From Prorocentrum cordatum (Eukaryota; Sar; Dinophyceae; Prorocentrales; Prorocentraceae), in NCBI GenBank assembly GCA_963575745.1, contig CAUYUJ010019370.1, positions 509,703 to 573,702 on the forward strand: a stretch of DNA of 64,000 bases, in the 5' to 3' direction. Made by a program: the position numbers and the translations under genes. Below the pieces are notes generated by a model that was not told the DNA's origin, ran no database searches, and saw nothing but the letters and a program-made list of their open reading frames with translations. The number at the start of each line of letters is the position of its first letter. Within the stretch, counting starts at the first letter, position 1. Below, piece by piece: positions 1-64,000 of this stretch.

Positions 1-40
1 GAAATGAGCACGATTAGAAATGAAAAACGTGTACGGAGAG

Positions 41-197
41 AATGGGTACGATGCCCAGCAGCAGTTCCGCTTCATTCTGGACAGGAGCTGCTGTCCGCGC
101 CGCCGCGGACGTGGTCCACCGAAGGCAGAAAGCCGCCTGCCCAACAGCGGTCGCTGTCGGTGTTGGACAACACGTGCTGTTAGGCATTGTACCCATT
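41..197. repeat. foldback repeat
   Basis: The arm at 41-63 (starting AATGGGTAC) is the near-perfect reverse complement of 175-197 (20 of 23 positions). A smaller hairpin (GTCCGCG ... GCGGAC) lies between the arms at about 89-104. The layout resembles a small non-autonomous foldback element; no target duplication was identified. Confidence 0.5.
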
Positions 198-1254
198 TTT
201 GTCCGTACCCATTTCTGGCGTCCCAAAAAATGGGGAAGAGCCCAGACCCCCTCGGGTCGTGAAAAAAATGCGACAGGACGTATTTGATAGTTCTGGGACC
301 CTCAGGGCCCTCACCGGGCACCGGGAAGGTCAAAAAACGAAGCGGGATGAAGAGCCGGTCCCCGTGAAGGGATCCAGACCTCTGCGGATCGGCGTCATGT
401 AAAAAATCATGACCTCGGGGGTGAGGGCATGGAGTGGATTGGCCTGCCTCCGAAGAGGCTCGTCCAAGGGCGACGTCAGGAGGATAGGCTCAGGGAGAAG
501 GACGGACAGGTGAGGAATGGGTGTTTGGACCTTCTCCTAGATTCTCGGCGGTTTTCCAGCCTCGGAATGCTCTCCAGCAGCTGCGCCTCGCCGAGGGCGT
601 TCCAGGGGTGCCAGGATTGTCCCGAACGGCCGCCTGAGAACCGAGCCATGATCGGAAAACCAAGGGGCATTGTTAGGAGGGGATAGGCTCAGGGGGCAGC
701 ATCGACCCCCAACGGGCCCCAACGCCCATTCCTCGCCGATACGGGCTCCGATAGCCCGCTCGGCTCGGTAGCGTGCTGTTTTCCTGCCTATGGCCTATCG
801 CAGATATCTCGGCGATGAATCGCCGATTCCATGCCGATGTTTGCCCCCCTCACCGGTCACCCCTATCGTTGCCGCTCAGTTGGGTGGCGGAGCCAAAGTG
901 CTTTGGTGTTTGATCACGGGCCCCTTTTTTCACGCAGCCTGCAAGGTTTTCGCGCTGAAGACCGCCAGAAAACCACCAGAGACCGCCGAGCACTACCAGA
1001 TGACCGCCGAAGACCGCGCAAGGCCGATGGGTAGCAAGGGCTCTATGATCGAATACCCGCACGAGCCACGAACTTCTCCATTCATGCTCTGGCCGCCTGG
1101 ACCGCGAAAAGCCGCCTTGTATCCAGGGGATGGATCGCGGTCGAGGGGTCTAGACTCTAGACCGCGAGGCCTAGAAAAACACCAAGGCAGAACGCGATCT
1201 GATAAATCGTTTTGGGTCCGCGCGGCTCTCTTAGGGTCATCGCAGGGCCCGCCT

Positions 1255-1350
1255 TGCCCCACCTGCGACGCGCGGAGCACGTGGCGCCGGAGGCGCCGCC
1301 AGGGGTCCTGGACAGGGGTTCGCCGCCGATCCAAGAGATCCGCCCAGACC
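1255..1350. repeat. degenerate copy of foldback family B
   Basis: Contains GGCGCCGCCAGGGGTC followed by a segment reading CGCCGATCCAAGAGATCC and then AGACCTCCG. It matches the right arm of the complete element at 29,920-30,041. The left half is poorly conserved. Confidence 0.5.
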
Positions 1351-2445
1351 TCCGCAAGCCTACCTGTGTGGTCTGCGTCGGCGGATCCAGCGCCTCCGCG
1401 CCGGGGGTTCCGGGCCGGCCGCGCGCGTCTCTCTCCGCCCGCCTTTTCTGCGCCGCGCCGCGGCGCGCGTGGCCACGACGCCAAAAAAGTGTGTTCCGTG
1501 CCGTTCTGGACTTGGCATCGCTCGGACGTGTGCATTCTTCCTTCGGCGAGGACAATCGAGGAGCATCCTTGATCATGTGGCGACAAAACCACGCACGAAA
1601 CCGCAAAAAAAACAGAGAATGGACGTCCGCGGAGCGATGGCGAGTGGAAGATGATGGGCCCCTGGGTCCCGGCTGTTTCACTTCCCGGAGCAGGGCCAGA
1701 TGGGCAGCCATGTCCCGCCGCGCAGTTTGGGACCTTCGCGGGAACACATTGGTTCGTGCCAGGGATGCCCGCCCCCCCTTCCACCGTTCCGCCTTCTCGG
1801 GCTTTCGTTGGGCCCTCGTCGCCACGGCTGGATCTGCCTCGGGGTCCTGGTCAGGGCGCGCTCCAGATGAGGTCCAAGGAGCAGCGATACGCGATATGTA
1901 GATGTATTTGCTTCTTCTCCCAGACAAAGGCCCGGATGAGGAGGTGGAGGGAGAATAATAGGGGAGGCAATCCAGGTTCGCCCACGCCTCCGACCCATCC
2001 CATCCTGTTACGTCCAGTGTTCTTCTGCCCGCTGGGTTGGGTGGCCTAGATGACCTGGACTCCCAATTAGCAGGTGTAGAATTTGACCCATCGTTTGCTG
2101 TGCAACCAGTGAGAAGGGGACGAGCAGCAGCAACAGCGAGGGGAGGCGGAGGAGGGGAAATTACAGGGAGTAAGCAACGAGGACGATATGTAATCTAGAA
2201 GTGTTGGCCACGACGGGGCGAGAACGCAATTTCGAACGACTGACGCGATGCGCCGACCCTGACATGTGGCCGAAGCTGTAGCGGGAACACAGTATTGAGG
2301 ATCAAAGCCGTTCCGATTGGAAGGTATGCTACCTCTATGACCACTCTTCGGGCGATCAGGAGGTTGGGTGGGGGGAAATGAGCCAGCTGATGGCAATCTT
2401 AGTGGTTGTGATGAGAATGGACGGTGATGCGCCCTCGGGTTTGCG

Positions 2446-2567
2446 ATGACGCGTGATGATGATGGTGATGATGGTGATGATGATGATGTTGACGACGTCG
2501 ACGATCATGATTCTGATCATGATTCTGATCATGATTATGATGCTGATGATGATGTTGATGATGATGC

Positions 2568-2627
<60 letters not shown>

Positions 2628-2632
2628 GTCTG
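2446..2632. repeat. (GAT)n microsatellite
   Basis: Imperfect GAT/ATG trinucleotide tract with GATTCTGATCAT interruptions in the first half and a pure run in the second. It yields spurious poly-Asp, poly-Met, poly-Ser and poly-His frames that should not be read as genes. Confidence 0.95.
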
Positions 2633-2639
2633 GTCGCGA

Positions 2640-3080
2640 TGAGTGCTGTTTGCCATCCCATCCGGCGCGCTTCAGGGCGCGAGCCTCGGCCGCCTGCGGA
2701 CCCTGTGCGATTGCCTGCCCTTGCGTGATCTTCACGCACCAAGAAACGTCGGCGGCCGGCTCCGCGGACGCCGCGTGCCAACCGGGGGCCACGTCCGCCG
2801 GCCGTTCGTGCTGCGCCTCTGGGCCCTCGGCGCAGGGAGCGTCCAGCTCTGCAAGCAAGTCAGCGGCAGCAGCGCACCCGCGAACATCCTCGTCACCATC
2901 CCAACCCACGGTGAACTCTTCCTCAAACACCGCCTCGGCCTCGCGACCTCCCGGCTGAATTGGCGACTCGAGTGGCGGCTGTTCGGACGCGGCCGCAGGC
3001 GCCATGGGCATCGATGGGCTGGCAGAGCCTCGCGCCGAATTCTTTGCTTCCTCTGCATCTGGGCCAGCATCTGCCTTCGC
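2640..3080 (-). CDS. possible unidentified exon, minus strand
   Basis: An open minus-strand frame across this segment has balanced, acidic composition (for example EAVFEEEFTVGWDGDEDV) unlike the repeat-derived frames around it. It runs into poly-Ser from the GAT tract downstream and into tandem repeats upstream. No known domain was recognised. It could be an exon of the same minus-strand unit as 3.95-4.65 kb, or chance coding in GC-rich DNA. No start, splice site or end can be fixed. Confidence 0.25.
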
Positions 3081-3116
3081 AGAGGTGGCCGCATTGTGGG
3101 CGAGATGCGGCGACGC

Positions 3117-3300
3117 CTTGGCAGAGATGGCAGAGCCTGGCTCCTGCTTCGGGATCGGTGCGCCCACTTCCGCAGCCCGGTAAAAGAAGGCGCATTGTGG
3201 CAAGGATACGGGAACGTCTTGCCAGATGTGGCAGAGCTTGGCTCCTGCTTCGGGATCGGTGCGTCCACTTCCGCAACTTGGGAAAAGAATGCGCGTTGCC
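3117..3300. repeat. tandem repeat, about 100-bp unit
   Basis: Two adjacent units share GGCAGAG, GGCTCCTGCTTCGGGATCGG and CCACTTCCGCA. A more diverged relative precedes at 3,009-3,117, and a single related copy lies at 3,986-4,050. This is a small dispersed and locally tandem family. Confidence 0.75.
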
Positions 3301-3420
3301 ACGGGTTGGTCGTCTTTTCGTTATGCAAAGGGTATGTTATGCGACAGGCAGTTGCCTCTGTCTCGCAGGATTATTTTTGTTGCAAACATGCGTGGCGCCG
3401 TGCCTGCTGAACGCCGCGCC

Positions 3421-3690
3421 GCGGTAGCATGGACGCTGACGGCAGAGCAAGAAAAGCAACTCTGGACGACGCAGCGCAGCATGGTCCGGCAGATCGTGGG
3501 CGTTCGGAGACGCAGCCGCGAAACGTGGGTGGAATACGTACAGCGTGCCACACGTACCGGCACAAACCTTGCCGAGCAGCACGGCGTCCAGGATTGGGTC
3601 TCGAGCTTTTGGAAGCAACAGCGGTCCGTGGCAGTCATGCTATCCGCGGCGAAGGATGGGCGCTGGGCCGCCGGGCTGGTGGACTGGAAG
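3421..3690 (+). pseudogene. LINE reverse transcriptase C-terminal remnant
   Basis: The plus-strand translation has the tail signature of LINE ORF2 proteins: WTLTAEQE, a Q-R-M-R run, ETWVEYVQRAT, then a His-Gly-Val-x-Asp-Trp-Val segment and DGRWAAGLVDW. The same order of motifs occurs in the fragment at 8,889-9,075. The catalytic RT core and endonuclease are absent, and the upstream sequence is repetitive and out of frame. This is a 5'-truncated, dead copy of a LINE. The family assignment rests on motif recall rather than a search. Confidence 0.6.
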
Positions 3691-3949
3691 TTTTGGTTCA
3701 GGTCGGGAGTTGCTAGATGTATCCCCAGCCCCAGGTACCCCCAGGATTCCAGGGCACCCCTCACGAGGCCCAGAGGGCCCCAGGGACTCCAAAATGGAGC
3801 GAAAAGCTGGGGCTCCAAAATGGAGCGAAAAAGAGGTGCGTCGGCGGCCAGCGCAAGTGCTGGGCAGATGTCTGCTTCTTCGAGCACGCGCGAGGCACAC
3901 CTCCGGCCCGGCGCAGTGCCTGGGCAGGCAGGGCGCCCGCCTCCCCCAC

Positions 3950-4652
3950 GGGCCGCGCTCTCTCTCTCTCTCTCTCTCTGGCAGGGCTGGCAGAGCCTGG
4001 CGCCTGCTTCGGGCTCCGCTCGACCACTTTTGGCAGCGCCCCGGCTCCGCTTCGGAGACCCCTGGCACGGTGGCAACCCCTCTTCCACCGCTTGAAAGCC
4101 CACCTTCGCCGGCGCTTCCGCACAGGAATCGCGCGCGTACTGTCGCAGGAGCTCCTTGCCACGCACGGCGTGGAGCAGGATCCGCCAGGCCTCTGCATCC
4201 ATGCCCTGCGGCGGCTCCTTGAAGCACGCCGTGACCGTACAAGGTGCTGCGGGATCGTGTTAGTGTGCTGGTTGCGTGTGAGGTGGAGTTCCAACGGTTT
4301 GCTGGGATGTCCCAAAGACGCAGTCAGGCGCGAGCTCCATGAACCCCGCCCCAGAGTTCTCGGCGTACTTGAACCGCTGTTTCTGCATCCGCGACCTATC
4401 ATACTCGGCACCGCTGGCAGAGCCTGGCGGGGCGCCGCTGGCAAACCCCAACGGCGAGGCAGGACGTGCGAAAGAGCGCGCGCCGCCCGCAGACATATGA
4501 AGCAGGCGGTGGAAAAGATCGTGCGTAAAGCTTGCTTGGGCTACGCGACTACGATAGCCATGCTCGCCATCGCTGGAGCGGGCACGAAAAGGACCGATTG
4601 ATAGTGGCATCCGTTGTGTTCGATTTCGTATCGTTTTCATTATCGAGCTCAC
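3950..4652 (-). pseudogene. unidentified coding remnant with an in-frame stop
   Basis: Reading leftward from 4,652, one minus-strand frame passes through a segment ending HTQPAH at a TAA (4,260-4,262). It then continues in the same frame through TACFKEPPQGMDAEAWR, GKELLRQYARDS and GFQAVEEGLPPCQ before entering a CT/GA tract at 3,960-3,980. The composition on both sides of the stop looks protein-like, so a broken gene or a mis-spliced exon is more likely than chance. No family was recognised. A genuine exon starting at Met 4,202 is an alternative. Confidence 0.35.
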
Positions 4653-4689
4653 AAAGAGGTCTCACTAGCGTTCGACTTGCGCTACGACC

Positions 4690-5055
4690 ATATCACGACG
4701 ATCTATCGATCCCAAAGCATTTTTCAAATGCGATCCCTATCGATGTCATAATCAATCTCACAACCGATTCCACGATCGATCGCACATCAGATCAATCTCC
4801 ACACCGATTCCACGATCGAACTCATTAACTTATCGATCTCACATTCGGACTCACTTTCGATCCCACAACAGTTTGCACCATCATTCTCACAATCGATCTC
4901 CCAAACGATCTCACCATCGATATGATTATCGATCGCAGTGTCGATCCCACTACAGATCTAACAAACGATCCCACCATCGATCGCACATATGATCTCACGA
5001 TCGATCTCACATAGGACCCCACCATCGATCTCACAACGATCTCACTGCCGATCTC
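4690..5055. repeat. 12-mer satellite (TCTCACnATCGA)
   Basis: Degenerate tandem units built on CGATCTCAC and ATCGATC, about 12 bp long. It is the same satellite, in reverse-complement orientation, as the GTGAGATCGATA units at 41.4-42.3 kb. It leads directly into a copy of the composite repeat. Confidence 0.85.
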
Positions 5056-5345
5056 GCCGCTTTGCTCCAGGTCGCTGGCTCGCGCCGCCCTGCTCCGGGA
5101 CACGGAACACCGACGGGACATCGACGCGCCACCGACGGGACACCCCCAGCCACTGCGCGCCTAGGGGGGCAAGGGCGGACAACCGGCTCCACAGCCCCTT
5201 GCCACGACGGCTTCAGTCGTCTCAAGCGCCCACGCAGTTTCGCCTCGCCTGCACCCCCGACACGAACAAGACACCGAAACCGTTTTCCCCGTGGGTGTCT
5301 CTTCGTTCCACTGCGATCTCACCCCCGAACCTCCGACCTTAAGAG
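5056..5345 (-). repeat. composite repeat copy (minus orientation)
   Basis: Contains CGGGACAC units, GCCCACGCAGTTTCGCC, CACGAACAAGACACCGAAACC and CTTCGTTCCACTG. This matches, in reverse complement, the repeat heads at 39.61-39.81 kb and 41.66-41.95 kb, and directly the head at 42.77-43.06 kb. In every copy the head abuts a satellite (12-mer or GAT). Confidence 0.7.
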
Positions 5346-5454
5346 TCACACTGTTTGAAACCCTTGCGCTGCAAGCCGTACGCAGGATGGGCGAGCAACA
5401 TCCTGGACGCTCTCAGGTCAGAGTGGAGACTCGCATTCAGAAGTGAGTTCTTGC

Positions 5455-5560
5455 CCAAAGAAAAAGAAGGATAAGGATGAGGTCGAGGAGGAGGAGGGGG
5501 AGGAAAAAGAGGAGGTCCTGGAGGAGGAGGAGAAGGAGGAGGAAGGGCGATAGGAGGGCT
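5455..5560. repeat. purine-rich GGA tract
   Basis: Degenerate (GAGGAG)n purine tract, with no gene in it. Confidence 0.85.
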
Positions 5561-5639
5561 CGAAGAAAGCCGCTTGGGTCAGCAAGAGCGCACGGCTCGT
5601 TCGGATGAGGGTGCCAGTGTCTTTGCACACGCCCTGCCA

Positions 5640-6345
5640 CTGATGGTTCCACCAGCTTAGCATTCCGACCTCCAGCTGTTAGCATCCGGCTCTCCGTTTC
5701 CACCTCCATTTACCGACTTCCAGCGCCCATTCTCGCAGCATTCCGACCTCAAGCTTTTAGCATCCGTCTCTCCGCATCCAGCTCCACCTATCGACCTCCA
5801 GAGCCCACCAGCTCATCATTCCGACGCTAACCTCTAGCGTCCACCTCTCCACTTCCAGCTCCACCTATCGACCTCCAGCGTCCACCAGCTCAGCACTCCG
5901 ACTTCCAATCTCCAGTATCCGACTCTACACCTCCGCATCCACCTACTGACTTCCAGCGTCCATCAGCTCAACAGTACGACTTTCAACCTCTAGCGTACAC
6001 CTGTCCACTTCCAGCTCCACCTATCGACCTCCAACGTTCACCAGCTCAGCACTTCGACCACCAACGTCGCGCATCCGAATTTCCACTCCCACCTCCATCA
6101 ATCGACCTCCAGCGTCCATCATCTCAACTTTACGACCTCCATTTTCTAGCATCCAACTCTCCACTGCCAACTCTATCTATCGACTTCGGCGTCCATCAAC
6201 TCAGAATTAAAACCTCCAACCTCCAGCATCCGACTCTCGACTTCCACCACCAATCAACCACCAACCTCCACCAGCATAACATTCAGACCTCCAACCTCTC
6301 ACATTTGACTTCCCACTTCCATCACCAATCGACCTCTAGCTGATC
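5640..6345. repeat. minisatellite, about 78-bp unit
   Basis: Units contain CCACCTATCGACCTCCAGCGTCCACCAGCTCAGC-like text followed by CCGACCTCCAACCTCTAGC. The CCACCAGCTCA landmark recurs near 5,649, 5,806, 5,886, 5,963, 6,040, 6,117 and 6,193. Units diverge moderately. Confidence 0.85.
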
Positions 6346-8435
6346 TCTTGGGTGTGTCACAGAGCGCGTATGGGCCTTCGACTGCACGTGGTGATCTGTT
6401 TATTGAGTGGTACCTGAAGGATGTGACACAGAGTTCATGGAAACACCAGTGCTCCCACACCCGTGTGCAGTGGTTTGGAGGTCCGAGGAGTTCAACTCGA
6501 ACGTGTTTTGCTATGAGTTCGAGATCACAGAAAGGACGATGACACCCACGGGTTTCTCCGACAGTCTCACACCACCAGAACTACGATTTCAACGAGACGA
6601 CGTGGTTACATCATGAGAAAACGGATGAGTGGGGACTGTCGGGAAATCAGCTCCTGAAGTACACATTGTCCAGAGTAGAGCCCCGACGCGCGCAGCTTCT
6701 CATGCGAGGCCATGGCCTCACCCGCCTCGCCCTTAAGGGGCCCGGGCGCATGCCCGCACAGGCGATCCGTATCCGTATCCGTATCCCGCCACTGATAGTA
6801 GTTTGCGAAGTACAACGTGGCTATTACGAGAGCGAGCGGGAAACGCCTCATGAGCACAAGTCAGTAGCATTCGGAATGGGGGTCCGCGTTTGCACCGGCA
6901 GCCCAGCAGTTGGAAATGCGAAGTAGCAGCTCGCGGTTCGCAAGTGGTTGCGAAGACAGCGCGCTCGGTATCAGAATTGGTTGCGCGAGAAGTTGCAGTC
7001 GCATGCAATCAATACAATCGTAGCTGTACCTATGGCACCTGTGATGTCAATCTTGTTTTTAGAATGGCTCGAAGTTCATTAGGCCATTCCCTTTGTTTGT
7101 CTTTTTGGCACTTCTCGCAACTCTAAGCGCTTCTGGGGGCAATGATTTGGCCTTGTTTACGTAAAACGTGTTTGTGTCGATAGTGTTGAATTGCCGTTGC
7201 CAATGCTCCGATGATACTACGATCCAGTACGGTCCCTTTGCTGTTACCTTCAATGCTCCCCGTACTCCGTGCATCCGCCTTCACCTTCCTGACATGTGCA
7301 TCATCATCCACGCCGCGTTGTGGTCAGCATGGGGTGGTGGGAGCAAAACAGTGGCTCCTGTTTGCCAGTGCTGGTCGCGTCCTCCTCACTCAGGATCGCA
7401 CCGCGGGAGAGCGAAGATAACCGCGTGACGCGCCTCGCGCCACGCGAAGCACGAGGTTGGGCGACCGATGAGCAGGGAGGAGCAGGACGAGGAGGGAAGG
7501 CGCCATCGGGCCCCCCGTCGTCGTCACCACGGCCAGACGCGGCTCGGATCACATGCCAAGATGCGCCCGTGGTGTGGTCCTGGGCGGGTCTTCGCTCCTC
7601 ACCTCGGGACCCCGTGCCTGAGCCCACTCGGCCGCCGAGTGGGCGGCTGAGCGGGCTCAGCTGCAACAGGGCGCAGGGGCCGTGGCGGGAGCCGGGCCAC
7701 TTCGGGAAGGCCGAGAGAGCTCGATGCTGGGTCCGTGCGGCGGCCGTGTGGGCTGAGGTGCGGGCTCCCCGGGGCACTTGGGAGCCCAGATCTGGTTGTT
7801 CATGTTTTTGTTGGGTGGGTTTCGGAGGTTTCTTGGAAGTCGTCGGGCCCTTCTTTGGATGTTAGAAACGCTGCAGGCATGCTTTGCGGGGTCGTTTTCA
7901 ACGTTTGGGTCTTCGGCCAGCCAGAACGGAAAGTCAAACGACAGCCCACAACATTGAGAATCTGCAGCGCAAAACGGAACCGAACGGGCAACGGCGCGAA
8001 CGAGAATCCGAACACGGAGAGCAGCACGGAGCGCAAGTTGGCGAAAGCAGAGTCGATCCTAAGAGCTGAACGAACCACGCCCCCCAGCGTTTCTCTCAGT
8101 ATCGAATAACCGACCCCCATCCCCATCCTCATCCCCTTCGAGACCCCCACCAAATTAGCACCCCAGTTGGGGATACACCCCTCGAAACCCGAAGGGAACG
8201 GCCCATATCCCCATCGAGTGGGGTCGATCGGCCAGCGGGGCCCAGGCCACGCCGCTGGGGATGGGGATCGGTTAAACGATGCCCAATTTTCACATCACCC
8301 CACGGTCGGGCCCCGCGGTGCTTTTTTGCAGCCCCGCCTCGTCGAGGGGCCTCCCGCGGTTGAGCCGCCTCTCCAGACGGCGTGCGTTCACAGGGCGGGC
8401 GTTTTGTTCCCCTCCTTCCTCAGACCTCTGCTCCT
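6346..8435. other. mostly unassigned DNA
   Basis: No recognisable gene. A perfect hairpin (CCCACTCGGC, one base, GCCGAGTGGG) lies at about 7,621-7,641. A minus-strand segment near 7.06-7.27 kb is listed as a weak candidate. The remainder is unassigned. Confidence 0.5.
7059..7274 (-). CDS. weak candidate exon, minus strand
   Basis: A 71-codon minus-strand frame contains VTAKGPYWIVVSSEHWQRQF and NTFYVNKAKSLPPEALR, with hydrophobic/charged alternation unlike neighbouring noise frames. No family recognised, no splice sites fixed. It may equally be a decayed transposon fragment or chance. Confidence 0.25.
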   Translation of the reverse strand: MHGVRGALKVTAKGPYWIVVSSEHWQRQFNTIDTNTFYVNKAKSLPPEALRVARSAKKTNKGNGLMNFEPF

Positions 8436-8650
8436 GCTCCTCCTTCCCTCCCTCCTCCTCCTCCTCCTCCTCCTCCTCCTCCTCCTCCTCCTTCCCCCTT
8501 CCTCCTCACTCCTTCCTGCTTCCTCATCCTCCTCCTCCTCCTCCTCCTCCTCCTCCTCTCTCCTCCTCTCTCCTCCTTCCCCCTCTCTATCCTCCTCCTT
8601 CGACTCCGCCTCCTCCTCCTTCTCCGTCTCTGCCTCCTCCTCCATTCCTT
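8436..8650. repeat. (TCC)n microsatellite
   Basis: Long TCC/CTC tract with two nearly pure runs (about 8,452-8,491 and 8,527-8,562). Poly-Ser, poly-Leu and poly-Pro frames here are artefacts. Confidence 0.95.
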
Positions 8651-8759
8651 TTCATAATTCCTCCCTGTCGCACCCCCAGGCCGGTCGAAAAGGCAGGCTA
8701 GGCGTCGCCAGAGACTTCCGCACCATCAATAACACGGAAGCTTGGAATTGGCAACCGTT

Positions 8760-8845
8760 TCAAAGATGGAGGGCGGGTCGTTGTCAAAATGTGGTTCTCG
8801 CCTTAGCACCGGTCCGATCGGTCTTCGGATGAAGCTTTTCCATTC
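8760..8845 (-). repeat. dispersed 85-bp repeat copy
   Basis: In reverse complement it reads GGTGCTAAGGCGAGAACC, ACATTTTG, ACAACGACCCGCCCTCCATC. It matches the tandem copies at 13.29-13.53 kb and the copy at 9.08-9.16 kb. Confidence 0.65.
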
Positions 8846-8888
8846 CGTGGTCACCCCGACAGCATTGTATGGTTGCGGCAGCTAGGTA

Positions 8889-9075
8889 ATGACAGCGGAA
8901 CGAGACTCAAAACTGAAAGGGACACAACTCAAAATGGTCCGGGCTATGTTGAGACGGGGACGAGTGTACAAGCAGGACGGGGACGTGGAGACATGGGTAG
9001 ACTGGGTACAGCGTGTGACAACGGAGGCACGCCACTGGATGGAGGAACACCACGTACCCTGCTGGACGGAGGAGC
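8889..9075 (+). pseudogene. LINE reverse transcriptase C-terminal remnant
   Basis: Translation starting at ATG 8,889 gives LTAERE-like MTAERDSKLKGTQLKMVR, then a basic RGR segment, ETWVDWVQRVT and HHVPCWTEER. This is the same ordered tail signature as the remnant at 3.43-3.69 kb (TAE-E-KL, TWV-WVQR-T, HGV-DWV). The rest of the LINE is missing, and the frame runs on into the 85-bp repeat after 9,075. It is a dead 3' fragment, and the two fragments differ enough to be separate insertions. Confidence 0.6.
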
Positions 9076-9165
9076 GCCGATCCAAGGGTGTCACGGATTG
9101 TGGGCGGTTGGTTTGCAAAGTGTGGTTCTTGCTTCAGCGCCGCGCACACTCGTTTTAAGCATGTG
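9075..9165 (-). repeat. dispersed 85-bp repeat copy
   Basis: Reverse complement reads AAAACGAGTGTGCGCGGCGC, TGAAGCAAGAACCACAC, TTTGCAAACCAACCGCCC. It lies immediately 3' of the LINE remnant, suggesting it could be part of that LINE's 3' region. Confidence 0.65.
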
Positions 9166-10055
9166 CACTCGTTTCACGGATTCCCATGGTCAACGTGCTC
9201 GAACTATTCTTTTGCAAGTACTCAAGTTTGCAAGGGCGCAACAGTCACGTTGATTCGCGGTGTCGAAGTCCCAGGCACGGTGTTCTGGCACGATTCCGGA
9301 TCGTCAAGACGCAACAGTTGTGTTGATTCGTGGCGTTGGAGTCCCGCTGATGTTGTTTTGGCACTCTTTAAGGTGAGTCTTCAAACGGTTGTCTCCCGAC
9401 GAGGTTGTTCCCTCAGTGGAAATGAATCCTTTGTTGGGGCCTATGAAGAGGGAGCTTGGAGGGAGGGTTTATTCCAACATCGTCGATGAGTCTTGGGTTC
9501 CCACTGGTCCTCTGCATCCTCCTCCTCCTACTCCTCCTCCTCCTCCTTCTCTTCCTCTTCCCGTACTATGTACGAGTTGCGTGACATTGCGGCGTGAATT
9601 GGTTTAGGAATTCTTTGCTGTAACGCGCGCTGTAAACGAATACAACAATACATTACGACGGGCATTGGAGCCCGGGGCCCCGACATGCGGGGACCCTGAG
9701 ACAAACGCTGGCGGCGTTGCTGCCTCGCTCTGGACCCAGGGGCCCTCGCGGCTTGATCCGTCTCCAGGGGGACTCTTGCAGAACAGGTGGGGACCGTTAG
9801 CCCGAATCGTAACTTCTCACGGCGAGGGTGGTCTCCGTTCTCGCGACGTCAGGTGTGAGGACGGCACAAGCCGATCCCACCCCCAGCCAGGATCCCCACT
9901 CCCGACCTGGTCATCTTGGGCTTCCTGGCTGGGGATGAAGGTGTTTTTTTGGGGCCCCGCGCACACCGATGTTAACAAGCGTGGGTCCCAAACCGTGATT
10001 TCTTGCAATCTGTGCGGTGCAAACTAGGCAGTGTGGTGCGATCCATCTGGTACAA
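9166..10055. other. no gene seen
   Basis: Contains a short TCC tract at about 9,520-9,555. Otherwise nothing recognisable. Confidence 0.5.
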
Positions 10056-10059
10056 TCAA

Positions 10060-10312
10060 TATGCTGCAAAGCAAGGCAAGGCAATGCCAAGCAAAACAAT
10101 CCAATGCCAAGCAATGCCACTCAATGCAGAGACATGCCAAGCAATGCAAAGTTGTGCAATGCGATGCAAAGCAAGGAAGCATAATGCACAGCAGTGCAAA
10201 GTAATACAACGCAAAGCAATGCAGTGCAAAGCAATGCTTTGCTATGCTTTGCTCTACTCTGCTATGCTTTGTTATGCTCTGCTATGCTTTGCCATGCGTT
10301 GCTATGCTTTGC
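10060..10312. repeat. palindromic GCAAA / GCTTT satellite
   Basis: From 10,060 to about 10,228 the strand reads as degenerate GCAATGCAAA units. From about 10,229 to 10,312 it switches to the reverse complement, TGCTATGCTTT. The two blocks can pair as a long imperfect hairpin with its axis near 10,230. A short GAGTGGACGAGTGC repeat follows at 10,313-10,360. Confidence 0.85.
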
Positions 10313-10700
10313 GAGTGGACGAGTGCGAGTGGACGAGTGCGAGTGAACGAGTGCGAGTGGCGGCGACTGACGTCAGCGACGCGCTGCGACGGGCGACAAC
10401 CAGCCGGCCCAGAGTTCAGTTACCTTAAGAACGGAAGTTTGAACCTCTAAGTGTCAATCATTGCGGGTACAACGCCATGAATCACCAGGTCGGGAGGTGG
10501 GATCATGGTTGTGGGTGGGGTTGTGTTGCGCTGTCTTCACGGTGGCACGTCCCCTCGAGAATTGCTGCTCTCTTGCGCGTTCTTGCCTCCGCCCCTCCCG
10601 GGCAGTCATTTTCGCTCAAGCGGCCTCGCTCTCCAGCACACCCGATCGGTGGCTGCGGAGCGGGCGTCGTGTGGGGCGTGCTTCGTCGAGCTGGGCAGCC

Positions 10701-13700
10701 ATGGACACGACTCGCAGTGCGCTCCTGCGCGAGACCATCCGCAAGGAGTAGAGGAACAAGCATGGCGTAAGCATGAACTTTCAAACTTCCGCACGGATGA
10801 TGTCTCGGGTCTGTGCTGGGCCCCCCAGGCGACGCCTCCGCTTCCGCCCCTACGCCAAGGAGGGGGGCCAGCGCAGATTCCAGAAATTCCTGCGGGGTCC
10901 GAAAGTTTAAAGTTTATGTAGTTTCTAATGCATCACAGGAGATGAGGATGAACTTCAAGCATGTAGATGAGCTGCGCAGGAAAAAGGGCCTGCCCCTCAG
11001 CGCGTCGGCAGTGGTACTGCCCCCGCTCAAGAAGCAGAGCTGTGCCGACAGGCAGCTGGATCAGACTATGGGCCTAACGAGAGATCCGCACACCATGACC
11101 AAGGAGCTTAGAGGAGAAGGGATTAGGAGGGTGGGCAGGAGGAGGAGGAGGAGGCGGAGTTGCATGAGGGAGAGGAGGAGAATGAGGAGTATGAGGATAA
11201 GAAGGAGGAGGAATGACTGGGAATGACAGCAGGCCACGATGTGGCGTGCTTTCCTGGCACGGGGGAGGCCCAACGGACACGAGCCTTTGGGTGCTCCTCC
11301 CCCAGCCACGTGCGCCACCACGAAGACCTCGCCCAGCGGCACCGCCAACACACAGATCAGGGATGCAGCTCAGGGAGAGGCATAGCGCATAGCGGGGCGG
11401 CGCCGAGCTCAGCACTGCACGGTCAGCAGCACCCACCAGGGCGCGTGCTCCGCGCGTGACCGCGGCAGCGGGATGCATGCCAGAACAGTGCCGTCGCCGA
11501 CGCTGGCGTCGTACACTTCGATGCCCTCGACCGCGGGCTCCACGACTGCCCCGACCGCACGGGCCGCCAGTTGGCTCCTCCAGGCCAGCCTGTACTAGGC
11601 CGATGTGCTCGCCCCGCTCCTCCACCACGCTCCCTGGCGGGAAGGCGGGGGGCTGTCCGCACAAAAGCACGCGCAGGCGCATGCTCCAGCTCCGGGGATC
11701 TTCGGGGGCGTCTCGTCAACGTCGGCCATGTCATTCAACTCGCACGGTTCCACCTCATTGTCCTCCATCTCGCTACCATCGCACAGCACGTCGTCGTATT
11801 CATCGACGTCGTAGTAATGCATTCCGTCGCCTTCACCATCGCCTGCCGCCAGCGGGTCCGGCTCCGCCAGCAGCACGTCGGCATCATTGCCCCGCCGCAC
11901 AGAATGCTTCGCAGCGCTTGCCACGAACTGCGGAGCCGTGTGTGCCACACTGCGCCTCGGACCTGGCAACTCTCGCAGGCCCAATTGCGACCACGCAACT
12001 CTTCACGGTGCACTCGATCACACCGTGGGTCTCTCACATGGGCCATTCATTGTTCCGAGCCCGCATGGCCGTTTGCCTTCTCGCCCATGCGCCGCTTCCA
12101 GCGTGCATTGCAGAGACCTTGTGCCAGGAAGCGATTGCCTCACTGCGTGCAGCTTGGAGGTCTGCTGGGCCGCGCGGAGCGCCGTCGCAGCAGCACGCAG
12201 CAGCTGCGTAGCGTTGTGCCTCGGCCTCTGCAGCCACGTGGGCGCGCGTCCCGCCACCAACGCCACCAGCGCTTGCAGCAGGCACCAGACTCGGGTGCCG
12301 AGGATCGCGTTCCTGTTTTTCCTTTGGGAAGCGTCTCAGATGAAAGTAAAGAACCACCGCCACCCGAGAACCCTCTGGTGAGGGGGGCGGCGAACTCTGG
12401 CCGGTGGCACGCCCGAGCGTCACCGGGTATTGTACGGCACGACGTTCAGGCGTGCCACCGCCCAGGGGTTTGGCCCCCCCCCCCTGATGGGTTGTGGCTC
12501 TAGGCCTCCCAAACGGGGTCGGAGTAGATGGGGTCGGAGGATCGCGCCGCATCGCGGATGCATCGCCGATGCGGCTCGATGTGGAGCACGATTTGCTTCA
12601 CGTCGACGTCGCCGATGCGTCGCCCACGTTGACGATGCAACGACGGTGCATCGCCGATGCATCGACGATGTGTCGCCGATGCATCGCCGATGTATCGGCG
12701 ATGCGGCGCGATCCTCCGACCCCATCTACTCTGACTCCATCCAGGAGGCCTCTAGTGGCGGTGGCCCCCGTTTCTCATCTAAGCCTTCCTCCGCTTGCTG
12801 TCGGCGTCCGCCAACGGCTTTGTAGCCGCGAGACCAGGCTATCTGCCCCTGCACGGACGCCAACAGCGCCACGCAGCGCCGCCGTCGAGCCCCTTCTCGC
12901 AGCCATCCCAAGCGGTCCCGCGTGGCTGAAACGTGTGGAACACACGAGATGCTTGATCCACAGTGGCTACGGAGGAGGATGAGGACCAGTGTAAACCCAA
13001 GACTCGTCAACCATGTTGCAATAAACCTTCCCTCCAAGCTTTCCTCCACAGGGCATGGATCCCTACGACTTTATTTTCATTGCTGCAAGTGCCCCATTAG
13101 AAGACAACCGTTTGAGAATCTCCAGCCGTGCCAAACACACGCACACACATGCACGCACACACACAAACATTCTTCGGACTTCACCGCCGCGAACCAGCGT
13201 GATTGTCGGGTCGTGGAGATCCTCAATCGTACCAGAACACCATTCATGGGATTTCCGCTATACGAGCTCTTGGATGTGCTGCAAGCTTTTAAGACAAAAT
13301 GCGTGGCGCTAGGGCAGGATCAACAGTTTGCAAACGACCCGCCAGCCATTCGTGAAGCCGCTGCAAAGTTTCAAAACGAGTGCGCGCGGCGCTAAGGGGA
13401 GAGCCACATTGTGGAAACGACCCGCCCTCCACCCGTGAATTTGCTACAAAGCTTGAACGGCGAATTTGCGTGGCGCTCAGACCAGAGCCACGCGTTCGAA
13501 TCGGCTCGCCCTCCGTTAGTGCAGCTCTTTCAACTGTCAAGCTCCAGGATCATAAAGGGTGAGGAAGTCTCAGTCGAAACGCCGGGCTTGTCTTGCTGAC
13601 ACGCTTGGGGGTGCAACAGGGGGGAGTTACTCATAAGGAAGAAGGGGTGAATAATAGGAGGGGGATGAGGAATAGGAGTAGGAGGAGGAGGAGGAGAGAA

Positions 13701-14001
13701 GTGAGAGGATGGGAGGAGGAGAAGCAAGGACGAGCTCGCCAATCATAGCATGACGGCCGACGACTTCTTCAAGTGGGGCGTGTCGCACGAGGGTCAGGGG
13801 CGGTACGCCTACCTCAGGCACCAGGCCAAGAGCGGAGGGCCCAGGGAGCGGTTCGGTCACCCCGTCTGCTCCAGCCACGAGATCGGGTGGGCGACCCTCA
13901 CGCACCAGAACTTCGGCACGTCGCCGCATGCGAGACGCCCTCTGGTGAAGAACGACTTTTTCAGGACCATGGGCGTGAGCTTCTCCGCGGGGGCGCTCTG
14001 A
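10701..14001 (+). CDS. CFAP144/FAM183-like ciliary protein, three exons
   Basis: The proposed exons are 10,701-10,745, 10,939-11,105 and 13,749-14,001, with start ATG 10,701 (context AGCCATGG) and stop TGA at 13,999. Joined, they give 154 residues without a stop. Exon 1 ends LLRETIRK, exon 2 gives EMRMNFKHVDELRRKK and SASAVVLPPLKKQ, and exon 3 gives TADDFFKWG, HPVCSSHEIGW and PHARRPLVKNDFF. The LRE-x-x-KE start, an ADD/F segment mid-protein and the S-x-EIGW motif before an R-x-L/F tail resemble CFAP144/FAM183, a small axonemal microtubule inner protein of about 130-140 residues. The family call is from recall and remains moderate. Intron 1 is GA-AG with AGGAG at both ends; intron 2 is GC-AG. 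A spliced-leader acceptor could be the AG at 10,697. The exons may instead be partial if further upstream coding exists. Confidence 0.5.
10746..10938 (+). other. intron 1 of the CFAP144-like gene (GA-AG)
   Basis: 193 bp, beginning GAGTAG and ending CACAG. The sequence AGGAG spans the donor (10,744-10,748) and the acceptor (10,937-10,941), so splicing anywhere inside this direct repeat gives the same mRNA. An in-frame TAG three bases inside the intron shows that read-through would truncate the protein. Confidence 0.5.
11595..12046 (-). other. possible decayed coding segment, minus strand
   Basis: Two overlapping minus-strand frames carry protein-like text: GDGEGDGMHYYDVDEYDDV with ELNDMADVDETPPK (frame ending 11,595), and GRNWACESCQVRG (frame ending 11,735). 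They would need a frameshift to join. Nothing was recognised; a transposon remnant inside the intron is one possibility. Confidence 0.2.
12499..12755. mobile_element. foldback element family A, copy 1
   Basis: Long terminal inverted repeats: 12,500 onward reads CTAGGCCTCC then GGGGTCGGAG and TAGATGGGGTCGGAGGATCG. The right end to 12,755 gives its reverse complement through GGAGGCCTCTAG. The arms span about 58 bp each. The interior is rich in GATGCATCGCCGATGC-like units. There is no coding capacity, so it is a MITE-like non-autonomous element. Confidence 0.8.
13288..13535 (+). repeat. three tandem copies of the 85-bp repeat
   Basis: Three consecutive diverged units each contain GCG(T/C)GGCGCT, a GAnCCACA-like stretch, and AACGACCCGCC (or TCGGCTCGCC) followed by a GTGAA or GTTAGTGCAG end. 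Single minus-orientation copies lie at 8.76 and 9.08 kb. Confidence 0.7.
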
Positions 14002-14023
14002 CCTGCCCCCCGCAGAGGGCAGA

Positions 14024-14188
14024 TCTTGACCATGGCTGGGCCTAAACGTTGTTTTGCTGGACTTAGGCTATGTTTCGTTTTTCGTTTTTGGCAGGCAGGG
14101 AGGTACAGGAAAACAGGTAGAGCAAAACGACAACTAAAACGAACACACAACGAAAAACAACGTTTAGGTCCGGCCCTGTTCTTGACCA
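14024..14188. mobile_element. foldback element family C with 9-bp target duplication
   Basis: TCTTGACCA occurs at 14,024-14,032 and 14,180-14,188. Between them lies a 147-bp insert with inverted termini: GGGCCTAAACGTTGTTTT at 14,038-14,055, and its reverse complement (with a few extra bases) ending at 14,176. The duplication plus TIRs point to a transposase-mobilised insertion, placed just after the stop of the CFAP144-like gene, probably in its 3' UTR or flank. It has no coding capacity. Confidence 0.75.
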
Positions 14189-14698
14189 ATCCACCTGCGT
14201 GCCTTGCCAGCGCCACCCTGGGCCCAGGGATAGCACACGGGCCCTCCCGGCCTCAGCGAGGAGGGCGCACAGCAGGTGCACCAAAAGAGAAGCCAGCCTG
14301 CCAGCAGCTGTCGGACGGAAGCTTCTGATCCCTCCGATGGCCCTCAAGAAGCTCAAGGCTCGACGACGCCCTGTTCCCCAAACAGTGTTTGCCGCCCGTC
14401 GCCGCCGTCGCCGCCGCTCGGGGCCAGTGGCGGCTATTGCGGGCGGTGCCGCCCATGGCCGCCGTCGCTGTCGCATAGATTGCACCACATAGTTAGATTC
14501 TCCATTCTAAAAAAAGAATAGACTCTACCCCCCCCCCCCACGTTATCCCCCCCTTTCGGGCATGTAAATCATATATGATTATGACCACATGTCCATCCTA
14601 AATATGAATGTACACTATCCCAGGGGGGCCGGTATCGCTCCCCGTGAGGTTCCCCTGTAAAAACAATACGCGGGGACATTTTCTGTTCTAACATAAGA
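14189..14698. other. no gene seen
   Basis: GC-rich DNA with a CCGCCGTCG run at about 14,398-14,470, a C-homopolymer near 14,530, and one ATTGCACCACATAG unit (14,477-14,491) related to the 15-mer repeat at 16.1 kb. Confidence 0.5.
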
Positions 14699-14699
14699 C

Positions 14700-15185
14700 T
14701 TGGTCATGCATCCCTTGCAAAAAACGGGACGAAGTGCACACGCGCGCGTCGTCGAGCGCGCATGCCGAAATCCTTCAAAAACCTTTGGTTTCGGAAGGAT
14801 TTCGCAATCGAGTTTCCAAGCAAACATACACAACAACACAGGGTTTCGCAACCCTGATTTGCCAAACAAGCTCACACGCGAGCTCTTGCGAAATCTTGAG
14901 AAAACCATTGCTTCTTTCAAGCTTTCCACAATATGCTACCAAACTGGCTTCGCGCGCGCATGTCGAAATCTGTCGAACGCCCTTGCGCGTGTGCCGTCGC
15001 GAGAATCCTCTGCAGGAGCAAACGACGAAGTGGAGACGCGCGCGTCGTCGCGCGCGTATGCCGAACTCCTTCAAAACCCATCGGTTTCGGAAGGATTTTA
15101 AAATCGTGTGTCCAAACAACCTACAAAAACAAAAGGTTTCGCAACACGGGTTTTCAACAAAAGCGTGCGCGCGCGCTCTTGCGTC
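14700..15185 (+). repeat. tandem duplication, about 300-bp unit
   Basis: Blocks at about 14,723-14,905 and 15,020-15,185 share GACGAAGTG, ACGCGCGCGTCGTCG, CGCGCATGCCGAA / CGCGTATGCCGAA, TCCTTCAAAA, GGTTTCGGAAGGATTT, GGTTTCGCAAC and CGCGCTCTTGCG. A partial third unit lies between them. It leads straight into the TCG microsatellite. Confidence 0.8.
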
Positions 15186-15401
15186 GTCGTCGTCGTCGTC
15201 GCCGTCCTCCCTCCTCCCGCGTCGTCGTCGTCGTCGCCTACGTCGTCCTCTGTCTTTCCTCGTGTTCGTCGTCGTCGTCCTCTTTGGCGTCGTGGTCGTT
15301 TCCGTCGTCGTTGTCGCCGTGGTCGTCCTTCCTCCTCCTCCCTCGTCGTCATCGTCGTCCGTCGTCGGCGTCTCGTCGTCGTCCCTCCTATTTCGTCGCC
15401 G

Positions 15402-15433
<32 letters not shown>

Positions 15434-15670
15434 GTCGTCGTCTTCCCTCCTCCCTCGTCGTTGTCGTCGTCGGCGTCGCCGTCCTTCCTCCTTCTGCGTC
15501 GTTCGCGTCGTCGCCGTCCGCCCTCCTCCCTCGTCGTTGTCGTCGTTGTCGTCGTTGTCTCCGTCTTCGTCCTCCCTCCTCCCTCGTCGTCGTCTTCGTT
15601 GGCGACGTCGTCGTCGTCTTCGTCGTCGTCGGCGTCGGCGTCGTCGTCTTCGTCGTCGTCGACGTCGGCG

Positions 15671-15705
<35 letters not shown>

Positions 15706-15955
15706 GTCGTCGTCGGCGTCGTTGACGTCGTCGTCGTCGGTGTCGTCGTTGTCGTCGTCGTCGGCGTTGTCATCGTCGTCGTCGTTGTCATCGTCGTCGT
15801 CGTCGGCGGCGTCGGCGTCGTCGTCGTCGTCGGTGTCGTCGTCGTCGTTGTCGGCGTCGTCGAAGTCGTTGGAGACGTCGTCGGTGTCGTCTTAGTCGTT
15901 GTCGGCGGCGTCGTCGTCGTCGTTGTCGCTGTCGTCGTCGGCGTCGCTGTCGTTG
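15181..15955. repeat. (TCG)n microsatellite
   Basis: About 775 bp of TCG/GTC trinucleotides with CCTCCTCCCTCGTCG interruptions in the first half. It is open in several frames on both strands (poly-Ser, poly-Val, poly-Arg, poly-Thr), which is an artefact of the repeat. Confidence 0.95.
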
Positions 15956-16079
15956 CCAAGTGCCATTTGGTACCCACCGTCACGGTCTTAAGAGATTTTG
16001 CAAACCAAGTTGCGGGTGGGTGGGTGGGATGTTTGCGCGAGCAGTGGAGTGGACAACTCACTCACTGCGAACAGAAAGT

Positions 16080-16240
16080 AATTGCACCACATATATTGCA
16101 CCGCATAGACTGGATTGCATAGGCTGCACCGCGTAGATTACGCCACGTAGATTGCACCGCATAGATTGCACCGCAGAGATTGCGTTAGTTTCCATCGCAT
16201 ACATTGCACCACATATATTGCACCGCATAGACTGCAAGAA
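16080..16240. repeat. 15-mer repeat ATTGCACCGCATAGA
   Basis: About nine degenerate units of ATTGCACCGCATAGA / ATTGCACCACATAT. Confidence 0.85.
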
Positions 16241-16715
16241 CCTGTTGTTTAGGGGTCCACGCTGGCTATTACATGTATCATGTCATGACTTATTATTGCA
16301 TGCCCCTACTGTGCAGGGAAGCTGGAAACACGAAGGGCTGGAAGCACTGCGGACAGAATTGCGCCCACGGGCCTGCGCACAAATTAGACAGAGGGAGCCC
16401 AAACCCGACCGAACAAAAAGAAAGAATTTATGGTAGCCCCAGGCAGCCCCCAGTTGGCCCGGGGACGACGTTTGTGAAGGAAGAAACTCACCGCGACGAC
16501 AGCGTAAGGGCTGGCCCAGAACATGAGAAACAAACGCATCGGACTATCCTTGAGGGGCCTCCATTCGGACCGGCGAATAAAACACAACGGGCTTCCCGAA
16601 AGCGACGAACACAGAAGAGTTGGTATAGCCAACAGGGGTCGGGCTTCGGCGAAAAAGTATTAAAAAACGATTGCGCGATTCATAACGCATCTCTCATATG
16701 CCGGAAACCCAGTCC
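16241..16715. other. no gene seen
   Basis: Several medium open frames but no recognisable domain or motif. Confidence 0.45.
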
Positions 16716-18330
16716 CGGGTCCCCTCAGGCCGCAGCACACCAGGGGTACCAACTATACACGAAGTGTCCCCTTCCCCAACGAGGCCTCCCCCGGGCCTCC
16801 CCGGGCCTCCCTGGAACTTTCCTGGAGCTTCCCCCCAGAGCTTCCGGATAGGTTCCAGACGGCCCAACGTGGCTTCCGAACGGCCCCAGATGATGTCAAA
16901 ATTGCATGCGAGGCCCCGAAGACACCTTATGATGGCTCCAGGTGGACCCCCAAGAAGGCCCGAAGAGGCAAACATTGCCTCCTCCCTGTTTGGAAAACGC
17001 ACCCCCAAAGCAGTTGAAGAGGTCCCCCAGAGGGTCCCAAGATTGCCCAAGCGGCACCCAGGACTGCCCCAAGAGAGCTCCAACAGGGGCTCCCAGGGGG
17101 GGAATTCGAACCCACATTTCAAGGCCTCCGCCCCAAGAGGACCCCGAAGACCGCCAGCAAGCCCCCAACGACCACGCCGAGAGGAACCAAGAGGGCCCCA
17201 AGACGCCCCAAGACGGCTCCAAGAGGACCCTCAAGAGGGCCCAACGAGGCATACATTACCCCCGTTCTTTTTACGGAAACGCACAGTTCTATCACATTCG
17301 CTGTTTTTTGTTATGCGCACAACGCCCAAGACGGCCCCAGAGCCGCAAAACAGCTCAAGAGGCCCCCCCAGAGAGCCCCAAGAAAGCCCGAGAGAGCCCC
17401 AAGACGGCCCAAGCAGCACCCACGACCGCTCAAGACGGCCCCAGAGAGCCCCTAACATCGGCCCCTAGGGGGGGAATGGAGCCGACATTTCGAGGCCTCC
17501 GCCCCCAAGAGGACCCCGAAGACCGCCGGCAGGCCCCCGACGACCCCGAGACGGCTCCAAAAGGACCCTCAAGAGGGCCCGAATGGGCAAACCAATTCCT
17601 TTAGGAGAGCGCACATGTGTAACCCGGAAGGGTCTTTCATGCTAGCCGCGATTGCCCCCCCCCAAGCTCCCGGTTGGCGATCCGACTCGTCCTCCTCCTC
17701 GTCATTCCCCTCACCATCACAGATCCTCATCACCTTCCCCATCATCAGCAGCGGCCGCGGCGGGGGAATCATTGCTTTTCCTGTGCTGTTGGGGCCCCAA
17801 TCCGTCAATAAGCCCGCGGAAACATATGTTTCCATTATTGGGGGGGATTCGAGACAGATTGCGGTTACCACAGTTGCTGTTTCCATGCGTGCAGCTTCCA
17901 AAATTACCCCAGATGCCCCCAGGAGAGCCCCAAAACGGCCCAGACGTCTCCCAGAGGGCCCCAAGACGGCCCAAGAGGGCCCCAAGACGGCCCAAGCGGC
18001 ACCCAGGACAGCCCAAGACGGCCCCACGAGGGCCCCAAAGAGGGAATTGGGGGGAGGATGGCGGGGGATGTGAACCTGCATGTCGAGGCCTTCGCCCCAA
18101 GAGGACCCCTCACAGACCACAGCAGGCCCCCAAAGACCTCCCGAGAGGACCCAAGAGGGCGAAAAGAGACCCCGAAGAGTCCCCGAAGAGGCCCCGAAGG
18201 GCGCCCCAAGAGGCTTCAAGACTGTTTCCAAGAGGCTGCCCAGAGGTTTTCCCAGAGGCGCGAACAGTCATTCAAGAGGTCTCACACCAACAACCCAGGC
18301 ACGGTCGCAGGATGCGCAGACGGCCACCAG
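16716..18330. repeat. CCCCAAGAnGGC degenerate repeat field
   Basis: Dense array of short units such as GGCCCCAAGACGGC and GCCCCCAAGAGG at roughly 10-14 bp spacing. It includes two similar long blocks (about 17,100-17,260 and 17,465-17,610) sharing GGGGGGGAAT, CATTTCGAGGCCTCCGCCCC and AGGACCCCGAAGACCGCC. A third relative starts at 18,060. Frames here (Pro/Lys/Arg-rich) are not genes. Confidence 0.85.
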
Positions 18331-19000
18331 GAGGGGCACACGTGGACGAGGGGCATGGTGGTTCCTCCTCTTTGCGTCGTCATTTTCCTTTTGGTCTTCA
18401 AGGAATAAACTTCTCCTTCTGCTCCTGCCCCTCCTTCCCGTTCTGCCCTCGTCTTTGTCGCTGTCATGCTCCTGGACTCTTCTCCCATTCTTCGACCTCC
18501 AAACCGCCCCCCTCGTCCCCTTCGTCGTCCTCCTGGAGACCTCCGTGCTCAGGCAAGGCCTGTTTACTGCGTGTTTCCGTGATTCCGCAGCGTCTTCGGA
18601 CTAAGGTCGCATCCGAAACCGTCGCCCACCCCTCGGCATCCCACTGCGAGCGGGGATTCTGGAGAACCTGAGCGCTCGCGAAGCGCGCGCGATCGGTCAC
18701 GAATGTTTGGCCGCGGCCGCGGGCCACCCTGCCCGAGCCGAAGACCAGGAAACACAGAAGGCTGGCGCGCAAAAGAAGTGTTCAGCGGGACGCCCAGGAC
18801 GGGCTTCCAGGCCGAAATCGACACCCAATGGCATGGCCGGGAGCAACAACAACACATGCACCTTGGCGCGGCGTCGAGAACGCCCCGCTCGAGCAAAAAC
18901 GAGCAACAAAAATGAGGCGCTAGCAAATTGCAACTAAAGCGAAACTGTCGGGGCAACCCTGCGGCGCACCCGTCTGATACGAATAGCATGGTCCTGTGGC
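18331..19000. other. no gene seen
   Basis: Pyrimidine-rich 18,360-18,500. A degenerate copy of the GAACC-GCGCGC-GGTT palindrome lies at 18,662-18,700. No recognisable coding. Confidence 0.45.
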
Positions 19001-19215
19001 ATGCCCCGTGGGACCTGGGGCATGTCTCATGGGCTATAGGCTTGGGGCGGCATGGGACATGGGGCGTGGTCATGGGGCGTGAGGCACAGCATGGGGCTTG
19101 GACCACCCCAGGAGGCATGCGGCATGGGGCACGGGCCATGTCCCCAGAACACGCATACCGCATGCCCCATGGGGCAATGGGCATGCCGCATGGGGCATGG
19201 CGTGCCCCATAGCGC
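19001..19215. repeat. CATGGGGC degenerate tandem repeat
   Basis: Repeats of (G)CATGGGGCATG and GGCATGGGAC, with reverse-complement CATGCCCCAT units interspersed, so the block can fold on itself. Confidence 0.8.
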
Positions 19216-20000
19216 CATCGTGGGGCCCAGGGCCGCCCTGTCAGGACGTCCTGGTGGCGTCCCGGTGCCTCTGACGCATGCGCATCTCCGCTCCGCCAGT
19301 GCACGCGGGTATATCTGCCGCTCCGAGGCGGGGATTTATGCATGACTGCCGCCTGGAGGATCGATTTTCGGAGACCTCGCCAGACGGAGGATATGGATGT
19401 ACTCAGGCCCCCTGGGGCCTCAGTATGTCCACATCCACCGCCCGCTGGGTTCCCACGACGTCGATTCCACAGGCGGTGGATGTCGGACGGGGCTAGGACG
19501 AGGATAAAATCGTTCCAGAGCGTTCTGGAAGGCTCTCAGAGCGGGCCAGAACGTGAGAGGGCCGCTGCGCTCGAGACATCCTCCAGAGCCGGTGGATCCC
19601 AGCGATTCCCGATTTTTCCCTATCCGATGTTATCCTCGTCCAGGCTTCGTCTTAGGATATGAGTATATCCCCGCCCCGCAGCCGGCGCGGACGGAGACGG
19701 TCTCCGGCGCGCCCCGTTTCGGGCGCGGGCGTGGCGGCGCTGCCCGCCCCCAGGCCCCCCAGCTCGCAGGCCCCGCCGACACCCGCTGGGGGCGCCTCGG
19801 GCGGGCCTGTGCGAGGAGGGAGGATGTGGCCAGAGGGGAGGATCGGGTGCTGCCCACGTCGAGCCGTGAGAGGCGGGGGTCAATGTAAACGTGGTCAGCC
19901 AGAGCGCCAGATCTTGCAGGATCCTGCAGGATCCAGATCCTGCTAAGCTTGACTGACCCGGGCTTGCCCTGACGTGGGCCAGTGCGACCCCGAAATAGTT
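19216..20000. other. no gene seen
   Basis: GC-rich DNA without a recognised domain. A short direct repeat, GATCC(A/T)GCAG, lies near 19,915-19,940. Confidence 0.45.
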
Positions 20001-20003
20001 CCA

Positions 20004-20168
20004 GCCTCCCAGATGGGGTCCGAGCAGGAAGGGTCGGAAGATCGCGCCGCGTTGCCGATGTTGCGGCGATGCGGCTCGATGTGGAGCCCGATTTCTTCCG
20101 CGCCGACGTCGCCGGTGCGGTGCAATCCTCCGCCCCATCCGCTCGGACCCCATCTGGGAGGCCTCTAG
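20004..20168. mobile_element. foldback element family A, copy 2
   Basis: The left end CCTCCCAGATGGGGTCCGAG is matched by the right end CTCGGACCCCATCTGGGAGG followed by CCTCTAG. The interior shares GATCGCGCCGC, GCGATGCGGCTCGATGTGGAG and GACGTCGCCG with copy 1 at 12.5 kb. Copy 2 is about 90 bp shorter. Confidence 0.8.
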
Positions 20169-20177
20169 ACAGGTGTT

Positions 20178-20262
20178 CCCGGCCCAAGGTGTCTCCAGCT
20201 TTGCGCTCCACTTTGGAGCCCCTGGGGCCCTCTGGGCCTCGTGAGGGGTGCTCTGTTGGCCG
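20178..20262 (-). repeat. dispersed repeat shared with 3.75 kb
   Basis: In reverse complement it contains CCCCTCACGAGGCCCAGAGG, GCCCCAGGGGCTCCAAAGTG and GAGCGCAAAGC. The same text, slightly diverged, is at 3,756-3,815 on the plus strand. Confidence 0.7.
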
Positions 20263-21100
20263 TGGGGCCTCCTGGGGAACCAGGCGGAAGCAGGGCGCGA
20301 GCGACAGGGTGTTTTGGCGATGTCGTGGGCCGCTTTCGTTTTGAGATTTCAGTTTGCAGCAGAGCCGGATGCAAGACAGAACGAGGGAAAACGAAAACAA
20401 GACGATGACGGAAAACATCGTGCAGCTCGCGCCCTGGGAGGAAATCGTAGGGACACCTTGGACCAGGGACACTCTTGGCAACAACACCCGGGGAAATTGC
20501 ATATCCGATTCCGCGGCCTCGCGGGCTGGGCCCCCGGACCGCTGCCCCGTGCGGCACAGATTCACGTGGTGGCGCATCCAGGGGATTGCGCCTTGGGTGT
20601 GCAGTTCGCGATGGCGCTGACGTGGATGCGTTCGCCGCTCGCGGGGAGGCGAGCGGGGGAGGGTCATTCGGCCTCGGCGGCGCAAGACAGCGTCAAGCCG
20701 AGGCTCGCCGCAGATAGAGATTGGCGAGTGGAGGTGTCGGCCCTCCCACCCTGGCCTCATGATAGATGGCCCCAGGCATGTCGCGGGCCCCCGAACGGGG
20801 GATGGTGACCACACCGCGTGGTGAGTCCCGGGGATTCGGGGTCACCGCGCGGTTGTGGGACTTGAGTCGTTATCCGAGGATGTCTCGGACGACGGGGTCC
20901 TCCGAGGTCCTGCGGTGACGAGGTCACCACGCGGTCTGTCACCACACGGTTTGGGGGCCCCGAAGCTTGGGCCCCACCCGCCCATGCTAATGGCAGCGCC
21001 CCACCCCTTTTGGTGTTTCGATCCCCGCCCTTGCCCTCTTGTTGTGGGTACCGTGGTGCCGTGGTGCTTCGGGGAGGGGGTTTCCAGGCGAGGTCCCAAT
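20263..21100. other. no gene seen
   Basis: Includes GGTCACCACGCGGT-like repeats at about 20,800-20,955. No recognisable coding. Confidence 0.45.
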
Positions 21101-21144
21101 GTTGTCGCCGTCGCCGTCGCCGCTTCCGTCACTGTCGCCGTCGC

Positions 21145-21175
<31 letters not shown>

Positions 21176-21180
21176 CCCTC
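21101..21180. repeat. (GTC)n microsatellite
   Basis: GTCGCC/GTC tract. Confidence 0.9.
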
Positions 21181-21324
21181 TCCATCTCATATGAGGATAG
21201 GTGGCCTCAGGAACCATGTACCCCATCCCCGTTTTGTCCCAGATCCTAAGTCTGGATTTCCTGTTAGCACTGGGACGCCTCCGCCTCCTTTGCTCTCCTT
21301 GTTTTGGTTTGTTATGTTTCTTTT

Positions 21325-21442
21325 TTTTGTTCTCTCTCTCTCTATATATATATACATAAAAAATATGTATCCCTCTTTCTCTCTCGCTCTCTCGCTCTCT
21401 CTCTCTCTCTCTTTCTCGCTCTCTCTCTCTCTCTCTCTCTTC
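21325..21442. repeat. (CT)n / (TA)n microsatellite
   Basis: CT-repeat tract interrupted by a short TATATATATA stretch. Confidence 0.95.
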
Positions 21443-21534
21443 TATTACTTAGCTTTCTCAGATCATTCATACTCAGGCTCAGGCACACCCAGGTACACTC
21501 ACACTCAGGCTCACGAACACTCATACACACATTC

Positions 21535-22860
21535 GTAGCAGGCGTGGCACTTGAGCACCTCAAGGAGGAGCCGCCAAGGATGGTGACGGTTGCCGGGTCG
21601 CGCCCAGATTGTTGGGATGTCTCTGGAGGTTTGCTTGTTTGGTTGATCAGGCTTCTCTCTGTTAAGAGTCTGAAGCTCATCGTCGGGTAGCAGGTCTGGA
21701 CGCCGCTAGAGGTTGAGACATTTGCCCGTTCGCGCCCAGGTTGTGGTGATGTCTCAGGCGGTTCGCCTGCTTGGTTGATTCGGCTTTTCTGTATAGTTTC
21801 AGAGCCTCATGCTCGTCACGATGTAGCAGGCGTGGCACTCGAGCAAAACACCGCCAGGGTGGGCTCATTTGCCAGTTCGCGCCCAGACTCTGGGGATGTC
21901 TTGGTTGGTTTGCCTGTTTGTTAGTTTGCTCTGATCTTACTTCTTTATCAGAGCCCCATGCTCATCGCGGTGTGGCAGGCGTGGCATTCGAACACCCCAT
22001 CGTTGAGCCGCAGGGGTGGGGACACTTGCCAGTTCGCGCCCAGACTTTGGGGATGTCTCGATTGGTTTGCCTGTTTGGTTGTTCTGACCTTTTGTATGTA
22101 TCAGAGCCCTGTGCTCATCGCGGTGTGGCAGGCGTGGCACTTGAACACCCCATCGAGGAGTCGCCAGGGGGGAGGACATTTGCCCGTTCGCGCCCAGATT
22201 GTAGAGATATCTCTGGCGGTTTGCCTGTTTGGTTGATCATGTTTTTTGTTCAGACCCCCATGGTCATCGCGATGTATCCAGCGGGGCAATTGAGCAAACC
22301 AAGGATGAGCCGCTAGGGGTGGGGTGACATCAGATGTTGGTGATGTCTCAGGCGGATCTTGCTTGGTTGATCAGACTTCCCACTCGCTTCAGATCCCCAT
22401 GCTCATTGCGATGTAGCAGTGTTGCGCTTGAGCAACACCCAAACAGGAGCCGCCAGGGGTGGGGACATTTACCCAGTCGCACCCAGAGTGTGGTAATGTC
22501 TCAGGTGGTCTGCCTGCTTGGTTGATCAGACTTTTCTCTCGTGTCAGAGCCCCATGCGCATCACGATGTATCAAGCGTGGCACGTGAGCACGTTAAGATG
22601 GAGCCGCGAGATGGTAGGACATTTGCCCGTTCGTTCCCAGATTGTGGGGATGTCTCAGACGGTTCGCCTGTTTGGCTGATCGCAATGTATTCTTCGTCAG
22701 AGCCACAAGCTCATCGCGATGTGGCAGGCGTGATGCTTGAGCAAATTCCAAAGAGGAGCGGCCAGGGGCGGGGACATTTACCCAGTCGCGCCCAGATTGT
22801 GGGGATGTTTCAGACGGTTCGCCCGTTTTGTTGATGAGATTTTCTCCAGAGTTGAATGAT
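21535..22860. repeat. tandem array, about 150-bp unit, nine copies
   Basis: The landmark GCAGGCGTGGCAC recurs near 21,538, 21,826, 21,975, 22,128, 22,276 (diverged), 22,417, 22,569 and 22,722. Each unit carries CCGCCAGGGGTGGGGACATT, TCGCGCCCAGATTGTGGGGA, GTCTCAGGCGGTTTGCCTG, TTTGGTTGATCAG and CAGAGCCCCATGCTCATCGC. Divergence is modest. A weaker tenth unit is near 22,980-23,040. Confidence 0.9.
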
Positions 22861-25115
22861 CATTGCGATGTGCGTTGAAGGAAAGGTCGCTCGCGCCCGG
22901 ACCTGCGTGAGCGAAGTCTCGCTCATGCTCGGACTCATTCATGCTCAGACACTCGTGAAGGGAAGATGCTGGCATAAGTCTCAAGATCATCCCGTCATCG
23001 CTGGCATGACATTTAGGCATTCCAAGGGGGGGCCGCCACGGTTCTCTGAATCGCCACATGTTAAGATTCTCTTATTCAGCTACGCGCAGACGGGATTGCC
23101 AGGACCTGAGGTGCACGTATGGGGATCTCCGCGTCGTTTATGGGGTGGGGACTGCGAACCCAGACCCCCGGATCAGAGATGCCTTCCCTGACCACCCCGG
23201 CGTTGTGCTTGGGAAGGCTCGGAGTGGGTAGGCTGGGCGTGACGGAGGGAGGGAGGAATGGGGAGAAGGGAGGGGCCAGGGGGATGAGGGAGTAAAGGAG
23301 AGGCTGGAGCAAGGGGTGCGGAAGGCTGAGGGGATATGGGAGAGGGGAGAAGGAAGAGTGAGGGCGGACTGTTTGGACTCAGCCTGGCGTTACCTCACTT
23401 GTACGCAACCATTGAGAACGGAGGGAGGAGGGAGGAAGGGCAGAAGGTTGCAAGAGGAGGAGGAGGAGGAGGAGGAGGAGGAGGAGGAGGATGGAAGGTG
23501 CCCGGTGGGAGCGAGGGCTGGGGGAGAGGAGAAGCAGGAAGGAGGAATGACGACGGAGGATGCCCAGTGACTTCCTCCAGCCGTCGGCGCAGCAGTCCGG
23601 TTCCCTCTCTTTGGATTCAAAGAAGGGGGCCAGCCAGGGCTTGTTCTCTATGTCGGGCGGTGCCAAGGGGGTCACCACTAGGGGGGTTACCAGTTTCGCT
23701 TGGGAGCCGAGGTTCTAGGATCGAAGCTCGAGGCGGCTTTTGGACGCGTGGGGTCATTTTGTAAGGCTCTGGAGTGTTCTTTGGGGCCCACTTTCTCTAG
23801 GAAATTGTGTTTCCTTGAGGAAGGGGTGACCCTCCTAGTGGTGACCCTCCTTGGCATTGCCTCACTATCTTGCCCCAAGGGCAATCTTTGTAGGCCTGAT
23901 CGTTTTTTGTTTTCAGCGCCCAGCATCATTCCTTCGCCCTCGACCTCCTCCCGCCGTTCGCAGCCCGCCTCGGCAGTCGTGAGTCATAGGTGCGCGATTC
24001 CAGCACGTTTTCCAACGAGACGCTCCCGCATTGGTCGAAGACAACGCGGAAGTGTCACGTGGCAGAGCCTCGTGCCTGTGAAGTTCGACCAACAAATAAG
24101 CTTCCTGGTCTGTTGAGACTCTGTCTCTTCCGTTGGGTCTCGGATGTCACGCCGAAGTCTACCGTATTGTTGGACGTTCCGCATGCCCCTGCCAGCCCAT
24201 ATAGAAATTTAATCGCTTCGCTCATGCCGCCGGCCCTGGAGCCCTCTTTAGGGCCTCTTGGGGGCCTCTTGGGGACCTCTTGGGAGTCTCTTGGGGCTCT
24301 TTGGCGGCGTTTTGGAGGCCCCCAGGGCCTCTTGGGGGGCTCTTGGGGGTAGTCGATTGCGGCTCCCCCATCGGAGGCCACGATCCTCGTGAGGGGTGTC
24401 GAAAAATACCCTCCCTTGGAGTGGTCTGGTGGCTTCTCCCGGGCTTCTCTCAGGACCTTGCCGGGGTACTTTTCGTCCGGGGGCCCCCAGGGGCCGCTCC
24501 GCGCGCGCGAACTAGAAATATTGTTAACAAGTTACCGGAGATCTTAGCACGCCTCTGGCCCGTTGGGCCGGCGAATTATACCCAGGAGTCAACTGGAGAA
24601 GCCGTTGCGGATTTCTCAATCAGGAAGATTGTTGAAGACATGTCGGGCCACGTTTGGGCGTTGCTGGGGCGATTCTGAAATCCTTTTTGGACTCGTGCTG
24701 GGCCTGTCCTAGGCCTCAGCGGCCCTCTTTGGGGCATTTTGGAGATTGGAGGACATCACAATCTCGCCGGACAAGTCTGGCGGGGGTGGCGCCCCCCCCT
24801 CGCTGATGACGAAACTCGGAGGACGTTTTTGGAGGATCGAGACCCTCCAAATTGAAGGCTGGACCTCCGTTCTGGATATTTCTGCCCCTCGATTCTGCAG
24901 TTGTGTTTCGACCTGAATGCTTTTCCGTCAAGATGAGGCTCGACGTCCAGAGGGGGACCGAATTGAAGAGCCTCGCCCCGCCCGTCGGAGCTGGAAGCAC
25001 CGTTTCCTGGGGAACTGATACAGTGAGCATTGTGGATATTGGGCGGGTTTTGGATATTGACGAGAAGGAGGTGAAATGATGATGAGGGGGATGAGTCAGA
25101 AGGACAAGGACTACG
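22861..25115. other. mostly unassigned DNA with short repeats
   Basis: Contains a GGA tract (23,455-23,492) and a CCTCTTGGGG repeat cluster (24,240-24,350). A 75-codon plus-strand frame ending 25,079 (with VSWGTDTVSIVDIGRVLDID) might be an upstream exon, but no family was recognised. Confidence 0.45.
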
Positions 25116-25119
25116 AGAA

Positions 25120-25482
25120 GGGCGACGAGGAGAATGAGGAGGAGGAGGAGAAGCAGGAGGAGGAGGAGGAGGAACGAGCAGGACATTGAGGAGACTGGAG
25201 GACGGACGCTGATGATGGTTGTGGTGACGGGGAGCAAGAGCGGGTGGAGAACAATGGGCAACGGGTTGAGGAGGAGGAGGGGGAGGAGAACGGATGAGGG
25301 CGAGGGAGACGGCGACGACGACGAGGTGGACAAGGAGGAAGAGGAGGAGGAGGAGGAGGAGACGGAGGAGGAGGAGGAGGAGGAGGAGGAGGAGGAGGAG
25401 GAGAGAAGGAGCAGGAGGAGGAGGAGGAGGAGGAGGAGGCGGAGGAGGAGGAGGAGAAGAGGAGGACTGGGAAAGGATTTAG
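25120..25482. repeat. (GGA)n purine tract
   Basis: Long GGA/GAG tract on the plus strand, with a nearly pure run at 25,340-25,460. It ends about 40 bp before the ubiquitin-protease exon. Confidence 0.95.
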
Positions 25483-25522
25483 GGCGCGGAGTAGCACGTT
25501 AGCATGAGAGGGCGCGCGGCAG

Positions 25523-26348
25523 GCAGGGTGGGCCTGCGGAACCTTGGCAACACGTGCTTCATGAACGCAGGCCACGTGGTCGCCCCCCTCTCTCGGCTCC
25601 CTCCTCTGGAGGAAAGAGGGAGTGGGGGGTGAGTGGGATGGCAAGGAGGAGGAAGAGCAGGAGGAGGAGGAGGAAAGGGAGGAGGAGGAGGAGGAGGAGG
25701 AGGAGGAGGAAGGCCACATGCAGGGTCCAACCCCCGCGTTCGCCCCCTCGCACCGCGCCCGGGCGCGCTCGCGCGCCTCCAGGGGGGCCGGCCTTGGCCC
25801 GCCGGCCGCCGGCCAGGGACAGCAGGAGGTGCGGGGAGCGGCGTGCGGCCTCGCTGGCGAGCCACAAGCGGGACATCCACAACAGCTGTCAAGCAGTGGC
25901 GAAGCGTCCTGGCTTGCCTATAGCCCTACCGAACGATGTCTTTTGCGGTTTCCACGAAGTGTTCTTAGAACATGTCTGGCGGAGTGTTGCTTTGTTTTAT
26001 CACATCGGGTTTATGGTCTAAGAAAACTGTTTTTGTTCTTGGGACACTTTTCGGTTCTAAGAACATTTCGTGGTAGGATTATAGGAATGCTGGGACGGTC
26101 GGTTCCTGCTCAAAGTTGTCGAGTTACAAGCCGGATGTCGACATGAGTAAGTCCGAGGGGCCCTGAGGGCATCATCGGGAGGTCTTCAGAATACCCGAAG
26201 GCGCCTGGGGACGTGCATAGGGTCCCCAGAGAAATCGATGGACAACCGGTCGAATGTTTGAGGCTTCCTCGACGGAACCCCCTTGCCCCTCGTCCTCCTG
26301 CTGCCCCTATTCCTCCCCCCCTCCCCTTCTTCCTCCTCCACCTCATCT

Positions 26349-26380
<32 letters not shown>

Positions 26381-29049
26381 AAAAAGAAAGAGATGTACTA
26401 CATATATATGTATATAAGAGAGAGAGAGAGAGAGAGATAACAAAAAGAGAGAGAGAGAGAGAATGAGATAATGAGAGAGAGAGAGAGAGAATGAGAGAGA
26501 GAGAAACAACAAAGAACCACATACATATAGGGATATATACATACAGATATAGAGAGAGAACAAACAAAACGGATCCGCGCCAGGTCGTCTGTTTTTTGCG
26601 TCGTTGCTCTTTCAAGGGAAGGGGGGTGGGGGCGCGCCTCGAACGCACAGGGGACTGCGGTCAACCCCAATCCTAACGACGCCAGCGCGCGCGGCTCCCG
26701 ACGCACACGTGCTCAAGAGAAGAAGTTGAGGAACTCGAGGCACGGGAGACAAAGGAGGAAGAGTAGGAAATTTCCGAGGATCGAGGCGCAGATTGGGAAT
26801 CGCGGAGGAGTGCAGTGGTGATGGAAAGTTTGGGATAATATGTTTCTGCGCTCGCCGGTCGATTCGCGCTCGTCCAAGATGCCTCCAGACAGCCCGATGA
26901 GTTCAGAATGTGCACGCCGAACGACGCAATCGCTTTATCAAAGGACGTTCCTCGAAATTCGCTCCCACGCCTGTTGATTTCAGTCCACATCCGATTGGCT
27001 GTCCTCCGCCAAGCTATTCCAAGATGATTTCAGGTCGCCGGAAGAGCTACTGCAAAATGCCACCCTGAGCATGGCATTCGAAATTCGAACCCCGTTGGCA
27101 CAGAGTTGGAATTCCTGAGACCATTCTCCAAGGGTGGAAAAGGGGGGCATTTGTTGTATCGATCGGTTGTACTCCAAGATGCCCTGATGCCCCAATGCCG
27201 CCAAGATAACCGCCAACATAGTTTGGATTGTGGGGATAACGACAATGATGCAGTGGATGAGAAGAAACATGAGTATGCATAATCTGCGGAGAAGGCTGAG
27301 GAACGGCGAGATGCTCTTCGACCCCGCGTGACTCTACAATCGCCTGGCCTCCGCTCTCCATTCGTTTAGATGTCGGAAGGTTCAAGGCCGAACGTACGCG
27401 GCGCTTTGGCATAGCCGCACTACTGACATCCACCCATTTTCGGTCCGTTTTGAACCAGAGGGCCGTTGAGACGAATTCGCGGCACGGCGGGACGGCGCTC
27501 GTGCGATATCCATACGGTGAGTAGGGATCCTGTCCCCGTCCGTGCATTTGGAGGGGACTGTGAACACGAAACTAGTTGGTGCGCAGCGCCAGTACCAGAA
27601 TTGCATGTTGGAAGCGGCCCGTCATCCTTCTGATTAGGTGTTGGGGATTCCCAAAACGAGCTTGTGAGGTGCTGCAACGAGATCCGCTCTTCTGGGATAC
27701 GTGCCCTCCTCCACCAGCGGTGCAAAGGTGTAACACACGATGTAACTTGACCACATGCCACCCGTGTCAGCGCTGACACGAAAACGGTATTTTGACAACG
27801 ATTCATTTCCCATCAGTAAATTTGTTGTTGGACGTGGCAAGTTGTACGGCCACATGTGTGAAGTCTTTTGGGCGACACGCCCTGCCTGCCATATCGACAC
27901 GTCTGGTGGTGCGACGAGAAGGAATTACTCATAAGGAAGAGGTGTTGCGGAGGAGGAGGACGATGATGATGATGATGCTGATGATGAGGAGGAGGAGGAG
28001 GAGGAGGAGGAGGAGGAGGAGGAGGAGGAGGAGGGGGAGTATGGGGAGGACGGGACAAAAGAGAAGACTTCCTGTCCTTGCTCCCGACAGCAAGGGGGAT
28101 GATGAGGAAGAGAAGTAGGGCAGGAACAGCTGGGAAGGGAGACTCGGGGGAGGGGGGGGGGCGCCGATTGAGTTGGAGGACGCCGACGAGTAATTGCGCG
28201 CATGGGTGGACCAGGACGAAGAGGAGGAGGAGGAGGGGGAGGGGGAAGAGGAGGAGGAGGAGGACGACGACGCGGACGACGCGGACGACGCGGACGACGG
28301 GGACGACGACGACGACGAAGACGAGGACGAGGAGGACGAGTAAGATTAGGGTGGATGATGGCACGGAGCAGAAGCCTGAGCAAGTGCAGGAGAACCAGGC
28401 AGTTCCAGTCGTTACAGTTGCAGTCGTAGGTCTGCGTGTATTCGTGAGCAACCAGGGGAGCGAGAGTACATACCGAGACGATCGCAGTCACAAGCGCGGG
28501 AGTAGTTGGCAGGACTTCGGGGACATGATCATGAGCCAGAGATTGTGCGTGATGGTTATGAGAGGATGGGCTGGAAGAGGAGGATGAAGAGGTGCACGGA
28601 GCAGGGAGCAGGAGGAAGGTGGGAGGGAGGTGGTTGGTAGAATGGGGGCCGGGAGGGAAGTGGGAGGATGAAGAGGGAAAGAGGAAATGGAAGAAGGATG
28701 GCAGAGGAACGGGAATGGGTCAGCATGTGTGGGAGAGGAGGGGGATTGCATGTTGGTTCTCACCGGTACAGGGCCCACCCACGGGGAGGAGCGGGTGCTC
28801 CGGTGGGGGGTAAATTCCACTTGGGTGGGCGAGGAGGAGGGGAGGGGGAATGGGGAAAGCGGTGAGGAGCAACAGTAGTAGAACGAGGAAAGTCAGGAGG
28901 AGGAAGAAGAGAGGAGGGAGGGAGGGATCGGGAGAGGAGGAGGAGGAGGAGACACGAATGAGGGGTATCCGAACGGACGATGACGTCGCCGCAGCCAGGC
29001 CTGCAGTGCCTGAGCCACATCGAGCCCCTGGCAGAGTTTTGCCTGAACG
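25523..29049 (+). CDS. ubiquitin-specific protease fragment, two tiny exons
   Basis: Exon a (25,523-25,570, or from ATG 25,504) encodes GRVGLRNLGNTCFMNA, the USP/UCH Cys box. The catalytic Cys codon is 25,555-25,557, preceded by the oxyanion Asn (NLGNTC). Exon b (28,999-29,049) encodes GLQCLSHIEPLAEFCLNG, the segment that follows directly in USP peptidases. Joining G-25,570 to GC-28,999 restores an unbroken frame: FMNA-G-LQCLS. USPs (peptidase family C19) remove ubiquitin from proteins in cytosol or nucleus. The donor after exon b appears to be another GC (29,050). The His and Asp boxes and further exons were not found in the window, so the gene is incomplete, dispersed over larger introns, or dead. 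Catalytic activity cannot be judged. Confidence 0.7.
26345..26515. repeat. (GA)n microsatellite
   Basis: AGAGAG tracts with interruptions including ATATATGTATATA. Frames here are artefacts. Confidence 0.95.
27945..28345. repeat. two (GGA)n tracts flanking a short spacer
   Basis: GGA runs at 27,945-28,035 and 28,215-28,263, the latter grading into GACGACGCG units by 28,320. Confidence 0.95.
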
Positions 29050-29084
29050 GCAGCGCCCCAGCTCCTCCCTGCACCCCTCAAAGT

Positions 29085-29280
29085 GATGGTGATGAGGACG
29101 TGGGAGTGAGGGCGGAGGGGGGAGGGAGAGCGGAGGGAGGAGGAGGAGGAGGAGGAGGAGGAGGAGGAGGAGGAGGAGCAGGAGGAGGAGGAGGAGGAGG
29201 AGGAGGAGGAGAAGAAGGACGAGGAGGAGGACGAAAAGGAGGAGGAGGAGGAGCAGGAGGAGGAGGAGGGAGGAGGACAC
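29085..29280. repeat. (GGA)n microsatellite
   Basis: Purine-rich GGA tract directly downstream of the second ubiquitin-protease exon, probably inside the next intron. Confidence 0.95.
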
Positions 29281-29680
29281 TGGGAGCTGGAGGAATGGGG
29301 AGGAGGGAGGAGCGGTAGGAAGATGGGGTGTGAAGGATAGAGGAGGGGGAAGGTGGAGAGGGAGGAATGGAAAAAGATGAGGAGGACGATGAGGACGACG
29401 CCGATGGGGGAGTTTGTGGGGGAGAAGGAGGAGGAAGAGGCAACCATAGATGCGAAGACGAAACACAATGGATGGGATGATAACGAGGATGTGGACGAGC
29501 GCGGCGAAGGATGAGGAGCATGATGTCAAACATGAGATTGACAATGTATCCAGGACCAACATGTGTGGTTGCGTCGCTGCCAGCCAGCGTCAGCGCGTGC
29601 CTGCCCGATGGGTCAAAGCGACCCCAAACCAGGGGCACCGACCGTCTGAAGAGTCTGCTTTACCCTCATAGCTTCTGTGG
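29281..29680. other. no gene seen
   Basis: No recognisable exon. A minus-strand frame with GSDATTHVGPGYIVNLMFD (near 29,520-29,600) is protein-like but unidentified. Confidence 0.4.
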
Positions 29681-29890
29681 GGCATCCGAAGGCCTCCTGG
29701 GCTCGTTCGAGGGGCTCATGGGGGCTTCTTGGGGCCACACTGCTACCAAACACGCTCTTCCTCAACGACCGGGCTACGATTTGGAGTGCTTGGGGGGCGT
29801 CTTAGGGGTCATCATGGGCCGTCATGTGGCTCTCTTCGGGCCGTCATGGGGCTCTCTTCTGGCCGTCTTGTGGCCTTGTTGTCGCGGAAT
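29681..29890. repeat. CTTGGGGC-type repeat cluster
   Basis: TCTTGGGGCC and GGCCGTCATGGGGCTCTCTT units: the reverse-strand orientation of the CCCCAAGA family. Confidence 0.75.
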
Positions 29891-29916
29891 AAACACATGA
29901 AATAAACAAAACCTTT

Positions 29917-30044
29917 CAGAGGTCCGCGCGGATTTCTTGGATCGGCGCTGGACCCCCTCCCTGGCGCGCGGAGCTCGCCAGAGGCATCGCCGGGGGCGCC
30001 GCCAGGGGGTCAGCGCCGATCCGAGAAATCCTCACGGACCTCAG
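29917..30044. mobile_element. foldback element family B, complete copy
   Basis: The arm starting at 29,920 (AGGTCCG, then GGATTTCTTGGATCGGCGCT) pairs with the arm ending at 30,041 (AGCGCCGATCCGAGAAATCC, then CGGACCT). The arms are about 45 bp with a few mismatches. CAG flanks both ends (29,917-29,919 and 30,042-30,044), a possible 3-bp target duplication. A degenerate relative is at 1.25-1.35 kb. Confidence 0.75.
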
Positions 30045-30299
30045 ACATGTTATGTTTATGTAATGATTTTGTTCCCGGTGTTGGATCCGCCAAACTAGCC
30101 CGAATGCAGTCAATACGCTGAAATAAGGACCAATTTGGGAGTCAGGAGGGGCTTTGGTTTTCGGGCCGTGCCTTAGATCTATGTCGGGGAACCTCTTCGT
30201 GGCTGAGGCTCGCCGTGGCCAGAAATGCCCCTTCGTTCCTCATTCCGCGTTCCTTCTGGTAGTGCGATGACTGTACATGCTTCAGGCTCCCCACCGGTC

Positions 30300-30640
30300 G
30301 TTGCAGGACGACCCCCATGAGGTCTCGCAGGAGCGAGCCCAGGGCCACCCGGAAGCGCCCCCCAAGAGGGGCCCCAGGAGCGCCCAGAGGCAGCCCAGGA
30401 GAGCCCCAAGAGGGCCTCCAGAGAGTTGCAAGCAAAGACATGCCTGCGTCTTCACAAAAATAGCGACGAGAGGTTCTTGATCATGTTCGGCCTCTGCGAG
30501 CCCTCACTGGGCTTCGGGTTCGTCCAAAAACGACTCGGGACGTCCTGGGGAGCTCAAGACGGCCCAAGACGGTTCCAAGACCGCTCTGGACGATGCCCTA
30601 GGTGGTCCCAAGTCGGCCTCGCGACAGCTCAGGGCATGTC
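30300..30640. repeat. CCCCAAGAnGG repeat cluster
   Basis: Short Pro/Arg-coding repeat units such as GGCCCCAGGAGCGCCC and GCCCAAGACGGTTCC. Confidence 0.7.
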
Positions 30641-31210
30641 AAGCGTGCCAGCAAAGGCGCCCGAACGGGATTGACTCCGCAAGAGGGGCCCCACGAGCAT
30701 CCCCGTGGGGCCCCAATGCTTCTACGGAGGACAGCCCTCAGCTTGCCTCTCGGACCCTGGCCCCCACCGAGTCAGGGGTCGACTGGCGGACCAAGGGGCC
30801 CTCGCCAGCGAGCACGCAGGGCCACGTACGTTCTGATCCGACGCGATTCGATCGCCAGCCAGGGCCGCGATGCCGATTCGATTCGGTTCGGTTCGCCAGC
30901 ATCTGCCAAGGCCAGCCGGAGCCAGGCGCGGCGGTTCGCTTTCGATTCGATTTGGGGCGTTTATTTGTCGATCCGATCCGTTCCCAATCCGATCAGATTT
31001 TTAGCGATTCGATTCAGCTCAGGTCTGGCAGGAGGGGGTGATTCCTCTCTCCTTCCTTCTCCATCGTCCCTCCTCCTTTCCTCTCCCCTTCAGCACGGCG
31101 GGTCCCAGCAGCACCACCCGCTACAGCACAGTCCACAAGCACCGCGCCGTCTCTTGGCACCGCTGGCACCACAAGACCATTCGCTGAGACAGCATCCAGC
31201 GGCACTCTTC
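30641..31210. other. no gene seen
   Basis: Contains GATTCGATTCGGTTCGG-like short repeats (30,835-31,015) and a pyrimidine-rich stretch. Nothing coding recognised. Confidence 0.45.
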
Positions 31211-31214
31211 ACCG

Positions 31215-31358
31215 AGCGCGTTCCACTACTCGCAAAGTGCATACTCGCAAACGTTCGAAACAAGAACATAGTTTAGCCTCAACGTGATGGATCGTAAATC
31301 CCAATTGGCTGATCCAGGCCACTTGCGAGTAGTTGCTGTGCGAGTAGTGGAACGCGCT
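31215..31358. mobile_element. foldback element family D
   Basis: 144 bp. The left arm AGCGCGTTCCACTACTCGC (31,215-31,233) is perfectly inverted at 31,340-31,358. A second inner inverted pair, ACTCGCAA/TTGCGAGT, lies at 31,243-31,250 and 31,323-31,330. No coding capacity and no clear target duplication. Confidence 0.8.
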
Positions 31359-31845
31359 TGACTAACATTGACCCCCAGCCAGCAGCGCCAATCGCATCAG
31401 CACCACTTGCCGCACCACGGCTCCCAGCACGGCCGCTCTCGGCCGACAGCTCGCAGCAGCCGCAGTTGGCAGTACCATGGCCTCCAGCACTGCCGGCACC
31501 GCTGGCCTCACGGCTTCCATGTACCACTCGCACAGATACCGTCCAGCGGCCGCGGCTCACACCAAGGCCGGTACTAACACCATCATTAGCAGCAGCAGCA
31601 CCACTACCAGCACGATGGCCAGTGCCAGAACCTCGGTCTCCATCACAGTGGCCACCAGCAGTACCTCTCGCAGCAGTCCCATGTAGGCCACGGGCACACG
31701 ACGGGCGCCAGCAGCAAGCGCTGAGCTGCACGGCACATGTTTGACACTTGGCGCATCCCTGGCCCATCCTGAAACGATTGCCAGCCAGGTTGCCCTGCCC
31801 ATGACAGTTCAACACCATGCATGCAGACGTCAATCGCCAAAGGCC
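31359..31845. other. no gene seen
   Basis: CAGCACC-rich DNA giving Ala/Pro/Ser-rich frames on both strands. No domain recognised. Confidence 0.4.
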
Positions 31846-32420
31846 TTCGCGGATCTTTCGCTTCGTGGAGGCGTCTTGGATCTCTTTTGGGGCAATTTTG
31901 GACGTCTTTGGGATGGGGCTCTCTTGCGGGCCCTCTTGGGGACATCTTGCAGAACATCGATGAAACAAAGGGACGGCGTATATCACAATTCCCCCTCGTC
32001 GGAGCCCTCAAAATCGCCCTTTGGGGCCATGTAGGCTGTAGGGGCGCTCTTGGGCTTGGGACCGTCTCACTCACAGCCCTCCTAGGCCCCTCTTGGGGCT
32101 CTTGAGCGATCTTGGAGGCATCTTGAGGGTTTGTACGCTCATCGGAGGAGAAAGCGCCATAATTCTCAAATCACTGATTTCCCACATATATATATATATA
32201 TATGTACAGATATTCGCACACTCGTCCAGAGTGTCCCCGACAGCTTCAGAAGCCTCCAAGATCGTGCCCGGACGGGCCAACAAAAAGCATCAAGAGTGCC
32301 CCATAGACGGTCCCAATACAGCCCGAGCCAATCCCACGACGCCACAGAAGCGCCCCCAAGGCCCCAAGCCAGCCCAAGATGAGCCCCAAACAGCCCCAAT
32401 ATGGCTTTAAGAGAACCCAG
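31846..32420. repeat. CTTGGGG / CCCCAAG repeats in opposed orientation
   Basis: 31,850-32,110 carries CTCTTGGGG-type units. 32,240-32,420 carries the reverse type (GCCCCAAGGCC, GCCCCAAACAGCCCC). A (TA)n tract (32,186-32,203) lies between them, so the whole block is roughly inverted about the TA tract. Confidence 0.7.
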
Positions 32421-33105
32421 CCAGGGTGCCCAAGTCCTTCAGACAGTCGAACAGAGTACCCCTCCATAACAGTTGAGCCCAGGCTGGCCTTAAAAAAAAA
32501 ACAAGTTGAGCCCAAGCTGGCCGCCTGCCGTATCTTTCCTGCCACTATCATAATCCCTCCTCTCTCATCCGTTCTCCCCCTCTTCCCTCATCATTCTGCC
32601 CCCCACTCCCGCCCGGACATGCCTCCCATTCTCTTTCAATCCTTCTTTCCCTCTTTGCACTTCTTAACCCCCCTCCGCCTCCATCTCCAGATTGCTTCCG
32701 CTGCATTCCTCTGCCATCTCTCCTCCCTGCCCGTGCTCCGTCTGTAGCTTCCTCCGTTCCCTCCCCCTCCTGCCTTCTCCCTCTCGTGCCTCTGCCTCCA
32801 GACATCCTGCCCTCTGCCTTCTGCCCCCATCCATCCTTCCTCCCTCCTCTCCCGTCTCTTCTTCATCCCGCCTCTTTCTTCCGCCTTCCCATCTCCCCAT
32901 GTTTCTCCCCGCTGCCCGCCGTCTCACCCCCTCATCTATCTCTCCCTAGCATCCGCCTCCTCCCTCCACTGTCCCTGCTCTTGCATGAGCATCCTTCCTC
33001 CACCGTCCCTCTCCCCATTTCCGTCCTCCTTCGGCATGGTTCACTTCCGTCCTGCCCCTTCTTTCTCACCCGTAAGGTTCCAGCAGAGATTCGCCCCGCC
33101 GGACT
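32421..33105. other. pyrimidine-rich, no gene seen
   Basis: C/T-rich on the plus strand throughout (CCTTCCTCCCTCC-type). A short duplication, GTTGAGCCCA(G/A)GCTGGCC, lies at 32,471-32,521. Confidence 0.5.
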
Positions 33106-33143
33106 AGAACCTAAGCGCGCGCGAAGCGCGCGTGGTTCTAGCA
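33106..33143. repeat. CTAGAACC palindrome, copy 1
   Basis: Outer CTAGAACC/GGTTCTAG arms around a GCGCGCGC-GAA-GCGCGCG core. The same unit is at 39,506-39,546, with a degenerate one at 18,662-18,700. Confidence 0.85.
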
Positions 33144-33955
33144 TCGATGTCTGTATGTATGCTAGGTGTGGTTCCTAAAATCATCGTTTTCGTTTTTGCA
33201 AAGGGATGGTCGATGGTATCCGTAACCAAATGGACTAGCAGTTCCTAGTTTCCCTTCCGCTCCCTCCTTTTCATCTCTCTCTCTCTCTGTCTCTCTCTCT
33301 TTCTCTCTCTCTATCTCTCTGTGCGTGCGTGCGTTTGTCTTTGTGAGTCTGAGTGAGGCTGAGTCTGAGTGCGAATGGTCCTGAGTATGAGTAACTTGGG
33401 GCACGGGTTAATTCATCTGAGTGTGAGTGATTCTGAGCGTAAGTAAGTCAGAGACTGGGTGTGAGTGGGCACCAGTTATGACTGGGTCAGAGTTTGAAGT
33501 ATGAGTGGGTTGGTGTTCGAAGTATTTCAATTGTGCTCTGACCTGGGTATGAGTGTGTGAGGAATGTGGCGGGAGGGAAGGCAGGAGGCGAAGGCATCAC
33601 AGGGATACCAAGAACCCCAGACTTAGGACATGGGAAGCACGTAGCCCCAAGCAACGTGTCATTGTATTCTGGCTCAAGCATCGGAGCACTCTTAAAGAAA
33701 CCTCGCGGCGTTCTGGCAACGCCTGGCAGCTCAGAGGCCGAGCTGCCCTCTCACCAGCCCAGCTTCCCGCTGCAATCCTCGCCACCGCGCCAGCGCAGCA
33801 GCGCAGCAGGAGGGAGGTTTAACTGAAGGCCCGCGCCAGCTCAGACATGGCGCCGAACTGGAGCGAGGTTTGACCGCCAATTCTTGTCCACAGCCTCGTT
33901 CTCCGCTTTCCTTTCTCCGTGCTCCTCCCCCTCCTCTCTCCCCTCTCCCCTCCTC
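33144..33955. other. no gene seen
   Basis: Includes a CT microsatellite (33,273-33,322) and GAGTGTGAGTG-type short repeats (33,345-33,500). Confidence 0.45.
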
Positions 33956-34400
33956 CTTCTTGAAGGCATCTCGGAGGGTTCTCTGAATCTTCTTGAGGGC
34001 CTCATGGGGGGCATTCGGGTCCGTGTTCAGGGCCTTCTTGGGAATATGTCATGGGCGTTGGGGGCATCTTGAGGGGCCTTTTGGGAGCCTATTGGGGGCC
34101 TCTTGGGGCTTCCTGGGGGCCTCTGTGGGTTTCTGTGGGGCCTTGCGAGGGAAAGGCGAAACAAAAGCCTTGGATAGGAAGGCGAAACACAAGTCTTGGA
34201 GAGGAAGGCACCCAAGACCACAAGGACCCTCTGCCGCGTTTGTGGCTCCCTCGTGTCCCGCCTTGGCCGTCTTGGGGCCCTCTTGGGCCGTGATGGGGCC
34301 CCTCCTTGGTTATCTTAGAGCACTCTTTGGGGCCCTGTGAGCCGTCTTTGGGCGATTGTGCTGCCCTGTTAAGCCGTCGTGAGCTCATGGAGCCCCAAAA
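33956..34400. repeat. CTTGGGGGCCT repeat cluster
   Basis: Units such as GGGGGCCTCTTGGGG, plus a duplicated GAAAGGCGAAACA(A/C)AAG(C/T)CTTGGA at 34,150-34,205. Confidence 0.75.
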
Positions 34401-34673
34401 AGGAGAACATACGTCAATCCTTCAAAGACTTCAAGATACATGCGTTTGACTTCTCTCGGCTTGATCGTATTGGTGCTCTGTTGGGCCGCCTCGGAGATCG
34501 GTGGGCCGTCTTTGGATTTGTAGCCGCTTCAGGGCGGCTGGGGGTTTTCTGAGGGTGCGTGCGGTGGGGGGTCGGCAGGCCTTAGAAACCTAACAGAACC
34601 CCTACCAGACAACTGACGAGCATTCTAACACGCCCCGTCGTGCCGACGGCACGGTGGCGGAGATCATTGCGCA

Positions 34674-35420
34674 ATGGCGTTGATTGTTCTTTGCGTCTTC
34701 ATGTGTTCGCTCAGGCTCGCTGGTGCAAAGACAGGTGGGAGCGTCATTCGCCGGGAAGCCTTGGCTGTTGACTTTCGGGGTGTCCTGAGCGGATCACCAC
34801 TCGAGGAGGCCGCCCCGCATCCTGTCTCGGTGGACGACGCGGGGAAATCCTTGACGGGGAAGTCAGATGACGTCGAGTTCTCCGTGACCAATCTGTCCAT
34901 GCCCGTGCCTGCCGGAAGCCCCGAGGACCCCGTGCCATCCTCGGCCAACCTCGACGAGGTCGGCCAGAGCAAGCGCATCACCCAGATCGGCATGGATGCG
35001 TTGCCTCCTGTATACACATATAAGTACCAGCACAACGGCATCTTACGATTTGGTGGGACAAAAACTCGGACCACGTTGCCTTTAAGTGTGACGGTATCGG
35101 GTAACGCCCCCAGAACTGTTGGCATGTGGGCAAAGACATCCCTTCGTAAAAGGCAACAGTTGTTTTCATCTGGCACTCCCAGACGGGGTCAGGCGTTTAA
35201 TTTGGTGATCGGTTCTCGTCATACGCACGTTTGGTCTCCGATGAAATTGGGATTCATGGGTTATGATGCAGACTACTGGCCGTCTCCTAGAGTTACAACC
35301 GTAGATGGGCGATGGCACCACTATGCCGTCTCATACGACGGCGCCACTATCCGGCTGTATGTTGATGGGAAGCCGTCCGGATCTAAGAAAATTGCCTTGA
35401 ATACTCAAGGTGGCAATCTG
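34674..35420 (+). CDS. secreted/luminal LamG-domain protein, 5' exon(s)
   Basis: ATG 34,674 opens with an apparent signal peptide (MALIVLCVFMCSLRLAGA). An acidic linker of about 90 residues follows, then a concanavalin-A-like LamG_3 fold: RTVGMWAKTS, QQLFSSG, DGRWHHYAVSYDGATIRLYV and DGKPSGSKKIALNTQGGNL. The W-HHYAVSYDG-x-x-RLYVDG string is the diagnostic strand pair of LamG_3. Such domains bind glycans or proteins at the cell surface or in the secretory pathway. The frame stays open to 35,648, but after 35,420 it is made of the CTTGGGGC repeat, so the exon should end near 35,410-35,420. The end of the LamG fold is therefore missing here. A GT donor (CAAG/GTGGC at 35,410) and a GA donor (35,420) are both possible. 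Confidence 0.65.
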
Positions 35421-36868
35421 AGGGGCTGCGCCCACTACCGCCAGTCCCCCTGGCGGAGCCAGCTCGGGAGTATCTTGGGAGCGTCTTGGAAGCTTTCGTG
35501 GGCCTTTCTTGGGCCATCCAGCAACATATTGGGGGCATCTTGGGGCCAGGGTGCCACCTTTGGGGCTCTCTTCAGCAATGTCGGGGCTAACTTGGGGCCT
35601 CTGGGGGGCGTCTCGGGGACTCGTGGACATCCGGCGTCCTGGGGCTGACTCAGGGCCATCTTGGGCCATGCTGGGCGATGCATGTTGGTGGCGTGAGGTC
35701 AGAAAGAGCGTCTTCTGAGTACGCTGAGGGGAAGTCAGAGAGGGCGGCTACGACCTCCCCCTTCAAAAGTTCACAGGGGTAGTGTTCGACCCCCCCCCGG
35801 CGCCGGCAACTGACGACGACGACGACCAGGATCACGCCGACGACGATGACGTTGACGACGACGACGACGACTTGCCACGACGACGACTTGGGCGACGATG
35901 GCGACGACATGTCCCGCCCGCTCTCCCGACCGATTCGTGCACAACGACGACGTGTCCCGCCCGCCCGACCGACTGACCGACTCGCCGACGACGACGACGG
36001 CGATTGCGATGGCGACGGCGAACAACGACGTGTCCCGCCCCGTCGACCAATTTTGCCGACGACGACGTCGACGACGACGTGGTTTGCCGTCGGCGAGAGG
36101 GGGGCTGTCGACCCCCCCCCCACGACTTTCGGATCGGGGGGGGTCTGGGGAGGTTCTCGCAGGGATGGGGGGTGGGGGAGGTGTTCTCGCAGGGGAGGGG
36201 GGTGCGGGTCCCGGTCTGGAAAGAAGAGGGGGGATTTGGGGAGGGGGTGGCGTTCCGGTTCCAGGCGAGGGGTCGGACTTTCGAGCAGCGTACGCAGAAA
36301 TTGCCCTCTCTGAGGCCACTTCGGGGCCATTTTGGGCAATCTTGAAGCTTTTGTGCGGCCTCTTGAGCATCACCTTGAAGCAACATGGGGAGATCTTGAA
36401 AAGGGCAACGCTGAAAGACACATATATTCCAATGGTTGCTCTCTAGGTGTCTTGGGGACTTCTTGATGTGCTCTTGGCGCCGTTGAGCCGGCTTGGGACC
36501 GCCCTGATACGGTCTTGGGCCATCGTGGGCTCGCGGGGCTCTCTTTGGGCCCTCATCCAGCGCTTCTGAAGGCCTCGTCGGAAATTATGAGGCCATCTAA
36601 AGCGGCCAGGGGGCTGTCCGCATCTATTCCCCTCCCCCGTCGCGGGCCCCTTCCATCACCCCCCTTGCACGTAGAAGAAAAGAGACAGGATTGGAGAGAC
36701 AAGGGGCAGGAAACAAGGGACAGGATGAGTAGAACAAATGGCAACAAGCACCGGCGGGACAGCTGATCGGCACTGGGTTTTACAGCCTTTTGCCCCCCAG
36801 GGTGGCCAGCGTGTAATTACCTTGCGGAGTCGAACCACCGAGCATATGTATGCCCTTTTGTTGGTGAG
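35421..36868. other. probable intron or intergenic repeat block
   Basis: CTTGGGGCC repeats (35,450-35,690 and 36,300-36,570) enclose a GAC/CGACGA microsatellite (35,810-36,080) and a G-rich stretch (36,110-36,270). No exon recognised. A pyrimidine-rich acceptor, TTTTGCCCCCCAG, lies at 36,788-36,800. Confidence 0.5.
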
Positions 36869-38170
36869 ATGAAGCAGGTGTTTGTCATTGGCGCGGCGTT
36901 GCCAAGCGCTTCCATTTACAACATCTACGCCGGGGCCCAGTCCATGGCTGAGGAGGCGTTGAACAAGGCAAAGAAGAGCCTTGCTCAGGCTCAGGCAGCG
37001 CGCGCGCAGTCCACTGCCGCACTCAAGGAAGCGCGGAAGTCGCTGGTCGCAATGGGCAAGCATCACAGGCTCATCGTTACCGCGCAGAGGAGGGCAGAGA
37101 CAGCCCACCAGCAAGCGAAGCTGGGAAAGAAAAAGTCGTCGGACGCGCTGAAAAGAGCTTCGACTGCATCCAAGGATGCTCACGAATCGTTAAACGAAGC
37201 GAAGAAAGCAGATGATCATGCAACGAAGTTGGAAGGCGTTGTACGCACGCAGGATCACACCCTGCACAGTCTCGGCCACACAATGAAAAGCCTCAATGCG
37301 ACCATGGCGCAGGTGGAGTCCATGCAGAAGGTGGACGAGGAGGTGCTAAAGGTCACGAACATGACAACCCGTCACCTCGAGATTAACATACATCAACACA
37401 ATAAGACACTTAATACCATCGAAGCGATGCAAGAGTTTGACCATCACTCGTACAAAGCGATCAACAGTACCATCGAGACAATTCAGCATTCGCTAGGCCT
37501 CGCGACGGAAATGGTAAGCCAGCATGGCAACGACATCGTGGATGCCAAAAAAAAACAGGAAGAATTATCGACCGAACTTGAGCAGGAGAAAAAAGAACTT
37601 GAGCAGGAGAAAAAAGAAGTTCGCCAGCAACAGGAGCAAATGAAATCCCAGCAGAAGGCGCTGCGGATTACAGTCATCAGTGCGCTCTCAGCCCTTTTGT
37701 TGTACCTGCTACCTGGCCTGCTAAAGAAGGCAGGAATGGCTGCTGCAGCTGAGCTCGTCGGGCGGCTGATGACTGCGTACATGGCGCGCTCAGAGTTCAC
37801 GATCACCGTTCAAAGATTTGACGGCATGACGCTTTTCGGCCCCAAGACGATGACAGGTGACACGCCTTTGGGTGAGGTCATTGCCCAGATGAAGCAGCCA
37901 CCAGCGGGACACCTCTGGAAGGTAGTGTCTGCGAATGTTGCCCTCGACCCCGAGACTCGCATGTACGAACTCGGCGAAGGACGCGCATTCGTTCTGACGG
38001 CCTCGCACGCGGAGCATGTCGCGTGCTCCCCTGCAATGGGCGCCCTGGCAGATGCAGGGTCAGCCGGACCCATCGCTGGCGCCAGCGGATGCGCTGGGGC
38101 TGGGGCTGCCGCCAACGACAGCGCGGCGCCCCCCGCCGAAGCGGCCAACGGAAGGCCGCCTGAGAGGTAG
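36869..38170 (+). CDS. coiled-coil protein with one membrane segment
   Basis: From ATG 36,869 the frame gives 433 residues ending at TAG 38,168. The frame is also open upstream of that ATG, so this may be an internal or 3' exon. Order: FVIGAALPSASIYNIYAGA (resembling the end of a LamG fold); a long Ala/Lys/Gln/Glu coiled coil including a duplicated ELEQEKKELEQEKKE; a hydrophobic segment (VISALSALLLYLLPGLL) at about residues 271-290; then a globular C-terminal part with FTITVQRFDGMTLFG and FVLTASH, and an Ala/Pro tail. The first residues fit the missing end of the LamG domain at 34.7-35.4 kb, so both could be exons of one gene: an extracellular LamG, then a coiled coil, a membrane anchor and a small internal domain. 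I could not find a splice pair that keeps the frame. Function unknown. Confidence 0.65.
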   Translation: MKQVFVIGAALPSASIYNIYAGAQSMAEEALNKAKKSLAQAQAARAQSTAALKEARKSLVAMGKHHRLIVTAQRRAETAHQQAKLGKKKSSDALKRASTASKDAHESLNEAKKADDHATKLEGVVRTQDHTLHSLGHTMKSLNATMAQVESMQKVDEEVLKVTNMTTRHLEINIHQHNKTLNTIEAMQEFDHHSYKAINSTIETIQHSLGLATEMVSQHGNDIVDAKKKQEELSTELEQEKKELEQEKKEVRQQQEQMKSQQKALRITVISALSALLLYLLPGLLKKAGMAAAAELVGRLMTAYMARSEFTITVQRFDGMTLFGPKTMTGDTPLGEVIAQMKQPPAGHLWKVVSANVALDPETRMYELGEGRAFVLTASHAEHVACSPAMGALADAGSAGPIAGASGCAGAGAAANDSAAPPAEAANGRPPER

Positions 38171-38399
38171 CGCCGCGCCGGCTGCGGCTGCGAACAACGC
38201 AGTATGCCATGATTCTTCGCCGTTGTGGAATGAGCATCCATGTTCCGTCATCGCGTTGTCCCACTCCCAGTTTGTGGCACGGGGTGGGGCCAGTGCACTT
38301 GTTCCAGAGACCTTGCGGCCTGCGCCGCCGATCCAAGCGCCGAAGACGCCTGCGGCGAACCACCGCCGCCCCCTGCTTTTGGTGGAAACGACTGCGTGG

Positions 38400-39115
38400 C
38401 CAAACGTTTGGCCGAGAGGGCCCTAGACGGTCCCAAGAGGCTCCGAAGACGCCCAAGCTGCCCTCAAGACGGCCGACGAGGACTCCAACACGCTCCAGGA
38501 CGGACTCAAGAGGCTCCGCAAGAGGGCCCAGGGAGACAAGATTCACTAATTTTCCGATGATTTTTGAAGGACTTAGGCGTTCTCGCTTTCCCCGCTTCCC
38601 AGCGCTCCCTCACGGCCTCGCTCGGAGGCCCTTCAGATCGCTCCAAGACGGGCCACGAGGCCCCGAAGAGGGCCCCAAGACGGCTCAGGAGGCTCCCCAG
38701 ACAAACCAACTGTGCCCCAAGGGCTCCCCAAGAGAGGGCCCAGAGGGGACCGCCAACCGATATTTCGAGGTCTCTGGCCCTAGAGGCCGCCTGTAGGCCC
38801 CCGGAGGCCACCAAGAGGCTTCCACGAAGCCCCGTGAGGCGCCCAAGAGGCCGCCAGGAAGCCCCAAGAGACCCTCAAGGGGCTCCAGGGAACGCCCAAG
38901 AGGCCCCCCAATACACTCCAAGAAATCATGTCCCCAGAAAACCTTCCGGGGACATGGTTCATCATGGGCCCGAGAGTTCCCGGAGGCCCCCAAGGGGCCC
39001 CTAGGGAACACCCAAGAGACCCCCCAACACACCCCAACAAACCATGTCCCCAGAAAGCCTTCGGGGACATGGTTCATCATGGGCCCGCGGGTCTCCGGAG
39101 GCTTCGAAGTACCAT
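38400..39115. repeat. CCCCAAGAGGC repeat field with hairpin duplication
   Basis: CCAAGAGGC/CCCAAGACGGC units. At 38,925-38,985 and 39,040-39,095 the same module occurs twice: ATGTCCCCAGAAA, CCTTC, GGGGACATGGTTCATCATGG, GCCCG. Each holds a CATGTCCCC/GGGGACATG hairpin. Confidence 0.8.
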
Positions 39116-39219
39116 CATGCTACAGGAGAGCTGTCTGGGAAGGTGATTGGAAACATGACTGATCGCCTTCTCGCGGCCCTCCGCAGATCGTTTCGCACAA
39201 AGTTGCCCCGAGTGCCATC

Positions 39220-39267
39220 TTGAAGCGACGACGACGACGAAACGACGAAGACGACGACGACGACATT

Positions 39268-39312
<45 letters not shown>
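39220..39312. repeat. (GAC)n microsatellite
   Basis: CGACGA tract, followed directly by CCAAGA-type repeats. Confidence 0.95.
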
Positions 39313-39313
<1 letters not shown>

Positions 39314-39505
39314 CACGCCCCAACAGGCTCCCCAAGACGCCCCCAAACCCATGCTCCCAGAAGCCTTTTGGGAGCCCGATTCACACGGCCTCCGCCCCCC
39401 TACACAACCATTTTCCTCGAAGGCATTTCGGAAAGCAGATTGGCAAGCGTGTACTGTGGTCAACTATTTCAATGGAGCAGTGAATTCGTCAAGGCCTGGG
39501 GCCTG

Positions 39506-39546
39506 CTAGAACCTGAGCGCGCGCGAAGCGCGCGCGATGGTTCTAG
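39506..39546. repeat. CTAGAACC palindrome, copy 2
   Basis: CTAGAACC at 39,506 and GGTTCTAG ending 39,546 flank GCGCGCGC-GAA-GCGCGCGCG. A (TA)n tract starts immediately after. Confidence 0.85.
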
Positions 39547-39809
39547 TATTATATATATATATACACATCTAAATATGCGTATATATATGTATGTGTGAAA
39601 TTGTTATATATATATATATCGGAGGTAAGTGGAACGGAGAGCCTCCCTACCGGGAAATCGGTTTCGGTTTCGTGTTCGTGCGTGCCGTGCGTGCGGGCGA
39701 GGCGAAGCTGCGTGCCGTGCGTGCGTGCGTGCGGACCAAAGTCTCCCTTCCGGCAACCGGTGCCGCGCGGTGTCCCGCCGGTGTCCCGCCGGTGTCCCGT
39801 CGGTGTCCC

Positions 39810-39878
<69 letters not shown>

Positions 39879-40123
39879 GATGATGGTGTACACGATGGTG
39901 ATGATGATGATGGCCATGGTGGTGATGATGATGGTGTCCCGATGACGATGATGATGATGACGATGATGCTGATGATCATGATGATGTTGGTGATGATGAT
40001 ATGATGTTGATAATGAAGATGATGAAGCTAATGATGATGATGGTGGTGTGTCGGCGATGATGATGATGAAGTTGATGATGATGATGATGTTGATGATGAT
40101 GATGGTGATGATGATGGTGTCCC

Positions 40124-40166
<43 letters not shown>

Positions 40167-40327
40167 GTGTTGATGATGATGCTAATGATGACGATGATGG
40201 TGTCCCCATGCTGATGATGATGATGATGGTGATGATGAGAATGATGATGAGGTGGTGCTGATGATTTTGATGGTGGTGGCCCGATGATGATGATGCTGAT
40301 GTTGATGATAATGATGGTGTCCCGACG

Positions 40328-40359
<32 letters not shown>

Positions 40360-40772
40360 GTTGATGTCGACGGTGATGATGGTGTCCCGATGATGATGAT
40401 GATGTTGATGATGATGATGTTGCTGATGATGGTGATGGTGTCCCGATGATGATGATGTTGATGATGTTGTTCATGATGATGATATGATGATGATGATGGT
40501 GGTGTGCCGATCATGATGGTGATGACTATGCCCCGATGATGATGATGATGTTGATGATGATGATGATGACGATGATGGTGTGCCGATGATGGTGATTATG
40601 GTGATGCTGATGATGATGATGGCCATGGTGGTGATGATGATGGTGTCCCGAAAATGATGATGTTGATGCTGCTGATGTTGATGGGGATGATGGTGTCCCG
40701 ATGATGATGCTGATGGTTTCAATTTTGTTGATGATGACGGTGGTGATGTGATGAGATGATGATGATGATGCA

Positions 40773-40807
<35 letters not shown>

Positions 40808-43136
40808 CGATGATGATGAAAGGGGTCCCGATGATGATGATTATGATGATGATGATGGTGATGATGATCATGATGATGATGCGATGATGCTGTTGTTGAT
40901 GATGGTGATGGTGCTGATGATGATGGTTTCCCGATTATGATGAGGCTGATGATGATGATGATGCCTATGATGGTGTTTGATGGTGATGATGTTGCTGAGG
41001 ATGATGATGGTGATGTGATGATGATTCTGATGATGGTGGTCCGTCCGATGATGATGATGATGATGATGATGCTGATATTGATGATAATGATGGTTTCCGG
41101 GTGATAATGATGATGGTGACGATGATGGTAACGATGATGATGGTGTCCCGATGATGATGATGATGATGTTGATGATGTTGATGTTTCTGATGATGATGAT
41201 GTCCCGATGATGATGATGATGCTGACGATGCTGTTCATGATGAAGATCGTGAGAGGGTGATGATGATGATGGTGGCCCGATGATGATGATGTTGATGATA
41301 ATGGTGACGATGGTGGTGTCCCGATGACGATGATATGATGATGGTGTTGATAATGATGGTGATGAGGTGATGATGATGGTGTCCCGATATGATGATGATG
41401 TTGATAACGGTGATGACGGTGATATCGATGATGATGATGACGTTGATGGTGAAATCGATTGTGATACCGATAGTGATATCGATAGTGAAACCGAGTGTGA
41501 GCTATATTGTGAGATCGATAGTGAGATAGATTGTGAGATCAATAGTCATATCGATTGTGAGATCGATCGAATGAAATAGATCGAGTGATATCGATTGTGA
41601 GATCGATCGAGCGAGATCGATCGAGCGGCACCGATAGTGAGAATAAGATAGATAGCGGGACCGATCGAGTGAGACGTTGGTTCCTCGCTCCCCCAAACCT
41701 CTTTATGCCGTGCGTGCGTGTGGGCGAGGCGAAGCTGCGTGGGCGGGCGAGAGGAAATCCTCCTGTGGCTGGGCCGTGGCAATACCAAATGTTGCTCCTC
41801 CGGCGGCCGGTGCCGCGCGGTGTCCCGCCGGTGTCCCGCGCTGGTGTTCCGAAGTACTCCTGTGGCTGGGCCGCGGCCAGACCAAATGCCGCGCGGTGGC
41901 TCGCCAGTGTCCCGCTGTGACCCGTGGTGTCCCGTGGTGTCCCGTTGAGTGAGATCGATCGTGAGATCGATAGTGAGATCGATATTGAGATCGATGTGGT
42001 GTTCCGTGGTGTCCCGTAGTGTCCCGTGGTGTCCCGTTGAGTGAGATCGATAGTGAGATCGATGCTGAGATCGATGTGGTGCCCCGAGGTGTCCCGTAGT
42101 GTCCCGTGGTGACCCGTTGAGTGAGATCGATAGAGAGATCGATAGTGAGATCGACAGGTGTCCCGAGGTGCCCCGTGGTGTCCCGTTGAGTGAGATCGAT
42201 AGTGAGATCGATAGTGAGATCGATGTGGTGTCCCGATGTGCCCCGTGGTGTCCTATGGTGTCCCGCTGAGTGAGATCGATAGTGAGATCGATAGTGAGAC
42301 CGATAGTGCGATCGAGAGGTGTCCCGCGGTGCCACGGGACACTTGTCGATCTCACTATCGATCTCATTATCGATCTCACTCAGCGGGACACCATAGGACA
42401 CCACGGGGCACCACGGGACACGTCTCGATTTCACTATCGGTTTCATTATCGATCTTACTATCGATCTCACTCAACGGGACACCACGGGACACCTCGGGGC
42501 ACCACATCGATCTCACTTTCGATCTCACTCAACGGGACACCACGGGACACCTGTCGATCTCGCTATCGGTCTCTCTATCGATCTTACTCAACGGGACACC
42601 ACGGGACACTTCGGGGCACCACATCGATCTCAGTATCGATCTCATTATCGATCTCACTCAATGGGACACCACGGGACACCTTCGGGCACCACACCGATCT
42701 CAGTATCGATCTCACTATCGATCTCACGATCGATCTCACCCAACGGGACACCACGGGACACCACGGGTCACAGCGGGACACCGGCGGGACACCGCGGGTG
42801 TCCCGCTGTGTCCCAGCCGCGGCCCAGCCACAGGAGGATTTCGGGACACCTGCCGGACACCGCGCGGCACCTGCCGCCGGAGGAGTTACATTTGGTCCGG
42901 CCGCGGCCCAGCCACAGGAGGATTTCCTCTTGCCCGCCCACGCAGCTTCGTCTCGCCCGCACGCACGCACCGCACGCACGACACGAACCCGAAACCAAAA
43001 ATCGATTTTCCGGCAGGGGGGGTCTCCGTTTTACGTCGGATTCCCCCCCGTTTTCCGATACATATGTTTTTATATATATATATATATAATTCATTTTTTA
43101 TGTATATATATACACATACATATATATATATATATG
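39547..43136. repeat. composite satellite block bounded by TA tracts
   Basis: The block begins in (TA)n (39,547-39,620), then a repeat head (39,621-39,807: GGAACGGAGA, AAATCGGTTTCGGTTTCGTG, GGCGAGGCGAAGCTGCGTG, GTGTCCCGCCG). About 1.6 kb of GAT satellite punctuated by GTGTCCCGATGATG follows (39,808-41,430), then 12-mer satellite, then a second head (41,660-41,950). After that come GTGTCCCGTG/12-mer units that invert at about 42,338, an inverted head (42,770-43,060), and (TA)n (43,068-43,135). No gene is present; long Asp/Met/Ser/His/Arg frames are artefacts. Confidence 0.85.
41660..43010. repeat. large inverted repeat, about 1.3 kb
   Basis: The left arm (about 41,700-42,330) reads head, then GTGTCCCG units, then GTGAGATCGATA units. 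The right arm (about 42,345-42,985) reads the same in reverse complement. The axis is the small palindrome GTGTCCCG-CGGTGCCA-CGGGACAC (42,320-42,343). Arms match imperfectly, with small indels. Confidence 0.8.
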
Positions 43137-43598
43137 GACAGTTTTAACAACGTGATGCAGAGCCCTGGGGGAGAGTGCCGCACGTTCGTTATGTCAGGTC
43201 TTGCCTTCGGTTCTCCGCTGACATATGTGCTCAAGTGCATTGAGGAAGGTTGCTCGATGAGCTTCAGCGAGTGGCTCACAACCGAAGCAGTCCGCTCCGC
43301 CACCACGAGCCTGGCGGTCTGGGCGGCGAAGCCCGAGTGTCCGCCGTGCACCTGCAAGCCATCGCTGGTGTGTGGCAGTGGGTCGGAGCCTCAGAGGCTG
43401 GACTGCCCACACCAGGTGGGGACCTGGCCGCTGTCGGCCGTCGTGCTGGCCGCGGTGCTGGGCCTGGCCGCTGGCGCGTTGCTGGGCTTTTGGTTCACTC
43501 CACCTGCTCCGACGCGGGCTCTGACGACGACCGACCAGTTCGAGGTGGAGGCCCGTGCCCAGGCTGCTCTGGTTCGCGGGCGGCTGCAGGTCCAGTGA
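43134..43598 (+). CDS. ORF1: small transmembrane protein of the DIRS-like element
   Basis: 154 residues. The first ATG (43,134-43,136) uses an A from the flanking TA tract, so the element's own start may be Met 8 (43,155); both lie in or at repeat A1. A Cys-rich patch (PECPPCTCKPSLVCGSGSEP) is followed by a clear membrane segment (WPLSAVVLAAVLGLAAGALL, then GFWF) and a short polar tail. It ends 4 bp before the gag ATG. No homology was recognised. A membrane protein encoded first is unusual for this class, and an anchor for the gag particle or a spurious upstream ORF are both possible. Confidence 0.55.
   Translation: MDSFNNVMQSPGGECRTFVMSGLAFGSPLTYVLKCIEEGCSMSFSEWLTTEAVRSATTSLAVWAAKPECPPCTCKPSLVCGSGSEPQRLDCPHQVGTWPLSAVVLAAVLGLAAGALLGFWFTPPAPTRALTTTDQFEVEARAQAALVRGRLQVQ
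43137..43239 (+). repeat. split direct repeat A1
   Basis: Identical to A2 at 49,726-49,828; the identity extends 2 bp left (TG) on both copies. It is followed by TTGAGG here but by CCCACC at A2. Confidence 0.95.
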
Positions 43599-43602
43599 GG
43601 CC

Positions 43603-45030
43603 ATGTCGGCGGCGGCCGCCGCGGCCGCGGGCCATCCCCTCGCCCGCCTCGGCCTGGATGAGGGGGACTTCATCTTGATCCGATACCAGGTCGGGGGGGC
43701 GAGGATCTGGCATGAGCGCCTCCTCCTGGCCTTCCAACCTGTCGAGCCCTTTGGGTGCGGGATCCTGACCCCGGACGGGCACGACTACGTCGAGATCATC
43801 GCAAATGGAGGCGCGGACGTGGCCGAGTTCTGCATCACAGCTGGAGGCGCCGCTGGAGGCAACTCGGCGGCGACTGGAGGGGACCAGGTCTACCGGTTCC
43901 GCGCCCTGCCTCTGCCGGCTGCCGTCGCTGCCGCGGCCACCGCCACTCGGGGCACGCTCGGGCTCGCTCAGGGTCCGGCCGTGGCCCTGAACACCGTGGG
44001 CCGGGTCATAGAGCCGCCCGCTGTCGCTCCTGCTGCTGCTGGTGTCCCTGCCGCCGCGGGCGGCCCGGCCGCTGGCGGCGTGGCGGGCCTCGCGGCGGCC
44101 CTGGGGGCGCCCGCTGCGGTCGGTGCGGCGGCCCTTGGAGCAGCGGCAGGCGCGCTCGTGCCGGCCGCAGCGCCTGCTGGGGCCGCGCTGGGAGGCGGCC
44201 TTGTGCCGGTGGCCGGCGCCCTCGCGGCTGGCGCTCCGCTGGCCGCCGGGCCCGTGGGCGTCCCCGCTCCCGCAGCCGCCGCGCCCGCCGCAGCGGCCGC
44301 CGCACCTGGATGGGCCGACATAGGGGCGGGCGCCCTAGCGAATGCTTTCGCCGCAGTAGCGGCGGCCCCTGGCGGCGACGCACGGATGCAGGCCGTCGTC
44401 CAGGACTCCCAGGGGGTCCGTTACGTCGACTTCAGGACGGCCGTGATGAGGATGCACGAGCTGCCGTGGCATGACTGGCCGCTCAAAGGGCCAAGGACGT
44501 TGTTGTGGGTGCTGAACTACATATGCCGCAACGGTGGCACACCGCTCGGGCGCCACACCAAGTGGAAGGCTGAGGCCTACCTGGACGACGAGGATCCAGG
44601 GGTGGACGTGCACCTGCTGTGTTGCAGGCTGTTGGAGTTCGGTGTCGTGTATGATCAGACCCACGCGACCAATCTAGCGTCGATGGAGCTGGTTGGCCGC
44701 ACGCTTCAGACCCAGGAGGAGCTGTACCGCGACAGGTTCGCGCCCACGTCCGAGCATGGGAACGACGCCGCGCTGCTGTCCGGCGTCCAGGATGCGGGCA
44801 GCGGCATCTGCATGGCCCCGGCGCTGCGCGACTGGCTGGCTGCCGAGAAGTCGCGCGAGGCGGCGATCGCCAAGGAACGGCGCAAGGCTCGCGAGGAGCG
44901 TGCTTTTGCCGCCGGGACTGGCGCTGCTGGCTCTGGCGGCGGCGAGGGGCGCGGAGGCCGTGGCCGCGGCGGCCGAGGCCGAGGGCGACGGGGCCGTGGG
45001 GGCGGCAATACCCCAGGCGCCGATGCCTGA
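43603..45030 (+). CDS. ORF2: gag-like protein of the DIRS-like element
   Basis: 475 residues. The N-terminal segment (LDEGDFILIRYQVGG, RIWHERLLLAF, DGHDYVEIIA) looks globular. About 150 residues of Ala/Gly/Pro/Val low complexity follow, then a folded part (DFRTAVMRMHELPWHDWPLK, TLLWVLNYICRNGG, TKWKAEAYLDDEDPG, HLLCCRLLEF) and a charged helix (EKSREAAIAKERRKAREER). The end is RGG/GRG-rich (GRGGRGRGGRGRGRRGRGGG), typical of RNA binding. No zinc knuckle is seen. Position before the RT and the basic tail support a gag role, probably RNA packaging. The stop falls inside the open pol frame (+1), so pol could be expressed by frameshifting or reinitiation. Confidence 0.65.
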   Translation: MSAAAAAAAGHPLARLGLDEGDFILIRYQVGGARIWHERLLLAFQPVEPFGCGILTPDGHDYVEIIANGGADVAEFCITAGGAAGGNSAATGGDQVYRFRALPLPAAVAAAATATRGTLGLAQGPAVALNTVGRVIEPPAVAPAAAGVPAAAGGPAAGGVAGLAAALGAPAAVGAAALGAAAGALVPAAAPAGAALGGGLVPVAGALAAGAPLAAGPVGVPAPAAAAPAAAAAAPGWADIGAGALANAFAAVAAAPGGDARMQAVVQDSQGVRYVDFRTAVMRMHELPWHDWPLKGPRTLLWVLNYICRNGGTPLGRHTKWKAEAYLDDEDPGVDVHLLCCRLLEFGVVYDQTHATNLASMELVGRTLQTQEELYRDRFAPTSEHGNDAALLSGVQDAGSGICMAPALRDWLAAEKSREAAIAKERRKAREERAFAAGTGAAGSGGGEGRGGRGRGGRGRGRRGRGGGNTPGADA

Positions 45031-47530
45031 GATGAGCCGAGGGGGGGCAGACGGGCCAGCCTCCCCTCGGGACTGCTTCGCGGCTCCCGCCGCAGGCCCC
45101 CGGCCGCCAGGGACACGACGCCAGCGCGACGTTTTCCCGCTGCCGGTCACACCGACCGCTGCTCCGCGAGCTGTGGAGCCTGGCGGTCGACGCGCTGCTC
45201 GTCGGCGCGGCCTTCGCGCTCATCATGATGATCGTGTTCGAGCGGCCACCAATGCACTCAATTCACTCTATGGCACTCGGTCCTCGCCTCCGTCTGCTGC
45301 GCACGAGGGGCAGCGCCAGGCCATCGTGCATATCGACCGATGCGTCAAGGAGCTGGGCGCGCCGCCGCCCGAGTTCAGGGACACGCGTTCTGGTCAAGAC
45401 GGGGCCCTCCGGGAGCTCCTCTCCTGCGCCAACCTGTACGGTTCGGGCGCCGCCTCGTCGTCCCCCTACGTCCGCGACCGAGTCGCATGGCCCGCTGGTG
45501 GTGCCGCGCCCGTCGAGCTTGTCGAGTTGGTGCAGCCCCATGACAAGGCCTGGCTGGAGGGATGGCAGAGCCATATGCTTCGAGATCGGCAGTCCGCCGA
45601 GGCCTTGGCACGTTCGGCCTGCCCGCGCGGGCCGTACTGCGACCCGAACCTGTTCCGGGACGCGACCGCCTATGGCCAGTTTTTGATGGAGATGCACCGG
45701 AGGCAGATGGTTACTTTCGCGGCTGACACCGGTCAGCCCCACACCGTCGGTCTCTTCTTTGTGCCCAAGAAGTCGGGGGCCCTCAGGATAATTTTCGACA
45801 CGAGGGCCGCCAACTGCAAGTTTTTGGATCCGCCGGCTACGAGGCTTCCCTCAGCTGCGTCTTTCAGCGCAATTGAAGCCCCGGCAGACGGCATGTACCT
45901 TTCCACGTGCGACCTGGAGTGCGCCTTCTACCACATGCGGCTGCCGCGCGGGATGGAGACGCTGTTCACCCTGCCGTCGATCTCGGTCGCCGTGTTGCAA
46001 GAGCTCGGCCTAATCGACCTTGACTTCGATCCTCTCTCGCGCGTGGCGCCCATGGTGACCGTCCTCCCGATGGGCTTCTCGTGGGCTTTGCACTTCTGCC
46101 AGTCGGCTGCGCGCGCTGTCCTTGCTGCGGAGGGCCATGAGAGGGCCATGACCGCCATGGACGGCCAAGCCGGCGTTGTGGTCACGGACCCGGTCTCCGT
46201 CGGCGTCGGGGCTTACGTTGACAACATCCTGGCTTTCGGTGCGGAGAAGGGCGCGGTCGACCTGGCTATGACACGGCTGGTGGCCGCCTTCCGTGCTCGA
46301 GGGCTTCCTGTCCACGAGATCGAGCCCGCCGCAAAGGACCTGGACTTCTTGGGCCTCAGTTTGAAGCACGGGAGGTACCTCAGGATCAAGCCGCGGAACA
46401 TCTGGCGATTGCACTCGGCAATCACTGGGCTTCTGAGGCGGGGCTGGTGCAGCGGCCACATGATGCGTGCGGTGCTGGGCCATGTGACCTGGTCGTCCAT
46501 GATCCGCCGGGAGGTACTCACGGTGCTCCACAGCGCCTACGGCTTCGTGGCGGCTTACGGCGAGAGGCAGGGCAGGATCTGGGCGGCGGCGGCGAAGGAG
46601 TTAACTATCATCCGTGACCTCCTGCCCGTCCTGTCCGGCGACCTCGCTGCCGCGTGGCACCCCACGCTGACGGCTAGCGACGCATCGCCTTTCGGTCTTG
46701 GGGTGATGCGGAGACGCGCGCCTCGGGCCGTCTGCGCCGCCGTCGGGCGCTGCTCGGAGAAGTGGCGTTTCAAGGTCGAGGGCGGGCACCAGGCCCGGCT
46801 CCGATCACTGCGAGAGGGCGGCCTGGAGCGCCCCAGCGTTGAGTCAGAAAACGTCGACCCCTCTCGGCCGCTTTCTCCAATCGACCCTTCACAGCTCGGT
46901 GTTCATCACGTTAGCCCTGTGGGCGGTCAAGCAGGTTTGGCGTCATCGTGTGTCTTGGGAGCTACGTGTACCTCTCCGGGCCTGCAGGGGGACCCCTACA
47001 AGGAGCTCATGGGCCAGCACGGGGACCCCTACGTGGAGCACGTGGGCCTGCATGAGGGCCCCTTCATCTCCAAGGGCCAGCACGGGGACCCCCACGTGGA
47101 GCTCAAGATAGACAACAGCCTCACGCGTGCCAATGCCTCTTACGTCGAGGGCGACTCTTGGGACATGGAGGAGGTTCCTGGGCACCTTACTCGCATGGAT
47201 GCCTGGAAGTCAGTCTCGGCGCAGTCGGTCTCCACGGGGGCCAACATACTGTACCTGGAGGGGGAGGCCCTGGTCACGTCCTATCGCCATCTCCTCCGAG
47301 GTTTGGGCGCTCATGGGGCTCGCATGGTCGCTCTTGTGGACAACCTCCCCTTAGCCCTCGCCTGCGCGAAAGGAAGGGCTCGGTCAAGACACTTGAGGTC
47401 GTGCCTGAACCAGCTGTGTGCACTGTCCTTGGCCACTGGCTCGAAGTTGTTGGTCCGCTGGATTGCCTCGGAGCGTAACCCAGCAGACGGCCTCAGCAGA
47501 GGCAAGCTTGGCTGGTTCACCGGCCATCGA
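44693..47530 (+). CDS. ORF3: reverse transcriptase-RNase H of the DIRS-like element
   Basis: The frame is open from before the gag stop; sensible coding starts near 45.2 kb. RT motifs in order: VGLFFVPKKSGALRIIFDTR (45.75 kb); motif A STCDLECAFYHM (Asp codon 45,911); motif B VLPMGFSWALHF (46.07 kb); motif C AYVDNILAFG (46,211), where the second catalytic Asp is Asn (YVDN); then DFLGLSL. The RNase H shows LTASDASPFGLG (Asp 46,679), LYLEGEAL, ALVDNLPLA and RWIASERNPADGLSR, the usual D-E-D-D order of DIRS/Ty3-like RNase H. A 33-bp tandem repeat is inserted inside the RNase H (46,987-47,105). It would copy element RNA to cDNA. The YVDN change and the repeat make full activity doubtful. Confidence 0.8.
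46987..47105 (+). repeat. 33-bp in-frame tandem repeat inside RNase H
   Basis: Units GDPYKELMGQH, GDPYVEHVGLH, EGPFISKGQ and HGDPHVEL arise from a GGGGACCCCTACGTGGAG-type unit. The array keeps the reading frame. Confidence 0.75.
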
Positions 47531-47544
47531 CACCTTGGCCATGC

Positions 47545-48530
47545 GAGGACCCGCTCTGGCCGTCGCGGCGCTCGGCCTTCTGCTCGGGTTTCTGGCACGC
47601 GAGGCGCAGGCCATGCAGAGGCAGATGGCCCCTACGTCTCCAGCTCGGACTCGTCAGCGCGCCCAGCTGGCGGCGGCGGCGGCGCGCGGGCGGCCTCTGG
47701 TGGGCGCCCTGACGCTCCTGGGGCAGCTGTCCGTATGGCCGAACACGGAGGCCATGTACAGGCGGCTCCTGCAGACGTTCCTCACGTATTGCTGGGTCCA
47801 CCGCCGGGATTGGAGCCACTCGCGCGAGCTGGACTGCCTGCTCGTCGAGTACTGCACCTTTCGCTACATCTCGGAGGCGGTGCCGAGCGTCGGACCGCAG
47901 ACGGTGGCAGCGCTGACGCTCTTCACGCCGGGGCTCCACAGGCGGGTGGGCTCGCCTTTGCCCCGCGCCTCACGTGCTCTGCAGGCGCGGCGGAGGCTGG
48001 CCATGACCCGCACGCGTTTGCCCACCCCGAGGGCGGTCATGTTCGTGCTGGTGGGCGTCCGTATCGCCTGGCAGCAGGCGCCGAGGGCGGCGCGGCTGGC
48101 GAGGCCGTTCTCGGTATACCTCAGGCCCGCCGAGACTCAGCGGCTGCCCACGGACAGCATCGTGGAGCCCTCGGCGCCAGCGGGCCCAGCCTGCCAGTTC
48201 TGGCACTTTCTCCTCCACCCCGCAGGCCGCGGGCAGGCGGGCGAGACGGGGGCTTCCGACGAGAGCGACGTCCTTTTGTCCCAGTGGAGGTCGCAGGAGC
48301 AGTTTTACCAGCGAGGCTGTTGGGCTGTGCCATCATCGATGATGAGGTACGCGAAGGGGACGGCCCTCTTCCGCGAGCTGAGGGGCGTGCTTTCGACCAT
48401 GTACGTGTTCGGCGACCTGGCCGCGCAGAGCTCCGCGCTGCTGATCGTGAAGGGCTGCGCAGGCGCGGGGCTGCAGCGGCGCACTCCGGCCAGCCTGCTG
48501 GAGGCGCTCATGGGCGGTCCAGCGCGGCCC
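47545..48530 (+). CDS. ORF4: tyrosine recombinase of the DIRS-like element, probably deleted
   Basis: In the frame starting ATG 47,545, the N-terminal core-binding part is present (YRRLLQTFLTYCWVHRRDW, LLVEYCTFRYISE, LPRASRALQARRRLAMTRTR). Box I follows with its Arg: VYLRPAETQRL (Arg codon 48,123). Then come FLLHPAGRG and GETGASDESDVLLSQ, and the C-terminal RGCWAVPSSMMRYAKG with the candidate nucleophile Tyr (48,348). Tyrosine recombinases need an R-K-HxxR-H/W-Y set. No HxxR is visible, and about 100 residues usually found between the Lys-Thr-Gly-like segment and the Tyr box are absent, so an internal in-frame deletion is likely. Intact, it would integrate the circular cDNA. Translation must change frame from the RT. 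Confidence 0.65.
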
Positions 48531-48640
48531 GAGCGTGCGAGGCGACGGCCTGCCAGCCGCAGCTGGGCGCTGCCTGCTGTGCCGGCGCCAGTGCTGCCGC
48601 CGGCCCAGGGCGTCAGCGGCCGCGACTGGGCAGCTCCGAG

Positions 48641-49453
48641 TGCGCCGACCACCTGCGGCGCCGCTTCAAGGCTGCGGTCAGCCGCGGCTCGCTGTGCCGA
48701 CGTCGGGTGGTTCTGGAGCTTTTCTGCGGCAGTGGCCATTTCTCTGCCGCCGCCCGCCGCCTGGGCTTGTCGGCGCTCGGCCTGGACCTCCGGCTGTCGC
48801 CGCTGGAGGACCACTGCCGCCGCGATTTCGAGCGGGTGGTGTCCGGCTGGCTCCGCAGCCGCGCCGTGGCAGCCGTCTTCCTAGGTACGCCCTGTACGAC
48901 GTGGTCTCGAGCGCTCCGGAAGGCTCTGAGGTCGCGCGCCCATCCGATGGGCCTCGGCGGCCTCTCGGCATCTGAGATTGCCCGCCTGACTACGGGCAAC
49001 GCCTCGTTCTACTTTACATGTCGCATCATACGTTTATGCTGTAAGTTAAGCATACCTGTGATGCTCGAGAACCCTGCTAGTTCTTTAATGTGGCATGCCA
49101 AGCTTCTTTCGTCCCTCATCATTTCGCAGTGTGCACGGGTGTGTGATTTTGATCAGTGCCAATTCGGTACACCCTGGCAAAAAAGGACGAGGATTGCGGC
49201 CTGGAAGACAGGCCCTCTTTCCGACTTGCATCGGCTCTGTAAGGGCCGCCGGGGTCTTTGCTCTCGCACGCATAATCGGCATACCATTCTCACGGGCCAG
49301 GCCCCAGAGGGCTGTAAATATACTGCGTTGGCCGCCGCCTATCCCGCTAGCCTGTGCACGGTGTTGGCCAAAATTGTCAGAGAGGCTGTTCTGAAAAAAC
49401 CACAACAAACCATGGCCGATTTAATATGTAAGCCGCCTGCTTTCCACATCTAG
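48641..49453 (+). CDS. ORF5: SAM methyltransferase-like domain of the DIRS-like element
   Basis: The reading frame is that of the RT. Rossmann motif I: VVLELFCGSGHFSAAARRLG (48.71 kb), followed by LDLRLSPLEDH. A PC-containing motif: FLGTPCTTWSRA (48,881-48,913). Then PVMLENPASSLMW (49,058-49,095). FxGxG, GxPCxxWS and the E-N-P string are laid out like motifs I, IV and VI of cytosine-C5 methyltransferases, with Cys 48,893 as candidate nucleophile. The usual ENV is ENP and the target-recognition part is short. DIRS elements often carry a methyltransferase domain, usually likened to adenine-N6 types. A role in methylating element DNA is inferred. It ends at TAG 49,451, just before B1. Confidence 0.6.
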   Translation, partial: CADHLRRRFKAAVSRGSLCRRRVVLELFCGSGHFSAAARRLGLSALGLDLRLSPLEDHCRRDFERVVSGWLRSRAVAAVFLGTPCTTWSRALRKALRSRAHPMGLGGLSASEIARLTTGNASFYFTCRIIRLCCKLSIPVMLENPASSLMWHAKLLSSLIISQCARVCDFDQCQFGTPWQKRTRIAAWKTGPLSDLHRLCKGRRGLCSRTHNRHTILTGQAPEGCKYTALAAAYPASLCTVLAKIVREAVLKKPQQTMADLICKPPAFHI

Positions 49454-49516
49454 CAACCTTCATATTTTCTTCGGCCTTACGGCTAAAGCTACAGGCCATA
49501 TCTTCCTTATGGGGTA

Positions 49517-49725
49517 TGGGACCTCATCTGTATGTGCCTCGCCGTCTGTTACAATAGGTGGTCAATGCTAGTACCTCTCGTCCGGCAGTTATCTGCCGTG
49601 CCTGGCTCGTGCTTCACACATATGATGTAAAGAAGCGCTCCTGCCCGTCGTCGTCACCGTCGGCACCGGTCAGGGCTGCGTATGTCATCTAATAGATCTG
49701 GCACTCGTCTAATCAGGGCGGGCTG
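49517..49725 (+). repeat. split direct repeat B1
   Basis: 209 bp from TGGGACCTCATCTG to AATCAGGGCGGGCTG, identical by eye to B2. Its end fuses directly with A2. Confidence 0.95.
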
Positions 49726-49828
49726 GACAGTTTTAACAACGTGATGCAGAGCCCTGGGGGAGAGTGCCGCACGTTCGTTATGTCAGGTCTTGCCTTCGGT
49801 TCTCCGCTGACATATGTGCTCAAGTGCA
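49726..49828 (+). repeat. split direct repeat A2
   Basis: Identical to A1. It is separated from B2 by 51 bp of unique sequence. Confidence 0.95.
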
Positions 49829-49879
49829 CCCACCCGCATGCCGCCCTCACTTGAATCCTTTTTAATGCAGCCTTTTTCT

Positions 49880-50088
49880 TGGGACCTCATCTGTATGTGC
49901 CTCGCCGTCTGTTACAATAGGTGGTCAATGCTAGTACCTCTCGTCCGGCAGTTATCTGCCGTGCCTGGCTCGTGCTTCACACATATGATGTAAAGAAGCG
50001 CTCCTGCCCGTCGTCGTCACCGTCGGCACCGGTCAGGGCTGCGTATGTCATCTAATAGATCTGGCACTCGTCTAATCAGGGCGGGCTG
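49880..50088 (+). repeat. split direct repeat B2 (right end of element)
   Basis: Identical to B1. It ends GGGCGGGCTG, immediately followed by (TA)n. Confidence 0.95.
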
Positions 50089-50840
50089 TATATATATATA
50101 TATATATATATATATGAACGCTTTGTACATCTCAAGGGCGTCCTTGGGAGGCTCACTGCCCACTTGGAGCGTCTTTGGGCAGTTTTGGAGCCTATTTGAG
50201 GCATGTTGGCAGTCGTCGTTAGCCATCCTGCGATTTCTTGAGCCATGTTGGGCCACCTTGGACGCTTTGACCGCTCGCCCCCCCCCACCCCCTACACCCA
50301 GTGGAGGGGCCGAAGGACCCTCCTTGTTTGGATGGACAGCCACAGGGGGAGCCAACATGAAACAGGCGCCAGTTGCGTGACGCGCCGCGCGTGCCAGGTG
50401 CGCCACGCGCACCAGGTGCGCCAGGCGCCGCACCACGTTCTCCACATCCGCCAAGTGTACCGCGTGCACCACCCGCGCCAGGTGCGCCACGTGCGCGGGG
50501 CGAGCAGAGTGTGCCAGTTGAGCTAGTACACACATTGGCCCTCCACATTCACCTTACATTGTTGTTTTAACAAGGGTTCTGGGCCTGCGCATACCAGACA
50601 ATCTGCGGGCACCCTGCCATCGTTGCCAACCATACATAAGAGTAATCGCGCATCCCCCGCGCATGGTATTGTGCCAAACCCTCCTGTGAGTTGATCCCTT
50701 GTTTTGAATCTGCAGCGCTGCGCCCCACCTCTCCTCCTCGACCTTGTCATCAGCATCACCGTTATCGTGAGCATCGTCATAGTCAGCGTCACCACCATCG
50801 TCACCATCACCATCATTTCTATCAATGTGACCACCGTCTT
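50089..50840. other. flank: TA tract, CTTGGG repeats, GCGCCAGGTGCG repeat
   Basis: (TA)n at 50,089-50,114, CTTGGGAGG-type repeats at 50,120-50,260, and a short-unit repeat, CGCCAGGTGCGCCACGCG, at 50,370-50,510. No gene recognised. Confidence 0.6.
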
Positions 50841-51400
50841 CATCCTCCTCACAGTTTCGGCGCACCCTTCACACGTTTCGCGACCCTCTGCGGAGCTTCA
50901 CCGAAAGCCCCAATGGCAGGGGTTGCATGGTGACCCGCCCCTTGTCGGCACACCCCGCACACATTTTGCGGCCCCCTGGGGAGCTCCACAGCAGGCCCAT
51001 TTCGGGGCGCCCCTCACACGTTTCGTGTGCCCACCGGGAGCTCCGCCGAATGCCCACATGGTGACCCACTGCATTTCGGCTCGCCGCGCACGCGTTTCGT
51101 GGACTCATTGGGAGCTCCACCGAAGGCACTCGTGGCTGGGTTCGCATGGTGTGCCCCGCCTCGTTCCGGTACACCCCTCAAATTTTCCGTGGCCCCCCCT
51201 TATGGAGCTCCACCGAACGCTTCAGTATCTGCCTTCGCGCGGTGCCTCTCCCCATCCCCGCGGACCCTTCGCACGTTCCGTGGCCGTATAGAGTGCTCCG
51301 CCGAACGCTCCAGTGGCTGCGTTCGCATGGCGTCGTCTTGCCCCATCTCGGCACGCTCCTCACACTCTTCGTGGTCGCCCCGTTTGACTCGAGTCGCGAG
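50841..51400. repeat. tandem array, about 90-bp unit
   Basis: About seven diverged units contain CACACGTTTCGTGGCCCC, GGGAGCTCCACCGAA, TGGCTGGGTTCGCATGGTG and TTTCGGCACACCCCTC. Landmarks lie near 50,868, 50,957, 51,015, 51,088, 51,175, 51,269 and 51,358. Confidence 0.85.
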
Positions 51401-52020
51401 AGTACTTGCGCAAGTGGTGAACGGTGAGTGCGGTCTGACCTTCCTTTGCGAAGCGTTCAGTGGTACGGCCAATCCCTCAGTTTGGTTTTGTGTATGGTGC
51501 GATCCTGTGTAAAGCCGCCGCGTGTTTAGAAAAGGTCGGGTTTTCCGCCAGGCTATTTGTTCGACAGGAACGGTGGGGGGGGCGGGGGTGCAGGCATGGC
51601 TCCTGGTCGGCCGCCTGTCGAGTGGGGCGAACGCATGTTTATTGATAAGGATCGATGGTCGAGCTTCCAATTGGTACGCCACAAGCTGTCTCGCTCACGC
51701 CCACCCGCACTTCCACCGTAGAAGTATCACCCGAGACTCAGCCTAGGCAGAGGATGCCATCGTATGGGCAGCCATTAGGGACAACCCGAGCGTCTCCGCG
51801 CGCCGCATCGGCAGCGAACTTGTCGTATGCCTCGGGCTTGCATGGTTTGCCTTCCCTCCCCCTCCTCATCCTTTTCTGTTGGTTCCCGCTTTGTCCGTTT
51901 CCCCGTCTTCCTCTCCCTTCGGACTGGGAGCGGTCTCTTTTTGAGGGATCGGGAGGGGTCGTTTGTAGAATCGCGGGCGAGTGGGAGGGGCGATGGACGG
52001 AACGACAGTGCATTATCAGA
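51401..52020. other. no gene seen
   Basis: No recognisable coding. ACAACCCGAGCGT occurs at 51,781 and again at 52,722. Confidence 0.45.
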
Positions 52021-52260
52021 CTTGTGTGCTGGGCTCGCGCCAATTCGCACTACTGTCAGTGGCTGTCTGCTGTACAGGGCTTCTGATACTTTTGTGCGTA
52101 GCTCGCGCCAATTTGCACCACTGTCATGGGCTGTCTGTTGTACAGGGCTTCTGATACTGCTGTGCGTGGCTCGTGACGTCCCGCATCATTTTCATTAGCT
52201 ACCCATTCTCCGGAGCTTCTGAGACTTCTGTGCAAGTCTCGCGCCAGTTAGCACTTCGGT
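52021..52260. repeat. tandem repeat, about 68-bp unit
   Basis: Four units with GTGTGCTGGGCTCGCGCCAA-like starts, TTCGCACTACTGTCA, and GGGCTTCTGATACTT ends. Confidence 0.85.
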
Positions 52261-52394
52261 CTGTTTTACGTGTGTGTCTATCGATTGCCCCTCTCCTGGG
52301 GTTACAGTTCTACGCGGGTTATGTACTCGCCGCACTGTTGCGCGTGGCGCTATACAAAACCATCCCATCGTACAGGGTCATGTATGCACTGTAG

Positions 52395-52679
52395 AAGCAA
52401 AGCATGCAAATTGGAACTCGGCGAGAGATCATTCTAACACTCCGATGCCCATTCTCTCTGCGGTCGACCACGGTTGCGTGTGAGCGCGGCCGTGGCAGAG
52501 AGAACAGCGTCAGGCTTGAAAGTGGCTTGTCTAAGAAAATCTTGGCTCGACGCCCTACCGATTTTTCCATACAGCGCGAGCTGTTGTCGCAGAAGCTGGG
52601 TTCTGTAAGGGTCTTGCCGGGCCTCCTGCAGCTCGGCCTTACTGCCCGCGCGCGACAAGCAAGGAGGTGGAATGTGCAA
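52395..52679 (-). pseudogene. LINE C-terminal remnant, minus strand
   Basis: The minus-strand translation reads LLRQQLALYGKIGRAS, LRQATFKPDAVL, then LTRNRGRPQREWASE. The LLkrQLllfGkiaR ... lLRqvtFepg ... RrGRPrxxWa pattern is the C-terminal tail of many LINE RT proteins. The frame stops at 52,434 (TGA after ASEC). Catalytic domains are missing. It differs from the tails at 3.4 and 8.9 kb, so it derives from another LINE lineage. Confidence 0.55.
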
Positions 52680-53045
52680 AACTCTTCTGCGGCACTTGGC
52701 TTAGAAAAAAAACAATAGGGACAACCCGAGCGTGCCAGGCGCGCTTAGTGTTCAATATGCGCCGAGTGCGCCACCTGCTCCAGTCGTGACAGGTGCGCGA
52801 CGCGCACAGAGTACGACAGTTGCGCAAGTACACGTGGCACCACACATCTGACAATGTCGACCCCCTCACCGTCTGTGTCAACAGCCACCTGCAATGCGTT
52901 TGCATTCGTATTTGTCAGGGATAATGGTGCAGCGCACAGCGGATAGCTATGCCCTCACAATCGCCATGTTTGTGTGATGTCAGATTCAAAGTATTCGCTG
53001 GGGTCTCGCTCACGAAGCACATTTGCCACCACGTCCATGTTGTTT
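52680..53045. other. no gene seen
   Basis: Nothing recognisable. A second short GTGCGCGACGCGCAC-type run lies at 52,790-52,805. Confidence 0.4.
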
Positions 53046-53046
53046 T

Positions 53047-53304
53047 TGTTGGCAGGGATCGTTTGGGGGTGGGCTCATGGTTCCAGCTGGTCGGATGACA
53101 GTGGGGGGTGATTTTTGGCAAGGAGCAGTGGCAACCCCGCCCGATGGAAAGACATTCGTTCCATCCGTCGGAGGCAACGGCGGCATGTATTTTTTGTATG
53201 ATGGTTCATGTCACGATAGACACGCGATTCTTCCGATTGGGAACGCATGCCTTGATTTCTGTGTGTGCACTTATCAGACGCGTGGGCTGCGGGCATGCAA
53301 GTAG
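53047..53304 (+). CDS. weak candidate exon
   Basis: The plus-strand frame after TTGGCAG reads SFGGGLMVPAGRMTVGGDFW, then GAVATPPDGKTFVPSVGG and YFLYDGSC, a balanced protein-like stretch. It starts right after a TTTTTGTTGGCAG acceptor-like sequence and stops at TAG 53,302. No domain recognised. It could be a 3' exon of an unidentified gene. Confidence 0.25.
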   Translation, partial: CWQGSFGGGLMVPAGRMTVGGDFWQGAVATPPDGKTFVPSVGGNGGMYFLYDGSCHDRHAILPIGNACLDFCVCTYQTRGLRACK

Positions 53305-53890
53305 TTGGTGCCCAAGTGTTGTGTGATATCGCGAATTGCGAGGAGGTAGCCGAAGCCTACTTTTATCTGTCGGTTTGCCCTTGCATATTGACTTCGAAGA
53401 CGTAGCGTTTGACGTATAAACTCACTCACTGCAGTCATGGACTCTTGTATGAATGAGCGTCTTTCCCATGAGCAGCTGCACCAGCGGGCGGGGCGGATGG
53501 GAATGGTCGGGGACCACATTCTACTTGCTCTCATTGTACTCGCTTGTCCCGCACCTTATCGACTCCACATGCAGCTACACCCAGCAACGAGCCTGCGCGC
53601 TCCCCTACTCGGCCCTACTCTACAAGACTTGCTTCAGGATCGGGTGTCCCCATCCCCCTGCGACACACAACGCGCGTGCAGGCACCCGCGTTTCTCGGCG
53701 GGCTCTGTCTCTGCCTTTCAGCGGGGCCCCGTCTACATGCAGTATTGGTGCGCTTTCGTGGTTTTGTGTGGTGGCGGCGGCGGCGGCCTCTAACGCCCAT
53801 GCAGTCCCATCCCACAGGTTGCACTTGTGCTGGTGGTCGTCGGATGGCCTGGTGTGGAGAGGGGGGGGGGACGGGGGGCGTGGCGTGTCC
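53305..53890. other. no gene seen
   Basis: No recognisable coding or repeat structure beyond a G-run at 53,862-53,871. Confidence 0.4.
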
Positions 53891-55070
53891 GAAGGAACTC
53901 GTACCACCGGGATGCTTATTCGGGCTACTTTATTGAGGGCACCCTTAGTATATAGCCGTTACCAAAGGGAAGTCGCAGTACGGAGTCCTTGCTACATGAG
54001 GTCTCCTGATGGGATCCGTATTACTTTCATCCCCACGAAAAGAGTCATCGCGGAAGTATTCGTAAGGAGTCCGTGTTACAGGGGTGGTTACCGATGGGGA
54101 CCTATGTTGCAGAGGCCCCCACGACGGAGGCCGTATTACACACATTATTGCTAAGCATCCCGTGCGAACGACAGTGATGTGAAGGGCTTCTGTTAAAGGA
54201 ATCATGAGGGTTGAATCCTTACCACAATGGGGGGGTGCCTTATGAGGAGATCCTTCCGAAACCATCCTTAATACGCATGGGTTACTAACATGGTACCTTT
54301 ACCACGGAGCCCTTGATACAAAGATACCCTTTATTCATGAGTTTGCATTGAAGATATCATCATCAAGGGTTCCCCATACCAAGGATCGGGAGGGACGGAA
54401 CGAGCGAGAGAGAGAGAGAGACACTAGGGTGAGAGAGAGAGAGAGATAGAGAGAGGGAGAGAGACACAAAAGAGAGCGAGCAACCATGTCCTCCTCCCAC
54501 CTCTATCCTGTTTGTTGTGGGACTCATGGAAGAGCAGCCGCGCCCCCCTCCATTTCCCCGTTGAGGACTCCTTATTCAAAATGTCTCCTTACTCAGGATC
54601 CTTTACGGACGGCATCCTTACGAAGGAATCCGCATTACAAAGGAAGTCGTAGTAAGAACCCCATTGCATGGATTCTGACGGCGGGGATCCTTACTAACAG
54701 TATCTCCATTACCGAGGCCTCACGGGAAACATCTTTACTAAGGTTGTTGTTGCCAAAGGCATCTTTGTTCAGGAAATTTTATTGCAGGAAACATTGGTAG
54801 CGAATCCTGACTACAGGGATCCTTCCTGCGGGTTCATCACTGAAGGGATCCTTATTAAGGGTTCCTTGCGAAAAGGCGCCCTATGTATAGATGCCTACTA
54901 GAGGCATCCTTTCTCGCTAAAGGGATCCTTACGAAGACGTCCTGGATGCCGGCATTCTCACGAATGACTGCTTACTAAAGAAAGTATAACTAATGACCCC
55001 TCACTCAAGGAATCTTTCCTCAGGATCCCTCGCTACAAGCATCCTTTCAACGGATCTCAAGCAATGGCCC
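53891..55070. repeat. degenerate minisatellite (GGATCCTTACTA-type)
   Basis: Loosely periodic (about 25-35 bp) units such as GGGATCCTTACTAA, GGAATCCGTATTACA and GGCATCCTTACGAAGG run across the region. A (GA)n tract (54,403-54,480) interrupts it. Confidence 0.75.
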
Positions 55071-57100
55071 CAGTAGAGACATTCGCATGGCGTCCCATAG
55101 GGGTTTCATTGGCTGGTCTGCGCGTGAGTATGAGTGTGGAAGGAAAAGAAGAGAGGGAGTGATAGAGAGAGAGAGAGAGATTGAGAGGGAGAAAGGGGGG
55201 ACTGGATTGTGGGAACAACGGCCACGACAACAACAGTCATGAATGACCACCAACAAGAAACACCACCGACTCCAACCAAAAGTATAAAGTCTCAAATGCG
55301 AAGGGGGGATTCAGTCTTTCTTTTGCCACGCGCGTCCGAATACCATCGCGCGTCCTGGTTAGCCAATGCCAATCAAGGAATATCTATTCTGCGGGCTCAC
55401 CCCAGATCTGGCCCTGGCATGTTGTATTGACTTCGTTTCCCTGACAGTGCTTGATTTCGTTTCCCTGACAGTGCTTGCACTTGGGGGTTCTCACTTGTCT
55501 TCTTGAGTCAGTGCGGGGGGGGGCCAGGGTTTCGCTTGGTGGGCTGGGTGCTCCGGGTCCTCGCCCCGGTGGGCGCCTCGCGTGAGCCCCATGCGCTGCC
55601 TGGGCACTCGGACTTCTGCCCCGCGGGCGCCCGTGGGCGCCTCGTGGGAGCCCCGGGCGCTGGCTTGCTGTCCCGGGTGGTCGCTCCGCGGGCGCCTCCT
55701 GGGCGCCTCGTATCGGTTAGGTGTTCCTCGGGCTGTCGCCGCGCAGGCGCCCGTGGCGCCTCGTGGGCCCCCCGTGCAGTCGGTTGCGCTTGTGCTTGAT
55801 AGGTTGCACCTCGCAGCTTGCAGCCGATTCCTTGCACGATGTGGAGTGCACCCCACGTGTGGCACCAGGCAGACTGCACTGCTTGGAGCGCATGTCGTGG
55901 CTCGTTCGGCAAAGCCGCACACACTGCACACCATTTACGTGCACTTCTGCCATTCACTGCTAAGCATTGCGCATGTCTTGAGGTTTGTAGTTCGTGACAG
56001 CCGTCCATGTCGCATCCAGGGGGCAAGACACCATTGCACATTGACCATGCGCCCAACGCCCATCATGCATACGAATGCATATCATGCATGCCCGAAGCCC
56101 ATCCATCCTTGACAGACGCTATCACGCGATGCTGACAGAGCGCCAACCCTGCAATGCTACCATACGATGCAGGCCACGCGCGCTTGCTGAACGGGCACCA
56201 TCCTTCTTGCGCGCGCGTACTCCCATCAACGCTATTATCAAGTTGCATGCGCGTACGACTTTATAAAGCATGACGTTCTCGCGCATTGACTGCGGGAGAT
56301 CACCTTCAGCATGCCTTCAACAGCTTCCCGCCGCCCACTTCTTTCACGGCCTCTGTCACGAAGAAGAGTTGTGTTTCGAACGGTGACGAGGTAGAAAGAT
56401 TCGCGATTGGTCTGGTTGGCGGATTTGTTGCAGCACTTAGGCGGTAGCCAGGCTCGATTCGACGTGCGTATTCTACCACACCCCCTATTCTACGTTTATG
56501 CACCTGAAAGCGGCACGTGTAAAACCAATGCTGGAGTGGCACGCGCAACAACGGTTTGATATTGAGAGTGTAAGCGAGGGTAGTGTATACATTGACTGTA
56601 TGTTTTCGCCGTGGTTTCCTCGTGTCGACGCGCTTCGCTGGCCAACCCGTCAGGGGACTTCGAGAAAGAGATGGGCTCGGCCAATTCTGCTGGCCGCAAG
56701 GCGCCCAGCCCCTGGGGACGCGACACATGCGGTTAGCAGCTCCGAAATTCCCCGCTCGGCCGTTGCCCATGGGGGCTCCAGTGTTTCTCGGTGAGGCTTC
56801 GGGCTGCGCGCAGACAGTCCCCTGGGCCCTCGGGCAGTCACAGCAGGCCCCCCCGAGAAGTCCCAGCTTGCCTCAGCAGGCTCCCCGAGCATTCCGGGGC
56901 GCACTCAGCACTTCATCCCTGGGGCGCGAAGCGTCCACGGGACGGCGCTGGCGGCGGCGTCAGGGTATGGAGACCGCCCCGGACTGCTCGGGGGGCCTGT
57001 CGAGGCCAGCTGGGACTGTTCGGGGGGGCCGTTGAGGCCAGCTGGGCCTACCCAATAGGAGCTGTCCAGGGAAGTGTTTTTTTGTTCCATCAGTTGAAGC
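55071..57100. other. no gene seen, several short repeats
   Basis: GA tract (55,165-55,185); exact duplication TTCGTTTCCCTGACAGTGCT (55,434 and 55,453); GGGCGCCTCGTGGG-type repeat (55,570-55,770); duplicated GAGGCCAGCTGGG (57,002 and 57,032). Open frames at 56.3-56.8 kb on both strands carry no recognised domain. Confidence 0.45.
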
Positions 57101-57343
57101 CGAACGTCCGTTGTGGGGCGCCCCCCCCCCCACCGTAACGGTAACGAGTGTAAGTGTGGGTGGTGCTGGCTCCCCTTCAGGTATGGAGTTGTGCTCACAA
57201 TCGTGTTGCAGTGTTGACAGGCATGCTTTAGTGCCCACGAGCACGGTGTGGAACTCGCAGGCTTCCGGTCTGCCAGGGATGCCAGGAACGCTGGGGATGT
57301 TACCTCTTGCTGCTCCTGCTGCTCTGGCGCTCCTCCTCCAGTG

Positions 57344-57400
57344 CTCCTCCGCCTCCTCCTCCCTCCTCCTCCTCCTCCTCCTCCTCCTCCTCCTCCTCCA
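57344..57400. repeat. (TCC)n microsatellite
   Basis: CTC/TCC run. Confidence 0.95.
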
Positions 57401-57504
57401 GAGCTCTTCCTGCTGCTGCTCCTCCTGATGCTCCTCCTGGTTCTCCTCACATTCGTATAGGTTGGTCACCGCTTTCCTGGGACTCGAGTCCGCTGCGTTC
57501 TCGA

Positions 57505-57528
57505 TTTTTTTTTTTATTTTTTTTTGTG

Positions 57529-57584
<56 letters not shown>

Positions 57585-57606
57585 TGTGTGTGTGTATGTG
57601 TGTGTT
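57505..57606. repeat. poly-T, (TG)n and (TGCG)n tract
   Basis: T-rich stretch, then GTGTGTG, then nine TGCG units, then TGTG again. Confidence 0.95.
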
Positions 57607-57860
57607 AGGTGTCATCTGATAGGTTGCCCCTCCCCTGGGGCTCGAAACCTGAGGTGTTTGACGTCTATTCCTAGAGTGTGCCCTGCTTCTGGGGCTCGAA
57701 TCCGTAGTGGTTTATGCTGTCCAAGAGATTGCCCTTATCCTGGTGCTCGAATCCTTATGCTTCGCGTGTGTATATATATATATATATCATATAAACAAGT
57801 AGGCCGGGCTCCCTCCCGGGGTATCTTCCACCTCGATGACATTTGGATTACGCTCCTGGT
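57607..57860. repeat. short tandem GGGGCTCGAAnCC repeat, then TA tract
   Basis: Three units ending CTGGGGCTCGAAACC / CTGGGGCTCGAATCC / CTGGTGCTCGAATCC, about 58 bp apart, precede a (TA)n at 57,771-57,788. Confidence 0.75.
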
Positions 57861-57879
57861 ACCGCCCTTCCCGACCTCC

Positions 57880-58720
57880 CGGGGAGCCCCCAAAACGTCC
57901 AAGGACAGCTCAAGATGACCCCAAGACGCCCCCTCCAGGCTTCCAAGAGGCCTCCAAGAGACCTCAATAGGGCTCCGAGAGGCCTCCCGAGAGCGCCCGG
58001 ATATTCTCATCATTTCATGCTTCCAACGGTCCAACACAGCCGAAGAGGCCCCCAAAACCGCCCCAAGACCGCCCAAGAGGCTTCCAAGACGGGCCAAGAA
58101 GGCCCCAAGACTGCCGAAAAGGCGCCCAGCACAGCTCCAGACCACCCCAGAGCATGCCCAAGACGCGCCCAAGAGCGGGAGCAGGAGTTCTCAGAGACCT
58201 CCGAGAGGACTCCGGGACCCCCCAGTTGCCTCCAACACATCCCAAACCCTTGAGAGGCCCCCAAAAAGCCCCGACGGGGCCCTAAAAACAGCCCGAGAGA
58301 GCTTCGAGAGCCGTCCCGAGAGAGCCCGAAAATGGTAACATCGTTGATTTCCGTTGGTTTTTCTATGTTTTTCGCCTTCTCACGTTTTCCCACTTCCAAC
58401 GCTCAAAGACCGAGGGACTAGAGAAAACAAAGGAATTCCATAGATTATTTGTTTGTTTCAAGTTCCACAAATACGCCCCCCTCCCCCCCCCTCCCAGGGG
58501 TCCCACACCTTCCCGGAACATCTGCGGAACGCTCCCGGTATCGCGCGTTCCGTCCCCGGGGGACGCCCAAAACGCTCAAGGACAGCCCAAGACGACCCCT
58601 AAGAGGCTTCCAGAATGTAAAAGAACGGCCAAAGACGCTCCCAAGCAACCCAAGATGTCCTTCGGTCGGCTTTCCTGGCTCCCAGAAAGCCTCCAAGAGA
58701 CATCAGAGACCGAGGAAGTT
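57880..58720. repeat. CCCCAAGACGGC repeat field with duplication
   Basis: CCCAAGACGCCC/AGGCTTCCAAGAG units. Two related blocks (57,850-58,420 and 58,450-58,780) share CCTCCCGG..GCCCCCAAAACG / GGGGGACGCCCAAAACGCTC, AAGGACAGC, CAAGANGACCCC and an AAAACAA(A)GGAATTCCA end. Confidence 0.75.
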
Positions 58721-59740
58721 GAAAAAACAAGGAATTCCAATGATTTCCTTTTTTTCCCAGTTGGAACTCCTACTCCCTATCCTCTTCCTCGAGCCCCATC
58801 AAGACTTCGGGGTCACATGCACAGATTTTTCGGGAATGCTGTTGAACTCTCTAACGCTGTCTTGGCACTCTCTTGGATCGTCATCGTGTCCTCTTGGCTG
58901 CCCCTGAAACCAGCGTAGAAATCGGGATATGGTCCCACGCGTTGAAAACAATTATCCGGGCGAAAGACCCAACCATATGCAGTTGTGAGTGCCGCAATTG
59001 TGAGTACCTTCTTCGGTGGCGCTCCGTATGGGGCCACGAACCGCATGAGGGGTATGCCGAAATATGGCGGGGTACACGACGCAAAGGAATACGATAGGTC
59101 AGATTACGAAAGAATGAACGCGGGTGGGCCAGAGCGCGAGAGAGTCTGAGTGTGAATGGGTCTGCGTGGGAGTGAGTATATTTGCATGAATGCGATCTTG
59201 GCTACGCCTAGTGTAAATGTATATGAATGTGAATGGCTCGAGCATGCCTGTCCGAACACTCGTGACACTGGGCGTGGCCGCCGCAGGCAGCTTCCGCGGG
59301 AACCCCGACGGCAGCGCCCGCGCGCCGCGACGCCCATGTCGGCACGCCCCTCACGGGGATCGCACCCGCTTCCGCCCCTTCTTTTCCCCCCTCTTTGCCT
59401 GCGCGCTCCAAAAAATCAAAGCTGCGGGCGCACAGCAGCGCGGAGCCCCCGCGACGCGCGCAGGTCGCCGCGGAGGGATCACAGCGACGCGCGCAGGTCG
59501 TCCGCTGCGCGGAGCACAGAGAGCTAGCCGGCCGGCTGATTGCGGGCAAGGCTCCGGCCGCTGGGCAGAGCGACGACGGGCGAGCGAGGCGCTGAGCAGA
59601 GCGCCGCGCGGAATCCCCGCGACGCGCGCTGGTCGCCCCGAGAGGGTCCCAGCGACGCGCGCGGGTCGTCCGCGGCGCGAGGCCGAACAATTATGCGGGC
59701 AGTCGAGAGAAGGCGCGGCTCGGGGGGGGCGCTCCTCAGG
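58721..59740. other. no gene seen
   Basis: GC-rich in the second half. No recognised domain. It includes the tandem duplication listed next. Confidence 0.45.
59435..59690. repeat. GC-rich duplication, about 170-bp unit
   Basis: CCCCGCGACGCGCGC(A/T)GGTCGCC, GAG(G)GATC/GGTCCCAGCGACGCGC and GC(A/G)GGTCGTCCGC occur at 59,447-59,515 and 59,617-59,685. It lies just downstream of the helicase stop. Confidence 0.75.
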
Positions 59741-61110
59741 TCAGGCCTCGCGGATAAACTCGGTGAAGCCGAGCTCCCTGGCGAGGGCCGTCGCCTCCCT
59801 CCTGCACCGCTTCGTGCGCGCTGCAAACTGCTCCAGCTGCTTTCGCAGGCCCTCCGGCGGTCCTGCCAGGAAGAACTCGATGCGCGGCGCCCGCATGAGC
59901 AGGAGGTCCTCGTGGCGCGTGGCGCGCGAGAGCAGCGCATAGAGCTCCAGCCACCAGTCGTCGTCCTCCTTCTTGCCGTTCCCGACCTCGTGGCGGCCGC
60001 AGTCCAGGATCACACCTGGGCGACTCGGCCGAGGGAGCAGTGCGCCGGGCAGCCGACGGCCCAGGGCGAGAGTCCACAGGACCGAGGTCTGGCCGCGGAC
60101 TGCTCGCGCCCCGGAGGTCTGGCCGTCCCCGGAGCGCCGTTCCCCCGCCCCGTCGCCTTCGCGCATGGCGCGCCCCTGGCACGCCGCCGTGGCAATGACC
60201 CTGCCGTGCGAGAACGGGAAGCCCGTCCGCGTGACCTCGGAGGTGCGGAAGGTGAACGGCTCCGACGTGCGGGGCTCGATGAACACCAGCGGGCCCGCGA
60301 GGTCCCCCGTGAGGCTGTCGTCGCGGCGCTTGAGGTCGTCCACGAAGGGAGCGCTCGCGTACTTCTCCATGCGCACCCAGAACCCCAGCGGCAAGCGCTT
60401 CAGGTAGATCCTCTTCGCCCCCTCTCTCTCGGCTCTCTCGACGTCGTTCCGATCTCGAGGGTCCACGACGATGTGCACGATCTGCCCCTCGGCATCCTTG
60501 ACGAGGCCGTTCTTGAGGTCGAGCGTTTCCAGGGGCCGGATCCGCATGCCCACGTGCACCGGGAGCAGCCCGTGCATGCCAGCGGTGTTCTTCGGGTTGG
60601 CACAGTTCATCATCTTGGCGGCGTCCTTGACGCTCATCGTCGGCGCAGACCTGTCGGCGGCTTGCACGAGGAAAAGGGGCTTCTTCAGGACGTCCGCGTC
60701 CCGCTGAGCACGCGTGTTCATCCACCGCGCCACGGTGTCCCAGTAGGACCCGATCATGTGGCCGTTCTGGAACCTCTCCTCCCGGAGCCGGCGATCATTG
60801 GGTTTCAGCTGCATGGCGTTCCACGTGGCCCGGATGGCCGGAGGGGTCTGCTTCCCCGGTCTGCGCAGGAACGCCATGAGATCTCGGAGCTCGGGGTCCT
60901 TGAAGTGGTTGGACGCCTGGAGCTCGAAGCACAGCGGCGTGTTGCAGAAGAGCTTCATCACTGCCTGGCACTCTGGGGCGAGGTTGATGCCCGCCGCCGC
61001 CAGTTCCTCGAAGCTGGAGATGAGCGACACCTTGCCTCCCGTCGGCTTCAGCTGCAGGAAGTCCCCCAGGTGGATCACGATGGGCACGGAAGCGGGGATG
61101 ATGCGCGCGG
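59741..61110 (-). CDS. PIF1-like DNA helicase, C-terminal part
   Basis: The minus-strand frame ending at TGA 59,741-59,743 contains VPIVIHLGDFLQLKPTGG (61.08 kb), the GDxxQLxP motif III of PIF1/RecD-type SF1B helicases. It also has NHFKDPELRDLMAFLRR and LKNGLVKDAEGQIVHIVV (the small beta domain). TGFPFSHGRVIATAACQGRAM is the motif V-like TxxxxQG region of UvrD_C_2, and LYALLSRATRHEDLLLM is motif VI (ALSR). The family unwinds DNA 5'-3'. Walker A (GxAGTGKS) and the DE-box are missing: upstream of 61.1 kb the frame is only GGA-repeat. It is therefore a 5'-truncated gene, or one interrupted by an intron whose first exon lies outside the window. PIF1-like genes are also carried by Helitrons, but no Rep domain is seen. 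Confidence 0.7.
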
Positions 61111-61136
61111 GCAACAAAGAGAAGGAAGCGAGGAGG

Positions 61137-61330
61137 AGGGAAAGGAGGAGGAGGGGGAGGGGACCCTCTCTCCCGTTCGCCTGTGGGGCCGCGAGCATGA
61201 CGCCGACGGCGGCGACGGCGGCGTCGGCGGCGGCGACAGCGGCCAGGGCGGTCCTTCTTCCTCCTCCTCCTGCTCCTCCTCCTCCTCCTCCTCCTCCTCC
61301 TCCCCCTCCTCCCCCTCTTCCTCCTCCTAG
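61137..61330. repeat. GGA then (TCC)n microsatellite
   Basis: Purine-rich GGAGGAGGG (61,130-61,165), GGCGGC (61,200-61,250) and TCC (61,256-61,328) runs between the helicase fragment and the LINE. Confidence 0.95.
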
Positions 61331-61435
61331 CCGTTCTGGCGCGCAGGTGTGTTTGATGCTGCGAACTTCAGAACGGCATTGCAGCATCGGGTCAGGTGGC
61401 TCGTTTCTGACCGCTCCACAGAGATTCTCTCTGCC

Positions 61436-62580
61436 ATGTCCAATGGCTCCTGGCAGTCGCGTGGGCAAGGCAACGGTGCCTGGCAGCCCACCCCGCCCTG
61501 GCGCGGCCCGACCCAGTGGGGCAGCCGCGAGGGCAGGGGGCAGGGGGCTGCGTGGCCTGGCCAGTGGAGCGGCAGGCGCTGGCGGTGCAGCCAGTGCAAC
61601 TGCAACAAGAACATCGACTCGTGGGCTTTCTGCAAGCATTGCGGCGCAGAGAGGCACGATTCAGCTCGGTGGCCAGACCTTCCGCGCATTCCTGGGCCTC
61701 AAGTTCCTCCTGGTGGTGGGGCTGGTGGCAGCGGGTTCAACAGCAGTGTCGGAAGTGTCTCCCTCTCGGCCGACGAGCTGCGCCAGCTCATCTCACTCTG
61801 CGAGAAAGGAGGAGATATGTCAGCCGCTAACAAGCACAAGCAGGCCCTGGACAAGCTCACGAAGTCAGCACAGCCCGTTCCTGTACAACAGCGGGCCGCA
61901 AAAGCTCATAGTAACTTTCAATGCGGGGAAAGGAAGCTCTCAGTCGAATTGGACCGCCTCGGCAAGCTGGGAGATCAGCTCAGCGTGCAACGGGGCGCTG
62001 CTGCTGCTGCGCGTGCCGAGCTACAGAACGCCGACGAAACATACATGGAGCTGGTCAGGGAGTTGGCTGGTGGCATGGTCAGCACCGAAGACTGTTCAAA
62101 GAGCTCATGGATGGTAAGTGCACCGTGTTCGACCTGGTCAGCCTCGACTCGTTTTTCAAATTCGACGAGAGTGAGTATACTATTGCCAAGGAAGATAAGG
62201 ATGAGATGGAGACACGCCGCCAGACGCTCAACGCCCAGTTCCGCGAAGCCTGCTCATCCATGTTCGCCGACGCCCTCTCGAAGGCCAAAAACATTCGTGA
62301 GGAGCAGGCCAAGCACGTGGCTAGGTTGGGCAAGAAGCGGCGGGCCGACGAGGATGGAGGCACGCTGCCTGGGGCAGCTCAGCCGACGGCTGCGGCAGGA
62401 GCAGCACCGAGGACACCGCCTGCCGCTCCAGCTTCACGTGAGCCACAGGCGGAGTCTGTGGCGGCTGCTGGGGAAGGCAGTGACAGTGACGCTTCAGCAG
62501 CCTCTTCGGTGCGCGAGCGTGCGGCTGCGGCTCTTGACAAGCCTCAGCAAGCCCCCCCCCCTGCCGTGCGTACCCCATAA
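61436..62580 (+). CDS. LINE ORF1: RanBP2-type zinc finger, coiled coil (frameshifted)
   Basis: From ATG 61,436 a Gly/Gln/Trp-rich start leads to a single Cys4 finger of RanBP2 style (WRCSQCNC, then SWAFCKHCG; 61,578-61,645). Charged helical segments follow (SADELRQLISLCEKGG, LSVELDRLGKLGDQL, NADETYMELVRELAGG). At about 62,080-62,095 the sensible frame shifts by one base into KELMDGKCTVFDLVSLDSFF, then EDKDEMETRRQTLNAQF and an Ala/Pro/Ser/Glu tail ending at TAA 62,578. The finger and helices suggest an RNA-binding LINE ORF1 protein. The frameshift implies a defective copy, a sequencing error or programmed shifting. A GGTAAGT at 62,114 could be read as a donor, but both flanks look coding. Confidence 0.65.
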
Positions 62581-62889
62581 GGACGGCAGGGGGAAACGTC
62601 TCCATGGACAAACTTTTTGTAAGCTCGAGCCTGTGGATCGCCTCGCTCGGACCATCTCAAAACTGGATACGTTTCTCTGGTTTCTTTTGTCTCCTGCCGA
62701 CAGTGGCCCAGCGGCCGCGGGTAGTCTCGGAAATGGTTTTGGAAGGCGTGACACACTGTCTGTGCAGCCTTTAGCATATCCGCTGACGAGCCTCTCGGCA
62801 AGCATCTCCGCCCCCCACGTCAAATTTTGCCCAGCCGACGTGGGGTGTGGGCTCTCTCAGCCCCTGTCAGGGGGGTCTGACAGTTTTGA
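62581..62889 (+). other. LINE inter-ORF region
   Basis: Stops interrupt the ORF2 frame at 62,620, 62,722, 62,746, 62,878 and 62,887. No domain is recognised here, and it contains a direct GTCAGGGGGGTCTGACAG stretch (62,866-62,883). Either a spacer or a decayed N-terminus of ORF2. Confidence 0.5.
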
Positions 62890-64000
62890 CTTCTTTGGGA
62901 CCCCCCCCAGGCCCCTGGTAAGGATGCCATTGCTCTGCAGGTTTGCAGTTGCAATTGTACGGCGTGGTCATCAGCCAAAGAGCGGCTGCCGACCACGTCG
63001 GCTCACGTAGTTTTGTTACAGGAGCATCACCTTAGAGAATACCAGATTGCTGAGGCCCAGAGTTGGTTGCTCAAGAACGGGTGGAAGGGCCTCTTCGAAC
63101 CAGCTAAGGTGACTCGTGAAGATACGGACGTGTACACCTCAGGCGGGGTGGCGGTTCTGGTCAGGAGCTTTCTTGGATTGCACGAACCAGTCGGAGGTAC
63201 TAAGGTTTGCCAGCACCGTGCAATGGCAGCGTGGACTCATGTAGGCAAGGGGGATCCCATCCTGCTGATCAGTTGCTACTTGCACTGTGTCGAAGAGCTC
63301 AGCGATGCGAATCTCGACATTCTCGCTGAGATAGGCTCCACGGTCAGCTCGTGCATGTCTTCGTATATTACCGGAGGGGACTTCAACATGGACCCCGCGG
63401 TCTTAGGCAAGTGCCAGTACGTTGAGTCCCTGGAGGCCCAGTTGGTGAGCACGGAGTCTGGGACGTGCCTTTCTTCTGCGGGAGTTCGAGTCCTGGACTA
63501 TTTCCTGGTTTCTAGTGGGCTCGCCAAAGGTATCCGCTCGATCCAGGTAAATCGTAATGTTAACATCTCACCACATTATCCTGTGGAAATGACCTTTTTC
63601 GAGCAGTTGGAGGACCTGATGGTGTTATCGTTTCGGAAACCTCCCCCTCTTCCGGTCGAACCTCCTATTGGTCCTGCCCCTGCCCCCCGTGACAGGAGAC
63701 AAGTTCTCAAACTTGCTGAGGGAGTTTTTGATTGTGCTCAGCGTGGGTCTCGCGAGGCATTTGAGGGGCTCGACGCGTTGTACAAGTCTTGGGCTAATAC
63801 GGCTGAGTTGGAGTTAGAAGGGGCCCTACAGACCAAGTTGCCCAAGAATGGTTGTCGGGGAGAATCTCCACAAGTCTGGTGGGTCGACATCAGGAAAAGA
63901 GACAAACGCCCAGGTCGACACCCCGCTTTGTTCTGTGTCCGCTGGCTTTGTCAGAATTATCGTCTCTGGTGGATTCATGCACGGGCTGGGGAGCCCGACA
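62890..64000 (+). CDS. LINE ORF2: AP-type endonuclease domain, partial
   Basis: An unbroken frame from 62,890 to the window end (370 codons). The endonuclease/exonuclease/phosphatase fold shows VCSCNCTAW (N motif), VVLLQEHHL (Glu codon 63,022), SGGVAVLV, LISCYLH, TGGDFNMDP (GDFN, 63,376-63,387), VRVLDYFLV (Asp 63,496) and ISPHYPVEM (His 63,574; the SDH-type box reads SPH). This domain nicks target DNA to start target-primed reverse transcription. After it come a Pro-rich linker and EGVFDCAQRGSREAFEGLD-type helices leading towards the RT. No ATG lies at the domain start (first in-frame ATG is 63,223), so the start is probably upstream and broken, or initiation depends on ORF1. All catalytic residues seen are intact. 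Confidence 0.75.

Follow-up and report, generated by a model that had tools for sequence, protein, structure and literature searches.

The element found at positions 43137 to 50088 of the window, i.e. of the whole 64,000-nucleotide stretch of DNA that was analysed, is most likely a PAT/Toc-type DIRS retrotransposon of Prorocentrum cordatum. The closest named proteins of the element are those of this species. In our judgement it is likely that the copy is a recent insertion from a sublineage whose tyrosine recombinase (YR) carries a deletion, and that this sublineage was multiplied by YR in trans while its other proteins acted mainly in cis. Spread of the lineage seems to have continued, with YR probably borrowed from intact relatives.

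Anatomy of the element and its relation to known DIRS types

The element sits in a TA-rich tract that carries the insertion (left flank, 43071..43136, unstranded). The last two positions of this flank, 43135-43136, are TG, the same as the end of B1, and represent shared crossover bases. Reading along the plus strand, on which all features of the element lie, the order is A1, a membrane-type ORF, gag, a pol frame encoding reverse transcriptase (RT), RNase H (RH), a YR nested in another frame and a C5 methyltransferase (MT), and then B1-A2-spacer-B2, followed by a perfect (TA) run (right flank, 50089..50115, unstranded). Exact alignment bore out the perfect split direct repeats of the preliminary description. 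The left repeat A1 (43137..43239) and its internal copy A2 (49726..49828) are identical over 103/103 bp, and the internal right-end copy B1 (49517..49725) and B2 (49880..50088), which forms the right end of the element, over 209/209 bp. B1 abuts A2 without a gap, and a 51-bp spacer (49829..49879) separates A2 from B2. The B1-A2 junction, which corresponds to the circle junction, equals the joined ends as had been claimed, matching 15 bp of the right end plus 15 bp of the left end exactly over 30 bases. The GC content of the window is near 60%.

The small ORF (43257..43595, 113 aa) has one hydrophobic segment and a Cys-rich first half, and by eye is of a membrane type. Its dN/dS is 0.19-0.42 among the pairs compared and 0.29-0.41 in the pairs of the selection test on lineage 1 (see below). 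The gag-like ORF (43603..45027, 475 aa) is composed of an Ala-rich middle, a conserved C-terminal domain with a dN/dS of 0.02-0.07, and an RGG tail. No zinc finger was found in it by Pfam at E 1, and the ORF holds no C-x-x-C pair. The pol frame (44678..49450, 1591 codons stop to stop) has no stop between a point ahead of RT and the end of the methyltransferase, the YR region included. Its RT and RNase H part (P0001, 45131..47431) gives a sub-threshold match to PF00078 and has 23 homologues; a repeat-bearing insert precedes the last RNase H part.

The C-terminal part of pol (P0003, 48653..49450) is, by profile and fold models, a divergent DNA methyltransferase domain of the C5-cytosine type. 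It matches phrog_757 with an E of 2.6e-6, and 11 of 15 family members match that profile at E up to 0.1. PF00145 matched none of the 15 at E up to 1, AdoMet_MTase PF07757 matched two (best E 0.045), and weak off-target Pfam rows were HTH_1 and Amidohydro_2. In the predicted fold HhaI, DNMT1, and DNMT3 tie, and among the matches listed in a second look at structures, 50/50 are C5 methyltransferases with no Dam-type enzyme. Relatives of the methyltransferase were found neither in prokaryote genomes nor in the phage records searched, and viral contigs searched with RT and methyltransferase gave no relative of either. PDB sequence searches with the two proteins returned nothing usable, three RecA rows being without a self-sufficient passing stretch. 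That PF00145 does not recognise this methyltransferase may be a novelty.

RT/RNase H and a tyrosine recombinase in one element, the trait of the DIRS order, are found here, though the window's own YR is broken. The split direct repeats in the arrangement A1...B1-A2-B2 and the methyltransferase domain are PAT traits, and both are present; the gag zinc finger of Pat1-like elements is absent. The inverted terminal repeats and internal complementary regions of DIRS1-like elements are absent too: inverted pairs in the sequence are TA runs or short GC-rich matches, and none was found that pairs one element end with the other end or with an internal copy. Nor does the element have the two terminal direct LTRs and the DDE integrase of LTR retrotransposons, and no LTR-type integrase family was matched at E up to 0.01 by the nine proteins scanned (eight homologues and the own YR). 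The preliminary description spoke of an Ngaro/PAT-type architecture. Its PAT part holds and is better read as PAT/Toc; its Ngaro part falls, because Ngaro and VIPER have no MT domain according to the parts of PMC3266345 and PMC4157794 drawn on here. Ngaro identity was hence rejected, the element having a methyltransferase, and the element is set apart from Ngaro and VIPER by their descriptions.

SymbioDIRS-Dnmt3 of Symbiodinium (de Mendoza et al. 2018, PMC5890265), in the sections of that paper on which we rely, likewise has a dinoflagellate host, the plan A-coding-B-A-B, a C5 methyltransferase together with RT in pol, a YR ORF of its own, and many copies. Its methyltransferase was identified through PF00145 and belongs with Dnmt3, whereas the one described here has no PF00145 match and a fold that ties between HhaI, DNMT1, and DNMT3; the same sections were not seen to mention TA targeting, YR nesting, or YR-less lineages. 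They describe DIRS-class methyltransferases as Dam-like N6A. The protein set had been called not the textbook one. The small membrane-type ORF, the RGG-tailed gag, and the C5 methyltransferase are all there, but the last has a precedent in SymbioDIRS-Dnmt3. Compared with the Toc type of the PAT group (Toc3 of algae; PMC4157794 and PMC3266345, as far as consulted), the MT here is of the C5 type and follows YR in the pol frame. DIRS1-like elements, in the portion of PMC3266345 used, share gag, an RT-RH-MT pol, YR, a pol/YR overlap, and the circle model, whereas the catalytic part of their YR lies outside the overlap and here lies inside. VIPER/SIRE, in the portion of PMC6681497 used, shares the A1...B1-A2-B2 repeats and a non-autonomous derivative. 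SIRE is described as a combination of the 5' portion of VIPER, its 3' portion, and some 30 bp more, whereas here YR alone is lost and the other genes are constrained; VIPER, by the descriptions cited above, is also without the MT that the present element has.

Copies, ends and target sites

The own-genome searches covered an assembly of 4,128,499,153 bases in 21,875 contigs. A protein search with RT gave 84 match rows, some loci giving two; 16 loci have 94-100% identity, and the remaining matches go as low as 44%. The methyltransferase gave at least 144 match rows (the best 144 of 12,975 candidates). When the ends of copies were compared, a B1+A2 query spanned the junction at no fewer than 32 loci with 73-100% identity, and a second B match lies just downstream in 32/32 of them (both among the best 40 of 63 candidates). 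This constancy argues that the A-B-A-B plan is not due to chance. We fetched 20 loci, of which 12 have both A and both B with the window repeats as query, making 13 copies including the window. Nine of the 13 have identical A1 and A2; in L011, L020, L022, and L027 the two differ by 1-5 sites. Among the other fetched loci, L015, L023, and L025 are interrupted by a contig end, L023 also being without a left A match; L021 and L026 have no matching A1; L028 has no matching A1 and a partial B2; and L029 and L030 are too diverged for the window-repeat query, L029 having A and B pairs of its own and L030 a B pair of its own. In distant families, with an RT identity of about 38-46%, L031, L033, and L034 have A and B pairs, and L032 has a B pair. 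The A-genes-B-A-B plan is therefore kept in relatives down to about 40% RT identity.

These copies also bear on the reading that the loci are LTR elements with scrambled ends, or an artefact of repeat-driven assembly. In its favour, simple repeats surround the element, and the 4.13-Gb assembly comes in 21,875 contigs. The same order nevertheless recurs at all the junction loci among the best 40 of 63 candidates, and in families at about 38-70% RT identity, which makes this reading scarcely credible. No copy of an LTR type, the observation that would have told against the preliminary description, was seen, and an LTR element was rejected on the A-B-A-B order of the 32/32 junction loci and the lack of an LTR-type integrase match. 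That this is a DIRS-like element of a dinoflagellate, bearing split direct repeats, is upheld by the split repeats of related copies, by YR-bearing relatives, by the integrase result, and by the P. cordatum origin of the closest named proteins.

We then scored alternating A/T runs at the ends of copies, the left ends after setting aside the element's G. Right ends lie at a run of at least 5 in 22/22 rows and at least 6 in 20/22; left ends lie at a run of at least 3 in 18/18 and at least 6 in 14/18. Some rows are non-independent: L011 has its left flank in common with L012 and its right flank with the window, and the same left flank occurs at both L014 and L015. As a background, 0.12% of window positions outside the element start an AT run of at least 6. 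Since the ends abut such runs, integration favours (TA)n tracts. Across families the left end reads TAT/G and the right end GC(T)/ATAT, the slash marking the boundary, which means that a circle with the junction GC-T-G and a target TAT-ATAT have the T in common. One extra G stands at the right end of the window copy, of L011, and of L034, a distant relative. A target-site duplication is absent, with the limit that a TA-rich target hampers the detection of a short TA duplication, and the circle junction equals the joined ends.

From the anatomy and the published DIRS model, integration could proceed as follows. During reverse transcription of the RNA, the internal B1-A2 would serve as the template for linking the two ends, and a circle with the junction GC-T-G would form. 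YR would then carry out recombination between this junction and the T in a (TA)n tract, leaving no target duplication. Nothing on (TA)n targeting by DIRS elements or on YR in trans was seen in the literature searched, which was mainly open literature covered in part and is no proof of absence; as far as it shows, (TA)n targeting is new.

The nested YR and its loss in two lineages

The YR frame of the window copy (47409..48881, 491 codons stop to stop) lies inside pol, in the +1 frame to it, and aligns with the YR of relatives. In the alignment R239, R344, and W368 are conserved in 7/7 rows and the active-site Tyr in 6/7. RT/RNase H and YR genes had both been noted in the element, and both are present, but the YR is a broken copy: at 48262..48263 an in-frame deletion of 189 bp has removed 63 residues including the catalytic box II Arg region, and the box Lys is substituted as well. 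Complete intact copies have 1654 codons of open pol frame, reaching from ahead of RT to the methyltransferase end, and the entire 448-codon YR frame lies within it, shifted by one. We shuffled the synonymous codons of YR and counted stops in the pol frame for 13 rows, which are non-independent where they come from close copies of one family. Shuffling predicted 2.2-8.4 stops over YR, and none was observed in 12/13 rows. The codon-permutation P is 0.0018 for L013, 0.0002 for L029, 0.0042 for L031, 0.039 for L033, and 0.0034 for L034; L027 has a single pol-frame stop across YR (P 0.036), significance is not reached in the short L030 row (P 0.08), and L028 is frameshifted in pol across YR. The other forward frame shows no stop depletion except in L028 (P 0.03). 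The amino acids of the linker are unconserved, with a pol-frame dN/dS above 1 in L013-L027, which indicates that the pol frame is kept open while its product is not conserved. In DIRS1-like elements pol and YR are known to overlap, the catalytic part lying beyond the shared stretch (PMC3266345), and an extensive YR/RT overlap in DIRS elements has been stated (PMC6681497). A YR wholly nested in pol may be a novelty.

The 189-bp deletion is common to the window copy, L011, and L012. These are the only loci with YR split at the deletion point, and at least 11 loci have full-length 448-codon YR ORFs at 96-100% (both among the best 94 of 13,119 candidates). The lost stretch starts with GT and has no AG end at the aligned breakpoints, and YR loss by intron removal was rejected on this ground. 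The window copy and L012 differ in both flanks, so that at least two insertions carry the deletion, and they differ from each other at 130/6951 sites. L011 is made up of four tracts that match one or the other of these two copies and carries 0 private changes, which may reflect gene conversion or misassembly.

We counted nonsynonymous (N) and synonymous (S) differences on a nucleotide alignment, in YR versus gag, RT, RNase H, and methyltransferase pooled; the pool excludes the Ala-rich gag middle and the small ORF. Between the window and L012 the YR has 18 N/8 S against 17 N/48 S in the pool (p 2.5e-4). The corresponding counts are 64/32 against 72/176 for window-L013 (p 3e-10) and 68/26 against 75/176 for L012-L013 (p 1.6e-12). 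Intact pairs lack the contrast (L013-L019 p 0.56, L017-L018 p 0.40, L016-L014 p 0.45), and so do L013-L027 (p 0.36) and L019-L027 (p 0.30). Stem changes, polarised with L027, are those that the window and L012 have in common and that neither L027 nor any of nine intact copies shows; they number 36 N/12 S in YR, 0/17 in gag, 0/16 in RT, 0/3 in RNase H, and 7/11 in the methyltransferase region, where five of the seven N changes fall inside domain P0003. On the stem YR is compatible with neutrality (p 0.87), and the methyltransferase is constrained relative to neutrality (p 0.002), though less than gag/RT/RNase H (p 2e-4); the stem filter, which takes codons on which L027 and the nine intact copies agree, works against N changes where genes are constrained, and the pair tests are independent of it. 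Synonymous divergence of YR is inside the range of the other genes, so the YR excess does not come from an older patch, and a foreign YR patch was rejected accordingly. Judged by these substitution patterns, and across at least two insertions, the YR of this lineage has apparently evolved by neutral drift, whereas gag, RT, RNase H, and methyltransferase have remained under constraint.

The same data speak to the idea that the window holds an ordinary dead copy, in which YR was deleted in one insertion and the three loci are segmental duplicates. L011 and L012 do lie on one contig, 17.4 kb apart, with a common left flank (95.9%), and L011 has the right flank of the window and is a perfect mosaic. 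The window and L012, however, have no common flank, and each has A1=A2 and an AT run of its own; their differences leave gag/RT/MT constrained and YR near neutral, and a second family shows the same pattern independently. Duplication of a dead copy is accordingly unlikely.

In this second family, at about 69% identity, L030, L035, and L036 have a common in-frame YR deletion of 264 bp that removes the box I Arg and is absent from L029 and L037. The dN/dS of YR is 1.07-1.63 among the three, against 0.16 in the intact pair. Between deleted and intact copies methyltransferase and RNase H have a dN/dS of 0.09-0.21, and YR one of 0.40-0.74, not 1. Within the deleted trio the methyltransferase is drifting as well (dN/dS 0.29-1.12; 13 N/4 S in L030-L035), as expected if these copies are older insertions. 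Of the YR contrasts, that of L030-L036 reaches significance (p 0.0013) and that of L035-L036 does not (p 0.11). The spacing between RT and MT was obtained for 19 second-family copies with pairable rows of both, three short and two long ones being read as sequence: nine have 4079-4131, nine 4344-4400, and one 4439 bases. Among the matches listed (the best 94 of 13,119 candidates), a YR match accompanies 9/9 long copies (one of them partial) and 0/10 of the others, including the 4439-base form.

Proposed trans supply of YR and its meaning

Since YR is nested in pol, the methyltransferase can remain linked to RT after a deletion in YR only if that deletion is in frame, and the losses of multiples of three in both YR-deleted lineages fit this constraint. 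They also fit a different account, in which selection shifted to the overlapping pol frame and the RT-MT fusion integrates otherwise, through recombination of circles into TA tracts by the host. For it speak the pol frame being open in 3/3 deleted copies, deletion lengths in multiples of three, and a pol-frame dN/dS of 0.68-0.74 in the longer overlap stretch among the window, L012, and L013. Against it, YR-intact relatives have a similar integration signature, GC-T-ATAT, bar the extra G; the overlap is near neutral in both frames; and zero stops in the YR of the deleted copies are expected by chance (P 0.08 and 0.14), which makes their absence uninformative. We regard a switch to YR-free integration as improbable.

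YR supply in trans is the reading we prefer. Lacking an active YR, the deleted lineage has essentially the same ends as its YR-intact kin, and this is most simply explained by a borrowed YR. The constraint on the other proteins argues that those were not simply borrowed too, i.e. that they have a cis preference. In the sequence of events we propose, the YR of the sublineage would have been inactivated by the in-frame deletion before its members inserted, and YR would then have been supplied in trans by intact relatives with a nearly identical junction core. Gag, RT, RNase H, and methyltransferase, being under purifying selection, would act mainly in cis. As far as the part of the literature searched shows, repeated YR-less and otherwise constrained lineages are new.

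DIRS elements are among the least understood retrotransposons, also as regards the cis action of their proteins and the purpose of their methyltransferases. Two natural and independent YR knock-out lineages beside intact kin offer a comparison without genetics in an alga that is hard to transform. A recombinase that targets (TA)n would lend itself to a simple assay, and such targeting could help explain how these elements avoid genes. For DIRS elements in general, we lean slightly towards a division of labour in which YR is trans-acting and gag, RT/RNase H, and methyltransferase act on the RNA/DNA that encodes them, with YR-less lineages arising repeatedly and persisting as helper-dependent parasites, and with selection on the methyltransferase independent of YR. 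That the methyltransferase is constrained relative to YR in a lineage that lost YR suggests that it has a part in the cycle of the element itself. If selection on it is indeed independent of YR, this would imply that the methyltransferase serves the element that encodes it.

Repeats and a spliced-leader-like site in the window

The element is flanked by simple-repeat arrays on both sides. To its left (window 40001-42800), imperfect (ATG)n repeats form a long array, after which come further arrays, with GATCGATAGTGA-type units and with units of 10 bp; to its right lies a degenerate, GC-rich array with a 9-bp unit (50382-50496). Elsewhere in the window, 21 nt on the minus strand (12952-12972) match the dinoflagellate spliced leader pattern with three mismatches; 100 shuffles gave no such match. 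This site is possibly a relic of a retrocopied trans-spliced mRNA.

A tandem repeat in pol and long open frames

The pol frame hosts a tandem repeat ahead of the last RNase H part (window 46978-47105), and its 33-bp unit is a multiple of three in length. Sequence comparison with two more diverged relatives, L029 and L031, found no matching stretch at this place in either. The open frames around the methyltransferase reach 3134-3204 codons, about twice the usual length, in some relatives, on the contigs C17833 (locus L032), C6171, and C9113.

Mosaicism and the tyrosine recombinase

L011 (C1555:18143-25094), which has the 189-bp in-frame YR deletion in common with L012 and the window copy, is pieced together from these two copies as a mosaic in four tracts, with no private mutations. 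Such a pattern would reflect either gene conversion in the recent past or a chimera made in assembly. In L013, L019, L029 and L031, the YR frame starts with a hydrophobic stretch upstream of the conserved part. By eye it is signal-peptide-like, which is odd for a nuclear enzyme. The active-site Tyr is replaced by Cys in the YR of P0007 and of L027, the relative used for polarising changes, and this replacement is a further sign of frequent YR decay.
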